From Spinacia oleracea (taxonomy: Eukaryota; Streptophyta; Magnoliopsida; Caryophyllales; Amaranthaceae): DNA of 64,000 nt. A program made the translations under genes and the position numbers. The stretch lies in contig NC_079487.1 of the NCBI RefSeq assembly GCF_020520425.1, positions 105,000,141 to 105,064,140 of the forward strand. The letters are read 5' to 3'. Of the stretch, positions 1-64,000 are shown piece by piece (the first letter of the stretch is position 1; every line of letters starts with the position of its first letter). The notes under the pieces were generated by a model that worked only from the letters and a program-made list of their open reading frames with translations, searched no databases and was not told the DNA's origin.

Positions 1-780
1 CCTCAAGTTTTACCAACTAAGCTAGTTGGCATCCACATAGAGGAAGATTATTTGTAGACGGATGGAGTATTAAATACTGTAGGTTGATGTTTTCATTTTT
101 GGATTTCACTTGGGGAAGGTAGATAGCTGAATTTATGGGTAGGCTAGATGGTGCCTTAATAAGCTTTGATGTTTGTTAAGGGCTAGGCAAGCTACAACTC
201 AATTCTATAGCACTATTTCGTAGTAACTCGTCATCCTTGTATGACTGAATCGGAATGGTTAGTTCGCTCAAGCATTCTAATGGATGTATCTCGGGTGGAG
301 GATATAGAGTACGCTTTAGACCGTTATCGATTAACCTAATGGCGATTGCTGGATGAAGGGCCCCTTTCGTTAATAAGTAAATCAATGCCTGCTTGCCACT
401 ATCTAGAAGTTTTCGCAACTCCTTCATGTATGATGGAATCATCAAGTATATTATAGAATTTGTAGCTATTCCAACCTAAAAACTTCTTTAATATAATGTG
501 GAAAAGTGGCCTAAATGCAGCCATATTGTTGAGCCCTCTTTCTATTAAGGTGATGACAAACTTCACCAATAGATGCTGCACCAACTTTATATCCTACAAA
601 GGAAAGCTTTCAGTGTGTATTTAGATATGCTGCACCAACTTTATATCCTATCGAAGAAACCATTCTAATGGATGTAAAATGGTCATTTGTTCTACCTTTT
701 TTTTAGTAGACCATGTCTAAATTCACACTACAAAAGTTCGACAGTGACTTTAACATGAGCTGCATGTGCCGATGTGACAG
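1..780. other. Intron sequence of the CBS-DUF21 gene
   Basis: No DUF21 membrane exon is visible here, and the first recognisable exon starts right after the AG at 779-780, so this stretch is read as intron. It holds a short direct repeat: about 25 bases around 574-600 recur near 629-654. Two overlapping minus-strand open frames (176-445 and 399-584) are not recognised and may be scraps of an old element or gene. Nothing else is supported. Confidence 0.5.
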
Positions 781-2895
781 GTTCTGGATGCACTACTTGG
801 ACATGATACTGCACTATTTAGGCGAGCACAATTAAAAGCCCTTGTCTCTATACATAGTATGGAGGTATAAATCATATTTGTTTGTACAAGGAGGAATTAT
901 GGACCGTATCATGAATGGTTCCCTGCAAAACACTGCTACTATGTCTAACATTCCCCCTTTTTCCCTTTATTTTACTCTTGTTTAGGAAGGTAAGGGTGGA
1001 GAACTTACACATGATGAGACAACAATAATCAGTGGAGCACTGGATTTAACAGAGAAGGTATTGTTGCCGTCCAAGGGCCAAGGGATTGTTGTGTCTTCTT
1101 TAATTTCATGTTTGCTTCATGTCTTATTGGTTTGACTGGATACGTTGTCCACAGACAGCTGAAGAGGCGATGACACCCATAGAATCAACATTTTCCTTGG
1201 ACGTAAACGCCAAGCTTGATTGGTTAGTTTGTTTCTGCTGTCATCTAATATCATATGCGTCCACATTTCTGATGTGTTTATGAAGATCAGGGGATACATG
1301 TCTTTACTAGTTGTCTTGGTTCAGGGGATACTTGTTGTTTAGTTTTCTTGGAAAAGTCTTATAGAGGACTTTTAAGGCTTATGGTCTGGTTTGTTGCTTA
1401 AAGTTTTAAAATGATCACATCTCAGATAATTAAGGGGAAATATTTTCTAAATTTTTACAACACAGGGAAGCTATGGGGAAAATACTCGCACGTGGTCACA
1501 GTCGTGTTCCTGTATATACTGGGAACCCAAGAAACGTTATTGGATTATTGCTGGTGGGTGAGAAAATTCTGATTAGAATATGTGCAACAAATTTTTTGCA
1601 GTCAAGAAGTTTTCTATGTTTGTAAACCTCACTTTTATTTTCTCACATCCATGGTCATCTAGGTGAAGAGCCTACTCACAGTACGACCTGAAACGGAAAC
1701 TCCAGTCAGTGCTGTTTCAATACGCAGGATTCCTCGGTTAGCACACATCACTTTTCATTACTTTTCTGAGTTTTTGGGTTTTTTGCTAATGATTGTCAGA
1801 CATTAAATACTTGCAGGGTTCCAGGAGACATGCCCTTGTATGATATCCTAAATGAGTTCCAAAAGGGAAGCAGCCATATGGCTGCTGTAGTGAAGGTTAA
1901 AAGAAAAAGCAAAGATATTCAACAAGTCATCACCAAAGAGTATTTTGAAACAAAAAGTGTTGGAACTATGATTCCTGAATTATCAACCCCTTTGCTTCCT
2001 AACGATGACCAAAAGTCGGATAGTGTTGTTCTTGATATGGGTCAGCATCCAAGGGAAGGAAAGAAGAATAATCAAACTCCTATCCAAAATGATGAAATGA
2101 CAAATGGCTTGCTTGATTTTTCTGAAGATGTTGAAGACGGTGATGTAATTGGCATTATTACCCTGGAAGATGTCTTTGAAGAACTTTTGCAGGTCGGGAA
2201 GAATGATTTTCTGTTCATTACATTTTCCTTTTCTTTTTCCATTCCAACCTTCCACTTCCTTTTTTAGTTTTCTAGTCTTCCCCAAATAAGCTTGAGGATT
2301 AACAATAGGGTGGCCATATTTATTTCCAGCATTGGAGAACAAGATAAAAGAAAAACTCAGTTTTGTATTCGAATCCAGATTCATCAAATTGCATTGTTGT
2401 TTATGCAGGAAGAGATTGTAGATGAGACAGATGTGTATGTTGATGTACATAAAAGGTATGTGGTGAAATCATACAGAAATATACGTTGAATCATATTTGT
2501 TAATTCATTTTTTCTTAAGAAAGAGGCATCATGTTGTCTACAGGATACGGGTGGCGGCGGCAGCAGCAGCATCATCTGTTGTAAGAACTCCATCAGGCCG
2601 TAAGCTGATTGGTCAAAAGGCGGTGAGTGAAAGTATCTTTATTCACATTTTAATTTTATGCTTTTCTTGGCTTAAGTAAAGGTGATTTTCATGGTTGATT
2701 TTACTTTCTTCCCCTTGAAATAGCTAATTGCTGCTCTGAGCAACAGATCTTCATTCTTAAAAGTCATACACTGATGATCTTAACTTTGTGTTTTTAACTA
2801 AACACAATTTTTTTTTGCAATGATTTGTGTAGGGAGAGCAGAACAGGAACGTCCAAGCTGTGCAGAAGTCCGAGCAAAACATACGCAGCAAATGA
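781..2895 (+). CDS. CNNM/CorC-type CBS-DUF21 membrane protein, 3' part (partial)
   Basis: Plant DUF21-plus-CBS proteins (CBSDUF/MGR group, related to animal CNNM and bacterial CorC) are membrane proteins linked to Mg2+ transport. Nine coding exons fit GT-AG rules and keep phase: 781-864, 986-1057, 1155-1222, 1466-1553, 1663-1736, 1817-2192, 2409-2455, 2544-2622 and 2833-2895, giving 316 residues to the stop. Seen: the linker [14 protein letters not shown], the segment [20 protein letters not shown], the CBS start [23 protein letters not shown], the second CBS end [20 protein letters not shown], and the tail [15 protein letters not shown]. From memory this matches the Arabidopsis At4g14240-like group almost residue for residue, apart from a variable acidic insert at about 195-255. 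The DUF21 membrane helices are missing because those exons lie left of the window. Nothing suggests decay. Confidence 0.9.
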
Positions 2896-3621
2896 TGTTT
2901 CAGGAAACTTTTTCTGACCCTTCTTCATAAGAACCAGTCCGAGGTTTCATTTGTGTATACCTTGATCCTCAAATCTGTAGCCAATACAGTAGCAAAGTTA
3001 CACTGGATCAGCCTCAACTTCTTAAGGTTGATCCTTTTCTATACTATAGGACTATAGGAGCTGGATGGTACTGTATTTTGAGTTGGTAATAGTAGAACTG
3101 TATCTAATTAGCAAGTATGTTAGCAGACTGCACTGATAGATTTCATATACATAGTAGTAGTTAGGATGATATACACGAGTTTTGTTAATCAACCACATGG
3201 CTAGCGCGTTGAATTTGTCCGTCTTTTACTTATGTAATTGCCAATTAGGTGCATTTTCTTAAACTAATTTGAATTAGAGACGATATCTGTGTAATAATTT
3301 GAACTGGAAAACTCTCCAACTGTGTTTTTTGCTTGAATGCATGATACTCCTGAGAATATTCTTATTGGAGCTTATGAAGAGTTCTTCAAGTGTTGAATAT
3401 TGTGAAATATTCCATGAACGCTCACTCTTTTATAGCTGTTTTTTGGGAAGTAGGAGCAACATATTAGGAATGACAAAAAAGAAAGGGGAAATGAAATTAG
3501 GCCAAGTAGTGGATTGAATAGAAATGAGAAGAAACAAAAGTGTTGGGCCAAATGTATTTTATGTGAGAGTAAAGTTGTGGCCCTATGAACTTTTATGCTA
3601 ATGGAACAATCTTTTGGGGAT
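2896..3621. other. 3'UTR and intergenic DNA
   Basis: AT-rich sequence after the CBS-DUF21 stop, with probable 3'UTR in the first few hundred bases. Short open frames at 3299-3517 (+) and 3372-3626 (-) show no recognisable protein and look like chance. No gene is supported. Confidence 0.5.
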
Positions 3622-3804
3622 ACCAACTAGGGTTGGTGTGAGTGGTTAAGGGTCTCTTGCTTATTAACTACAGTTTCGAGTTATAGCATTGGGTACCTCA
3701 GCTGGGAGAGATTGTGGCAATCGAGGTACCATGCAAATTCCAGCGGGAGATTAGTTCACTCACTGAAGGTGGTGGGAACTCCTCGTAGTAAAACCAATGA
3801 AAAA
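3622..3804 (+). mobile_element. tRNA-derived SINE-like element (tentative)
   Basis: The stretch starts with an A-box-like GGTGTGAGTGGTTAAGG near 3634 and has a B-box-like AGTTTCGAGT about 35 bases on, the spacing of an RNA polymerase III promoter in tRNA-derived SINEs. The body continues to about 3800, directly against a Stowaway MITE. I see no clean poly-A or target duplication, so this is a tentative call. Confidence 0.35.
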
Positions 3805-4212
3805 TACTTCATCTGTCCCTAAAATATTGTCACATACGGAGTATAACAATCTTCACTTTATTAAAATTTGGGTGTAAAATCTGCACATGATTTGGTAAAG
3901 TGAGCCTTTGAGAAGAGAGATACAGATAGGGCATGTGGGAAAAGTTACTATGAGGACATTTTACCTTTTTAAACCTGCCAATGTAAATATTTGGACATTA
4001 ATATCTCTAATTTTGTACTCTTAAAAATTATAAAAAGTTATATTCCAAAAGTACAAATTGAGACGAATCAAACAAGATCTCACACGAATATATTTTTTCT
4101 TACTCATATATCACAAATGATAGTCAAATTAAAATTTGTGAATAATGTTAAAAATCAAAGTATCATTGTTTCAAAACGAAGGAAGGAATACGGGGTAAGG
4201 ACAGAAGGAGTA
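3805..4212. mobile_element. Stowaway-type MITE (Tc1/mariner), 408 bp
   Basis: Terminal inverted repeats are CTTCATCTGTCCC at the left and the matching GGACAGAAGGAG at the right, diverged forms of the plant CTCCCTCCGTCCC end, with TA at both outer edges (3805-3806 and 4211-4212) as the target duplication. The interior is AT-rich and non-coding. The drift in the ends suggests an old copy. It needs a mariner-type transposase from elsewhere. Confidence 0.75.
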
Positions 4213-4265
4213 ATCTTTAAGAACGGATCAAAATAGAAAATGAATGTAAATTTACAAACTTTTCT

Positions 4266-4397
4266 ATAAGGCGGTCTTACACAAAAGACCACTTTATTAT
4301 CATATAAGTTAAGCAATTGAACCAATTAGTTAAGAAATTGAACCAATTAGTTAAGCACCCAAAGTGGTCTTTTCGATAAGGCGGTCTTACACAAAAG
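4266..4397. repeat. Direct repeat with inner inverted repeat upstream of the RH33-like gene
   Basis: ATAAGGCGGTCTTACACAAA occurs at 4266 and again at 4376, a spacing of 110 bases. Between them AAAGACCACTTT (about 4284-4296) faces AAAGTGGTCTTT (about 4361-4373), and AATTGAACCAATTAGTTAAG is also doubled. The layout suggests a small palindromic MITE remnant. It lies 50 bases upstream of the TATA box of the next gene. Confidence 0.5.
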
Positions 4398-4445
4398 TTG
4401 CCTAAATTAGTGTTATCGGTTCACCTCCTTCCCTGCCACCAACAG

Positions 4446-4453
4446 TATATAAG
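4446..4453 (+). promoter_or_regulatory. TATA box of the RH33-like gene
   Basis: TATATAAG lies 112 bases before the ATG at 4558, in a short GC-richer stretch just upstream of the intronless reading frame. This spacing leaves a 5'UTR of about 75-85 bases. The transcription start itself cannot be seen. Confidence 0.6.
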
Positions 4454-4557
4454 CGCCGAAGTTCCGAAAATCTAACGACATCCACGCAAATTCACACGCA
4501 CAGCACTAGTTCTGAAGACTGAGTTCAGAGTGTTTCACCTTCAACCACTCAAACAAA

Positions 4558-5529
4558 ATGCAAATCCTTCAAACAAGCTTCCCTCTTTCAACACCAAAAC
4601 CATCTCCATTTCTCCATTCTCTCTCCTCCTCCAATTCCATCTCCCCACTTTCTCTCCTCCCAAACCTCTCCGCCCTCTCCCTCACTCACCGCCGCCCTCC
4701 ATCGTCTACCCTCATCCGCATGGGCGGCGGTCCCAGAACCTTTCCAGGCGGCGTCTCAAAGTGGCAGTGGAAACGGATGCAAGCCAAGAAAGCCAAGCAA
4801 CTCCTCAAAGCCCGCCTCTCCCGCGAACGCCAGATCTACGAGATGCGCAAGCGAGCTGAGCTCAAAGCCGCCGTCTCCGACCTAGAACGCCCATGGGAGG
4901 TCGTCCAAAAAGGTGCTCCGAGAACCGCTTCGTCGCTTTTCTCCGTTTCCGCTGACGAACAGTTGAAGGTATTGGCTGATCGGTTCCAGAAGCCCGGAGG
5001 GTTTGATATGTGGTCTGATAATGATGGACCTCAGATTTTTGATAGTCCTCAGGGTTTGCCTTCTGCTAGGTTTTTCCCAAAGGGGGTTGTTCATAGTATT
5101 AAACCTTATGGTGATGTTGATGAGGGATTGAGGAGAGAGGAAATTGGGAATCGAAAATCCAGTGATGCTAAAGGTGGAATTCGAAAGCTCCGTGGTGGTT
5201 CAAATCCGAAACGAAAATCGAGTGTTGAAAAGGGTGGAATTGAGAGTGTTGATAGAAAGCGAGGTGATGATTTGAATGGTGGTGATGGAAATGGTAGGAA
5301 TTTGATGAATGTGAGGAAAGTTGAGGGTGATCATGAAAGAAGGAAGACGAATTCGAATTCGAATTCAAACGTTGAGAGGAGTGATAAAATGAAGGGGTAT
5401 GGAAGACGGCAGCCGATTTCAGGAAGAACAAGACCTTCAAAAGGTGAAGTAGATGTGTATGATATGAGCTTGCAAGGTGATGGCAGATATGGTTTTAGTG
5501 GAAGTCAGAATGATGATGATTTGAGGTGA
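4558..5529 (+). CDS. Plastid-type protein with RH33-like N-terminal block, no helicase domain
   Basis: Single-exon frame of 323 residues. Residues 1-54 are Ser/Pro/Leu-rich with few acidic residues, typical of a chloroplast transit peptide. Residues 55-75 carry the signature MGGGPRTFPGGVSKWQWKRM, followed by a basic helix (RERQIYEMRKRAELKAAV) and the blocks LKVLADRFQKPGGFDMW and LPSARFFPKGVVHSIKPYG near 140-190. From memory these blocks form the N-terminus of DEAD-box RNA helicases of the RH33/RH48 type. Here the rest is a low-complexity Lys/Arg/Asn/Gly/Ser tail, and the frame ends at TGA without any helicase motif. The last codons (TTGAG then GTGATG) could also be a splice donor, but no helicase exon follows before the convergent gene at 6011. 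An RNA-binding role is plausible but inferred. Confidence 0.8.
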   Translation: MQILQTSFPLSTPKPSPFLHSLSSSNSISPLSLLPNLSALSLTHRRPPSSTLIRMGGGPRTFPGGVSKWQWKRMQAKKAKQLLKARLSRERQIYEMRKRAELKAAVSDLERPWEVVQKGAPRTASSLFSVSADEQLKVLADRFQKPGGFDMWSDNDGPQIFDSPQGLPSARFFPKGVVHSIKPYGDVDEGLRREEIGNRKSSDAKGGIRKLRGGSNPKRKSSVEKGGIESVDRKRGDDLNGGDGNGRNLMNVRKVEGDHERRKTNSNSNSNVERSDKMKGYGRRQPISGRTRPSKGEVDVYDMSLQGDGRYGFSGSQNDDDLR

Positions 5530-6010
5530 TGATACTCTTTGTTAAAACTTGTATGTGTACATAATTATTGGTTTTTGATAAACTTATAGCAAAATATGCT
5601 CCAAGTGTTTAGGAAACTTGTATATTTGTAACATGCTTTTATCACATTGTGCCCTTTAGTTTTACTATAATGAATCTAGCAAAGTTATACAAACAACCTG
5701 TGATTGATTCTCGTCTAAACAGTTTAATAGCACGAAACAGGAATTAGCAGAGAGTGTCAAATTGAGAGCAGCACAACTACAAGTAGGAAGGCTGTGCAAC
5801 TATAAAATGAATTGGAAAGGACACAGAAGCAATCAAAACCTCTTCAGAAATTCACCAATACCTACAAAATCAGTTAGTACTGTAATTATGTACAAATTTA
5901 TGTAGCAGCAAAAAGGCTCAACACAAGCCATTCAGATAGGAAATATTGTAATGACTGACCTTATTTAACCTTCAAAAATATTCACAAACTGGGATATACT
6001 AAGGTAATTT
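5530..6010. other. Convergent intergenic region
   Basis: This 481-base gap separates two genes that run towards each other, so it should hold both 3'UTRs and poly-A signals. It is AT-rich and contains AATAAT/AATGAA-like stretches. I see no coding sequence, in particular no helicase exon. Confidence 0.6.
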
Positions 6011-9000
6011 CTAAATATCAAAAAGCTCCCAGCCTTCTTCCAAAAGCTCCTTTCGAGGTGTAATAGTCTCAGATCCAATATTTTCCTCCTCAACATTGCT
6101 TCTAGGTGTTTGGCTCTCAACAGAGGGTTCTGGGCTTATCCTTTTGGGTGTTTCGGGTAACTCCATGTGCCCAGTTGCAGGATCTGAAGCCACGCTCCTT
6201 ACTGAAGAAGTTGACGATGCCATACGAAAGCTTGTATGCTGGATGGAAAACTTACTGAGAGATACACGTTTGTCAAAATTTTCCTTCAATGACTTTACAT
6301 CCTGACAGATAACAGAGATTTCCCCCCTGCACAGAAGTTGATTAATTAAATCTACGTATTAGTAAATTATCTACAAGTACAAAAAAATTCAGAACAAATT
6401 GTGCTGACATATGATGTAGAATCCTGAGAAACAATATAAAGAGGGAATAAATTACACCAACAGCGAAGTTTAAAGAGGTCCTAACATGGAGTATATACTA
6501 GTTCTCTGAAGTATTTTGGCAATGTCAACATATAACCCATATTCTCACCTCATCAACTTTCAATCTATGTTCTTAAACCACAGGTACAGGCCCATAACTC
6601 GTATTTCAGTTCTCAAACATCCACAAGTGACGTAATCCAATGATGTATGGGCAAGGCTTGACAGTTGTTAGTCTCTAGTTGCCACTCAACTTTCCGGATG
6701 ACATAGGTCCAAGTTCCAATCAAAGGACTGTACGTGAGGGCCTTCCCTTTACCCTCCCCTCCAGAGAGTAACCAAGCAAACCAATTCTAAGATGCAACAA
6801 GTAATTATCAAACTTGCCACGAACAGAACATGACAGTAAAAACTAATTGAGCAAGGTGATGACATCCACATGCAAAAACACACAAAATAACGGGGGTTGG
6901 TTCGATAACAAATTTTATCTATGGCGATCAAGGAATAGGGAAAGCAAAAGTGCTGCAAATTCCATACTCTGCAGAAAAAGAGGATAGTAAACTTACTGCA
7001 GTTCATCGACAACACGGCCTTTCTCCATAAGGAAGTCCCTTAGCTGAATAAAAAAAGGAAATGGAACATATGAGAAAGAGAGAACACAACCACGGCAAAT
7101 ATGACTGTTAATGTGAAACTAAATCTTACCAATTTACCATAAAGTCACACAGATTGAGTTATATGCTATACAATATTCTTAATTTATCGCGCTAAGGGCC
7201 AAACAAACTAAAGTGCAAAGGCAAAACTAAGCCAGCCCAATTGTTTGAATTATTAAATTGGCAGGTCTAGCATATAAATATTAAGGGGGCACAGGAAAAT
7301 TAAAATGGCAGGAGATAAAGTTCTTGAAGGATTGTATCCACTCGATATTGTTTGAATGCTTCATCGATCAATTACCAATGCATCATTCCATGTAAAACAT
7401 ACATATCTGAACAAACATTTACCTTGGAATTCTCTTCTGCTTCTTGCTGCAATAGTTTTGACTCTTGGACCACCTGCTCCATAATGAGTTCTTGCTCAGC
7501 AAGGGCCCCTTTCGCAATCTCTTGCTTCTCTTGCATTTCTTTTTCAGCTGCTTTCCTCTCTTCTTCTGATGCAGCAAATCGTACTTCAAGAGTTTCCCGC
7601 ATCTGTGTAAATATATGAAATAAATAAATAATTGTGTAACAGCGGTGAAAGCCAAAATTACAAGGTACTTTCAAGTATCAAGAACTTCCATTTACAATAA
7701 TCAAAATTAAGAGCTAATTTGAGCATTATGGGCCTCAAATTAGGTTACTACCAAGAATTTTCAAATCATAATTATCGTTACTTTATGGTTTAAAAATATG
7801 TTTAATTTATGCATGAAACTGCACCACAGTTGAACCAACAAAAAATTATGGAAGTGAAAGATTCCATACTACACAGTACCTTATTGCCCCCTTAACTTCA
7901 AAAAACCCCTTCATTATTCATATTTCACTCAACACACTATTGTACTTCCAGTTTCCAAATATACCTCATCCCAGAAGAGACATAATTAGCCATATGGCCC
8001 ATGTCTATGGTTTTGAATGAAATGTTTATCTCATAAACACAAAGAACTGCATTTAATGTTAACATAATCATAAAAGCTCCCTTATGTGAAATAAGCACCT
8101 CTTCCGGCCAAAACCCCAACCCAAAACATAAAGAATGCAAGGTTTTATCGACCAAAACCAAAAATTTAAAAAGAACCATCTCATTTAACAATGCCTCCCT
8201 TTCCCCCATTTTTTTATTATTTTTTTAACAATACTTCCCTATATGATGAACCAACAATCCAGGAAATTAAATTGTAAAAATCAAGGCAACTAGCCCAGAA
8301 AACAATCAAATCATTTACTATGTATTAACGACAAGAATGATAAAAATGAGAGATGTATTTGCATTAGCTTATAATATATCCATTAGCTAAATTTTCACAC
8401 AGCTTCCTTGGATAGTTCCAAGCAAAAAACCAAACCTATTACATCACCAGACAATTTCCAAAGACGGGTGCATATGACTATACATCTATATGCATGTCTT
8501 AAGGCCGAGTATCCCACATTCCTACTCATACAAGAAATGAATCCCTTTCCTATCGCATACAGGGATGTCCACCAAGTGACTTAAGGTAGGTTTGAAAGAC
8601 TTTAAGGTTCAAATGATGTACCAGCATTCAGTAATAAAGTCAAATCTGTGCAGCAAGATTTTACTATGAACAGGTTTGCTAACACCCTCTATAATACCCT
8701 TTAGAATATAACTTTTAAAAAATCAACAGTACAAACTAATATGAGAACTGAAGGGGCACTAATTTACTTTACTGTTTGCTTTGTAAAGATGAAAACTCAT
8801 GGTCTGCAAATAGTAAACCACATATGAAGTATGGAACAAAAGGTAATAGTACATAGCAATGTGACATAAACTACTTTTAAACAGCAAAGTAACTGAAACA
8901 TATCATCAAGCACTCACCAAAAGTTAGAAATAAGGAATAACAATTGAATGGAGAAAAACACATTGTGTATATTGGACGAGTAAAAAAAAAAAGCATACCT

Positions 9001-12000
9001 CATCTAAAATAGCAAGTGATTTATTTTTTTCATCTGTCAAACCAAAAAGACGAGTCTGAAGCTCCCTTACTTCAGTAGCTAAAATTGACTTCTCACCATA
9101 TACTTCACCAGCATGCTAAATGTTCAATGAAAGGACCAAAGCAAAAAGTTCCACAATAATTAGTAGCAATAAACAAGATAACTAACTGAAGATTATGTCA
9201 GCCAACATAATTCTAAGATCTCGCAGACAAGCATACCATTTCATTTGCTTCCTTTGCATGCTTAAGCATCTTTTTTACTTCTTCCACCTTCTCTAGGATG
9301 TCCAAGCCTCCCCTGGCAGCAGCAGCTTTAGCTTGTTCTGCCTCGTTTTCCTGATGTTCTACATCCTCGATCAACCTGAGTATTGATTCTGTGGCTGAAA
9401 GCAGCACATCCTACATCGTGTTTTAGAACCATTTCAAAACTTGAGAACTTGTGACTTAACTACTAAAAGTACCATATCTGCTTTTATTTCTTTACTACAG
9501 GTAGTTGATATACTTCGTCAACCAAATACCTCATTTAAATATAAAGCACAGCAAATTTTAAAAGAATTATCATAAGCTGCAAATACCTTGTAGTTTTTTG
9601 CATCTTCAATAATGCCCTCGACCAGGTTTATTCTACATATCTGGCCAGACTGTGTTACTATGGTACTCAACGACATTTCACCCTCAGCACTATCATCAAT
9701 AACAGGAAAATCCTGAAAATCCAAATCAGCATTGACATAGCTGCTCATTTCTTCGTTATGACCATCAAAAAAGGACATTTCTTTCTCAGCTTCTGGCTCT
9801 GTGGAGGCTCGATCTGATAAATCACAATCTAAAGATTGTTGCTCTGGATGATAGTCAAAAGCTGGAGCATCCTTAACGCAATCTTGATTCGCATCCAAAC
9901 AATTATTTAAGCAGACATCAGCTTCGGGATTTTCAGTATTTGCAGTTGATGATGAGGCCTCATTAGTTTTATCTACATCATCAGTTCGTTTGTCCTGATA
10001 ATCGCAAGAAGGAACAAAGGATTCACCCTCATAATCCCCAGATCCCTGAATGAAATCATCCTTGCTGCATTCATTAATCAAACTTCCAGATGCAACAACC
10101 AACTTTTCAGCCTGACTGGCTTCCACAATTGTTTCTTCACACCTTGTAATTGGCATCAAATCTTCATTTCTGGTGTTTCCATTCTGTAATTCATCAGTGT
10201 CATTTGCATCATAGAAGGATGAAGCTAAAGAATCACCATCAACGTTATGGGCATCATTCACTAGAGGAGAATCATTAGCATCTTCCCCGGGGACTGATTC
10301 CAGAATTAAAGAGCTTGGCATTTCTGCCGTTTTCCCATTGCTTCTAACTGCATGGAGCATTCTATTAGAATCAAACCTTTATGCGAAAAAACTTTAAACT
10401 AAAATAACCAAACAATTAATGAGATAAAAATCCAACATCTACTGCATAAATGGTTTGAATTAAGGTTGCTAGTTTAGTGAATAGAAACAAACATTTACAA
10501 ACGTAGAATCCTGTCCATGGTTGTTAGTTCAGACTCTTACCAACAGGAAACTTCTTCTCACTGGTAAAAGGGAGAACCTCGGTAAGAATTGCTTCTACAG
10601 CTCCATCAGGATCTTTAGCATGTTCTATAGCTACAGCTTTCAATAAACGAGCATCCACCTTCAGAAACCAAAATAAAATCTTTATGAACACCTCAGCTCA
10701 AGAAGAAGAAGCATCAAGATCCAAGTAGCAAGTATTTCACAACAGCCAAGACATTTGTTTCGATTTGCATAGATTAAGTATGCTCTTAGCAGTTGGGTAT
10801 AGTTTTCCGTAATATGGTACACAATTAAGAAACCCCTTCCCAGCATCCAACAAGAAAAACGTTCTCCGACAAACTTAAGCAACAATCCAAACAGCTAAAA
10901 TAACGTGTTCTCTATTGCATCATACCCCTCATCACAATAACTAACAAGGAAGGAAAGCCACAGAATATCAGAAGAGACGGGAAGAAATGTAGTGTGCATA
11001 AATAAACAACATAAAGAAAATGAAGAAAAGTAGCTCACAAGTGTTTTAGCACTATATTCATAGGCATCTGACCCATTTCATTATAAATAGACTTGGATGT
11101 TTAGCATATCCTCTTTCCTGACTAGATGACAATTTGACAGCAGGACTACTACTCACTTGAAACAAACTTGTTTGTAGCCGTGCTATGCACGGTTATATGT
11201 TTTAATTATATTTGTAGGCATGTAATTAAAGCATAGGCATCTGACTCATTTCATTATAAATAGACTTGGATGTTTAGCACATCCTCTTTCCTGATTAGAT
11301 GACAATTTGACAGCAGGACTACTACTCACTTGAAACAAACTTGTTTGTAGTCGTGCTATGCACGGTTATATGTTTTAATCAAATCTACATAATGGCATAT
11401 GTTGATATAGAAGTTGAAGAGACAATAAACTAATCCATTTATTCTACCATTGATGAAATAGGATGTTATGAATGTAAATAACATTAATGAAAAATATATG
11501 GAGAGTCGTGCAATATTTTTATTTTTAGAAAGTAAAAGTATGATTTAAAGGGCAATCCATAAAAAAAAGGAAACAATATAGAATATCAAGAAGTGGACAC
11601 GTGGCAAGTATTCTGTATTAATATATTAGTATAGATATTGTCAAAAAGATGACAATGCAAAGTCCAGGAATGAAAACGAATTATGAAACAGTGTTTCAAA
11701 AAGCATGAGACGGTGAGACGCATTAAGAAAAAAAAGAACTGTTCTTTCAGCCGCTTCATATAGATAGGAGGCAAAGGGACACGTGAAGGCAATATGAGGT
11801 CTTTATAATTCCATAGTTAAAAAAATCTACTCATCTATATGAAGGCTCAAAGGACCGAGGATTCTCTATAGGATTAGATTTTCCGATTAGACTGGGAGGC
11901 TCTGACACGTGAGCTACCATAAAATCAAGGATTGTAGTCGTTTTTAACATTTTATTTTATTTCCTAATAAAGTCTATGTTCTGAGGCATTTGAGCATCAA

Positions 12001-12651
12001 ATCAGAACTATTTCCTCTTCGCATTTATTCTTCTTCCCTCCCACATGACAAAGACACAAAGCACAACACAATTTTGAAGAGCCGCCATGGAAGACATACC
12101 ATTGGTGACGGAGGATCTTCGCCAAATAATTGAATAGAAAGTGATGGGCGGGAGAGAATTATCAGATCAAACTGCTGATAACATCCCTCTCTCTACATTT
12201 CTTCCAATTTTATTAGATTTGTATTTTGTATCATAACCTTAACCTTGACATTCCCTATTGTTGTTTATACCCTTCTTTGAGTTTCATCACTTCCCAAAAG
12301 GATTAATCAAACCCCCTTTTCATCCCTCATTACCTTAGGGTTTTTTTCATCCCACAAGTTATCGCGAAAGCTCGCTATTTTACTCGATTTCCTTTCTAGA
12401 GGCCTTGCTACCGGTCTACCACCCAATCAACATCCTCCCTCTCTAAAGGCTACTATGATACAGTCTGAATCTGTATATGATCAGCTATAAACCCTTTTAC
12501 GAATTTACATAACTCTTTAAGCAAGAATTCAACACAAAAACAACCAAGTTGCATGTCAATTGAGGCGATCATAAGCAAGTTAAATACTCTATTACATTAA
12601 TACCTGAGGAAAAAGCTCCACCAAAGCCTGGTACACAGAATTGAAACCCAT
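6011..12651 (-). CDS. CUE-domain ubiquitin-binding protein, 586 aa
   Basis: CUE domains bind ubiquitin, and plant members of this type are cytosolic proteins of unclear role. Eight coding exons keep phase (minus strand): 12651-12604, 10658-10541, 10347-9587, 9410-9237, 9115-8999, 7602-7423, 7043-6997 and 6326-6011. Residues 1-50 form the CUE fold: MGFNSVYQALVELFPQVD, then LLKAVAIEHAKDPDGAVEAI, with the Phe-Pro and Leu-Leu positions that contact ubiquitin. Residues about 56-309 are acidic, Ser/Asp/Glu-rich and probably disordered. Residues about 310-480 are heptad-rich (EEVKKMLKHAKEANEM, EEERKAAEKEMQEKQE), a long coiled coil. The C-terminus ends EEGWELFDI. The start is fixed by the CUE domain beginning at its first Met. 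The introns hold a 173-bp duplication and a Helitron, and the coding sequence looks intact. Confidence 0.9.
11058..11382. repeat. Tandem duplication, 173-bp period, in CUE-gene intron 1
   Basis: The block from TAGGCATCTGACCCATTTCA (11061) to the TGCTATGCACGG hairpin returns at 11234 with only a few substitutions (ACCCATT to ACTCATT, GCATATCC to GCACATCC, TAGCCGTG to TAGTCGTG). The second copy runs into the end of the adjacent Helitron, so the duplication probably copied part of that element's terminus. Confidence 0.85.
11340..11635 (-). mobile_element. Non-autonomous Helitron, about 296 bp
   Basis: Read on the minus strand it begins TCTATACTAATATATTAAT after an A, the usual plant Helitron 5' end. 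It finishes just after a CCGTGC/GCACGA hairpin, with CAAG where CTAG is normal. It is homologous along its length to the copy at 55844-56137: both share ACATAATTG-type, GAACTAATC, CCATTGATGAA, ATATGGAGAGTC and ACATGTGGCAAG-type blocks. The altered terminus marks it as an old, immobile copy. Confidence 0.65.
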
Positions 12652-13140
12652 TATCCAAAACTTCTATACCTGCAAAACAAATCAAATCAAAACAAAAATT
12701 AAAGGAAATCACACAAGAATGACCAGAATTACCCTAATCATACGGACGAGATCAATTGTAACAACCTTATAATTTAGGTTAAATACTTTGTTTGCTATTG
12801 TAAGACCAATTTCCATTAATTAACAAACAAAATTCAAAACCCTTCGAAAAATTGGAAGTACCAAATTTCCAACTTTTGATCAAATCCGATAAAATAAAAA
12901 ATCAAACAGGCGAATTGAGAAGTATACTTGAATTTAATTCGAGCTAAATTACCGGAAAAGGCGGAAATTAAGAGAATTCCAAAGATTAAGAGAAATCCAA
13001 AGATAAAACTAGCAGAATTACGAAGGAGAGAGGGGAAACGAGGAGACTAGAAGAGAGAGATTATAGTGTAGGCACATACCTCGAAATTGCTACGAGGGGC
13101 AGAGGACAAGAACAAGGGATTATAGATAGACACTTTCACA
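12652..13140 (-). promoter_or_regulatory. 5'UTR with intron of the CUE gene
   Basis: Just 18 bases before the start codon, minus-strand TTTTGCAG ends at 12670, a good acceptor. CGAG followed by GTATGTG near 13079 is a good donor. This gives a 5'UTR intron of about 410 bases (12670-13079) and an untranslated first exon of perhaps 13080-13140. Leader introns of this size often raise expression in plants. No clear TATA box is seen upstream. Confidence 0.55.
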
Positions 13141-14209
13141 CAAAGGGATGAGAAAAAGAAAATAACCCGATTACCGTAGGATAAGAATTATTGTCAACGA
13201 ATGTTTTAAGTAGGGACTCCTCGGGAATTTATAATGTCGACCGGTCGGTTTATTATCGGTGTATGATTTAAAACACTAAACTTATAATTGCACTCTTTAT
13301 TATTAACCAACTAGATTTAAAGCCCGTGCGATGCACGGGTTAAATTCATTTTTTTATGAGATTTTTTTTTTCACCTTTAAATGATAGTTAGAATATTAAT
13401 TTTTTTTTTTTAATTTTTTATAATCAATTAGTATGACAGTTTTAACGGGTCTTTTATCTCTTATTATCTTTTATCAAGTCTTTAATTATCTCTTTTTATT
13501 TTTCTTGAAACACGTACTTTTATTTTTCAATCGTTTCTGCTTGAATTAATGGCTCGAATCAACGAAATATTTCTGAAACATAAACGTACGGAGTAATCAA
13601 ATCATAATAACTATGGGTGAAAGGAAAAACAAATATAATATAGCACTTATTTATAAAAGAGGAGCATAGTTTTATAATACTCTCGTATATTTATAACCAG
13701 AAAAAATATAGGTTTAATGCAAGTAGAATTTTATTATGATATGAATTAATCCAAATATCATAGGTTTAAAGAAAATAAAACTCTATTATAAACCGAAAAA
13801 GATTTCTTTATCTAAAATTCTATAACGTGGTATTCATTGCTAATACTCTTCAAACTACGATAGTGATCATTACTTTAAAATAGCTAGTCTTGTGAATTAC
13901 TTTGTTTTTCTTTACTTTCTTTTTTCCTATTTTTGGTACGGAGTAAGGTTTTTTGGACTTTATTTCAATTTCAAGTAGTACATTAAGTTTAGTTTAATTC
14001 AACCAAATAAAATGTGGGCTTGCAACCCCGATTGTGTTAACGTTTATCGTTGTATATTCTATGTTAGGTTTAATTTTGACATCTAAATTGCAGTTCGTTG
14101 TGCCGTATAAGAAGCATAAATTATGCCCGAGATAACACTTAATTTATTTTATTAATCACTATTTAGCTCTAAATTAAACTGTGTTGATGAGGTATGATTT
14201 GGAATACAA

Positions 14210-14211
<2 letters not shown>

Positions 14212-14290
<79 letters not shown>
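14212..14290. repeat. (TA)n microsatellite, left of LTR insertion
   Basis: About 79 bases of pure TA repeat directly against the 5' LTR. It is the left half of a microsatellite in the host Helitron; the right half is at 27078-27146. Confidence 0.95.
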
Positions 14291-14296
<6 letters not shown>

Positions 14297-14812
14297 GGGC
14301 AAAATTACCGTGCCTTCGTGTACCAATGAGGACGTGACACATGGCACGTATTGCGCCCCCTAAGCAGAAATCATACGAAGTCTACTCCGAGGCATGAGTA
14401 TTAATCTAGGTATCTACAATGTATGTATTTAAGTGTGTATAAATGTATGTATAACACCTATACCTGGAAAGGGGCTTAATTAGTATGTATCCCAAGTGAA
14501 TGACTAAGCACAATAGGCCCAAACAGCCCACTATTGCCAAAAGAGACCAGAGAATTGTAAGGAGAAAGGACACGTGTCCTCCTCCCATTCCCCAGCCAAT
14601 CATGTAAGGGGAATATTAGGTCATTCCCCCAAAAACCTAGTACTATAAATATTCCCACTTCCCTAGAAAAAGGGGTCACAATCAATACATTCTAGAGCAA
14701 TTGCTGCTCTGCCTTCTCTCTACTTTCTCTCTCTATAAAAATACAATCTTGTTTAATCTGTAAAAGTTACCAAGAAACCTCCCAGGTATCTCACCGGAAA
14801 AACCCCACAACA
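14291..14812 (+). repeat. 5' LTR (522 bp)
   Basis: Starts TGTTG and ends CAACA. It contains a TATA-like CTATAAATATTCC near 14643. Directly after it comes the primer-binding-site-like TGGCGCCGTCTGTGGGGA. It is almost identical to the 3' LTR. Confidence 0.95.
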
Positions 14813-14843
14813 TTTGGCGCCGTCTGTGGGGAGGTACGGTAAC

Positions 14844-17800
14844 ATGGAAGATCAACGACAGGACAACGATGCTGGGCGGCCTACACGCGTAGAGCGGCCA
14901 CCCCTCGAAAGAGAAATGCCGACTGAACATCATACGCCGGCCACAAGAATCACTGAAGATGCCGCACGTACATTTGCGGCCGGGCACACCCCTCGTCACA
15001 CTGCCGAGGTAGAGGTGCTCAGCGAGGAGGACGACCAGGCCAATCGCACCCCTCCTGGAGGACACCTGGATCCTCGGGTGGATACGGTAATAGAGGAGAA
15101 CCCTGATATGCCTGTCTCTGTGGGTGCTCTTCGGGCTATTTTGGCTGAGTTCCAAGCTGATGTAGGGAAGACAGTTAATGCTGAGGTACAGAAGAGTATG
15201 CTGATTTACACCACTGCTGTGGCTGCAAATCATGAGAGGCCGGCAAGCAATAGGCCAACACTTTCTTTACGCCCCCCAAATGTCTGGACCAGGCTGACAG
15301 GCGAGGACCTAAGGAGACAGCCGCCAACAAGTCAGCCAAATCAGACCATGTCTTACCTACCACGCCGAATGCCACGGCGGCTGGTCGGAGAAACGTCCCG
15401 AGGACGTGAGCAGCCACGCGCAGAGCAGTTGCCCGACTCTGAGTCGGAACTTTCTGACACCGGGTCAACCCCCGTCATGCCGGATAGACCTCTCCCTCAT
15501 CCAACTTATACGCATCTGAGCCAGGCACGTCCAGGGGCCACCCGTCCAACCCGTCAAACTCGCGGACGCGAGTCCTCCCTGCGGCTACCTTACTCCAGGC
15601 GTCAAGACCCTGTATCTCACATTCAGGAGGGGGTGTCCAACATGGCCCTAGGGCACACCACCCCTTTTGCAGACTCTATCATGAGAGCCCCGAGGGAACC
15701 CAAAGTCAAGCCGCCCAACATTGATGCTTACGATGGTACCACAGATCCGGACATGCACCTCTTGGTTTACCGGCATCACATGTATGTCCAAGGAACAACT
15801 GACTCAACTTGGTGTAAGTATTTCCCGGGCACACTCAAAGGAGTAGCCTCTAAGTGGTTCGAGAGACTTCCAGCCGGAACTATTCGCTCTTTTTCGGAGC
15901 TCGAGCTATTGTTCTCTACTCGGTTCATGGCTCACAAGGAAGAGAAGAAGACGAGCATGCATCTGAGTAGGATTCAGCAAGGGAAGGACGAGTCCCTGAG
16001 GAGTTATGTGAAGAGATTCAATCTAGAGGCAGGGCAAATTCCGGATTTGCCAGATGGTGTTGCATTCGATAACTTCATTCGAGGGCTTAAAAAGGGCTCT
16101 TTCAAGTTTGATCTGGTAAAGAAAAGCGTCCGAACAATGGCAGAAGTGCTGGATGAGGCGGAGGCCTTCATTCATGCAACAGAGATTTGCAGCGTCCCGA
16201 AAGACCCCAGAGGAAGTGATAACGCCGAGCTAGCGGCAAAAAAGGAGAAATTTGAAAAGAAGAACCGGCCTAACGGGACGTGGGCTATTGCAAAAGAATC
16301 AGACAGGGCCCCCGGAGCGGCAGGTCAGAAACGGCCCAGAACTTATGATCGGGAGCGTTTCGAGTATAACACAGACATGTACACAATCCTGATGGACGTC
16401 GGGTCCAAATATGACATTGATCGTCCATTTCCCATGAAGTCACCACCAGAAAGTAGGGACCCCAAACTGTACTGTCACTTTCACAGTGACATTGGGCATG
16501 ACACCAATGAATGTAAGAGCTTGAAAAGGGCATTGGATGGCCTAGCCACCAAGGGGTTCTTAAAAAGTTATATCAGCAGGAACACGGGAGGTTCTGGCAA
16601 ACCCTTCTACAAGAAAAACAAATCCCCTCCCTCGGAGAAAGATGGGAATCGTACCGACCCAGAGTGCGTGGCAGTCATCTCAGGAGGATTGGCCGCCGGC
16701 GGGCCGACCATGAGGGGCCAGAAGGATTATGCCAAGCGATTGGGGCAAGTGATGCTGTCCGGCAAGGCCACAGTTGACCCGTTTCCGAAAGTTGAAATCG
16801 GCGAGGCCGACCGTGGGAAAATCTCCACCCCGCATGACGATCCTTTGGTAATTGAGTTAAAAGTTGCTAACCTGAGGGTTAGGCGTATTTTGGTTGATAC
16901 AGGAAGTTCGTCGGACATAATTAGTCTAGAGTGCTTGAATCGGCTGCAACATGATCCCTCAAAGATTGAGAAAATCCACTATCCCATTATAGGCTTCGGA
17001 GGTAGTGTCATCCACCCAGTCGGCATAATTACCCTTCCTCTGAGGATGGGAAATAAAAAGGAATCTCGGCAAATGGATGTCCGTTTTCTCATAGTGAAAG
17101 ATCTGACGGCATATAACATCATCTTGGGGCGTCCCACGTTGAACAGGGCAAAGGCTGTCATTGTGACTCATCTGATGCTTCTTAAGATCATTTGTGACGA
17201 TGGGAGCGTCAGCACTATACATGGTGACCAGCAACAAGCTAGAGATTGCTACCTAACCACCTTGAGTCCAGAAGCATGGGGGACGGGTGAAGAGAAAGGG
17301 ACGTCGAGCAACAAACGAAAATGTGGCGACACGCAACCCAAGGTCGTCAAAGAAACATTAACTATCTCAGCAGGGCACATGGAAGAGAGACGCCCAGAGC
17401 CTGTTGGGGCCCATTTCAATGTGGTTTTAAACACAGACAAACCTGACAGAGTAGTGCCCATCGGGATTTCTCCTGACGACCCGCTGGCGGCAGAATTGGT
17501 CCACCTTTTGAGAGAATTTGAAGATATCTTTGCTTTCACGGTGGACGAAATGCCGGGTATTGACCCTGCTGTGGCCGTCCATAAGCTGAATGTGGACCCA
17601 AACGTTAAACCGGTTCGTCAGAAGAAAAGGAACCATGGGGAAGATAGAAATCAGGCGGCAGCCGCGGAAATACAGAAGTTGATGGAGGCTGGGTTCGTCA
17701 GGCCTAGTCAGTACCCCGACTGGGTTGCTAATGTGGTCCTCGTCAAAAAACCTAATGGTACCTGGAGAATGTGTGTTGATTACACCAACCTCAATAGGGC

Positions 17801-20606
17801 ATGTCCAAAGGACAGTTTCCCATTGCCCAAGATTGACCGGCTCGTCGACTCTACAGCGGGGCATGCCATGATGAGCTTTATGGATGCCTACTCAGGGTTT
17901 CACCAGATTCCGTTGTGGCCTGACGACCAGGAGAAAACGTCATTTGTTACTGAACAAGGCCTTTACTGCTACAAGGTGATGCCGTTTGGGTTAAAAAATG
18001 CACCGGCCACTTTTCAGCGTCTTATTAACACTGTGTTCATTAAGCAGCTCGGCAGGAATATTGAAGCTTACATTGACGATATGATCGTAAAAAGTAAGCT
18101 GAGGGCGGCGCATATAACTGATCTCAGAGAGACATTTGAGACTATTCGAGCTTACAACATGAGGTTGAATCCTAAGAAGTGTGTGTTCGGGGTGACGGCA
18201 GGCAAATTCTTAGGTTTCTTGATTGATGAAAGAGGAATTGAAGCCAACCCAGACAAAATCCAGGCAGTAATTGATATGAGCTCACCAAAGACAGTGAAGG
18301 AGGTCCAGCGGCTCACAGGTTGCTTGGCCGCCCTGGGCAGATTCCTTTCCAGGGCTGGAGACAAGTGCCACTACTTTTTTAGATCTGTCAGAAAGAAGGC
18401 CAAGTTTGAATGGTCGGACGAGGCCGAGGCGGCATTGGTCAGATTAAAGGAGCACTTACACACCTTGCCTCGTCTTGTTAGTCCCTTGCTAGGAGAGACT
18501 TTGTACATGTATCTCGCCGTGTCCGAGCACTCGTTGAGTGCCGTTCTACTGACAGAGAGGGAGGGAATACAGATGCCGGTATACTTTGTCAGTCATGTTC
18601 TTCAAAATGCTGAAGTTAGATATCCTACAGTGGAAAAGTTTGGCTTAGCTCTGTTCATGGCCAGCAAAAAGCTCCGTCCTTATTTCTTAGCTCACAAAAT
18701 AGTGATCTACACCGATCAGCCGCTCAAACTGCCCTTCACAAAGCTGGAGGCGTCAGGACGAATGCTGAATTGGGCAATAAAGCTGAACGCCTTTGATATC
18801 ACCTATGAGCCGAGGAAAGCTGTCAAGGGGCAGGCATGTGCCGACTTCATTGTTGAAATGACGAGGCCAGACTTTGCCAAGAATACAAGCACAGTGTGGA
18901 CAGTGTATGTAGACGGCTCATCCACACAGAATGGATGTGGAGCAGGGATAATCTGTCACTCCCCAGAAGGAGATACTTTTGAATATGCTATGCGATTTAA
19001 CTTCCAGGCGTCAAATAATGAAGCCGAATATGAAGCCCTGCTTTGTGGCATTAAAATGTGTAAGGCGGCAGGTGCCGAGGAGATTGTAGCACTATCTGAC
19101 TCCCAACTGATTGTGAGCCAAGTTAATGGGACCTACGAAGCTAGGGATCCGACTATGGTCAAATACATGCAGGCCGTCCATCAGGAAGTAGAGCCACTGA
19201 AAAGTTTTGAAGTAAGGCAAGTCCCTCGCTCGGAAAATAACCAAGCTGATGCCCTGTCAAAGTTGGCAAGTTCCGCGTCTTGTGATACCCCTCGGCACGT
19301 GTTCTGGGAGGTAAAAGAGCACAAAAGTGTTGAGCAAATGGAAGTGGAAACTCTTGACAGAGCGTCCACATGGATGGATGACATAGTAAACTTCAAAATG
19401 AATGGAGTCTTGCCCGAAGACTCAAGGGAAGCGGCAAAACTTCAAAAGAAATGTTCTTGGTTTGAAATGTGGAACGGCACCCTCTACAAAAAGGCCTACT
19501 CCCGTCCTTTGTTAAGATGTGTAACACCTGAGAAGGGGCAGGAAATTTTAGAAGACCTTCATCAGGGGTTGTGCAGCTCGCATATTGGTGGAAGGGCTTT
19601 GGCTGAAAAGGCACTTCGAACCGGCTATTACTGGCCGACCCTTAAGGAGGACGCAATCTCACTGGTCAAGAAGTGTGACAAATGTCAGCGCTTTTCTCAC
19701 CTAATACATCAACCGGCACGAGTTCTGACGCCCATTATAAGCCCAATTCCATTTGCTAAATGGGGGATGGATCTCCTAGGCCCATTCACGACCGCACCAG
19801 GAGGAAGGCGTTATGTCATCGTTGCCGTAGATTACTTCACCAAATGGGTGGAGGCAGAAGCGCTCAAAAACATAAAAACTGCTGATGTGAGAGAATTCAT
19901 TTGGAAGAACATCATGACTCGCTTTGGGATTCCACAGGCTATAGTCTTCGATAATGGGCCCCAGTTTGAGACGCCTAAGCTGAAAGAGTGGCTGGCAGAT
20001 CACGGTATACACACCTGTTTTGCATCAGTCGGACGACCCCAAGCCAATGGTCAGGTTGAGGCGTTCAACAAAATTATCTCTGAAGGAATTAAAAAGAAGC
20101 TTGACGAAGCCAAAGGTCTATGGGCTGATGAGCTGCCAAATGTCTTATGGTCCATCCGCACCACGGCTAAGAATTCAACCGGTGAAACACCCTTCTTGCT
20201 AGCCTATGGCGCCGAGGCTGTCCTACCCATAGAAATGTGTGAGCCAACGTTGAGAGTCATGCTGTATGACGAAAATGCTAACTGGGAGACAATGAAAGCA
20301 GCCTTGGACTTTCTGCCCGAGGTTAGAGGAAATGCAGCGCTCAGGCAACAGCTGTACAAGATAAGGATGGCAAGAGAATACAACAAGAGAGTCTCTAATA
20401 GAGTGCTCAAAGTGGGAGATTTTGTCCTCAGAAAAATGGAGTCCACAGGACGAGCAAATGAACAAGGTAAGCTGACGCCCACTTGGGAGGGACCTTACGA
20501 GATCTATGATGAAGTTAGAGATGGAACCTACCGCATTCAAGACATGCAAGGCCGCCCTATTTCACGCACTTGGAATGCCGACAACCTCAAGAAATATTTC
20601 TTCTAA
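14844..20606 (+). CDS. LTR element gag-pol polyprotein (one frame)
   Basis: One frame of about 1,920 residues from the first Met after the primer-binding site. Parts in order: gag, with the conserved capsid-like block around residues 300-470 and a short Cys/His region near 550; aspartic protease around 670-770; reverse transcriptase around 940-1130; RNase H to about 1330; a second plant-type RNase H around 1360-1500; then integrase with its zinc-binding and core regions from about 1590 to 1800. Fusion of gag and pol in one frame is usual for this group. It is treated as an element part, not a host gene. Confidence 0.92.
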   Translation: MEDQRQDNDAGRPTRVERPPLEREMPTEHHTPATRITEDAARTFAAGHTPRHTAEVEVLSEEDDQANRTPPGGHLDPRVDTVIEENPDMPVSVGALRAILAEFQADVGKTVNAEVQKSMLIYTTAVAANHERPASNRPTLSLRPPNVWTRLTGEDLRRQPPTSQPNQTMSYLPRRMPRRLVGETSRGREQPRAEQLPDSESELSDTGSTPVMPDRPLPHPTYTHLSQARPGATRPTRQTRGRESSLRLPYSRRQDPVSHIQEGVSNMALGHTTPFADSIMRAPREPKVKPPNIDAYDGTTDPDMHLLVYRHHMYVQGTTDSTWCKYFPGTLKGVASKWFERLPAGTIRSFSELELLFSTRFMAHKEEKKTSMHLSRIQQGKDESLRSYVKRFNLEAGQIPDLPDGVAFDNFIRGLKKGSFKFDLVKKSVRTMAEVLDEAEAFIHATEICSVPKDPRGSDNAELAAKKEKFEKKNRPNGTWAIAKESDRAPGAAGQKRPRTYDRERFEYNTDMYTILMDVGSKYDIDRPFPMKSPPESRDPKLYCHFHSDIGHDTNECKSLKRALDGLATKGFLKSYISRNTGGSGKPFYKKNKSPPSEKDGNRTDPECVAVISGGLAAGGPTMRGQKDYAKRLGQVMLSGKATVDPFPKVEIGEADRGKISTPHDDPLVIELKVANLRVRRILVDTGSSSDIISLECLNRLQHDPSKIEKIHYPIIGFGGSVIHPVGIITLPLRMGNKKESRQMDVRFLIVKDLTAYNIILGRPTLNRAKAVIVTHLMLLKIICDDGSVSTIHGDQQQARDCYLTTLSPEAWGTGEEKGTSSNKRKCGDTQPKVVKETLTISAGHMEERRPEPVGAHFNVVLNTDKPDRVVPIGISPDDPLAAELVHLLREFEDIFAFTVDEMPGIDPAVAVHKLNVDPNVKPVRQKKRNHGEDRNQAAAAEIQKLMEAGFVRPSQYPDWVANVVLVKKPNGTWRMCVDYTNLNRACPKDSFPLPKIDRLVDSTAGHAMMSFMDAYSGFHQIPLWPDDQEKTSFVTEQGLYCYKVMPFGLKNAPATFQRLINTVFIKQLGRNIEAYIDDMIVKSKLRAAHITDLRETFETIRAYNMRLNPKKCVFGVTAGKFLGFLIDERGIEANPDKIQAVIDMSSPKTVKEVQRLTGCLAALGRFLSRAGDKCHYFFRSVRKKAKFEWSDEAEAALVRLKEHLHTLPRLVSPLLGETLYMYLAVSEHSLSAVLLTEREGIQMPVYFVSHVLQNAEVRYPTVEKFGLALFMASKKLRPYFLAHKIVIYTDQPLKLPFTKLEASGRMLNWAIKLNAFDITYEPRKAVKGQACADFIVEMTRPDFAKNTSTVWTVYVDGSSTQNGCGAGIICHSPEGDTFEYAMRFNFQASNNEAEYEALLCGIKMCKAAGAEEIVALSDSQLIVSQVNGTYEARDPTMVKYMQAVHQEVEPLKSFEVRQVPRSENNQADALSKLASSASCDTPRHVFWEVKEHKSVEQMEVETLDRASTWMDDIVNFKMNGVLPEDSREAAKLQKKCSWFEMWNGTLYKKAYSRPLLRCVTPEKGQEILEDLHQGLCSSHIGGRALAEKALRTGYYWPTLKEDAISLVKKCDKCQRFSHLIHQPARVLTPIISPIPFAKWGMDLLGPFTTAPGGRRYVIVAVDYFTKWVEAEALKNIKTADVREFIWKNIMTRFGIPQAIVFDNGPQFETPKLKEWLADHGIHTCFASVGRPQANGQVEAFNKIISEGIKKKLDEAKGLWADELPNVLWSIRTTAKNSTGETPFLLAYGAEAVLPIEMCEPTLRVMLYDENANWETMKAALDFLPEVRGNAALRQQLYKIRMAREYNKRVSNRVLKVGDFVLRKMESTGRANEQGKLTPTWEGPYEIYDEVRDGTYRIQDMQGRPISRTWNADNLKKYFF

Positions 20607-20964
20607 GATATGTGCTTAGCCTTGTCTTACTTACCACGATCCATTGCCCAAGGGGCGGCCTCTAATGGTCATAGTAGGGTAGTAATTACTTTTGTAACCG
20701 GCTAAATTCGCCTTGCAAAGTTATAAATAATACTACTCTATTTGTTTCGTAATATTTATTGTTCGCACAATGAATATAAACATATACACTCCAATGCATA
20801 ACCAAAGCCTAATTGTATGACGGCCTGAGAAGTGGCCCAGATTAGCAAAAACTCAGCAAGACTAATTGTTTGAAGCCTAAGTAGTGGCCCAGATTAGCAC
20901 CAAGTTGTAGGCTGATCACCTATCCAACTACCCTCCTAATATAAGCAAGCCGCTGGCCGACCAG

Positions 20965-22140
20965 TACAGCATAATACGTGCCAGCGGCATGAACAACTTT
21001 GAAACATAGGTTGTTCGCTCAAAAGCCCAGCGGCATGAACAACTTTGAAACATAGGTTGTTCGCTCAAAAGCCCAGCGGCATGAACAACTTTGAAACATA
21101 GGTTGTTCGCTCAAAAGCCCAGCGGCATGAACAAACTTTGAAACATAGGGTGTTTGCTAAAAAGCGCGGCGGCACGAATGTTTGGCCGGCCAGTCCATTT
21201 GACGAGCATGTCTAGCGGCAATCATACCTATTGATTGACTTGCGTCAATCAATATCGTTATAGACACGCTCGCCAAAGAAAGTGACGACCAAAGTAGGGC
21301 CTAGCGCATGCTCAGTTGCCAGCGGCACCAAACACTTGGAAACAAAGGTTGTCCGCTCAAAAGTTCAGCGGCACGATTAACTTCGAAACAAAGCCTAATT
21401 GTATAACTTCGAAACTTTGAAACATAGGGTGTTTGCTAAAAAGCGCGGCGGCACGCATGTTTGGTCGGCCAGTCCATTTGACGAGCATGTCTAGCGGCAA
21501 TCATACCTATTGATTGACTTGCGTCAATCAATATCGTTATAGACACGCTCGCCAAAGAAAGTGACGACCAAAGTAGGGCCTAGCGCATGCTCAGTTGCCA
21601 GCGGCACCAAACACTTGGAAACAAAGGTTGTCCGCTCAAAAGTTCAGCGGCACGATTAACTTCGAAACAAAGGTTGCTTGCTAAAAAGCGCGGCGGCACG
21701 AATGTTTGGCCGGCCAGTCCATTTGACGAGCATGTCTAGCGGCAATCATACCTATTGATTGACTTGCGTCAATCAATATCGTTATAGACACGCTCGCCAA
21801 AGAAAGTGACGACCAAAGTAGGGCCTAGCGCATGCTCAGTTTCCAGCGGCACCAACCACTTGGAAACAAAGGTTGTCCGCTCAAAAGTTCAGCGGCACGA
21901 TTAACTTCGAAACAAAGGTTGTTTGCTCAAAGTTAGGTGGCACGAACGTTTGGCTGTACAGTCCATTTGACGAGCATGTCTAGCGGCAATCATACCTGTT
22001 GATTGACTTGCGCCAATCAATATCGTTATAGACACGCTCGCCAAAGAAAGTGACGACCAAAGTAGGGCCTAGCGCCTACTCAGTTGCCTGCGGCATTAAC
22101 GTGCTTAGTGTACACTCGGATGCACCTTGGCAACCATACC
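20965..22140. repeat. Tandem repeats of the LTR element's 3' region, first array
   Basis: Two layers. From 20985 to about 21150 a 45-bp unit (CAGCGGCATGAACAACTTTG and so on) occurs three to four times. From about 21150 to 22090 a larger unit of roughly 245-280 bp occurs four times, seen by GCATGTCTAGCGGCAATCAT at about 21207, 21486, 21729 and 21975. The larger units contain the palindrome ATTGATTGACTTGCGTCAAT. Arrays between pol and the 3' LTR are a known habit of Tat/Ogre elements. Confidence 0.85.
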
Positions 22141-22439
22141 TATTGATTAAGCCTATTAAGCCTATTGATCAAGGAATAATCAAATTATGAAGAGCAAGTA
22201 AATGCGAGATAGGAGAAACATCAAAAAACCTATTTACTTATAAAACAACGCCCGTAGAAAGGCGTGTGAAAGTAGCTCAGAATTCCTGACCAGGAAAAAG
22301 AAAGAGAATTGTTGTGTGCTCAGCAGGCACAATGATACAGACGCCATCAGCGCCAAAACTTTACAACATAATTGTTTTTGCCCTTAGGCACTGGAACGCT
22401 TGAATAAAATTTTTTAAAAAAAATAGGAAAGGAAGCAAA

Positions 22440-23033
22440 TCAGGGGGCGGCCGCATCGTCCTCGTCATCAGATGATACAAACTCAGGGGGCGGCTGACCA
22501 AGACGTTCAGCAGCCAACACAGCGGCACTGTGCTCCATTCGCCGCTGGAACCACCCAAGATCATACTCTGACATGTGGCTCTCCCAGGCGTGCTTAACAG
22601 CGTCCTTGGTCGCTTGTTCCCCCTGATCATAGGATTCCAGAAGACGCTCACGCAAGGTGCAAACTTGCGATCTGGCCGTCTCTAGCTCCCCACGAAGATG
22701 CTCGGCTTCCTCAGCCGCCTCTTTGACCTGAGGGTACTCCCGCAACTGGTCCTGAAGCGCCCGTATTTCCGCCGCCGCTGTCTTGGCTTCCTCGACCATT
22801 GCCACCATGTCCTTGTCCTGCGCCAAGATCTTCTTAAGCAGCTCGGCCTTGTCAGATCTCAACGCAGCCACCTCCTTCGCTTGAAGGTCTATGGTCGTCT
22901 GCATCTGCAGGCGGACCTCTTCAATGGACTTGAACGCATAGTCACCATGGTGGGTGGACTCAGCCACCTGAGCTTTGAGCTCCTCAGCAGTGCGGGTCTT
23001 CCAGCTCTTGCAGAATTCCATGCGGCAGAACAA
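22440..23033 (-). CDS. Antisense frame of the LTR element, coiled-coil protein part
   Basis: A 197-residue open frame on the strand opposite to gag-pol. It is rich in Glu, Ala, Lys and Gln with heptad spacing (LKAQVAESTHHGDYAF, KEAAEEAEHLRGELETARSQ), so a long coiled coil is likely, and it ends in an acidic tail. Tat-lineage elements are known to carry antisense genes after pol that are spliced. This block and the two upstream antisense blocks look like separate exons of such a gene. Function unknown. Confidence 0.55.
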   Translation of the reverse strand: MFCRMEFCKSWKTRTAEELKAQVAESTHHGDYAFKSIEEVRLQMQTTIDLQAKEVAALRSDKAELLKKILAQDKDMVAMVEEAKTAAAEIRALQDQLREYPQVKEAAEEAEHLRGELETARSQVCTLRERLLESYDQGEQATKDAVKHAWESHMSEYDLGWFQRRMEHSAAVLAAERLGQPPPEFVSSDDEDDAAAP

Positions 23034-23045
23034 CTGCAGAAGAAG

Positions 23046-23705
23046 CTACATATTAGTAAATGACTCTAAAAGGGAAGACAAGTACAAGCAAGTTGGAAAT
23101 AGACTTACGTCGAGAAGAGTGGCCTGGATCGCACCAAACTGGGCGTCAGTCTTGCGGCCAGGAAGAGAAGCAACATACTCAGCGGGGACGGCCTTAAAAA
23201 CCTTGCGGCATATAGCCACCCTATCCTTTGACGAATAGTGTGGAGTAGCAGGTACGTTCTCATCCTCGGCAGCAGCTGCATCCTTCCCTTTGTCTTTGGC
23301 TATAGGAAAAACAATGGCCTTAGGATGACGCGGAGAGTAAGAAGAACTGCCAGAGGAGGCTCGATACGTCTGAACGACGTTCGAATAATACTTACCGCCC
23401 GAAGACCTAGCTCGGCGGGCCACCTCCGCCGGTATCTGAGAGCGGACGTCGGCCGGGATTCCCGAAAGAGGGTCCTCCACCAAGTCCACCACCAGAGACG
23501 GCTTGTCCACGCCCATCTCTTCGTCATCAGGGCATCCCCCCTCAGCAACCTTCGACTCGTCTTTCTTCACGAGACGGCGAGGTAGGGGTTTTGGCTTCTT
23601 GAAGGTACTCGGAGTCTCCGAGCCAGCCGGCACAGCTCTCTTCTTCAGCTGGGACAGAGTCGTCCCCTTCTTCTTCCCTGACGCCCTAGCCGCGTCCTTA
23701 GCTTG
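23046..23705 (-). CDS. Antisense frame of the LTR element, basic middle block
   Basis: Open minus-strand block beginning with a Lys-rich stretch (GKKKGTTLSQLKKRA) and continuing with TFKKPKPLPRRLVKKDE, probably a nuclear or nucleic-acid-binding basic region, then a Ser-rich segment. It is bordered by plausible splice signals on both sides. No known domain is recognised. The plus-strand frames over the same bases are shadows. Confidence 0.5.
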   Translation of the reverse strand, partial: QAKDAARASGKKKGTTLSQLKKRAVPAGSETPSTFKKPKPLPRRLVKKDESKVAEGGCPDDEEMGVDKPSLVVDLVEDPLSGIPADVRSQIPAEVARRARSSGGKYYSNVVQTYRASSGSSSYSPRHPKAIVFPIAKDKGKDAAAAEDENVPATPHYSSKDRVAICRKVFKAVPAEYVASLPGRKTDAQFGAIQATLLDVSLFPTCLYLSSLLESFTNM

Positions 23706-23739
23706 CTAAAAAAGAAAGGACAGTCAAATATTAGGCCTC

Positions 23740-24670
23740 GTCATCTATCGCAAGTCACTCACCATGTAGTGGCTCGTCATTTAAAAGGACGCCCGTCTTA
23801 AAAATGACGAGGCGTACCTCATCGATCACAAGTCACTCACAAGATAGTGGCTCGTCATTTAAAAGGACGCCCGTCTTATAAATGACGAGACGTACCTCAT
23901 CAATCACAAGTCACTCACAAGATAGTGGCTCGTCATTAAAAAGGACGCCCGTCTTAAGAATGACGAGGCGTACCTTATCAATCACAAGACACTCACAAGA
24001 TAGTGGCTCGTCATTAAAAAGGACGCCCGTTTTAAAAATGACGAGGCGTACCTTATCAATCACAAGTCACTCACAAGATAGTGGCTCGTCATTAAAAAGG
24101 ACGCCCGTTTTAAAAATGACGAGGCGTACCTTATCAATCACAAGACACTCACAAGATAGTGGCTCGTCATTAAAAAGGACGCCCGTTTTAAAAATGACGA
24201 GGCGTACCTTATCAATCACAAGTCACTCACAAGATAGTGGCTCGTCATTAAAAAGGACGCCCGTTTTAAAAATGACGAGGCGTACCTTATCAATCACAAG
24301 TCACTCACAAGATAGTGGCTCGTCATTAAAAAGGACGCCCGTCTTAAAAATGACGAGGCGTACCTTATCAATCACAAGTCACTCACAAGATAGTGGCTCG
24401 TCATTAAAAAGGACGCCCGTCTTAAAAATGACGAGGCGTACCTTATCAATCACAAGTCACTCAATAAATAGTGGCTCGCCATTAAAAAGGACGCCCGTCT
24501 TAAAAATGACGAGGCGTACCTTATCAAGTGCAAGTCAATCGCAGAAAAGTGGCTCGTCATTAAAAAGGACGCCCGTCCCAAAAATGACGAGGCGTACCCT
24601 ATCAATCACGAGTCACTTGAAAAAACACTAACTAAGGGGCCCGTCAATAAAAAGTGACGAGGCCTACCTT
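23740..24670. repeat. 78-bp tandem array (about 12 units)
   Basis: Unit: AGTGGCTCGTCATTAAAAAG, then GACGCCCGT...AAAATGACGAGGCGTACC, then a TCAATCACAAGTCACTCACA-type spacer; period 78 bp, about 12 copies, highly uniform in the middle and diverged at both ends. Since 78 is divisible by three, it creates a false 249-aa plus-strand frame. The array lies between two antisense coding blocks, where an intron would be. GGCTCGTCAT and ATGACGAGGC within each unit are inverted, so each unit can form a hairpin. Confidence 0.92.
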
Positions 24671-24787
24671 AGCAAACACGGGTCAGATATCAGGATATCG
24701 GCTCGTCACTAAAAAGACGTCCACTGTAGACGCTGGACGGGAGAAGTTTAACTTGCAAAAAAAAACGACAACCTAAGAGAATACTCA

Positions 24788-26003
24788 CCTTCTCCTCCAA
24801 CTCGGCCTTGGCCTTCTGCATCTTGGCCTCATAGATGTCCGCCATCCAATCGGTCATATCGCCCTTCCCAATATCCGCCGCCGATAGCTTGCTCATTCCT
24901 TCCTCTGTGAACAAAAGAAATCCAAAGTTAGAAAAAATGAATAGACCAACGCGGAACGGCACATAAATTGGCATACAACCTCGAGTCATGGAATATCCTA
25001 AGCCTACGGCCGCTAGAAAGGCCTCGTTCCGAAACTGGCTAATGTGCGGCAACCACTCGGCCGGCACATGGAAACTCTTATCCACTGTTAAGTGGTAAGT
25101 GTTGGCCCTGAACAGGACCATTATCTGATCCCACTCTTCGGCAGTAAGGGGGGGAAGGGGCTCGTCACGATCCATGAAGTTGGCGTCACAGTTCCAACGG
25201 CTCATTCTCTCATACATCTCCTGGTCGTCAGTGTAAAACACGACCCACCTCTTCCTCCACATATGCCACTTGCTGAGCTTGCCGACCACTGTCTGGTAGG
25301 TACCACGGCTGCTCAGATTAAACCACCCTTTGGCGGCACTGGGGGAACGAGAGAGGGAGACCAGATGCAGAAAGGCGTTGAAGGACGGCTCCACGTCGTT
25401 CAGTGCACATTTGGCAATGTAGCCAAAGATATCCGCCCATGAGTTGGGGGTCAGCTGGGCCACCCCAATATTGAAACCATCTAACACCTCCACAACGAAG
25501 GGGTGTGGAGGGAATCTCATGCCGAGTTTGATTGACGCGGCATACACAGGGAATTCTCCCTCGGCAAGCAGGCTGACGGTCGAGTCCAGACCGGCCGGCA
25601 CGCGCATTTGGTACCCTTCCCCCACGCAGAGGTCATCCCTCATCTTGGCTCCATGCCTGTCTAGCCACCGCATCCAGCCCACGTCTGGGTGAATCTCTGA
25701 CGGAAGCAATTGGGCCTCCTCCCGTCCTCTGGGCCTAATAAGCTGGGGAGCAGCTTCTTGTTCCTCGGCGGCCGATGACAATGGAGCGACGCTTGGCTCC
25801 CCCACTGCCTGGCTCGCTCTACCCTCCGACGAGCTTGCCGCCTGCTCCCCCGCCTCGACGTACTCGTCGATCTCTTGAAAGAGTTCGGCAAATTCTTCGT
25901 CGACTGCCGAGGCGGTGGAAGAATATCTCTCCCTAGGAGGTGTCGATGCTTCTTCCCGCAAGCGCAGGCGCGTCGGATCTGCCGTTTGCTTGGTTCTAGC
26001 CAT
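24788..26003 (-). CDS. Antisense frame of the LTR element, large N-terminal block
   Basis: Minus-strand frame beginning MARTKQTADPTRLRLREE at 26003. After about 110 Glu/Ala/Ser-rich residues comes a globular part with many Trp and Phe (DVGWMRWLDRHGAKMRDD, MRFPPHPFVVEVLDGFNI, QLTPNSWADIFGYI, KWHMWRKRWVVFY). This pattern resembles the plant-mobile-domain/transposon-associated proteins that occur as antisense or extra genes in Tat-type elements; the link is from memory and not certain. A probable intron interrupts it near 24910-24985. Confidence 0.55.
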
Positions 26004-26555
26004 GCCTTCTGCATAGTGAACGAAGCACGGCTTAGGGGTGACCAACAATGAAGAAAAAGACGCGATTGGACGTCCGCCCCGACAAAAGATGAACGGCGGA
26101 AAAATCTTAAATAAAACCTTTAAACCCTTACCTAGTACTAAGAGGTCGGCCGCTAACAAAGAGAAAAATGTCAAGAGGATAACAAAAATGGCGAAAACTA
26201 ACCTTGAAAGATCTGCGAAGTACTTGGTGAAGAACAGGATGAGTATCGCGAAGAACGGGATGAACTTCACGAAGAACAGGATGAGTGTGACGAGGAAAAG
26301 GATGAGTCTCGTGGTGGCCGGAAATCGCCTGATGGTGGTAGGAACACGCCGGAAATCGCCTATGAAAGCTCTGTGAAAATGAAATGTAAAAAATGAAATT
26401 TACCCCCCTCACCTCTATATATAGGGAGTGGCAAAATGGAGAAAGGTGACACGTGTCACCATCTCAACACCTGACCCAAAGATGAAGATGCAAAACAAGA
26501 GTCAAGAAGCGATACCCGGAATGTGTTTCCAGAAATGCCCTTCTTGAGGGGCAAA

Positions 26556-27069
26556 TGTTGTGGGCAAAATTACCGTGCCTTCGTGTACCAATGAGGACGT
26601 GACACATGGCACGTATTGCGCTCCCTAAGCAGAAATCATACGAAGTCTACTCCGAGGCATGAGTATTAATCTAGGTATCTACAATGTATGTATTTAAGTG
26701 TGTATAAATGTATGTATAACACCTATACCTGGAAAGGGGCTTAATTAGTATGTATCCCAAGTGAATGACTAAGCACAATAGGCCCAAACAGCCCACTATT
26801 GCCAAAAGAGACCAGAGAATTGTAAGGAGAAAGGACACGTGTCCTCCTCCCATTCCCCAGCCAATCATGTAAGGGGAATATTAGGTCATTCCCCCAAAAA
26901 CCTAGTACTATAAATATTCCCACTTCCCTAGAAAAAGGGGTCACAATCAATACATTCTAGAGCAATTGCTGCTCTGCCTTCTCTCTACTTTCTCTCTCTA
27001 TAAAAATACAATCTTGTTTAATCTGTAAAAGTTACCAAGAAACCTCCCAGGTATCTCACCGGAAAAACC

Positions 27070-27077
<8 letters not shown>
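26556..27077 (+). repeat. 3' LTR (522 bp)
   Basis: Same length as the 5' LTR and identical except at two positions. It is preceded by the purine-rich CTTGAGGGGCAAA and followed by ATATA, the target duplication inside the microsatellite. Confidence 0.95.

Positions 27078-27146
<69 letters not shown>
27078..27146. repeat. (TA)n microsatellite, right of LTR insertion
   Basis: About 69 bases of TA repeat directly against the 3' LTR, continuing the microsatellite at 14212-14290. Confidence 0.95.
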
Positions 27147-27149
<3 letters not shown>

Positions 27150-28582
27150 ATATCCAGTAGGTATACGAAGTAGTATTAAATGAACACACATAAACCGATT
27201 GAACAAAAACAATTATGCTTGTACAAAATTAACATAAACAATGAATAACCAATGAACCACGTACAAATTATTTTCTATGCAACATAAACAATTATGCGGT
27301 ACACCGTGAGTCCGTGACCATCGGGTGTCCCGTATTTCTGGAACGAAATAAAGAATAAATGTACGGAGTAATTGACGACAAATAAACAATAAAAATCAAA
27401 GTAAAATTATGACAACGAAATAAAAAAATTTGGAATTCAACTGTAAAGAAAAGGATGAAGAGTGATCATCAACCTCATCCTCACCCAACGCCATGCAACA
27501 TCATATTCTTGCGATGGAATGAAGCACATACAATGAAGCCTCCGTACAATTTGGTGAGGGTTGAGATTTTTAATGTGAGGGTTGAGATTTTTAATATGTA
27601 TATATATACACAAAGATAAAAAAAGTTTGTGAAATTTATCTTTATCGTATTAAGTAGTCAATCATGGTAAGACTCCCATATTATTTATTAATCTATCTTT
27701 ATCGTATTAAGTAATCAATCATGGCAAGACTCTCATATTATTTATTTAATTAGTTAATAATTTAATAATATGTGATGACGTGGCAATCCTATGTGGACGC
27801 TCTTATTACTCTTGAAAAAACTCCCCTTTATATATATATATTAGATTACGACATTTTTGTTTGGATTTGTCATACTCTCATTCTTATAAAAATAAAATAA
27901 AATATGCACATAGTCAATCTATATCATACGCAGTATTCATTTCGATTTCTAAGGTAACCTTAACTCTGAATTGGAACCAAGTTTCTTTCAATAGTGGAGA
28001 AACAATGAAACATACAATTACAACCCTCTCCAAATGAGTGCCTAATTATTATTTAGAAATAGCCAATAGACCGCCTAGGACTATACCAATAAAAAGGCCC
28101 AAAAATAGGTAAAATAATACTCTGTATTTTGTGCAATTCCGCTTGCATGGACCCGGTCCACTATAAGGTTACCATGGACCAGGGTAATTAAGTAATTTTG
28201 CAGCTCTGATTAGGATGTACCGTTTGAAATCACGTGATCCAAAATAACAGAATGCGCGAAACCCTAAAATTGAAATCTCTCTCCTCCAGCAGCAGCTTCT
28301 CTCTCCTCCAACAGCTTCTCTCTTTTCGAGCTTCAACAATGGAGGACGATTTATTCGATTTGAATATCGATTTAAATCGCGCAATAGAAGAGAAATTGTA
28401 TAATTATGACGGTAATATTCGAATCCTAATAACTACGAAGAATTATAGTAACTTTCATACTCATTGAGTAATTATTATTATTTTAGAAAATTTAGAGAAT
28501 CATAGAGAAGTATACGACGTTGAAGATGAAGTTGAAGGCACATCTCAGCAAGTTATGGTTGCAAATCATTGTATTGAAGAAG

Positions 28583-30025
28583 GTATGATATAGTATCTCT
28601 TAATAAATATATAGTAACTGTTATTTTGATATAGTTAACATATTATAATTGCAGTAGAGTAACTAACATATAAAGAGGAATTATATTTATCGTAGAGTAA
28701 CTATACCGTATAAAGAGAAACTATGTTTACTGTAGAGTAACTATCTCATATAGACAGGACTTATAGTAACTGTAGAGTAACTATAAAATATAGAGACTAA
28801 CTATATAAAATGAAGAGTAACTATCACATATAAAGAGGAACTATATACTGTAGAGAAACTATGACATATAAACAGGAGTTATATTAACTGTGAGTAACTA
28901 TAATATATAAACAGTAACTATATAAAATGAAGAGTAACTATCATATATAATGATAACTATATTTATAGTAAAGTAACTATAATTTATAAAAGGTAACTAT
29001 AATTTATAAAAGGTAACTATATTAATTATAAAGTAACTTCACATAAAGAAATAATCTATATAAGAAATAAACTATAGTAACTATGACATATAAAGAGTAA
29101 CTATATTAAATGTAGAGTAACTATAACATATAAATAGGAACTTTATTTACAATCAATAGAACCTGAGTAACTATGTTAAATATAGAGTAACTATAACATA
29201 TAAAGAGTAACTATATTAAATGTAGAGTAACTATAACAATCAATAGATCCTGAGGAACTTTATTAATTGTAGAGTAACTATAACATATAAATAGTAACTT
29301 TATTTACCATCAATAGATCCTGAGGAACTTTATTAACTGTAGAGTAACTATAACATATAAAGAGTAACTATATAAAATGAAGAGTAACTATCACATATAA
29401 TAATAACTATATTTATAGTAAAGTAACTATTATAAAAGGTAACTATATATATTAAATATAGAGTAACTTATATTAACTATGACATATAAAGCAGAACTTT
29501 ATTTAAAATAAAAAGATCCTGAGTAACAATATTAACTGTAGAGTAACAATAACATATAAAGAGTAAGTTTATTAATGGTAGAGTAACTATAACATATAAA
29601 GAGTAACTATAGTTACAATCAATAGATCCTGAGGAACTTTATAAATTGTAGAGTAACTGTAACATATAAAGAGTAAATATATTAACTGTAGAGTAACTAT
29701 AAAATATAAAAAGTAACTATCACATAAAGGAAACAACTATTTTTGAAAAAAACTATAACATATAAAGAATAACTATATAAAATGAGGAGTAAATATTACA
29801 CTAGGCACAAATAATATTAACTATAGAGTAACTATAACATGTAAAGAGGACTATATATATAGTAAAGTAACTATAATATATAACAAGTAAATATATTAAA
29901 TTATAAACAACTATTATATATAAACAGTAACTTTTTAAACGGTATCTTAAAAAGAGAAACTATATTTATAGTACAGTAACTATAACTTATAAAGAATTAC
30001 TAAGCTAATATTGGTATTTGTACAG
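28583..30025 (+). repeat. GTAACTAT-type short repeats filling transposase intron 2
   Basis: Nearly the whole 1.44-kb intron is a diverged array of units such as AGAGTAACTATAACATATAA, mostly GTAACTAT on the plus strand at 15-40-base spacing. Longer blocks such as CAATAGATCCTGAGGAACTT recur several times, so local duplications of larger pieces also happened. It stops sharply at the exon borders. Confidence 0.9.
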
Positions 30026-31062
30026 GTTCAATAATACATTCAATTGATACAAACCACAGCATCTTTGAAAATCCAAATAATGAGCAGGAACAAAACATTG
30101 ATAAAGAATTAGATGGCAGTTTAATTGGAGAAGCAAGGAAAACAACCGATGAGATTTATGATCTATATTGCAAACATGCTGCTATTATTGGTTTTACTGT
30201 ACGAAAAGGGAAGAATATATATAAAGAAGGAACCATAATTGTTAATGGAAAATACTTCTACTGCTCTGCTGCTGGAATAAGAGACCCTCCTAAAAGCAAA
30301 GAACTAAAAAATGAAGATGATCAATCAGATGCAAAGAAGAAAGAAAGGAGAAAAAGAGTTATGATAACAAGAACAAAATGTGAAGCTCAAATATTTGCAA
30401 AGATGAACCAAAATGGAGATTTTGAAATAGAAAAGCATGTAGTGGTACATAATCACCCATTGACAAGAGAAATAAGTAATTATCTCCACCGATCGGAACG
30501 ACGAATGACAGAGCCCAAAAAAGAAGCTATTGAGGCAATGTCAGAATGTGGTCTAAGACCAATGAAGTCTTATAGATATATGTCAACAGAAACTGGTGGA
30601 GACGACTGTGTAGGTCATACGATGATTGATCATCTAAACTACTGCTACAAGTTAAAAATGAAGCAAATTGATGGCAAGGATTCACAAACACTGGTGAACG
30701 AACTGTATGACTTACAATCAATAGATCATGAGTTCTTTTTCTGAGTAAGACTCAATGATGAAGGAAAAGTTGAGTGTCTATTTTGGAGGGATTCTATGAT
30801 GAGAGAAGATTACAAAATATATGGAGATGTTCTAGTTTTTGATACTACATTCAGAACAAATAAGTACAATCTCATATGTGCTCCATTTGTTGGTATCAAT
30901 AACCATTGGAAAAACACAATGTTTGCTTGTGCTTTCATTGGGGATGAAACCACAGAATCTTTTGTTTGGGTGTTTGAAACTTTTCTGAAGGCTATGGGAG
31001 GAAAGCACCCTATATCAATTTTCACTGATCAAGATGCAGCTATTGCTGCTGGAATAGAATAG

Positions 31063-31717
31063 GTACCTCTTCATATATTATAGTTACTGTCTATTACATA
31101 TAGTAACTGTTTGTAATTACTATAACTTTTACATATAATTACTCTTTATAATTTATAGTTTCCCTTTTTTGCAAATAGTAACTCTTTATATAATATAGTT
31201 ACTGAGTATAATTAAAAACATTAATATATATATATTGAGAATAACTATAACTATAACTTTACATAAAATTACTATTTATTGTTTATAGTTACCCTTCTTT
31301 ACATATAGTAACTCTTAACGTAATATAGTTACTCTTTCAGAAAATACTATATCTTAATTTGAGAGCAAGTATAGTAACTCTTTATAAAATATAGTTACTA
31401 TTTTGACAATATAGTAACTCTTAATTCAATATAGTTACTATTCTGAAATTATAGTAACTCTTTATAAACTATAGTTACTATTTTGACAATATAGTAACTC
31501 TTTATAAAATTTAGTTACTATTTTGACAATATAGTAACTCTTAATAAAATATAGTTACTATTATGAAATTATAGTAACTCTTTATAAAATATAGTAACTG
31601 TTTTGACAATATAGTAACTCTTAATACAATATAGTTACTATTTTGACAATATAGTAACTCTTTATAAAATATAGTTACTATTTTGTGGAACTATATATAT
31701 TCATTATTGTTTTTCAG
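31063..31717 (+). repeat. GTAACT/AGTTAC repeats filling transposase intron 3
   Basis: An array with period near 40: ATAGTTACTATTTTGACAAT followed by ATAGTAACTCTTTATAAAAT. Each unit holds the core once in each orientation, so the array is rich in short palindromes. The most regular part is 31370-31690. The same unit makes up the spacer at 33300-33560. Confidence 0.9.
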
Positions 31718-33131
31718 GTTTTTCCTTCTTCAAGACACAGGTTATGCTTGTGGCACTTGAGTAAAAATGCAAACAGTAGGTTTGGTTTATTGAAGTCTGA
31801 TAAAAACTTCAAAACCGCATTCTACAAGTGTTTAAGTGGGTGTATAACACCAAATGATTTTGAAGAAACTTGGAAATCTATGATCAACACTTTGAAGCTG
31901 GAAAAGGATGACTGGTTCAACAGATTGTATGGTCTTAAAGAAAAATGGTGTACAGCTTTAAGTAAAGATTTTTTTTCTGCCGGTATACTTTCTTCACAAA
32001 GAAGTGAAAGTACAAACCATGCTGTTGGATTTAAAGCAAATAAAAGTACAACATTAACAGAGTTCTATAGTATTTTTCAAGCTACAATAAATCGATGGAG
32101 AAAAACTGAAGAAAAAGACGACTTTGACTGTACAAGGGGAATACCTACTTCAGAGCTAAGTATGAGGGCTATATTAAAACAGGCAGCAAATATATACACG
32201 ATAACACTTTTCCGTGATTTTGAAGAAGAGTTCAAGCTTTCTGTGGCAAGTAGTGAAAAGTTCAAGGGAAATGTTGGAAGAACAATGTTTTTTGAGGTGT
32301 GGATAGAAGGAATAACAGGTAAAAAAAAACTATAAATCTTTATTTAATATTTGGAGTAGATGTTCTTTTGAATAATATTATATTATATGTAAATAATCTA
32401 ACAGGATCAAGGCAAGAAGTTCAATTCAAAATGGAAGATTCAACCGTCACTTGCACATGCAAAAACTTTGAAGAATCTGGATGGTTGTGCTTCCATTGTT
32501 TGAGAATATTGCATTTACATTCAATCAATACAATTCTAGATCGTTACATAACAACAAGATGGACTAGATATGCAAAGAAACAGATATGGAAAAGGGTTGA
32601 TACGATAAAAAGGAAGAAGGGGAAATCAACAATTTTACTGGTTGGAGATTACATATGATCAGAAGGTAATTTTTTCAATATACATTTGTTTATTTTCATA
32701 TAGTTACAATTACAGTTGATATTTTACTTAACACTTAAACTTTATACCACAGATACTATAACTTAATTTTGAAAGGGCATAAGATAGCAAAGGCCAGAAA
32801 ATGTATCGAGGAGAAGTTTAAAATGGATAATAAAGCAGTTGATGAAATCATAAAAAAGGAAGAAGAAAGGAAGGCAAAAGAAGAAGCTGCAAAGATAGAA
32901 GAACAAGAAAAGGCAAAAGCTGAAGCACAACGAGAAACACAAGACGGGGAATCAACTAATTCTGAAATAACAATTGTGCTTGATCCTGATCGTGCTAATA
33001 CTAAAGGAAAGAGTAAGAAGAGAATAAAGGGTCAATATGACAATTACAAGCGGCCATCAAAGAAAGGAAAAAAGAAACACAAAGAATTTGGATCCAAGAC
33101 ACCAAATATTCAATTATTTACACCTAAATAA

Positions 33132-33575
33132 CAACTATTTTAGTGATGTTCTTGTTTTATTATCATATACAGTTACTTCAACATTTTTAAACAAATTTAT
33201 TGAGTGTTTATACTATAGTTCTCCTTTACAATACATAGTTACTATACTGAACGTATAGTAACTCTTTGTAAAACACACAATTTTTACAAAATAACTATAT
33301 CTTGAATGTTTATATTATAGTTTTGACAATATAGTATTTCTTTATAAAATATAGTTACTATTTTGACAATATAGTAACTCTTAGAACAATATAGTTACTA
33401 TTTTGACAATATAGTAACTCTTTATAAAATATAGTTACTATTTTGACAATATAGTAACTCTTAATATAATATAGTTACTATTCTGAAAATTATCTCTTTA
33501 TAAAATGTAGTTACTATTTTGACAATATAGTAACTCTTAATACAATATAGTTACTATTCTAAAAAAATATAGTAA
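33132..33575. repeat. GTAACT/AGTTAC repeats in the spacer between the two MULE genes
   Basis: Between the converging 3' ends lies the same 40-base unit as in transposase intron 3 (TAGTTACTATTTTGACAATA, then TAGTAACTCTT...). The last codons of the minus-strand gene appear to run into the repeat. Confidence 0.88.
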
Positions 33576-36500
33576 CATTCATCCATTTCTTCATCATCAT
33601 CCTCCTTAGTTGTTTTAGTTTTGGCATTCAAAGAATCAAGAACTTCATATATTTGAGAGGTAGCTTGAGCTGGATTACCCACTGTTTGGGTAGATGTTGT
33701 TGGATCAACAACAACAGCAATAGACAAAACTGCAGGCTCAGTTGGAACAACAGCAGAAGGTTGAGGGGCAACAGTAACAACAGGATTGTTACTATCATCA
33801 AAAAGATCATCCCAACCATTTGGTAGATTCTTCACCAATTGATGAAAATCCACTAACTCATCAACCATCTTTTGATAAGTGGAATTCTCCAAAATATCAT
33901 CACCATGGCTCTGCGTTGCCATCGAAGCCTGTATTTTGAACAGCTCGTCAGCATGGATGGCTGAAACGACATCCAAATCTCTCTTCATCAACAACCACTG
34001 ACCATGAAACTCCTGTAAAACAAAATACATAAATTTAAATATGGAACATATTAGGAAAATTTAATTAAAAGTACAACAAATATTATAAGAAAAGGTATCT
34101 ATAGTATATAAATATAACTATATAAAAGGTTACTATAGTATATGAAAGGTAACTATAGTATATAAAAGATAACTACACTGAATAAAAGATAACTATAGTA
34201 AATAAAAGGTAACTATAGTATATAAAAGGTAACTATAGTAAATAATAAGTAACTATAGTATATAAAAGATAACTATAGTATTTATTGTATATAATACAAT
34301 TACTAAAACAAAGTAATGATAACTTAGTGTATCAAAGATAATTATTGAACATAAATGATAACTATAGTATATAAAATATAACTATAATATATCTACAATT
34401 ACTAAAACAAAGATAATGATAATTATACTGTATAAAAGATAAGTATAGGATATAAAAAATAACTATAGTTTATAATGACAAATATATCAACCATAAAGTA
34501 AACTTACATCAGTGGCTTTGGAGAGAATTTCTTCATTAGTAGGATGAGATTCAGGGAGCTCAAACTGAAGAATCCTAGGACGCCGACTTGGACGTCGACG
34601 GCCAACAGAGGGCTGTTCAGCACTTCTCCCACTGCTGCCAGGTTCACCTTCTTTGGAAATAGATTTTATTTGTGTCAAATCTATTTGACCATCAACAAAA
34701 ACAAATTTTTTGGAAATTGGATACTTCTCCTTCTCCAAAATTCCAGAACCATATGATGCACTCATATTTGCATTTTCAGCATGAATCCGATCAGTTACCA
34801 TCTTCGATGTCCAATGCTGAATAAGAGGTAATTGATCAGGAATACTACTGGAATTCCTAAACTTAATCCTCTGAAAATACACAAGTTGAAAAAACACAAC
34901 ACAGCCTCCAAATGTCTTTTGATCTTTGCCTTTCAATAAACAACTTTTAAATTTCACAGTTTCCTCACATAATACGTCAAGAACGTATTTACACCAATTG
35001 TATTTGGGAATCATTTTAGGATCTTCCAAAGCCTTAGCCAATCGTAAATCTACAGTCCTATTGGCTGTAGGAGTCAAAAATGTAGAAAAGGCAACAAAAA
35101 CAAACAATTGTTTAAACAGATCACCACCTTCTGTCAACAATTTGATCCTTTCCTCAAGCAACCTCAGAGGAATTTGAGCATTGACTTCTTCAAATCCAAA
35201 CTCTTTTCTCCACTTGATCTTCAAATCCAAATCAGGATTAGTAGAATTGCGCCCACGTTTAACCCCTTCAACCTCCAGCTCAGAAAGGGGGAGCATAAAC
35301 AAATCGTACACATCATAATCAGTGATTTCAAACTGCTTGGAATCACTGATAGTGAACAAAGAACTCACTCCATCAAAGCATTTGATGCACCAGTACATCA
35401 TTTGAGTGTTCTTTCGACTTAATTGAAGGCATAACAATCCTCCAAAGCCTATCTCTTGAACAGCTGCCTTTTGTTCAGGAGAGAAGTCTTTAATTAATTT
35501 ACACAATGATCCTCCTGAACATTGTGTATCAAAATTAAACATGAAAATAATGAATAATGAAAGTAAGTCAGGTATTTCAAACATATAGTAACTATTTAGA
35601 ACACATAGTAACTGTTTAAAACATACAGTAACTATTAAAAACATATAGTAACTATTTAGAAGATACAGTAACCTTTCAAATAATATAGTAACTATAGTAC
35701 ACATAGAAACTATTTAAACATATAGTAATTGTTTAAAATATATAGTAACTATTTAAAACATAAAGAAACTATTTAGAACATATAGTAATCTTTGGAATCA
35801 TATAGTAACTATTGTAAACATAGTACACATAGAACCTATTTAGAACATATAGTAACTATTAAAAACATATAGTAACTATTTAAAACATATAGTAACCTTT
35901 GGAATCATATAGTAACTATTTAAAACATATAGTAACCTTTGGAATCTTATAGTAACTGTTTAAAACATATAGTAACTATTTAAAAAATATAGTAACTATT
36001 TAGAACATAGTAACTATTTTCAACATATAGTAACTATTTAGAACAATTGACTAAATTAAATTAACACTTACACGATTGGCAGGCCATCAGCGCCAAATTC
36101 TTTCAAAACTTGTGACTGAAGTTGATGAGATTCAGGATGTGGAACGTCAACCAAAGAAGAATTTTGTAAAACTATTTGATTAGGTTCTTCTTCTTCAATT
36201 GGTTCTTTTTCAGGTACAAGCTCAATATCTTTTGTTTTCGGATTGCCAGCCTTTTTGTTCTTTTTTATAGACACAGATTCCTTAGCAACTGAAACAAAAC
36301 AATTATAAAACAAAATATTACTATATAGTAACCATTACAATCACATAGTAACCAATAAAATCATATAGCAACCATAATAGAATATAGAAACCATTAGAAT
36401 CATATAGTAACTATTACAAACATATAGTAACCTTAGAAATCATATAGTAACTAATGTACAAATAATAAGTTCTAAAATACTATAGTACCTATTGTACAAC

Positions 36501-37124
36501 ATAATAGTAACCTTTCAAATAATATAATAAATACATAAACATAGAGTATCCATTTAAATCAGATAGTAACTATTTATTATACATAGTAACTGTTTGAATT
36601 TATAATAACATTTAAGAAAGATAGTAACTATTTATAACACATAGTTACTGTTTTAAAGTTATATTTACTTTCTAAAAAAGATAGTAACTATTTATAACAC
36701 ATAGTTACTATTTTAAAGTTTATTTACTTTCTAAAAAAGACAGTAACTATTTTAAAAACATAGTTACTGTTTTAGACATGTAGTAACCTTTTAAAAATAT
36801 AATTACTCTGAAAAACTACTAGCAGTACGAACATACCAGTCACTAATAAAAATACTTAAAAACTTCGTAAAATAAAATAAAAGGTAACTATATCTTTGAA
36901 ACAGTAACTTCATGAAACACTAACCCTAATTTCAACAAAACCACAAACATTTCAATAATTCAAAATCAAACAAAAAATAAGTTCAAATAACCAGGAATTA
37001 CTTCACAAACAGGATTTGGCCGTCTTCCTCGCCTTCGAGGAGCTTCAACTGCCACTTCAGTGACGGAATTGTCGATTTCAGGTTTCTTCGCTGCCGGTTT
37101 CTTCGGTGCCGCTTTCTTCACCAT
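33554..37124 (-). CDS. Second MULE gene: AT-hook-like, DUF1985-like protein
   Basis: Four coding blocks on the minus strand: 37124-36992, 36288-36072, 35514-34508 and 34012-33554, about 600 residues. The first is Lys/Ala/Pro-rich and contains PRRRGRRPNP, an AT-hook-like motif, after MVKKAAPKKPAAKKPEID. The second is charged and probably disordered. The third is globular: FSPEQKAAVQEIGFGGLLCL, YWCIKCFDGVSSLF, ITDYDVYDLFMLPLSE, EERIKLLTEGGDLFKQLFVF, TANRTVDLRLAKALEDP. This pattern resembles the DUF1985-type front region of transposon Ulp1-like proteins, but no protease domain follows. The fourth block has a helical start, then Thr/Pro/Val-rich sequence. Phase agrees at the first and last junctions but not between blocks two and three, so a small indel or unusual splice is possible. 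Confidence 0.6.
34040..34500. repeat. GTAACTATA repeats in last intron of the second MULE gene
   Basis: A run of AGGTAACTATAGTATATAAA-type units with period close to 20 fills this intron, most regular at 34130-34280. The core still reads GTAACTAT on the plus strand although the gene is on the minus strand. Confidence 0.88.
35560..36060. repeat. TAGTAACTATTT repeats in second intron of the second MULE gene
   Basis: Units such as ACATATAGTAACTATTTAAA repeat at 20-22 bases through the intron, with some longer doubled blocks (for example ATAGTAACCTTTGGAATCAT). Confidence 0.88.
36300..36905. repeat. TAGTAACTATT repeats in first intron of the second MULE gene
   Basis: The same core with other spacers (ATAGTAACTATTACAAACAT, then TAAGAAAGATAGTAACTATT types). 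The array decays towards 36900, close to the first exon. Confidence 0.85.
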
Positions 37125-37414
37125 TTTTTACGAAAAAGAAGACCGGTAGAGTAATTTGATGCAAATGGATGAAAATAATCACTGAAATTAAATTTGAAAT
37201 GGAGAGAGAAATTCAGAGAGAAGTTCGAAAGCAGTTTAGAGAGAGAAGTTGAGTGAGAAGTTCAAAAGCCGGGAAAAAGGAAATTAAAAAAAAAACATAT
37301 ATATAATTACGAAATCACGTGGCAGTTACAGAAATAGCAACACGCAACTTCTCACACACGAAAACACAAAGACTATAATACCCTGGTCCATAGCATGGAC
37401 CTAGTTTAGTATAG

Positions 37415-37773
37415 TGTAAACCTATTTTGTGATGGTATAGATGATTAATAATATTATAAAATTATTTTGGAAATAAAAAATAATATAATCATAATGTTTA
37501 TCATAAAAATGTTAAATGCACTAAGATAATAAAAATATTAAATTAGTTTTTTCATGTGATCACTCTGCTATGAGTTTATCCCCGTCAGTGGTTATCCTAA
37601 TGTTTGCGGAAAATATTCTCCTAAAGTTTACCACTTATTTCGTGCTAAAAATTAATGTTAAGATGCACTTCGATAATTTTATTTCGAGGGATCACAAATT
37701 TAGTTATATACAACTCATTCAACACAAATTTTAAGAAATTTACGCTCTATACTTACAAATCCATTGAATATGC
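37415..37773. other. AT-rich intergenic sequence
   Basis: No coding frame, no repeat that I recognise. The last five bases (TATGC, 37769-37773) are the left copy of the target duplication of the following solo LTR. Confidence 0.5.
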
Positions 37774-39291
37774 TGAAGGAAACATATCGTTCACCCAAGG
37801 TGCATTAATCTAATACCAAGGTTTAGATTAATTACGGAATATTAATTCAGTAAGATCAAGTGATTGGAACAGCTAGCTGAAGCAATGTATCCATTCAGTG
37901 AGTTCTAATCCTTATTAAGCTCACAACTTACTCTTAATTGAACCTACAAGGTCACACCAATGACATAAAAAAATCGTCGGATTAAATGAATCGGAAATTT
38001 ATTTAATGGCTATTCGGGAATTTAGTTCGAAAAACGTAAATATACGATAAAACGTTGGATCGTAATCGTATATCGTATTGCGTATATTTGTAGGCCGGTC
38101 CGGACGAATAATCGTGTCATACGACATTGGATCGTCAAGTACTGTACGATAAATAATAGCCGTAAGACATTAGACGCAACACGAAAGGGAGTGAACAACG
38201 TTGCGGCCCACGAGCCAAGCACGCAAGGCCCATGGGCGCCGCAGCAGAGGCCCATAGGGGTGTTCATCGGTCCAAACCCAGACCGGACCGGATCGACCCG
38301 GACCCGACCGAAGACCGAAATTTTGATAATTCAAGACCCGAAGACCGGACCGATTATGCTTGGACTGAACCCGGACCGGACTGGAAAAATTGGTCCAAAA
38401 CCCGGACCGAACCAGTTTGGACCGGTTGTAGACCTATTTCTATATATATTTTTATTTTTTTATAAAAATTATGGTAAAAAAGAAGATATATATATATATA
38501 TATATATATAAACTAATTGTTAAAGGCTTTTTTTGGAAGCTAAAATAAAATATATCACAATATAGTAATATTCACAACATATTAAAGGAGAGAATAAATT
38601 TTTTAAATAGGTTCTATTATATTTTATTAAGGAAAAATCGGTCCGGTCCAAAAACGGGTTTTGGACCGGACCGGACCGGACCGAAGACCGGAAATTGAAA
38701 TTTCTCGACCCGAAAGTCGGACCGATTGCCTTCGGTCTGGTCTAGGTCGGTCCGATCTGGTCCATTTTTTTGGTCCGGACCAATTTTTGCACACCCCTAG
38801 CGGCCCATGGTCATGGGCGCGCGCTACACAACGATAGCAAGGCCACGCAAGGCCCAATGCCTGCAGGCTCGCGCGCGGCTGTGCGTGTGTGGGGGCTGCA
38901 CATTGTTGGCCGACCAAAGCCTTGTGCGTTGTGGCCGGTTAGCTTATATTATTCCCTAGGTTTTTCATTAAATCTAAGTCATTTTCCACACACTAATTCA
39001 CATAAACTAACCTTGAGGAAACTAAGAACCTTAATCTTCAGTTTACCTCAAATGTAAGATTTTCCCAAAAAGTCAAAAACATTGTGGAAGTGCTAATGGA
39101 ATCAAGACGGATTTGAACATGTCGATGGACATTTGTATAGGGACTACAATTGGAGTTCTTATTTGTGTTCGTGAGGCTAGTGGGAGCACACACTACGAAA
39201 ATATGTTTACATTTAACTAATACTTTTACATGTGATTCTGGATTCGGGATTGTTTTCCGTTTTGTTAATTAGATTAGCATAAATCCCAACA
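37774..39291 (+). mobile_element. Solo LTR of an LTR retrotransposon, with a nested MITE
   Basis: Begins TGAAGGAAAC and ends ATCCCAACA, flanked on both sides by TATGC (37769-37773 and 39292-39296), a perfect 5-bp target duplication. Without the nested hAT-like MITE the LTR is about 970 bp. No internal element region is present, so it arose by LTR-LTR recombination. The same family occurs at 49152-49765. Superfamily (Copia or Gypsy) cannot be told from the LTR. It is older than its inserted MITE. Confidence 0.75.
38255..38799. mobile_element. hAT-like MITE with GGACC-rich arms, about 545 bp
   Basis: Ends TAGGGGTGTTCATCGGTCC at the left and GGACCAATTTTTGCACACCCCTA at the right, an inverted pair. 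Flanking sequence has GGCCCAT on both sides, a degenerate target duplication. Each arm is a run of diverged GGACCG/CCGGACC units, while the centre (38445-38640) is very AT-rich with a TA microsatellite. It is nested in the solo LTR. Non-coding. Confidence 0.7.
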
Positions 39292-39296
39292 TATGC

Positions 39297-40293
39297 AAAA
39301 GTTTCACATCAATCTATATGTTATAACATTATGATGTTAATCATAAATTTGTTACAATTTGATTAATTACCAAATCGAATTCTCTCAAGATGCATGATGC
39401 AATTGAATAAATTCCAATTACTTATCTCGTATAATTCATCATATTTGTCTCTTTCTCAATAATTTATGTTACAACTTTTAAATTATTAAACGATGACATA
39501 ATTAGAATTGTATATATTTGATAAGGGAAAAAAATATTTTAACAATAAATATTGGAAAACATATAGCAAGTCTATAGGAAGAAGTCCTTAAGTATCATGT
39601 TCCTAATTGATAACTTTAACCATTAATATATTATATTACATATAAATAAAAATTATACAAATAAGATGAATATATATTGAGATTAACCCAATAACAATTA
39701 AAAATACAAAAATTAATTTTCCATATAAGTAATAAATGTGGTAGAAATCGGTAAATAAATAGTGCGATAGGTCAATATGATGTACTTCTATCTATTAAGG
39801 AACTGACTAAGTACGAACCTTTAACTATAAACAGCCTTGCCAACTTTAGCAACAGTCTTCAAACCACATATAGTTTTAAAAAAAAACCAGAGATTGCTAA
39901 TTTGCTACTGTACAAAAATGTCCTGTTTATTCTCTTGATTCCCTCTTGCACTTGTGTTACATAGTTAAAATAGGAGGGTGAAACGCCCGATGAACCGGAG
40001 AAAAATACCGTGTGCTAGATCCTCTTACAATCTGGTAACTGCATGATGCATAATTTTCAACATTTTCTGGACAGTTATTCCCAACAGAAGATACTTGAAA
40101 TATCAACAACAAAGAAATCGAACAAAAGATGCCAGAATGCCACTGAAAGTGTATTTACCTATAAGAACATTAGTTTAGAATAGAAACCACAAAATCTCAT
40201 AGTAATACAAAATATTCAGAAAAGTTTTAAGTTAAGTTGAGATAAGAACCTTGAGACTATGAGGTTCAGATTCCAATCCATGTAACATCATCA
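39297..40293. other. AT-rich intergenic sequence
   Basis: About 1 kb with no open frame of note. The last few hundred bases are probably the 3'UTR of the minus-strand gene ending at 40294. No repeat is recognised with confidence. Confidence 0.5.
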
Positions 40294-43200
40294 TCACATT
40301 CGTGCAAATCGTAATATTAACACTGCCATCAAAGTGGCAACACGGAAGAAAATGTCGTTCACGTTCTTGTCCACTCTCACCATCATTTCTTCCTCTTCAA
40401 ATTCTAATTTCATAGAATTCTTTCCAATGTTTATGATTGTGTTTCTCAACTTATTTACTTCCCAAGATAGACAAAATAGTCCAACACCAAACCCAGAGGT
40501 CAGGAAATTGGCTGCGCAGAAAGGTACGCTTCCAGAAACTACTATATGGATCACAAAGAAAACGACAGCAAGTCCGGTTCCTGTGATGCTGGCAGAGAAC
40601 TGAGTTAACAGTAGAGGTAGTGCAGGACCAGCTTTATTCAGTAAGTTTGTCACTGTTTTCCCATTTCGTTTCTTATCCATCATTATTGATAGAAGCATCT
40701 CACAAGCCTGAAAAGAGTTGACCTTGCAAAGATCCCTGTCGTTGGCTGCTCTCTTGTTCTTCCTCTTTGAAGATGGCTTCCGTTTAACTCTCTCAGGACT
40801 GAAACCAAAATCAAGTCAGAACATCGAGATTAATATGTTTGATTTAGAGTTTCCTTGGGTTTAACTTATTTTTAGTACTTAAGTTTGTCTTCATTATCAA
40901 ATGGATGATAAACAAACCAATACGAATCTAACAAGAAAGTAACAGTTCAAACTTGGTCGATTCATTTCCAACAGGAGCAGTTGACTTTTGAACCCAAATT
41001 TCCCCATTAATTTCTCATCATGATTAGAGACAGTTTTAGAAAAAATTGAAACATTATACAGTAATTGAACGCAGGAGATAGTATGCTATGATACTTCGAG
41101 GTGGATTACTGGATTTTCCAAAAAAGATGGTTGTATAACCTTTTGTATGGTATATGGTTTGGAGGAGATTGTTGAGCAACAATATGGGTATTCCTAAAAG
41201 TCTCATTATTTGCTGCGAATAAGAAAGGGAAAGAATAATCTGTATATCATCTCTTTTTTTAATGCAGATTATAGTTCAAATTCAGTTTGGAGATGCAGCT
41301 TTCTTTTTGTGCTTATCAAGGTTTTCTGAGTCTTATTTTCAATTTGAAGCTACAGCCAGGATTGCTGTCACTTCTGAATATCATGGTGCATCAATTCATG
41401 TGCCTTATCTGGGCATCGTCTCAAGTTTAGATATCACTGCTGCGTCTATTTCAGTTTATGTCATTTTAATTCACAGTTCTGTTTGCTCTCAGCGTGTTTG
41501 CTTCATGAATGGTCAGTGATGTTTTCTTTATTCTTTGATGTCGATCTATGATCCTTGTCTAAGATTGAAAGGAAATCTTGTCAATTTTTACAACTTGCAA
41601 AGGAAAAGTACTCCTTAACCTTCCTAGAAGGTGGGAGACTCGGAGAGGAAGAATACTGATGCTACTTAAGGTATTATTGGTTTCAAGGTTCTACGTCTGT
41701 ACCAAAATGCTGCTTTTTGGTTATTAAATAGGATTTTGATTGCCAACAAAAAAAAATATGGCGTATAATTTTTAGTCACTCTTGTCAGGATTCAAAGTAT
41801 ATTTGCGTTATCAGATACGGAGTACATGGAAAAAGGCTATACTCTCGCAAGTGGCCACAATCTATATGAAGCAAGAGGAGAATTGTGAGGCAATGTAACC
41901 AGGAGCAATAAATGAGTACACCGCATGTTTTATGAAGTAGGGAGTTGTGTGGCTCTGCAACTAAGAGCACTTATCAAAATGATGACATCAAATTTAAAAA
42001 GTCTAGTTTATGTAATTTGTGAACTTCAGTCTTGTGTAGCACCTGTTTAGTTCTAGCAATTCTGATAAAAGGAGGGTAAGATTGCAAGAAGAAAAATCAT
42101 TACCTCTTAAGGGGAGCAACGGACAAGGAGTCTAGCTTCAAAGGAGACAAGTATGTACGATCCTGCAATTTGACAGCACCTTTCCTGTAAGAACAGTAAA
42201 CAACCACGAATTCAGTGACACTGTAGCACTTATTATGTCCGGTTTTCAGGACATATGAGCCCAGCAAAGAAAAGATTGGTCAATTTCGAGCACGAAATTC
42301 ATTAAGGTGGTGACACTAGTCTCAACAAAGATTTAACTATTCAATTAAAATGAATTAAATATGGACATTTAAGAGAAACTACTTTGGAGATCAGCAGTGT
42401 CCTATCATCCGGAAATTTGAGATTAAGGCATATGAGGTTTTCACTAACCTAGTTATGTTTCTCACACTCTTATCATTTCCCTAAACTGCCCCCCTCTAAA
42501 AGAAAAGAAAAATTTAAAAAGGGACTTTAAAAAGAAAACTGGAAAAGGATTGCTGCATTAGAATACCCTAAACTCCTTTCAGCATAGTCCTGCAAATATT
42601 TGCTGTATCCATAGAGGGACTGGGTTCAGCCTCCCAGGAGTTACAGCATGTGAGCTGGTTTTTGCTTCTTTTCGTGTCTGTTTCAATGGACTCATGATGC
42701 TTCAACAGTATACTTCACTTGCTACCGTACTTATTAGTATCACTTGCTACCTTACGTATTAGTGATAATCTACCATCAACAGTAAATTAAGGTATAAGAA
42801 TTTGAAAACGATATATCTACATGTGAATAAAGCTAGTGCCAGCATTGGAGCATCTCATTCACATTCTGAATATAGTTGGTGACAACGTAAATAAAAAGCT
42901 ACAGGACATCAGTTCAATCTACAAGCTAGCATCACAAGAATACTTCTCTCGAGTAAAAGCGATAACTGAAAAATGGAAAACTATCAGCAACTACAAGTCC
43001 TTGAACAAAAATTTGAACAAAAATGTAACCCAAAATAAAATGAAGACTTAACTAGATAAAATTACACGTACCATCTGAAATAAGGCACAACCATCTGCTT
43101 TCTCCGTGCTGTTTCCTTTGAATATTTAAGCTCTTCTAGAACTGAAGCCAGATCCTTCATATCAGTCATACTACCAACAAAAGAAATTCGCCCATCAGGA

Positions 43201-44622
43201 TGAACTGATATCGTCGAAGAAGGAAGATCGCGGACCAGATCAGAATTAGCAAGGTGTAGCAGGTGCATATCAGCAGTTGGTGCTTGAATCCTCACCAAGT
43301 CTGGGAATATTGAAGGGTCTAGGTAATCCCTTTCCAACTCATTTGATCCAGACATTAAAAATGGTGACAACTTTTGATGCTTCGTCAATTGTTCATCTAT
43401 GCTGAAGAGGTCGTAATCAGCTTGCTTATCTGGAACAAATACCATAAAACCACAATTATAAACCCACCATCATATCCTGTAAATCACCTTACAAAATACC
43501 ACTTAACATAATCTCCTGGTTTACATGTGCCTATCAATATTCACATCTAACTCGATATTGTTCCACTAATTAGAGTTCGTAATTAGGTACATAAACAAAA
43601 CATAGACAGAAAAGTGGAATCTCAAACAAGCACACAGACACACGCTACGGAAGGCCATCCAAAGAGAAAGCAAGTTCAACAGATAGGAGATCTACTATCG
43701 AGGGACACAAACCTTGAGCATCACCAAACAGAGGCATTCTTCTGATAGGAGCAGCCCTAATAAATTGGCTATATCCATCTAACCCACCCACGGATCTTGA
43801 ATATTCATCATGCTCGTAAGGTGTCAGAGAAAAGGTGGTTGATCTTACTGCCTCGTGCCTCGGTCCAGTGGTTGGTAAAAGCTGCGGGAAATCCTGAACA
43901 TGACAGACACAAATTAGGTTTACATAATTACATCAAGTTCACAAAATTAATAGATGTAAAATCAAACATATGAAAACCCCAACTAAATTATCATCAACAA
44001 AGCAGCAATCAAGCAATAATCTTCCATTGATCTGAAAATTTATAATATTATATTGTATTGATCTGAAGATAAATAATAATATTGGAAGTTTGGAACATCA
44101 TGATTTACAGGTTTTAAAGTAACTAGATAAATTTAAGCTCAATCGAGGGAAGAAGCATCTCAACCAAAACCAGCAAATACATAATAAAATACGGATATAA
44201 AACTTAAGCCAGAATATCCAATTAAGAACAAATTCCCAACAACAACAAAACCAACGACAACAAAAATCAAACAATTCATATAACTAAGTTACTGTAAAAT
44301 CGAAATTCAACCACATATTAAGAAGAAAATCAAACAACCCAGGAAATCAAAACTCAAACTTTATACTGCGAAATTGTATTCAACCCATAATTCAATATAA
44401 AAGAAGGAAAATCAAACAACCAATTATACTGTAAAATTGTATTCAACGCATGATTGAAATAAATAAAAGAAAATGAAAAGGGGAAACATTATACAGAAAT
44501 TCAACAAAATAAATAAATTAATTAAGCAAGATGAAGGACAAACAAACCTTGAAAGGCCTGGAAATTGGTTGCTCTTGGTGGAATAGAAGTCCAGGAGGAC
44601 AGCCATTATAAGTAGAAGCCAT
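40294..44622 (-). CDS. Conserved-looking plant protein of unknown function, 399 aa, membrane C-terminus
   Basis: Five coding exons keep phase on the minus strand: 44622-44548, 43893-43713, 43429-43072, 42184-42104 and 40798-40294. The start MASTYNGCPPGLLFHQEQPI is the first Met of the first exon; a second frame with a start there is a shadow. Residues 1-205 are soluble, with a compact part (SSTISVHPDGRISFVGSMTD, then LASVLEELKYSKETARRKQM) suggesting a small alpha/beta unit with a helix. After a basic linker (ERVKRKPSSKRKNKRAANDR) come three hydrophobic stretches: LPLLLTQFSASITGTGLAVV-FFVIHIV, CAANFLTSGFGVGLFCL, and the extreme C-terminus ATLMAVLILRF. So it is probably a membrane-anchored protein with a large soluble N-terminal region. 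I do not recognise the family with certainty. A Mutator-type MITE lies about 365 bases upstream. Confidence 0.82.
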
Positions 44623-44977
44623 AAGAGAAATCAAAAGCATCTACAGAGAAAATCTGAGTTCAGAAATTGTAGTTTCCGAGCCCGGAATTTCCTGCAATTT
44701 TATGACCTTTGCTTACTACCATGCTCATATTATCTGACAAACTGGCCTCTATTTGGCTTCGTCGATTATTTGACAAAATTTGGAGAATTTTGAGTGGTGA
44801 AGAATGAAAATTTCTTTGGTGACAGGTGAGTTTTGGCACGCAGTTTTTTGGCTTTATTTTACTCTACTTTTGTGGTATTGTGTTTATTTTTTATGCATCC
44901 AAATTTGGGATTCAACGGTAATGATGTCGGTTAGCTGAATTTATTGAAATTAACTCACGAAGTATTCTGCATAGAGT
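44623..44977 (-). promoter_or_regulatory. Upstream region of the 399-aa protein gene
   Basis: This stretch must hold the 5'UTR and proximal promoter. I see no convincing TATA box. It ends at the target duplication of the MITE at 44987, so the MITE lies within a few hundred bases of the start codon. Confidence 0.35.
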
Positions 44978-44986
44978 ATTTGAATT

Positions 44987-46011
44987 GTGTATTGGCGTAT
45001 TGTTATTCAACGTCCGCATACGCTAAAAACGTCCACAAATTCTAACGTAAAAGTACGATATTACTCTTATAAAAAGTCAATCCCGCCTCTTAAAGTTTTC
45101 ACTTCAAGTTTTCGGAAGCCCACTTTAAATTTCCGGCAAGTTTTCGGCATCACTATTTTTAGTGTCATATTGCACCCCCACCAACACAACCCTTGTTGAC
45201 CACCAATCCACCATCACCTGCCTCCCTGCGCTCCACCATTGACAACAAAAGAGCCGCCCCACGCTCCACCTCCACATCACCACCACAGCAGCCCCGCACA
45301 CTCATAATCAACCGCACGTTTCGTCGTCTGAGGTTATGAATTTTAAAAAATTTCAATTTTTTTGCGGTATTGGGCCGCCCATAGATGGCGGCCCGAACCA
45401 TGTGTGGGCCGCCCACAATTGACGGCCGAAACCATCCCACACATGCCGCCATCTCTGGGCAGCTCACACATGGTTCAGGCCGCCAATTCCGGGCGGCACA
45501 GATATGGTTCGGGCTGCCATCTCTGGGCGGGCCTTGTGTTTAAAAAAATTGAATTTTTTTCACGCCATGTAAAAACGAATGTAATAAAAATAAAATTTTA
45601 GTTTATTATTTCATTTTTAATTTCGGATATTTAAAAAAATATTGCCAAACAAAAAATTTATTGAATTTCATAATTAAAATAATTAATTAATTGAAAAAAA
45701 AAATGTTAGAAGTTTTGTGTTAAATTAATTTGTTTATAAATAGAGAAGGGAAGAGGAGGGGTGAAGTAAGGGAGGGGTTGACGGTGGTGGCGGTTCTTTG
45801 ACGGTGGCAGCAGCTTTTTGGGTTGTTGGTGATGGCGGCGGGGTTCACCTATGTTGTAGGTGGCCGGATAAAACAGGGAAGGGAGGGAAAAGGTGAAGGG
45901 GGAAGGGTGAATTGAGAGAGGAGAGGTGATTTTCTTTTAAAGGGTAAAATTGTACTTCATCATAAATACGCGGACATTTTTAGCGAATGTGGACGTCGAA
46001 TAAAAACCCCC
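44987..46011. mobile_element. Mutator-type MITE, 1,025 bp, with 9-bp target duplication
   Basis: ATTTGAATT flanks both sides (44978-44986 and 46012-46020), the 9-bp duplication of Mutator elements. The ends are inverted: TTATTCAACGTCCGCATACG at the left pairs with ATTCGACGTCCACATTCG at the right, and CTAAAAACGTCC with CTAAAAATGTCC. The interior has a GC-rich core (45362-45540) of GGGCCGCCC/GGCGGCCC-type blocks with CATGTGTGGG and ATCTCTGGGC, and pyrimidine-rich arms. No transposase. The perfect duplication suggests a fairly recent insertion. Confidence 0.85.
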
Positions 46012-46276
46012 ATTTGAATTTCATTGAAATATACTTCTTCTATTTATAACAAAAAATATGAACGTGTTCATTAATCTATTATCTATTATATAAGCCAAGA
46101 GAGGAGGGTTAAATGAGTAAATATACTTTTCGTGTCCCCCTTAGAAAATACTAAATTAACCTATTATATTCAACCCTTTCATTCTCTCTCCCCTCAGTCC
46201 TCACCAACCCCCGTGCTTCTCATTCCTTCACGCTGCTTCTCCTCACCAAACCAGAGCAAGAGAAATCGAGAGGAGA

Positions 46277-46318
46277 GAGAAAACGAGAAAACGAGAAAAC
46301 GAGAAAACGAGAAAACCT
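46277..46318 (+). repeat. (CGAGAAAA)n short tandem repeat
   Basis: Five near-perfect 8-base units, ACGAGAAAACGAGAAAAC and so on, in the leader part of the candidate Helitron. Confidence 0.9.
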
Positions 46319-46749
46319 AAGTATAAAGTTTATACTAATTCAATTAACACAAGGAAACAAGCAATTAAGACCCCCCATGATATCGGCGAAGGCGTCTATG
46401 GCGGAGGCTCCGGAGGAACAAAAAACCCCAAAACCTTCGAATCTCCACAAATCAAATCTCAGAAAAATAAATCACAAAGAGAGAAAAATATCTCAGAAAA
46501 CCTACGAATCTCTCTCAATCTCCAAAGTCACCGGCCTTATTTGTTTTCCCCATATTTGAATTTGAAACTCTACGAGAATTTCATTTTCTCTCTCCTAATG
46601 AACGGGCGGAAGCTCCTGCTGCGTGAGCAAGGGGAGGTGAGTGATTGTCAATTCAATTTTTATTTTTATTTCGTAGATTTTGTCATTTGAATTTCTTTCA
46701 AATTCAAGGTTCCATTGAAGATTTAGAACTAATTTTCTTCAATATTTAG

Positions 46750-46830
46750 TTTGATGTTGAAGGAGATGTTACAGCAGCCGCTGGAGGCCCCGCGCCAAAG
46801 AAGATGACGTTCAAGAAGTTTAGCTACCTG
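46750..46830 (+). pseudogene. Captured exon fragment resembling ribosomal protein uS19 (RPS15)
   Basis: After an AG acceptor at 46748-46749 the frame reads FDVEGDVTAAAGGPAPKKMT then FKKFSYL. From memory the N-terminus of plant cytosolic RPS15 has a DVE start, an Ala/Gly-rich stretch and KKRTFKKFS, which this matches, but the sequence loses the match right after FKKFS. The rest of the gene (about 130 residues) is absent. It sits inside the candidate Helitron, so gene capture is the likely origin. It cannot make the ribosomal protein. Confidence 0.5.
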
Positions 46831-48167
46831 AATTTTTTGTGGTACACCTGAATTTACCCCTTCCGGTAATCTCTAAATTTCTATTTATATTTGCTAAATT
46901 ATTATCCCAATTTCTCGAGATTTCTATTGGTTTTACCCGATTTTTCAATTAATTTTAGGGTTTGATTTTTGGGCCTTTCTGCAACCGGTTTATTGTTATT
47001 TAGGCTAGAGTTTCTGGGGTTTCTGAGGTTTGTTTATCAAGTTTAGTCTCTTTACTTTCAGGGCCCACCAATTGTTTGTTGATTTGCTTCTTTCAAGTTC
47101 TTTGTGTTAATGTGTCGAATCTTTTATGGGTTTTTTCCTGGTTATTTTGATTGTTTTTGCTAGAATTTGTGGAGTTCTGAGGGTTTTTTTCCTTGTTATT
47201 TTGGTATAGTTGGTGAATATCAAATATTTCTAGGGTTTATCTATTATGGTGGTGTTAATATCAAGTCATGTCTCTTTACTTAGGGCCCATAACAAGTTTG
47301 ATGATTTGTTTCTTTCAAGTTCTTTGTGTTAATATGTTAAATCTTTGATAGGGATTTTTTCGGGAATTTTATGAGCTTTGTTTGATAAAAGCAGATTCTT
47401 CACATTTTACGATAGGGGTTTTCATGTTTTTTTTTTGCTAGAATATGTGAAGAATTGAGTGATAAAGATTTATGGTGTTGAAAGTTTCATTGATTGCTTG
47501 CTTTTTTATATGGATGAGTGGTGGTTTTGTTTCTTCAACGTACCCATAACAATTACTTAGAAGAGGTAAAGATAGCAACAAGTGAAATGAAATTCACCTT
47601 GTGATCGAGTTTGTAAACACAGGAATGTGTGCCTGTAAATCAAAACTCCAAAAACACGGCAAAAACAAAGGCAGATTTATTATTACCTGACTAGCTTCGA
47701 ATAAGAGCCAGTAATACAAGTTGTGACATGCCAGTAATGAGATAGTGATGCAGAAAGAAATATATATTCTGTTATGAGTGTTATTTTTAAATTCCTGAAA
47801 ATATTCTAAAAGAATTTGTTTTCTTTTCTTTTCATACTTATGTAGGGTTTGGCTATTTTATGATACAAGAGTGAGTTCATTGGTGAGCTTGCATAGGGGT
47901 TGAGCTTTGTGTCTTTGATAGTGGAGAGTTAGTTTTGTTCTATGTAAATTCACTTTGATGGATGATTGAAGAAAGTTGTTGTATCTTTTCTTGGAATACG
48001 CTAGATTGGTAGGCAAAAAAGGCGTTTGGCTTTGCTCGAAAGGTGGTTGCAAACGTGGAAGGCTTAAAGGAGGTAGTGCAATTTTCTTAGGAGTTATGAG
48101 CACGGTCGTTGTCTAACAGGCATAGACTTTTCCCGCAACCCCTCGACTGAAACTTTATCTTTACATA

Positions 48168-48458
48168 TCTATACTAATATATTAAAAGACGTTTAGGAAA
48201 ACGTATATGTGTCACGTATACCCCCTCCTTATACACCACGTCACCACTAATAAGGATCACGGCATGTTATTGACAACCAAAAATACATGTAGCAAGGAAC
48301 GAACATCAAACCTCATGGATTAAAGTTTCATTTCCTACCATCTCAACTAGCTACAATATTTGTTATATTTTCCAATATAAATGTAAAATACAGTCTTTTA
48401 ACAATGGGCACATTTTTACAAAAGTAAAACTCGGAGCAAAGCCCGGGCCACACACTAG
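48168..48458 (+). mobile_element. Non-autonomous Helitron, 291 bp
   Basis: Starts A then TCTATACTAATATATTAAAA and ends with a GCCCGGGC hairpin, CACA, then CTAG followed by T. Both ends and the A/T insertion site are perfect for a plant Helitron. Non-coding interior. It is nested in the larger candidate Helitron. Confidence 0.85.
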
Positions 48459-48832
48459 TTAGAAAACTAAATTATGTAGACATGTTTTGTATGTAAAGAT
48501 AAAATTTTTCATTGAATTAAGCAAGAGTTTGAGGTGGGTTTCATGGGGTTTCGTTTCAAATTGAACAGATGTGGTACAGCCGTATAGGGGTCAACTTTTT
48601 AATTCCTTTTTTTGAGTTTCTAAAACGACGATTTTTTGGAGATATTTTCAATAATTATGCTCCCTACAGTCCACCCGTAGACATGTTCTATATGTAAAGA
48701 TAAAGTTTTTCATTGAATTACTGTATTCTTTGAGCTCAAATTTTTTGTCAATTTTAATTTTGAGAAAATTTGATTACTCACTTCTTAATTTTGCTTGATT
48801 TTCCCTTTTTTTTGGGTTTTTGGAGATTTCAG

Positions 48833-48940
48833 GGCCGCCTCAGTTTCTTAATAATTGCGTAGAAGATCAGAGTGTGGGAAGAGATATAATTGTTCATCGT
48901 GTTCGCAGGAACAACATAAACAAGAAAGATATGCCTACTG
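48833..48940 (+). pseudogene. Exon-like fragment inside the candidate Helitron
   Basis: A TTTCAG acceptor precedes 48833 and a GTATTA donor follows 48940. In between one frame is open throughout and reads PPQFLNNCVEDQSVGRDIIV then HRVRRNNINKKDMPTG. It looks like a real exon by its borders and composition, but I do not recognise the protein. Probably a captured gene piece. Confidence 0.4.
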
Positions 48941-49151
48941 GTATTATGCCTTCTTCATTTTTTAATTAATCATTTTTTTTGTTTAAGTTAATTAGACCTA
49001 AAAAGAACGAGCATATAAATTAATAATTCGTATTTTGTTTGGGTTATCCGTCATCTGTTTTGATTTCAATTTTGTTAGGTTTTCTTTGGGGGTTATTGTT
49101 AGGGTTAAGTAATTGAAGAGAATTCACTCAGAAAGATTTTATAGTTTTTTC

Positions 49152-49765
49152 TGAAGGAAATATGTCCTTCACCCAAGGTGCATTAGTCTAATACCAAGGT
49201 TCAGATTAATTACGAACAATTAATTGAGTGAGATCAAGTGATCGGAACAACTAGTTGGAGCAATGCTTCCGATCAGTGAGTTCTAATGTATATTAGGCTC
49301 ACAACTTACACTTGACTTAACCTATAAGGTCACACCATTGGCATGTAACAGATCATCGGATTAAATGAATTTATAGCTTTTCGGGAATTAGTTCGGAAAA
49401 ACATAAATATACGATATGACGTTGGATCGGAATCGTATATCGTATCCCGAATATTTGTAAGCTAGGCGAAACGAATAATCATATCGTATGACGGTGATTC
49501 GTCAAGTACTATACGATAAACAATAGTCGTAAGGCATTGGTCGCAGATACGAGCAAGATAAGGTTGTCGGCCCGTCGAGCCAAGCGCGCAAGGCCCAACG
49601 AGCACAGCAGCTCGCCAGCGCGAGAGCAAGGCCCGTAGGTCTGCGACTGGGCGCGCGCGGGACAACAGCAGTGGCAACAAGCAGCAGTGAGGCCCAAGGC
49701 CCATGGTTGCGTTGTTGTACGCGCTGCTCGTGGGCTTTGTGCGAGAGCTGGCCGGTTGAGATAAA
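49152..49765 (+). mobile_element. Truncated LTR, same family as 37774-39291
   Basis: Starts TGAAGGAAAT and follows the other copy through CACCCAAGGTGCATTAGTC, GCTCACAACTTAC, CGTTGGATCG and GTCAAGTACT up to the GGCCGGTTGAG region, then the match stops. It has only the 5' part of the LTR and no internal region. It lacks the MITE present in the other copy. The several short open frames on it are noise. Confidence 0.7.
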
Positions 49766-50490
49766 GGCACATAGGTTGGAGATTTCTAGAAGGGATGATA
49801 TCACACACTTTTGGCCTTTTGAGGTCATGACTTTGAGAATTTTTTCATGGTGTTAACCTATCTGTAAATTTAATCATACTAGGTATCCATAATTTCTGAG
49901 TTTGAAGGGGGGATTGAGTTTGGCGAGGTGAAAAGATTGTAGCTTGAACATATAGGTCAAAGATAGCAACTTGACTTAGAAATAGCTTGAAACGGAGCTC
50001 AAATTTGAATGAAAGGTCCAAACACTTGAGATGTTAAATTGATTGGATGGGTCAAGAATCCAAATCTTGGAGAGACATCGATAGTAACTAGGGGTTGGGA
50101 AATGTTTTTGGTTAGTTAAGCAAGGTGAGATTTGGGATTTTCTATTAAGCAAGAGTTTGAGGTGGGTTTCATGGGGTTCCGTCTCAAACTGAACAGATGT
50201 GGCACATGGGTCAACTTTTCAATTCCTTTTTTGAGTTTCTAAAATGGCGGTTTTTTGGAGATATTTTCAATAATTAGGCTCTCTACAGTCTACACCTGTA
50301 GACATGTTCTGTATGTAAAGATGATTTCTTTTATTGATTTTACTCTTTAATTTATAGTGTATATTATTATATACAGTTTTTTAAGATAAAACAAAAGAAT
50401 TATGAAACTTTTGTGTTATTTTACGAAAAAGGCAAATTGCTTTTTTAGAAGTTTCATGTTCTCATACCTAGCTATTGACTTATAGGCTAG

Positions 50491-50607
50491 ATATTTGGAT
50501 GGCATAACAGCAGGACGAAATGGTGTTGCACAAGATGGTTTTGATCGATGTTTCAAGGAGTCCGTGATGGTTGGATATAACTGGGGATTTGTTAGGGGTG
50601 TTACTAG
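50491..50607 (+). pseudogene. Second exon-like fragment inside the candidate Helitron
   Basis: Between an AG at 50489-50490 and a GTAATG donor at 50608 one frame is open for 39 codons: YLDGITAGRNGVAQDGFDRC then FKESVMVGYNWGFVRGVTR. The Gly-rich GFVRG ending is protein-like, but I do not recognise the family. The phase does not fit the exon-like piece at 48833-48940, so they may come from different genes. Confidence 0.4.
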
Positions 50608-51570
50608 GTAATGGACCCAAGGATAACATGTGACAAAGCCATGAAACTTCTTGGTGACTTTGAGTTGGCAATGACTAGCGTATTGACTTTATGCTTGAAT
50701 TGGTTTCTTATAAACTTCCAGGTGATTATGGAGTACTTAGGGCTTTTCAATTTATATAGGCATGTTGTAAATTTTATTGGTGGATGTCGTAGTGAATTAT
50801 CGTTTCTTTTCTCTTCATTCTCAATTAATTTATTCTCAATCTTTTATTGAAAGTATTCTTTGTTTTATTTCAGCAGAGAATATCTGAAAAATGTGTCATA
50901 AAATTGTTATTTCTTTAAGTCCACATATTGTTCTTCACATATTACTCAAACAATGTATTTTTTTCTTTCAAAATTATTGTAAGGTAAAACAAAATAATTA
51001 TGAGACTTTTGCGTTATTTGTTAATATTGATGATTTGTTCTTGATTTTACAGTATGTTTGTTTAAGGGGATCAAATTTGCCTTTTTACATTCACATGCAT
51101 CGCGTGCATATAAGATTAGTTTAAAACAAACGAGCATAGTCGTATAAGTATGTTCATATAATCATATCTTCATAGCTCATATTCAAGTTTATTTATCATA
51201 CGGAGTTTAAAAATTGTTCAAACTCGACTCATTTATTAGATTAACGAAGACCAACAAGCTCTATCTAATCGCCTAGTCCCAAGTCCGAGCAATTTATTAA
51301 GAGTATTGACTCAATTACACCCATGCATATAAGATAGATTAACGACGTTTTTAAAAAAGTTTACGTGACACATGACGCTCTATTTATGAGTAGTTCGCTC
51401 CATATAATCTTCATATACATAAAAAAATTGTCCATCTGGTCTTGAGTTTAAGCAATAAAGCATTTACCACTAAGCGATTACATGTTTCATTTTGTCATTG
51501 CAATAAAAAAAATTAAATATGAATGTTATTAATGTAGTAATCCGGAACATTGTCCGGACCCAAAAACTAG

Positions 51571-52482
51571 TTATATACTTCATACTAAAGACACACCATG
51601 AATGTCACAATTTCAAAAGTGTAAACAACTTCTAGAAACAAAGGTAAGTTCTTATAACCACCTCATTAACAATGTGTTAATTAACTTAACTTATGTATGT
51701 TTATTTGGAGAGAAAACTATAAATATGCGGAATACATGAAAATCATATTGGATTATTTAGTTTTCCCTGGTTTCCTTTCAAAGTCAATGGAATAAACTAT
51801 GTAAAATTAGAAATCTTAGACCATGTTCAATACATTTTTTTTGTCAGTTTCCAAAATCAACATTCTCACTATATGTACGATTGTTTTTAGTTCATCATTC
51901 AATCTAAATAATACATCATATGTTCTTTTTTAGTTGGCACAATTCTTTATTGCGTTTGCCAATGTAAAATTTCAATCATTAGTATATTTAATTACCCGGT
52001 AGACATAAAGTTGATATCATAAATATAAAGTATACAATAAAATGATTATAACAAGACCCCTCATATGACTATACTTTTTCCAAATATAAATAACAGTAGA
52101 TAGTCAAAATAGATTATATGAATAATCTTAAAAGTCAAAGCGTGTCAACTAGAAAAGAAGGGAGGAGATATATGGTTTTTAAAATGAAAAAACCAAAAAT
52201 CGAAAACAAAGAAATGACTGTGATACCGAGCCGATGTGTAAATATTTCACCTTTCAATATTTTTTATCATAACAAAATCAAACAAATGAAAACTAATATA
52301 TTTTTTTCTTATGTTTTCCGCATAATACCAATTTACCATAGTTTTGAAGTACCACACATTTCACCCCTAAGTATATTCCGAAACACCGTGACATTAACAA
52401 TCCTATATGCCGTATTAAATGACCATAACCCTGATTCGAACCAACCTTATCCCCGATTCAACCCATAAACTTATTTATGTGG
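51571..52482. other. AT-rich intergenic sequence
   Basis: No gene is supported. An open frame at 52118-52468 (+) is Lys/Ile/Asn-rich, as expected by chance in such AT-rich DNA. Confidence 0.5.
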
Positions 52483-52490
52483 TTTGCAAA

Positions 52491-53052
52491 TAGGAATGGG
52501 CATTGGTCTAGGACCCGACCCAAACCCTATTAGACCCGCCCCAAATTTTAGGGTATGAGTCCAATTTTGTTAGATCCGACCATTGGATATGGGACAGATC
52601 TGGATCTATTTGTTAATAGACGGGTCTGAGTCCAATATTTTTTAGAACCAGACCCGGTTCATATCCAACCCATGAATCATTAATGAAATAACAAAACATA
52701 TTAATTTAACTTATTTATAGGCACATATTTTACATATGGGAAGTAATATATAATAACTTATGATATTTTATACACGAATGTGATGAAAAATAATGGTCAG
52801 ATTAGGTCTAGAAAATAATTTAGTGAAAAAAATGTTAAAATACTCCGTATATATTAATAAAATATCAATGCTATTTAAACCCATTTTAGACCCAAGACCT
52901 ATTAGACTCATTAGATCCGTGTAAGGGTGTGAAATTTTCTTATCCAATGAATATGGGATGGTCGTAGGTTCAAATCCTACTTGGGGAGAATTTATATCCA
53001 CATGAAAAATATGGGTTAGAGTCTCACTAGACCCGCCCAATACCCATCCCTA
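52491..53052. mobile_element. hAT-like MITE with GACCCG-rich arms, 562 bp
   Basis: Ends TAGGAATGGGCATTGG at the left and CCAATACCCATCCCTA at the right, an inverted pair. The flanks TTTGCAAA (52483-52490) and CTCGCAAA (53053-53060) agree at six of eight bases, consistent with an old 8-bp hAT duplication. The arms carry GACCC/GGGTC-type repeats, the centre is AT-rich. A B-box-like GTAGGTTCAAATCCTAC near 52966 is part of it. Same build as 38255-38799 but a different family. Confidence 0.7.
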
Positions 53053-53336
53053 CTCGCAAACCCAGCCCACTAGAAAGTCATAGTCCATACTCTATGACTC
53101 TATGAGTCGCCATAGTCTACACGACCCGCCCAATAACAACGCCTAGTCGCGACCGAATCCACCCAGCGCCTCCGGAGCTGACTTCCCATTTTCTTCCCGT
53201 CAAAAACCACAGTCCCTCCCAAAACAAAACCATTCCCCCACCCTCTCAATTAAAACAACCATCAAAAACAGCTCCTACTCATTTTCTCTCTCCTCCCACC
53301 GGCAAACCTCGACGGATCTTCTTCGAGAGTCCAACA

Positions 53337-56300
53337 ATGGCGGAAACTCAGCCAGCAAGCGGAGCAGCATTCTGGGAAACTGTCTTAGAACTCACCAAGT
53401 CAGCTCAAGAGAAGAATATTGACCCTCTCGCCTGGGCGATTCAACTAGGCGCCACCCTCAACTCTGCTGGGTTGACTCTTCCCTCTGTCGAACTCTCTCA
53501 TCTATTGGTCTCTCATATTTGCTGGAATAACAATAATCAAACTACTTGGAAGTTTCTTGAAAAGGCCCTGGTTCTTAAATTTGTTCCTCCTATGCTTGTT
53601 CTTGCTTTGCTCTCCACTAGGTAATTTGAATTTTGTCTTCTTACTGTAATTTGCTACTTTTAATTCTAGGTTAAGAGAAATTTGCATCGACTAACTTAAT
53701 TCATGCTCTACTTGAACTTTTTTATTTTTTATGTGGGTTTTTGTATTTATATGATTTTTATTGCAAAAGAGATTGATGGTGAATATTTGTATGTTAACAA
53801 GAAATTACTTTCAGGGAAACCTAATTATGTTGAAGGGCCAAGTTAGCCGAATTGGTAGATAACACTCTCTATGCCATTCCGGTTTAAAAAATGTGGCGCA
53901 CTGTTAATCCTAATATGTGGTTATTTTCAAATTGGGGCATATTACGATCATGAAAGTGGGAGTTGAGCTCATAGTGCGCGCGCGGGGGTTGGGGGTGGGT
54001 ATAGAAAATAGCTACTATCGCAATTGGGTTTTAACTGTAACATTGAAACCTTCTTTAGGGTCATGTTTACAAAATTCGTCGCATGCTGTTTGTAAAAGTG
54101 CGGATTGAGTTGACCACTTGAGTGGGGGAGGGGGGACAGCCACATCCGGGTTTAAATAATCACTCCACAACATTTAAGCCTATACTTTACGTATGGGGAG
54201 TATATTGTAAGACGACTGAGTTCAGCGTGAACGTGAAGAGAATGGAAAGAGCGGAAAAAGGGGGGGGGGGGGGTGAGAGTTAGGTTTTGATGATTATTGG
54301 CATGAATTAATCTAGTACACAGTTCTATTTATGTTTATCAATAAATAACTATCAGGGCAACCTAAACTGTTCACTAATGTGGAGATTGAATTCATGGCGT
54401 GAGGGGGGAGGGGGAGGGGGAGGGAGAGTATAAAAATAACGGTGGCCACATTTGGTTCAATTTATCAGACCACAACATTTAAGCCTAAATCTGGTCATAT
54501 TTTTCGAAATGGATTGCAAACTGTTCATAAAAGCGGGGATTGAGTTCATAGCGTGAGAAGGGGGGGGGGGGGGGGGTGGGTAAGGTATAAATAATACAGA
54601 CAGACATATTTGGGTTTACAAAATCAAACCCCAAAATTGAAATCTACTTTTTGCTCACGTTTACAAAATGGGTCACACAACATGGAGGACGTGTAAAAGT
54701 TATTGACGGCCACATTTGGGTTAAAATAAACACACTGCGATATAAGCCTACTTTCTGGATATACTCTACAAAATGGGGTGAGGATTGAGTTCATGGTTTG
54801 AAGAGGTTGGGGAGGTGGGAGAGTGAGGAGGGACAGTCTGTGAGTAAGTGTGTGCAATGAATTGGGTTTGCCATTGGTGAGCATGAGGGAGGAGAGAGGA
54901 AATTTGGTCATAGTCGAAAGGAATTTGGGTCAGCATTGGTGTGGTGCAAGTGTGCAACTGTGCGAATGGTGTTTTCTAGTGTGAGGTAGGACTCATACCT
55001 TGTGTTTGATGGGGTGCAAATGGTTGATGATTTCTAGAATTCTGGGGCTAATGCCTTATCTTTGGGGATCACCAAGTTTGTGGTCTCATGCCTTGTCTTT
55101 AACTGACAATGTGATTGACCAAACAGTAAATTTTTGGTGATTGACTCCTGTTCTCTAATATTGTCTTTTTTTTTTTTCTTTTTTTTTTTACATTCTAACC
55201 TTTATAACAATGGAAAAAGTTTCTTCTAGTTAAAGTGTACTACTCTTGTCTCTTCTCCCTCTCAAGATAGGCAAACTTGTTTTTTCGTCCCTAGTTTAAT
55301 GTTGCATATTGTATTTTCTGTCAGTCCATACTCCAACTAGTCGCACTTCGTGCTGTCAACTTCAATTGTATTCTGGACTTTTGCAGGGTGATTCCAAGTC
55401 GAAGTTTGCATCCTGCTGCCTATAGACTCTATATGGAACTTCTTAAAAGATATGGCTCTTCTTTTGCATTTCAACTGCATGCATCAAACCATGAGAAGTA
55501 AGCATAACTTTGAGCCATTCTCCTTTTGAAAGTGGACCCCATTGTATGAAAAATCGGGTGCTCCTAGGTCCACTGAGCACTTATCTGGAATATGCTTGAA
55601 TGTTTTTAACTGCTTCAATCTGCTAATCACATTCTGTTGAAACTTTAGAGTTCAGACACTTATGGACATTCCAAAAATTGATAATAAGGTGTTAGCCAAA
55701 GATGAAATGAAGGAAAATGGTTCTTGATGTATGCATCAAATTGCATATAATGGATGAGGATTCAAATAGAGGAAATAATTAGATAGTGGAGGTTAAAATG
55801 CAGAAATTTACCAGCATAAGTCCATGTGGGATTATGAACAAAACTAGTTTTTAGCATGTATTTTATTAAATCTACATAATTGTATATGCTATATAAAACT
55901 TAAAAAGGCAGTGAACTAATCAATTATTCCACCATTGATGAATTAAGATGTTATTTATATGACATAAAATCAATTAAAAGTATATGGAGAGTCATGCAAC
56001 ATTTTTATTTTATTTTTAAAATAAAATAAAATAAGAACTTCAAGGGTAAAAAGAACAATTAAAAAAAGGAAAAACATATAAAGTAAGAAGATGACATGTG
56101 GCAAGAAAATCATTGTGTTTTAAAATATTAGTATAGATTCGTAATTGAATTGCTCCAGTAGCCTTCTCTTTTAGTTGTTAGTTAACCATGGATTGCTTGT
56201 AAACTACCAGCAGTAGCATTATCTGATGGCAGTAGTTATAGTTTGAGGCATCCCAGTATCCCACACAACATTCGCATCTCCGCCACATTCATCTTATGAA

Positions 56301-59300
56301 TGTGACATTGTTTCACAACTCTACATTCTGTGCCATATAATATTGTAGGTCTAATTGCCATACGGTAGAATTTCCCCTTCAATCTATTGGGTATGCCTGA
56401 ATCAAATAGAAACCCTGAACGCTTGTGAATAGAAGAATAAAAAAGGATATCCCTTTGGATGTCAACGGACATTTTGTATGAGCTAAATCTGTTCGCCGTA
56501 GTCATCCTTGTGGTCATAAAACGTAATTGGTTGTCGACTTACTTGTAATTAGTATCCTTACATTCTGGTTGATTTATACTTCTTATGTCTGTCTCTCTCT
56601 ATTTGAGGGAACTTGCGGGGGGGGGGGGGGGGGGTGGTTGATGTTATATTTTAAGTCTTTCTCAACTGTTTTCTTCTTCTTTTTTAGACTGATATCATGG
56701 CCATGGTCAGTAACATTTAGCTGAATTTTGTTTGCAGAATCTTGAAAGCCGTAGATGATGCCCTACATCTTTCAGATCTTTTTGGGATTCAACCTTTTGA
56801 TCCTGCTGTTCTTTCAGTGCTTTTTGTATTTTCAAATGTGTGGCAGTTGGTTGATGCATCTTTGGATGATGAAGCGTTGCTGGAATACAGTACAGATAAG
56901 AGTTCTAGATGGCTGACAGAGATACAAACTATGGATATTGATGATAGTGGCCACTTTCCGGAAAACAGAACAGAATTCCAAGAGGGAATGTTTAAAACGA
57001 ATACCTTGATGGCTATTGAGATGATAGTGGAATATTTGCAAAGCAGGGTAACATCACAGATTCTTTTCTTGGTGCGTCAAAATATGTAAGCGCTATTTTT
57101 TTATGGTGCTTGTGTTTTTTGTTTCATCTTCTAAATTATATCTATGCAAATTGGAGACTGCAAGAATCTAATTTTAGTTGACCATCTTTTGAAATCCTTG
57201 CATGCTGTATTACTGATGCAAATAATTTTAGCACGTTGCAATTATGCTGAAGTACTTAGACCATAACACTAAGAGGTGTGCGTGAACTTGAATCATATGC
57301 TAAAGAGGGCCTATATTATCTATTTATTTAGTTAAAATCAAAAGGAGATGTAGGTTTAGAAGGACCAGGGCCCTCTGAAAGAAAGTTAATTCATAATGTG
57401 TGTCAAACTTTCTTATGCTACTTAGATCTTGGCCAAGTAACAGTAAGAACCATTGCTCTATGACATTTTTCTGCAAGAAGCTTTTCCCCCGGAAAATCTG
57501 GTTTCCATCCCCATAACACCCAAGAGATAAGTTGCCCACCATCAAGTTCTTGTAATCACCTGCAAATTCTCCATAAAAATCAAGAACCCATGCCGTTGAC
57601 CCCTATAGTGGAAAACAACCAGATCCATAGACAGGATGCCAGTCCACTGTCCATTATGTGAGAAACTATAGCTTCTGGACTCCTTGCTAGTTCCCACAAA
57701 AATGCAAAATACCAAAGTTAGGAAAATATTTATAATTCAAGTGTAAGATTGGTGTATGACAGTATGAGGAGATAGGGGGTGACTATTTATGATATATGAG
57801 GAGACTTCCACAAGTGACCTTTACTCGGATGGAACTATTATTGGAAAATTGAGTAATTTTAATTGCCTCAGTACTACACACTTCCTTTTTCTTGGAATTG
57901 CGTTTGGAGAATGATACTTGCAATCATTACGAGGTCGCCTTTTCTGTCTATTATAATCTGGAAAAACGCCATCATATTAGTTTCATGACAGACGTGCCAA
58001 TTGCGAACAAGATCTTATACATGTGTGAATAAAATGACTAGAAGCTACCACAAGATAGTACTTTTATCATATGCGATCATGCTTCACTACATGGCAATGC
58101 ACTTCTACTCTGTAGTCTGTATGCTGAAACATGTTGGAGACATAAACAATTTGATTTGTCTTAAAGTGATTCGTAACATCATTAAATAATACATGGTGGA
58201 AAATGGGAATAAGGTTTTCCATCACATGACTACATGAGTGCAGCACAACCACACTACATATGATAATGAGTAACCGGGAGCTGGTCGGATGCAGTTTCTA
58301 TTAATCTAGAATTCAGATCTCTCATCCACTTGTTACTATTGGATTTACATCAGGGTTGGAGATCATGCTTTCTAGTTTCATGCTGTTGGATTCCAGGTCC
58401 CCTCACCCTGTAATTCCTTTTTCTTTTCTTAGTGGAAATTTTCTTACTAGAAGAAGCAAACGAGTTACATCGTCTCTCCATTATTTAGTTCGAGAGAAGG
58501 CGTCTTGGGAAATTCAATTATATTCAGCGCCTGTTTTGGAGGGTGAATTAATTTTCTCAAACATCTGAAACTAGCGTATCTGACTATTATTTCCATTGGA
58601 GAAAGTATTTATTTGGTTTATTGCATAATTGGATAAAAGGTCAACCAACTTTAAGTTCTGATCACTATCATGCATTGACTAGGCCCTCACATTGGAGAGA
58701 TTTCTACCAACATCTGCAACTGCTAGCTTCCAAATCATTGGCTTTAAGGAGTTCCAAGATCACAACTCCAGAAATCTTTGCGCAGATGGCATCTGATACA
58801 CGCAAACATTTGCATTGGCAATGCAAGACAAACCTACAGCACCAGTTCCATGCAGTAATGGCCCCTGGATGCTTTTTACCATCTTCAGTTCAATGTCATG
58901 GTGCTAGTAATTCTTCTCTGTGGCTCCCAATTGATTTGTTTCTAGAAGATGCTATGGAGGGGATTATAGTGACTCCGACATGTGTCATTGATACACTTAC
59001 TGGTATGTTTTCCACGTGGTATTTCATGTTGTTATATGTGTAGTTTCATGCCAAAAGAGAGAAAAAATTATGTAGTTCACATGCAGGTATGGTAAAATCT
59101 CTCCAGGCACTTTACAGCACCACATGGCATGACACCTTCCTTGGCCTATGGATTGCAATCCTACGACTTGTTCAAAGGGTATGTTTTTTAGTCTAGCTAG
59201 CAATGCTAGTACTCTCTCCGTCCCATATTATTTGTCAAGTTTTCCTTTTTTACATGTCCCGGAATAGTTTGGAAGTTTCCAATAATAGTAATAATAAAGT

Positions 59301-62300
59301 AGAAATTTATGACACAACTAAATAGCTATTGGCCATAAGTAATATTAATGGTGGGAACATCACCAATAAATGGCGTTCCCTTGATATTTTTCATTCCCTA
59401 CACAACTAGCGTGGGATGTAGGGAGTAGCATATAGTCAATTGGACAAACAGTGTCTTTTTTATGGTTTTGAAGGAAGGAAAAGGGATGTTTTTTAGCGGG
59501 TTCTTTTCTGCTGCTCTGTTCTGTGAACTATTATGTTCGTACTAGTATCACATTTAGTTTTGTTTTTTACTAATTGATTGTTCATTCGTGTGCAAAGTTA
59601 AGGACGTAAATTCATCTAATCATATCAAGCACCATCTGCTATTTATTTGTTGACCCCAGATATTACTAGGTCTTGATACTACATTTCCGTTCTATGGGGT
59701 GTTGTTTTAGATTACCCCGCATAATTTGAGCTGTATAATCAACCCCTTCGTAGATTTTTGCTCATTAATGCACCTCTTATTCTCTCCTTGCTAGGCCGTT
59801 TTTTGTCGTCAGTGCTACTGATTTTGACTTCAATTTGGCGGTCTCAACAGTAGTATCTCTGTTGCTTTCTCCATTTGGTTGGACTCTTGTTCTTGTAATC
59901 CTACTAGTTTTGTTTGATCTGGAGTTGAATTCATGTTGGAATAGATACACACATGCTGCTCACGTTGTCCTCTTAAGCCTGTAAGGACACGTCGAATGGA
60001 ATTATGTAGAGAAGTTCGTTATTAAAGATGAAACAAAAATATAACTAACGGGCAACTTCAATGTGAGGCCTGACTCGGGGTAAAAATCCAACTCAATGTA
60101 GAAAAGCCTTCATACTACCTCTGCCATAATTAACAGTTGATTTCTAGTCTGCCAACTCTTTATCCCAACGGATAAAATGTCCCCTCCAATAATTATCCTG
60201 ATTTTAGTGTATATCTCTGCTCAACATTACCGTAACAGAAATTGGCATTCTTTTCTCACATGGCAGTGCGAGTAGAGGAAGTATCTTGCTGATTTGATGC
60301 TCCCTGACGCCTTCCCACCACTTCCATAGTTTGTGTCATTACTCATTGGTATGCAAACCAGGTGCAACATGAACAGACGAACTGGGTTGTTATAACTCTG
60401 AACAGTCTGAGCCTTGTTTGTATCTTCTTATAGGAAGTTAAGTTTCTACATGCATAGACTCCCAAGTCCTGAGTTGACCACCCAGTTAGGACATTATGAA
60501 CTGTAACCTTCAAGCCACTGGAATCTAACCACTTCCTATGTCAAAGCAAATGTTAAGTGGAAATCTTGTTAAAAAATCCTTGGAATGCATTGGTTACTTT
60601 CACACAAACATACCACTCCAGGGATTACCCATAATGAGCCTTCATGTCTCAGCCTCATGCGCGTAGTAGCCATTATCTCACATTCCACCCCTTATGGACA
60701 TTGTGATGCTACAGTGCAGCGTTACACATCAGTTCATGCACACTCATCGCCTCAGCCTCACAACAAGGCTCTTCAGATGCCTTGTGCGTTGCCTGTGCTC
60801 TAAGGGCTTTCAGAGAATGCCATTGCTGTCCACAATGGGTACTCTCCCTCAAATTCTTTATTCACTAAGTGCTGCCTCCTTGTCATCCGTCGATGCTTCT
60901 CCAATGTAGTAATTCATCTATGTAAACCTTCTCTTCCACTTTTCCCATCAATTCTCCATACACCCCTATTTTTTTAGTTTAAGAAAAGTACTTACTACTC
61001 CCTCCGTCCCGGATTAGTTTTTACACTTTCCATGTTTATCCATCCCATATTAGTTTTTACACTAATATTTTGGGAAGACACCAAAATTATTTTAATAACA
61101 CACTCTTTCCATTACCAAAAAGTTAGGGTCCTACACTCTCACATTCAATTAAAAAAAATATTTTACTATCTTCTATCACATTTTCTTTTCAATAAAACAA
61201 TACCCCACTATCTCATTTTACATCTACTTTTCAAATAAAATAATATTTGATAACCAAACGACAAATTATCTCCTAAAACTGCGTGTCCAGATAAGTGTTA
61301 AAAGTCAAAACAAATCTGGGACGGAGGGACTTTAACTTGGAAAGGGTAATACATAGAGAGGAGTAAGGACAATGTGTGTTCACAGAGAAATTCTGTCAAA
61401 ATTACAGGATAGCCCAATTCCTTTGTATCTCCCCTAGAAAATAATTTGGGGAAGTCCCAGCTTCCTTATCCCATATAGAAGCCAACAAAGCCACTGTATC
61501 CCAGTGCAAGTCACGCGGGGTTTACCATTTTCATAAAGTCGACCATTTCTTTGCAGTAAATAAACACCACAAGTTTTTCCATTACTTCATTTCGCCAAAG
61601 CACTTTTCCTTTTTCTTTACCAAAACCCACAAATCGAATAACCACTCCTTTATGTTCGCAGATGGGCACATCCACGTCTCCTCTGTTTACACTGCGAAGA
61701 GAATTCTCCAAAGATAGCTAGCGATTCCAGTGTAGGAAAACACGAGAGCAAAGCAAGTGTATGTTTGGTGAGATAGCCAGATTCATTCTATGCTTTTGGA
61801 GCATATAGCCAGTGTTGTTCCTTCCAAAAGCTAGTGTCAAATCAAATGCTTTCACCTCAAGAGGGACACTAGCTTTCCAAATGAAATTTGCTAGTGGAAA
61901 TGTGTATTTAGGTGAATGATATTCAGACAAGTAAGAAAGGACTTATAAGAAAAAACCTCTGATGGATCTCCCAACCACACTCTAGAATAATCTACATCCA
62001 TTACATGATTAATAGCTAGAGGTCTCACACAGTAGTGAGTGCATCACTTCCTCTACCTCTCGGTTATAGTCCCACACATCCCCGCAAAAAAATCCGACAC
62101 TAAAACATTATGCAGTGTAGATAAGCAGGAAGGTCTTGGAAAACTGGCACTAAAAGGCTGCTCTCCAATCCAAACGTATTCCCAAAAAGTCTAAAACGGA
62201 ACATTTATTCCGTTCCGTATCTTCAACCTCACTGACGGTGTAACTAGAGGTGAAATACTGACGGTGTAACTAGAGGTGAAATAAATTCCAAGGGCTTGAA

Positions 62301-63725
62301 CATCCCGCCCATTCAGAACAATACTTCTAACACCTAGTGGCATGTTTGTGGGCTTCATCATCCGTAGATGTTTTCTTTGTCCCTTTTGGATTAACAAATT
62401 GTCTGTAATTAAATTAAGTAAAATGGAGATTATATAATTTTTCTATGACCTTCCTGTGAGAATTGTTAACAACCCATCAGGCCATTAGTTTAGGGAGAAA
62501 CCATTAAATTAGAAAAGGCAAGGAGCCAAGGAGTGACATGAGAGAGAATAAATGAGGAAAAGTCAGATGAGAGTGGACAAGTGGAGCTACTATTGTCATT
62601 TGCCAAATTTATTATTTCAAGAACAGGCAAATGATCATTTATTTTTAAGTAATAAAAAGACGTATAGACCCTAAGGAGGCGTCACGATGTACAAACGGAG
62701 GGCAATTGGTAAAGAAAAGCATGATGTCGTACTTCGATGGAGCAATTTATCTACATTATCAAGAAAAGCTAAGTATCACTGAAAAACTAACACATGAGTA
62801 ACTTGACTCCAGCTATACAGTAGCAAAAGGAAATGGTGCATGATTTGATAACTGATTGATGAGAATTCATCTCATGTTCCTTATGCACTTTAGACCTTAA
62901 TTTGTCTTTCCATCTGAAACAACCTTGATAATTATTTCCGAGAGTGTTAGAGGCTTTCTACTTGTAGTCTCCAGATTGTTGATTTGGTTAGGGATTCATC
63001 TATCCTTAACTCCTCGTTCCTTCTATAAGCACTTGCAAAAAAATTGGTTCCGTTTTTCTCTCCTGTTTCTACTTGAAACTGGAAAGCTAGGCTATGATAT
63101 TTGTGACGAAAGCTTTCCTCTCCGCTTCCAATTTATAAATGCAGCTTCTACTGTAGATTCATAAGAAAGGACATTATGTGTTAGTTTGTTGCCTGAGAAT
63201 TTCCGTCCTTTAAACTTCCAGATACAGCTTACACTTCTCATTAATAGGAGTATAGAGTATTACATTTGTTTTTTCTGCTTTGAGAAATTCATTTATTCAT
63301 GTATACAGGGATACTAGATGTATATGGAATAATGTATTCATCTCAAGTTCTTTAAATAATGTTATTTCCTCCGTTACTGTTTCAGGAGAAAAATCCTTGT
63401 GAGGGTCCTGTAGCTCGTCTTGACACTTGCTTGTGCATGTTATTATCCATTACACCTCTTGTGCTTGTTAACCTTGTTGACGAGCAAAATATGGAGTCTG
63501 AGTTTAGTCAAATGGAGGATAAACAGGCTTCTAAAAGTCGTCTCCATGAGTTGATTTCCAGTTTGCAGCAGTTAGGTGAATATGAAGGCTTGTTGACTCC
63601 TCCTTCATCTGTTGCTTCAATCGCAAATCAGGCTGCTATCAAAGCTATAATGTATCTTTCCGGTCTCAATATCACCAGTGGATACCTCGATTCTTTCAGT
63701 GTCAGTGATGTACCAATTAACTGTG
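53337..63725 (+). CDS. MED33: Mediator tail subunit MED33 (REF4/RFR1), first six exons (partial)
   Basis: MED33 is a plant-type tail subunit of Mediator in the nucleus; in Arabidopsis REF4/MED33B and RFR1/MED33A restrain the phenylpropanoid pathway. Exons that keep phase: 53337-53620, 55387-55497, 56738-57085, 58683-59002, 59087-59178 and 63386-63725, 498 codons so far, against about 1,300 in the family, so it runs off the right edge. Recognisable blocks: FWETVLELTKSAQEKNIDPL, AWAIQLGATLNSAGLTLPSV at the N-terminus, RSLHPAAYRLYMELLKRYG, AVDDALHLSDLFGIQ, MPSHWRDFYQHLQLLASKSL, TTWHDTFLGLWIAILRLVQR and SRLHELISSLQQLGEYEG. The start has an in-frame Met followed by the conserved block. Introns are long and loaded with repeats (intron 5 is 4.2 kb), but the exons look intact. 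MED33A or B cannot be told. Confidence 0.92.
53940..54800 (+). repeat. Diverged poly-G minisatellite in MED33 intron 1
   Basis: Four to five imperfect units of about 150-250 bases, each made of ATTGAGTTCATAGCGTGAG, a G-rich run, a TATAAA-like stretch, GGCCACATTTGGGTT, CACAACATTTAAGCCTA and a GTTTACAAAATG-like end. Examples start near 53953, 54103, 54380, 54540 and 54783. Two units carry pure G runs: 54260-54273 (14 G) and 54560-54576 (17 G). Non-coding. Confidence 0.8.
55844..56137 (-). mobile_element. Non-autonomous Helitron, 294 bp, in MED33 intron 2
   Basis: Minus strand starts A then TCTATACTAATATTTTAAA at 56137 and ends CTAG followed by T at 55844. It is the better-preserved relative of the copy at 11340-11635 in the CUE gene. 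Non-coding. Confidence 0.75.
56236..56450 (-). pseudogene. LINE reverse-transcriptase fragment
   Basis: The minus-strand frame contains NRLKGKFYRMAIRPTILYGT, then ECRVVKQCHIHKMNVAEMRM, the well-known block after the catalytic part in plant LINE reverse transcriptases (family form KGKFYRTAIRPAMLYGTECW). Only about 70 codons match, with no catalytic part and no 3' end, so it is a short dead scrap in MED33 intron 2. Confidence 0.8.
56617..56634 (+). repeat. Poly-G run (18 G) in MED33 intron 2
   Basis: An uninterrupted run of 18 G about 100 bases before exon 3, a third long G run in this gene besides the two in intron 1. It can form a G-quadruplex in the transcript. Confidence 0.95.
59210..59427. 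mobile_element. Stowaway-type MITE, about 218 bp
   Basis: TA then CTCTCTCCGTCCCATATTAT at the left and GGGATGTAGGGAG then TA at the right. It lies 31 bases after the donor of MED33 exon 5. Non-coding. Confidence 0.8.
60996..61331. mobile_element. Stowaway-type MITE, about 336 bp
   Basis: TA then CTCCCTCCGTCCCGGATTAG at the left; AAATCTGGGACGGAGGGA at the right, a near-perfect inverted pair. The right TA is blurred. It lies in MED33 intron 5. The interior is AT-rich and non-coding. Confidence 0.82.
61718..61930 (-). pseudogene. LINE-type zf-RVT fragment in MED33 intron 5
   Basis: The minus-strand frame reads FPLANFIWKASVPLEVKAFD then LTLAFGRNNTGYMLQKHRMN and LAISPNIHLLC. This is the zinc-binding region found after the reverse transcriptase of plant LINEs (family form IWKSKVPLKVKFFLWL...ICVLC). 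About 60 codons, with no neighbouring domains, so a dead fragment. Confidence 0.75.
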
Positions 63726-64000
63726 GTGAGTAACTTCTAGTCTTCTTTGTTCACGGAGCCATTTATGCTTCTGTGATTTAAATATGTAATTTTAGTTGAC
63801 CAATTGAATGAGAATCTGTTATGCATTAATTTGGATCTTTAATCATGTTCCAGTAGATTATCCATGTGTGTTAGGAAGCTATGAGGTGTTCCCTGGACTT
63901 GCCTTTCTAATGCACAATGCGGGCGGCATACCTTATTTCTCCTTGATTCTGTTATACATCATTAGCTATTGTGTTATTATATTGTGATTACCAGTTTTGT
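63726..64000 (+). other. MED33 intron 6 (partial)
   Basis: Begins with the donor GTGAGT after the sixth exon. AT-rich, no further exon before the window ends. Confidence 0.75.

Follow-up and report, generated by a model that had tools for sequence, protein, structure and literature searches.

AGTWACT arrays in non-coding DNA as putative docking sites for a VANC-like protein on a decayed two-gene Mutator-like element

A decayed element with two convergent genes

Positions 28161-37414 of the window (the whole 64-kb stretch of DNA analysed) are occupied by a plant Mutator-like element whose two genes converge: a transposase gene (T) on the plus strand and a second gene (V), in four exons, on the minus strand (Table 1). 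Gene T encodes, in order, a FAR1 DNA-binding domain in exon 3 (Pfam PF03101, 2e-14), a MULE catalytic domain across exons 3-4 (PF10551, 2.3e-18, above the cut-off) and a SWIM zinc finger in exon 5 (PF04434, 1.3e-4), followed by a lysine-rich C-terminus in exon 6. The copy is decayed: the transposase gene has in-frame stops at 30742 and 31060. A third, at 32656, could be another internal stop or the point where the gene really ends, a choice left ambiguous by the assigned exon 5-6 junction, which breaks the frame. Joined, the six assigned exons amount to 2447 nt, no multiple of three, with 10 in-frame stops; as the frame is lost between exons 5 and 6, the gene is either wrongly modelled in that part or disrupted. 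Owing to this decay, activity of the present copy is unlikely. In the exons of gene V, no internal in-frame stop was seen ahead of the final one.

Target site duplications of the MULE superfamily measure 8-11 bp, usually 9 bp. A direct-repeat scan of 100 x 70 positions returned two exact 9-mers, either of which may be a chance pair, and because the two compete the ends of the element are not fixed. The 13-bp pair 28174-28186 / 37379-37391 is the sole terminal inverted repeat seen; a search for a long one gave no support, as the best gapped alignment of the ends scores 17, where shuffled sequences average 13.3 and reach 22, and is not significant.

Table 1. Features of the element and its edges (window positions; gene borders assigned solely by splice consensus and reading frame)
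Feature	Position	Strand	Remarks
Candidate 9-bp target site duplication, left copy	28125..28133		exact partner 37423-37431; direct-repeat scan
Second candidate 9-bp target site duplication	28145-28153 / 37393-37401		exact pair; direct-repeat scan
13-bp inverted repeat, left copy	28174..28186	+	partner 37379-37391; sequence itself
Gene T, transposase	28339..33131	+	Pfam matches
Array block 1, T intron 2	28583..30025	+	35 AGTAACT, all plus; spacing 20 bp in 16/41, least regular block
Array block 2, T intron 3	31063..31717	+	12 plus / 10 minus; spacing 20 bp in 19/22
Array block 3, spacer between convergent genes	33132..33553	.	5 plus / 7 minus; spacing 20 bp in 8/11
Gene V	33554..37124	-	Pfam scans
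Gene V exon 4	34012-33554	-
Array block 4, V intron 3	34013..34509	.	1 exact AGTWACT, 5 GTWAC
Gene V exon 3	down to 34510	-	candidate starts: 35514, or inside the array, e.g. 35591
Array block 5, V intron 2	35515..36071	.	15 AGTAACT, all plus, antisense to gene V; spacing 20 bp in 13/17
Gene V exon 2	36288-36072	-
Array block 6, V intron 1	36289..36991	.	8 plus / 3 minus; 20-bp and 59-bp units; spacing 20 bp in 9/16
Gene V exon 1	37124-36992	-	lysine-rich, RRRGRRP AT-hook-like motif
13-bp inverted repeat, right copy	37379..37391	-	sequence itself

Abundance, pitch and orientation of the core

The original prediction held that one repeat core, GTAACTAT / TAGTTAC, underlies the two large introns of the transposase gene, all three of gene V and the spacer, and counts of its strand-symmetric centre, AGTWACT, bear this out. 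The element holds 98 copies, 97 of them wholly inside nine blocks comprising the eight introns and the spacer (4525 bp; 77 AGTAACT and 20 AGTTACT on the plus strand), against a summed mean of 4.86 (SD 2.28, maximum 13) from 300 dinucleotide shuffles per block; the other copy (33549-33555) overlaps the gene V stop codon by two bases. Full arrays occupy two of the five transposase introns, with introns 1, 4 and 5 (75-87 bp) carrying 1, 0 and 0 cores. The motif is tandem in the element's own non-coding DNA and, within the 64-kb window, rare outside it, with eight copies in 54,746 bp of flank. Equal density in AT-rich DNA had been set beforehand as a reason to abandon the prediction; AT-rich flank of this window (18 windows of 250 bp, A+T >= 0.72) has 2 copies in 4500 bp, which within this window gives no such reason. 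Both termini of the element (178 bp and 290 bp, together 468 bp) have none.

Exons had been described as free of the core, and no AGTWACT lies wholly inside their 4261 bp, although V exon 4 reaches into the edge of the spacer array with its final codons and stop; the shorter GTWAC occurs five times in exons, three of them in V exon 4. Array-free coding DNA says little taken alone.

Unit lengths of about 15-40 bp had been proposed; instead, of the 111 spacings between one GTWAC and the next in the six array blocks, 68 measure exactly 20 bp, each block contributing, and 77 are 20, 40 or 60 bp, with TRF periods in the arrays of 16, 19, 20, 21, 40, 59, 70, 80, 101 and 110. The 40-bp unit of T intron 3 consists of one forward and one inverted core and recurs as the unit of the spacer array, and V intron 3 is composed of 20-bp units, mostly GGTAACTATA / GATAACTATA, that read mostly GGTAACT/GATAACT. 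The predicted plus-strand orientation applies without exception to T intron 2 and V intron 2 but fails in T intron 3, the spacer and V intron 1, where both orientations are mixed (Table 1). The pitch nevertheless holds where core orientation alternates (19 of 22 spacings in T intron 3), as expected of a near-palindromic site that a regularly spaced protein recognises.

Orientation also bears on the suggestion that a core containing a donor-like GTAAC multiplies harmlessly in introns, or provides decoy splice sites. GTAAC does lie inside the core, the majority of copies are intronic, and T intron 2 carries it in the sense direction in 41 of 42 cases; however, it is antisense in 36 of 40 cases in the introns of gene V and evenly split in T intron 3 (12 sense, 11 antisense), and the arrays fill the spacer too, leaving an explanation that fits T intron 2 only and is hardly credible for the element as a whole.

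The product of gene V

Exon 3 of gene V (34510..35514, minus strand) gives a weak match to DUF1985 over profile positions 50-140 of 141, the second part only, at E-values of 0.038 (345-aa piece), 0.027, 0.015 and 0.0077 (a 139-aa piece trimmed after the first match had been seen), its scores of 14.4-16.6 bits falling far below the Pfam cut-off of 35.1. DUF1985 is the sole family reported for this exon among 24,736 Pfam models; the E-value of 0.038 becomes about 1.5e-6, by arithmetic, if one family is named in advance, VANC having been considered before the scan and its link to DUF1985 known only afterwards. A chance origin is possible for this match, since exon 4 gives a similarly weak one to an unrelated Rop-like family (E 0.065). 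Pfam scans of gene V pieces detected neither DUF287 nor, in pieces of the four exons, an Ulp1-type peptidase domain, and exon 3 matched nothing among solved structures (E up to 10) or NCBIfam models (E up to 1). A single-sequence AlphaFold2 model of exon 3 failed (pLDDT 34.9, pTM 0.22).

Pattern searches for relatives of V exon 3 gave 3 matches in viral contigs and 20 in a genome-contig collection, none confirmed, and transposase exon 4 had no match in the viral contigs; these collections are viral and prokaryotic, where absence says little for a plant element. A spaced-core DNA pattern matched at least 120 stretches of the viral contigs, and among the 80 listed, 76 were single matches and 4 were one stretch on both strands, with no arrays, which is read as chance.

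DUF1985 is, with DUF287, one of the two domains of the VANC proteins, which bind short motifs standing in tandem in the non-coding DNA of Arabidopsis VANDAL elements and remove methylation (Hosaka et al. 2017, PMC5735166). VANC21 binds YAGTATTAY and VANC6 targets AGTTGTCC/AGTTGTAC; these motifs stand in tandem in introns and elsewhere in non-coding DNA, that of VANC21 in one orientation and at high density, coding probes without a VANC motif are bound poorly, and VANC21 also occupies the terminal non-coding regions of VANDAL21 (PMC5735166). The layout, for which the original prediction knew of no described counterpart, has a parallel in VANDAL/VANC (PMC5735166); this and the exact 20-bp phasing are the two points that it missed.

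Origin and possible function of the arrays

Linkers of the six blocks fall into two groups, drawn after the identities had been seen, with 8-10 of 12 positions identical within a group (uncorrected p of 0.007-0.055 for one group and 0.010-0.149 for the other, in 15 comparisons) and 3-6 of 12 between groups, no better than chance at shuffle means of about 5-6. Within arrays, matching letters number 993 of 1116 in the core and 1381 of 1610 in the linker (Fisher p 0.015, the core being loosely defined and the letters not independent of one another). Seven of the 8 arrays keep the core better, two of these by a margin of some 0.01 at most, and V intron 3 is the reverse case (core 0.857, linker 0.914). 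Purifying selection on the core, judged by this comparison, is weak.

Such figures give some weight to neutral satellite growth, whereby slippage in one intron produced a 20-bp AT-rich unit, without function, that conversion or template switching carried to the other introns and the spacer. The tandem form of the arrays, the 40-bp unit common to T intron 3 and the spacer, the likeness of linkers inside each group and the small difference between core and linker would all follow. Neutral growth is nonetheless judged unlikely: core and 20-bp pitch are common to groups with unlike linkers, the pitch outlasts inversion of alternate units, six separate non-coding blocks are affected, and the element itself encodes a weakly DUF1985-like protein, of a type that binds such arrays elsewhere.

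The arrays are more probably docking sites of a VANC-like anti-silencing protein, the putative product of gene V, on this decayed two-gene FAR1-type element. Counted in favour are the abundance of the motif (97 copies against 4.9 expected, 0 in exons and 8 in 54.7 kb of flanks), the recurrence of one core in six blocks with unlike linker groups, the exact 20-bp pitch, and the match of gene V to one of the two VANC domains (PMC5735166). Counted against are the weakness and partial extent of that match, the failure to find DUF287, the small difference in conservation between core and linker, the lack of a confirmed relative in the viral and prokaryotic collections, and termini that are free of the core here, whereas VANC21 occupies the terminal non-coding regions of VANDAL21 (PMC5735166). 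The gene V protein would bind AGTWACT cores, several probably lining up along one helix face, and once bound across the non-coding DNA would free the entire element of host DNA methylation, making both genes expressible. Arrays would grow by tandem duplication and be retained because many consecutive sites would confer affinity and specificity for the element, leaving host genes untouched.

Subterminal repeats are bound by the transposase in other DNA transposons, and the original prediction drew on that comparison in proposing binding sites for the element's own proteins. Sites for an element-encoded protein remain the best-supported reading, with gene V as the likely source. The FAR1 DNA-binding domain of the transposase could itself recognise AGTWACT, but sites would then be expected in the termini, which lack them, the arrays being internal; binding by the transposase is accordingly very improbable.

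Comparison with known elements

Docking of a VANC-like protein would place the element beside VANDAL21 (Hiun)/VANC21 and VANDAL6/VANC6, which likewise are Mutator-like elements with an extra gene of DUF1985 type (weakly so here), a short AGT-containing tandem motif in introns and intergenic DNA, mainly non-exonic and often in one orientation, and degenerate terminal inverted repeats (PMC5735166). By inspection, AGTWACT has AGT...AC in common with the VANC21 C-type and VANC6 AC-type motifs, a likeness that is suggestive only. Unlike those elements, the present one has a different core, AGTWACT, at a mostly 20-bp pitch, in partly alternating orientation and absent from the termini; two genes were seen in place of VANA/VANB/VANC, with DUF287 undetected; and its transposase bears FAR1, a domain absent from the VANDAL listing in the table of PMC6446971. 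The VANDALs of eudicots that carry KIU, a VANC with an Ulp1 domain conserved in eudicots, also combine an anti-silencing protein with target motifs in non-coding DNA (PMC13317346), but the V exon pieces scanned returned no such peptidase domain.

A FAR1 N-terminal and a SWIM C-terminal domain on the transposase recall the Jittery group of plant MULEs (group 36), whose dicot and monocot members are tabulated with a single ORF and with TIRs that are either absent or 39-292 bp long, in contrast to the second convergent gene and 13-bp inverted repeat found here (PMC6446971). FAR1 is also listed for one half of a Hop sub-group with plants among its hosts (PMC6446971), so that placement with Jittery is by domains only. 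It is a serious, if tentative, possibility that VANC-type self-targeted anti-silencing extends beyond the VANDAL clade to a FAR1/Jittery-type element with a diverged DUF1985 protein, whose operator-like arrays of a near-palindromic site at 20-bp pitch would allow cooperative recognition that reads spacing as well as sequence. If so, sequence-specific transposon anti-silencing would be wider than the VANDAL clade and able to travel with another transposase type, and annotators would have a guide to the possible nature of such intronic arrays in plant MULEs.

The Abermu MULEs of barley and other plants differ in their MURA-like transposase and in that the term 'tandem repeat' is absent from the main text of their description; like the present element, they carry a second gene, there ORFR, lying opposite to the transposase gene (PMC9168764).

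Distribution of the core within the element

The plant Mutator-like element carries two convergent genes, a plus-strand transposase gene (gene T) and a minus-strand second gene (gene V), and its repeats are built around a core of which AGTWACT is the strand-symmetric centre. This heptamer occurs 98 times in the element, with 97 copies entirely within the eight introns and the intergenic spacer (4525 bp), and is absent from the exons (0 in 4261 bp) and termini (0 in 468 bp). The remaining copy, a core of the spacer array, overlaps the gene V stop codon at 33549-33556, such that the array has encroached on the last part of the open frame.

Eight copies were counted in 54,746 bp of flanking DNA. 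Dinucleotide shuffles of the same blocks (n = 300) yielded a mean of 4.86 and a maximum of 13, and 18 AT-rich flank windows of 250 bp held two in 4500 bp; the original prediction named equal density in unrelated AT-rich DNA as grounds for refutation, which is not what the window shows, and A+T content does not account for the core. Its claim that arrays make up both large transposase introns (T introns 2 and 3) as well as the spacer and all three gene V introns was borne out, giving six blocks; T introns 1, 4 and 5 (75-87 bp) are without arrays.

Unit length and linkers

Successive copies of the shorter form GTWAC give 111 spacings across the six blocks; a spacing of exactly 20 bp accounts for 68 of them, and 77 measure 20, 40 or 60 bp. 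With the core loosened to at most two mismatches, 20 bp is the commonest spacing in all six, and in T intron 2 and V intron 3 spacings of 9 and 11 come up repeatedly as well. A 40-bp unit of one forward and one inverted core is common to T intron 3 and the spacer, the pitch remaining 20. Core-blind ranking of 6-mers by highest minimum density across all six blocks placed TAACTA, AACTAT, ACTATA and AGTTAC at the top.

Each unit opens with eight bases, GTAACTAT or a near variant, followed by a 12-base linker. Linkers, compared using one representative unit per array, fall into two groups drawn post hoc, one from T_in2, T_in3b and V_in3 and the other from T_in3a, V_in2 and V_in1 (named for the introns of genes T and V), with identities of 8-10/12 inside groups (P values of 0.007-0.149, before any correction for the 15 comparisons) and 3-6/12 across them, approximately the shuffle mean. 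The part shared by both groups is therefore the core and the unit length, which speaks for constraint on core and pitch or for a single old unit whose linkers have drifted past recognition. Inside single arrays the core matches at 993/1116 positions vs 1381/1610 for the linker (p 0.015), being better kept in seven of eight arrays and worse in one; as evidence of constraint, this is weak.

Coding capacity of the two genes

Exon borders of both genes follow consensus and frame only. Gene T encodes FAR1 (2e-14), MULE (2.3e-18) and SWIM (1.3e-4) domains, with in-frame stops inside the transposase at 30742 and 31060. One more stop, at 32656, may either be internal or mark where the gene truly ends. 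The transposase of this copy is dead.

No in-frame stops were seen inside the four exons of gene V. The exon 1 product has a lysine-rich stretch and the motif RRRGRRP, which resembles an AT-hook; exons 1-2 gave no family match in the profile scan. The match of exon 3 to DUF1985 is weak (E 0.038, 345 aa; 0.027, 0.015 and 0.0077 for pieces cut after the first match was seen); it covers profile positions 50-140 of 141 at 14.4-16.6 bits, below the 35.1 cut-off. DUF1985 was the sole family reported for exon 3 in the first profile scan, and a later scan of its longest piece returned one further match (E 9.7). The single Rop-like match of exon 4 (E 0.065) is at chance level. Single-sequence structure prediction for exon 3 produced no usable model, and no relatives were confirmed for this exon in viral or prokaryotic contigs, or for transposase exon 4 in viral contigs.

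The exon 2 donor of gene V is strong, and every acceptor in phase with it (ends at 35673, 35652 and 35592) falls within the array, which may therefore supply the splice acceptor for exon 3; the acceptor outside the array, at 35515, does not keep phase with this donor. On the minus strand at 35590-35720, array units give an AG approximately every 20 bases ahead of exon 3.

Comparison with VANDAL elements

The favoured parallel for the gene V product is VANC, the anti-silencing proteins of Arabidopsis VANDAL elements: the repeats and their placement match the layout in the sections of PMC5735166 consulted, and the candidate protein matches weakly. There, VANC21 binds YAGTATTAY, with the strongest signal in VANDAL21 introns, intergenic and terminal non-coding regions; its motifs occur at high density in a single orientation, frequently as tandem repeats, single-base changes reduce binding, and VANC expression causes element-wide loss of methylation (PMC5735166). 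VANC6 motifs are AGTTGTCC/AGTTGTAC, and DUF1985 and DUF287 are found on VANC proteins (PMC5735166). AGT...AC is common to the element core and the motifs of both VANCs, which is suggestive only. Later work from the same group, also consulted in part, shows that non-coding regions of this kind are also acted on by RNA-directed methylation (PMC10398659). An equivalent system here would be predicted to involve protein binding at the arrays, demethylation, and cooperativity at 20 bp.

Unlike VANDAL21, the element has termini free of cores, and its 20-bp pitch and partly alternating orientation were not found described for VANDAL/VANC in those sections of PMC5735166. FAR1, as carried by the transposase, is listed in the consulted part of PMC6446971 for the Jittery group, not VANDAL, and also in half of a Hop sub-group. 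The same source gives a single ORF for Jittery members from plants, and for several other plant groups it records a second, antisense gene bearing a PMD domain (PMC6446971). No FAR1-type MULE with such an anti-silencing system appeared among the literature matches listed, which covered few subscription papers.

Neighbouring features

Coordinates of the element and its neighbours in the window
Feature	Position	Strand	Description
Mutator-like element	28161-37414		two convergent genes; ends provisional
Uninterrupted 1949-aa frame	14757-20606	plus	gag, reverse transcriptase, RNase H, integrase domains
78-bp tandem repeat	23743-24617		11.2 copies, 94% matches
437-aa ORF	24690-26003	minus	Met at 26003; near Ty3/gypsy polyprotein ORF

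The 1949-aa frame, a Ty3/gypsy-like polyprotein as classed by domain order, looks younger than the decayed Mutator-like element. The 437-aa ORF matches PF04195 ('putative gypsy type transposon', 4.2e-11) and begins with MARTKQTA, exactly as histone H3 does; this start could be a histone-tail mimic or a coincidence. The plus strand of the 78-bp repeat holds an open, repetitive 249-aa frame.
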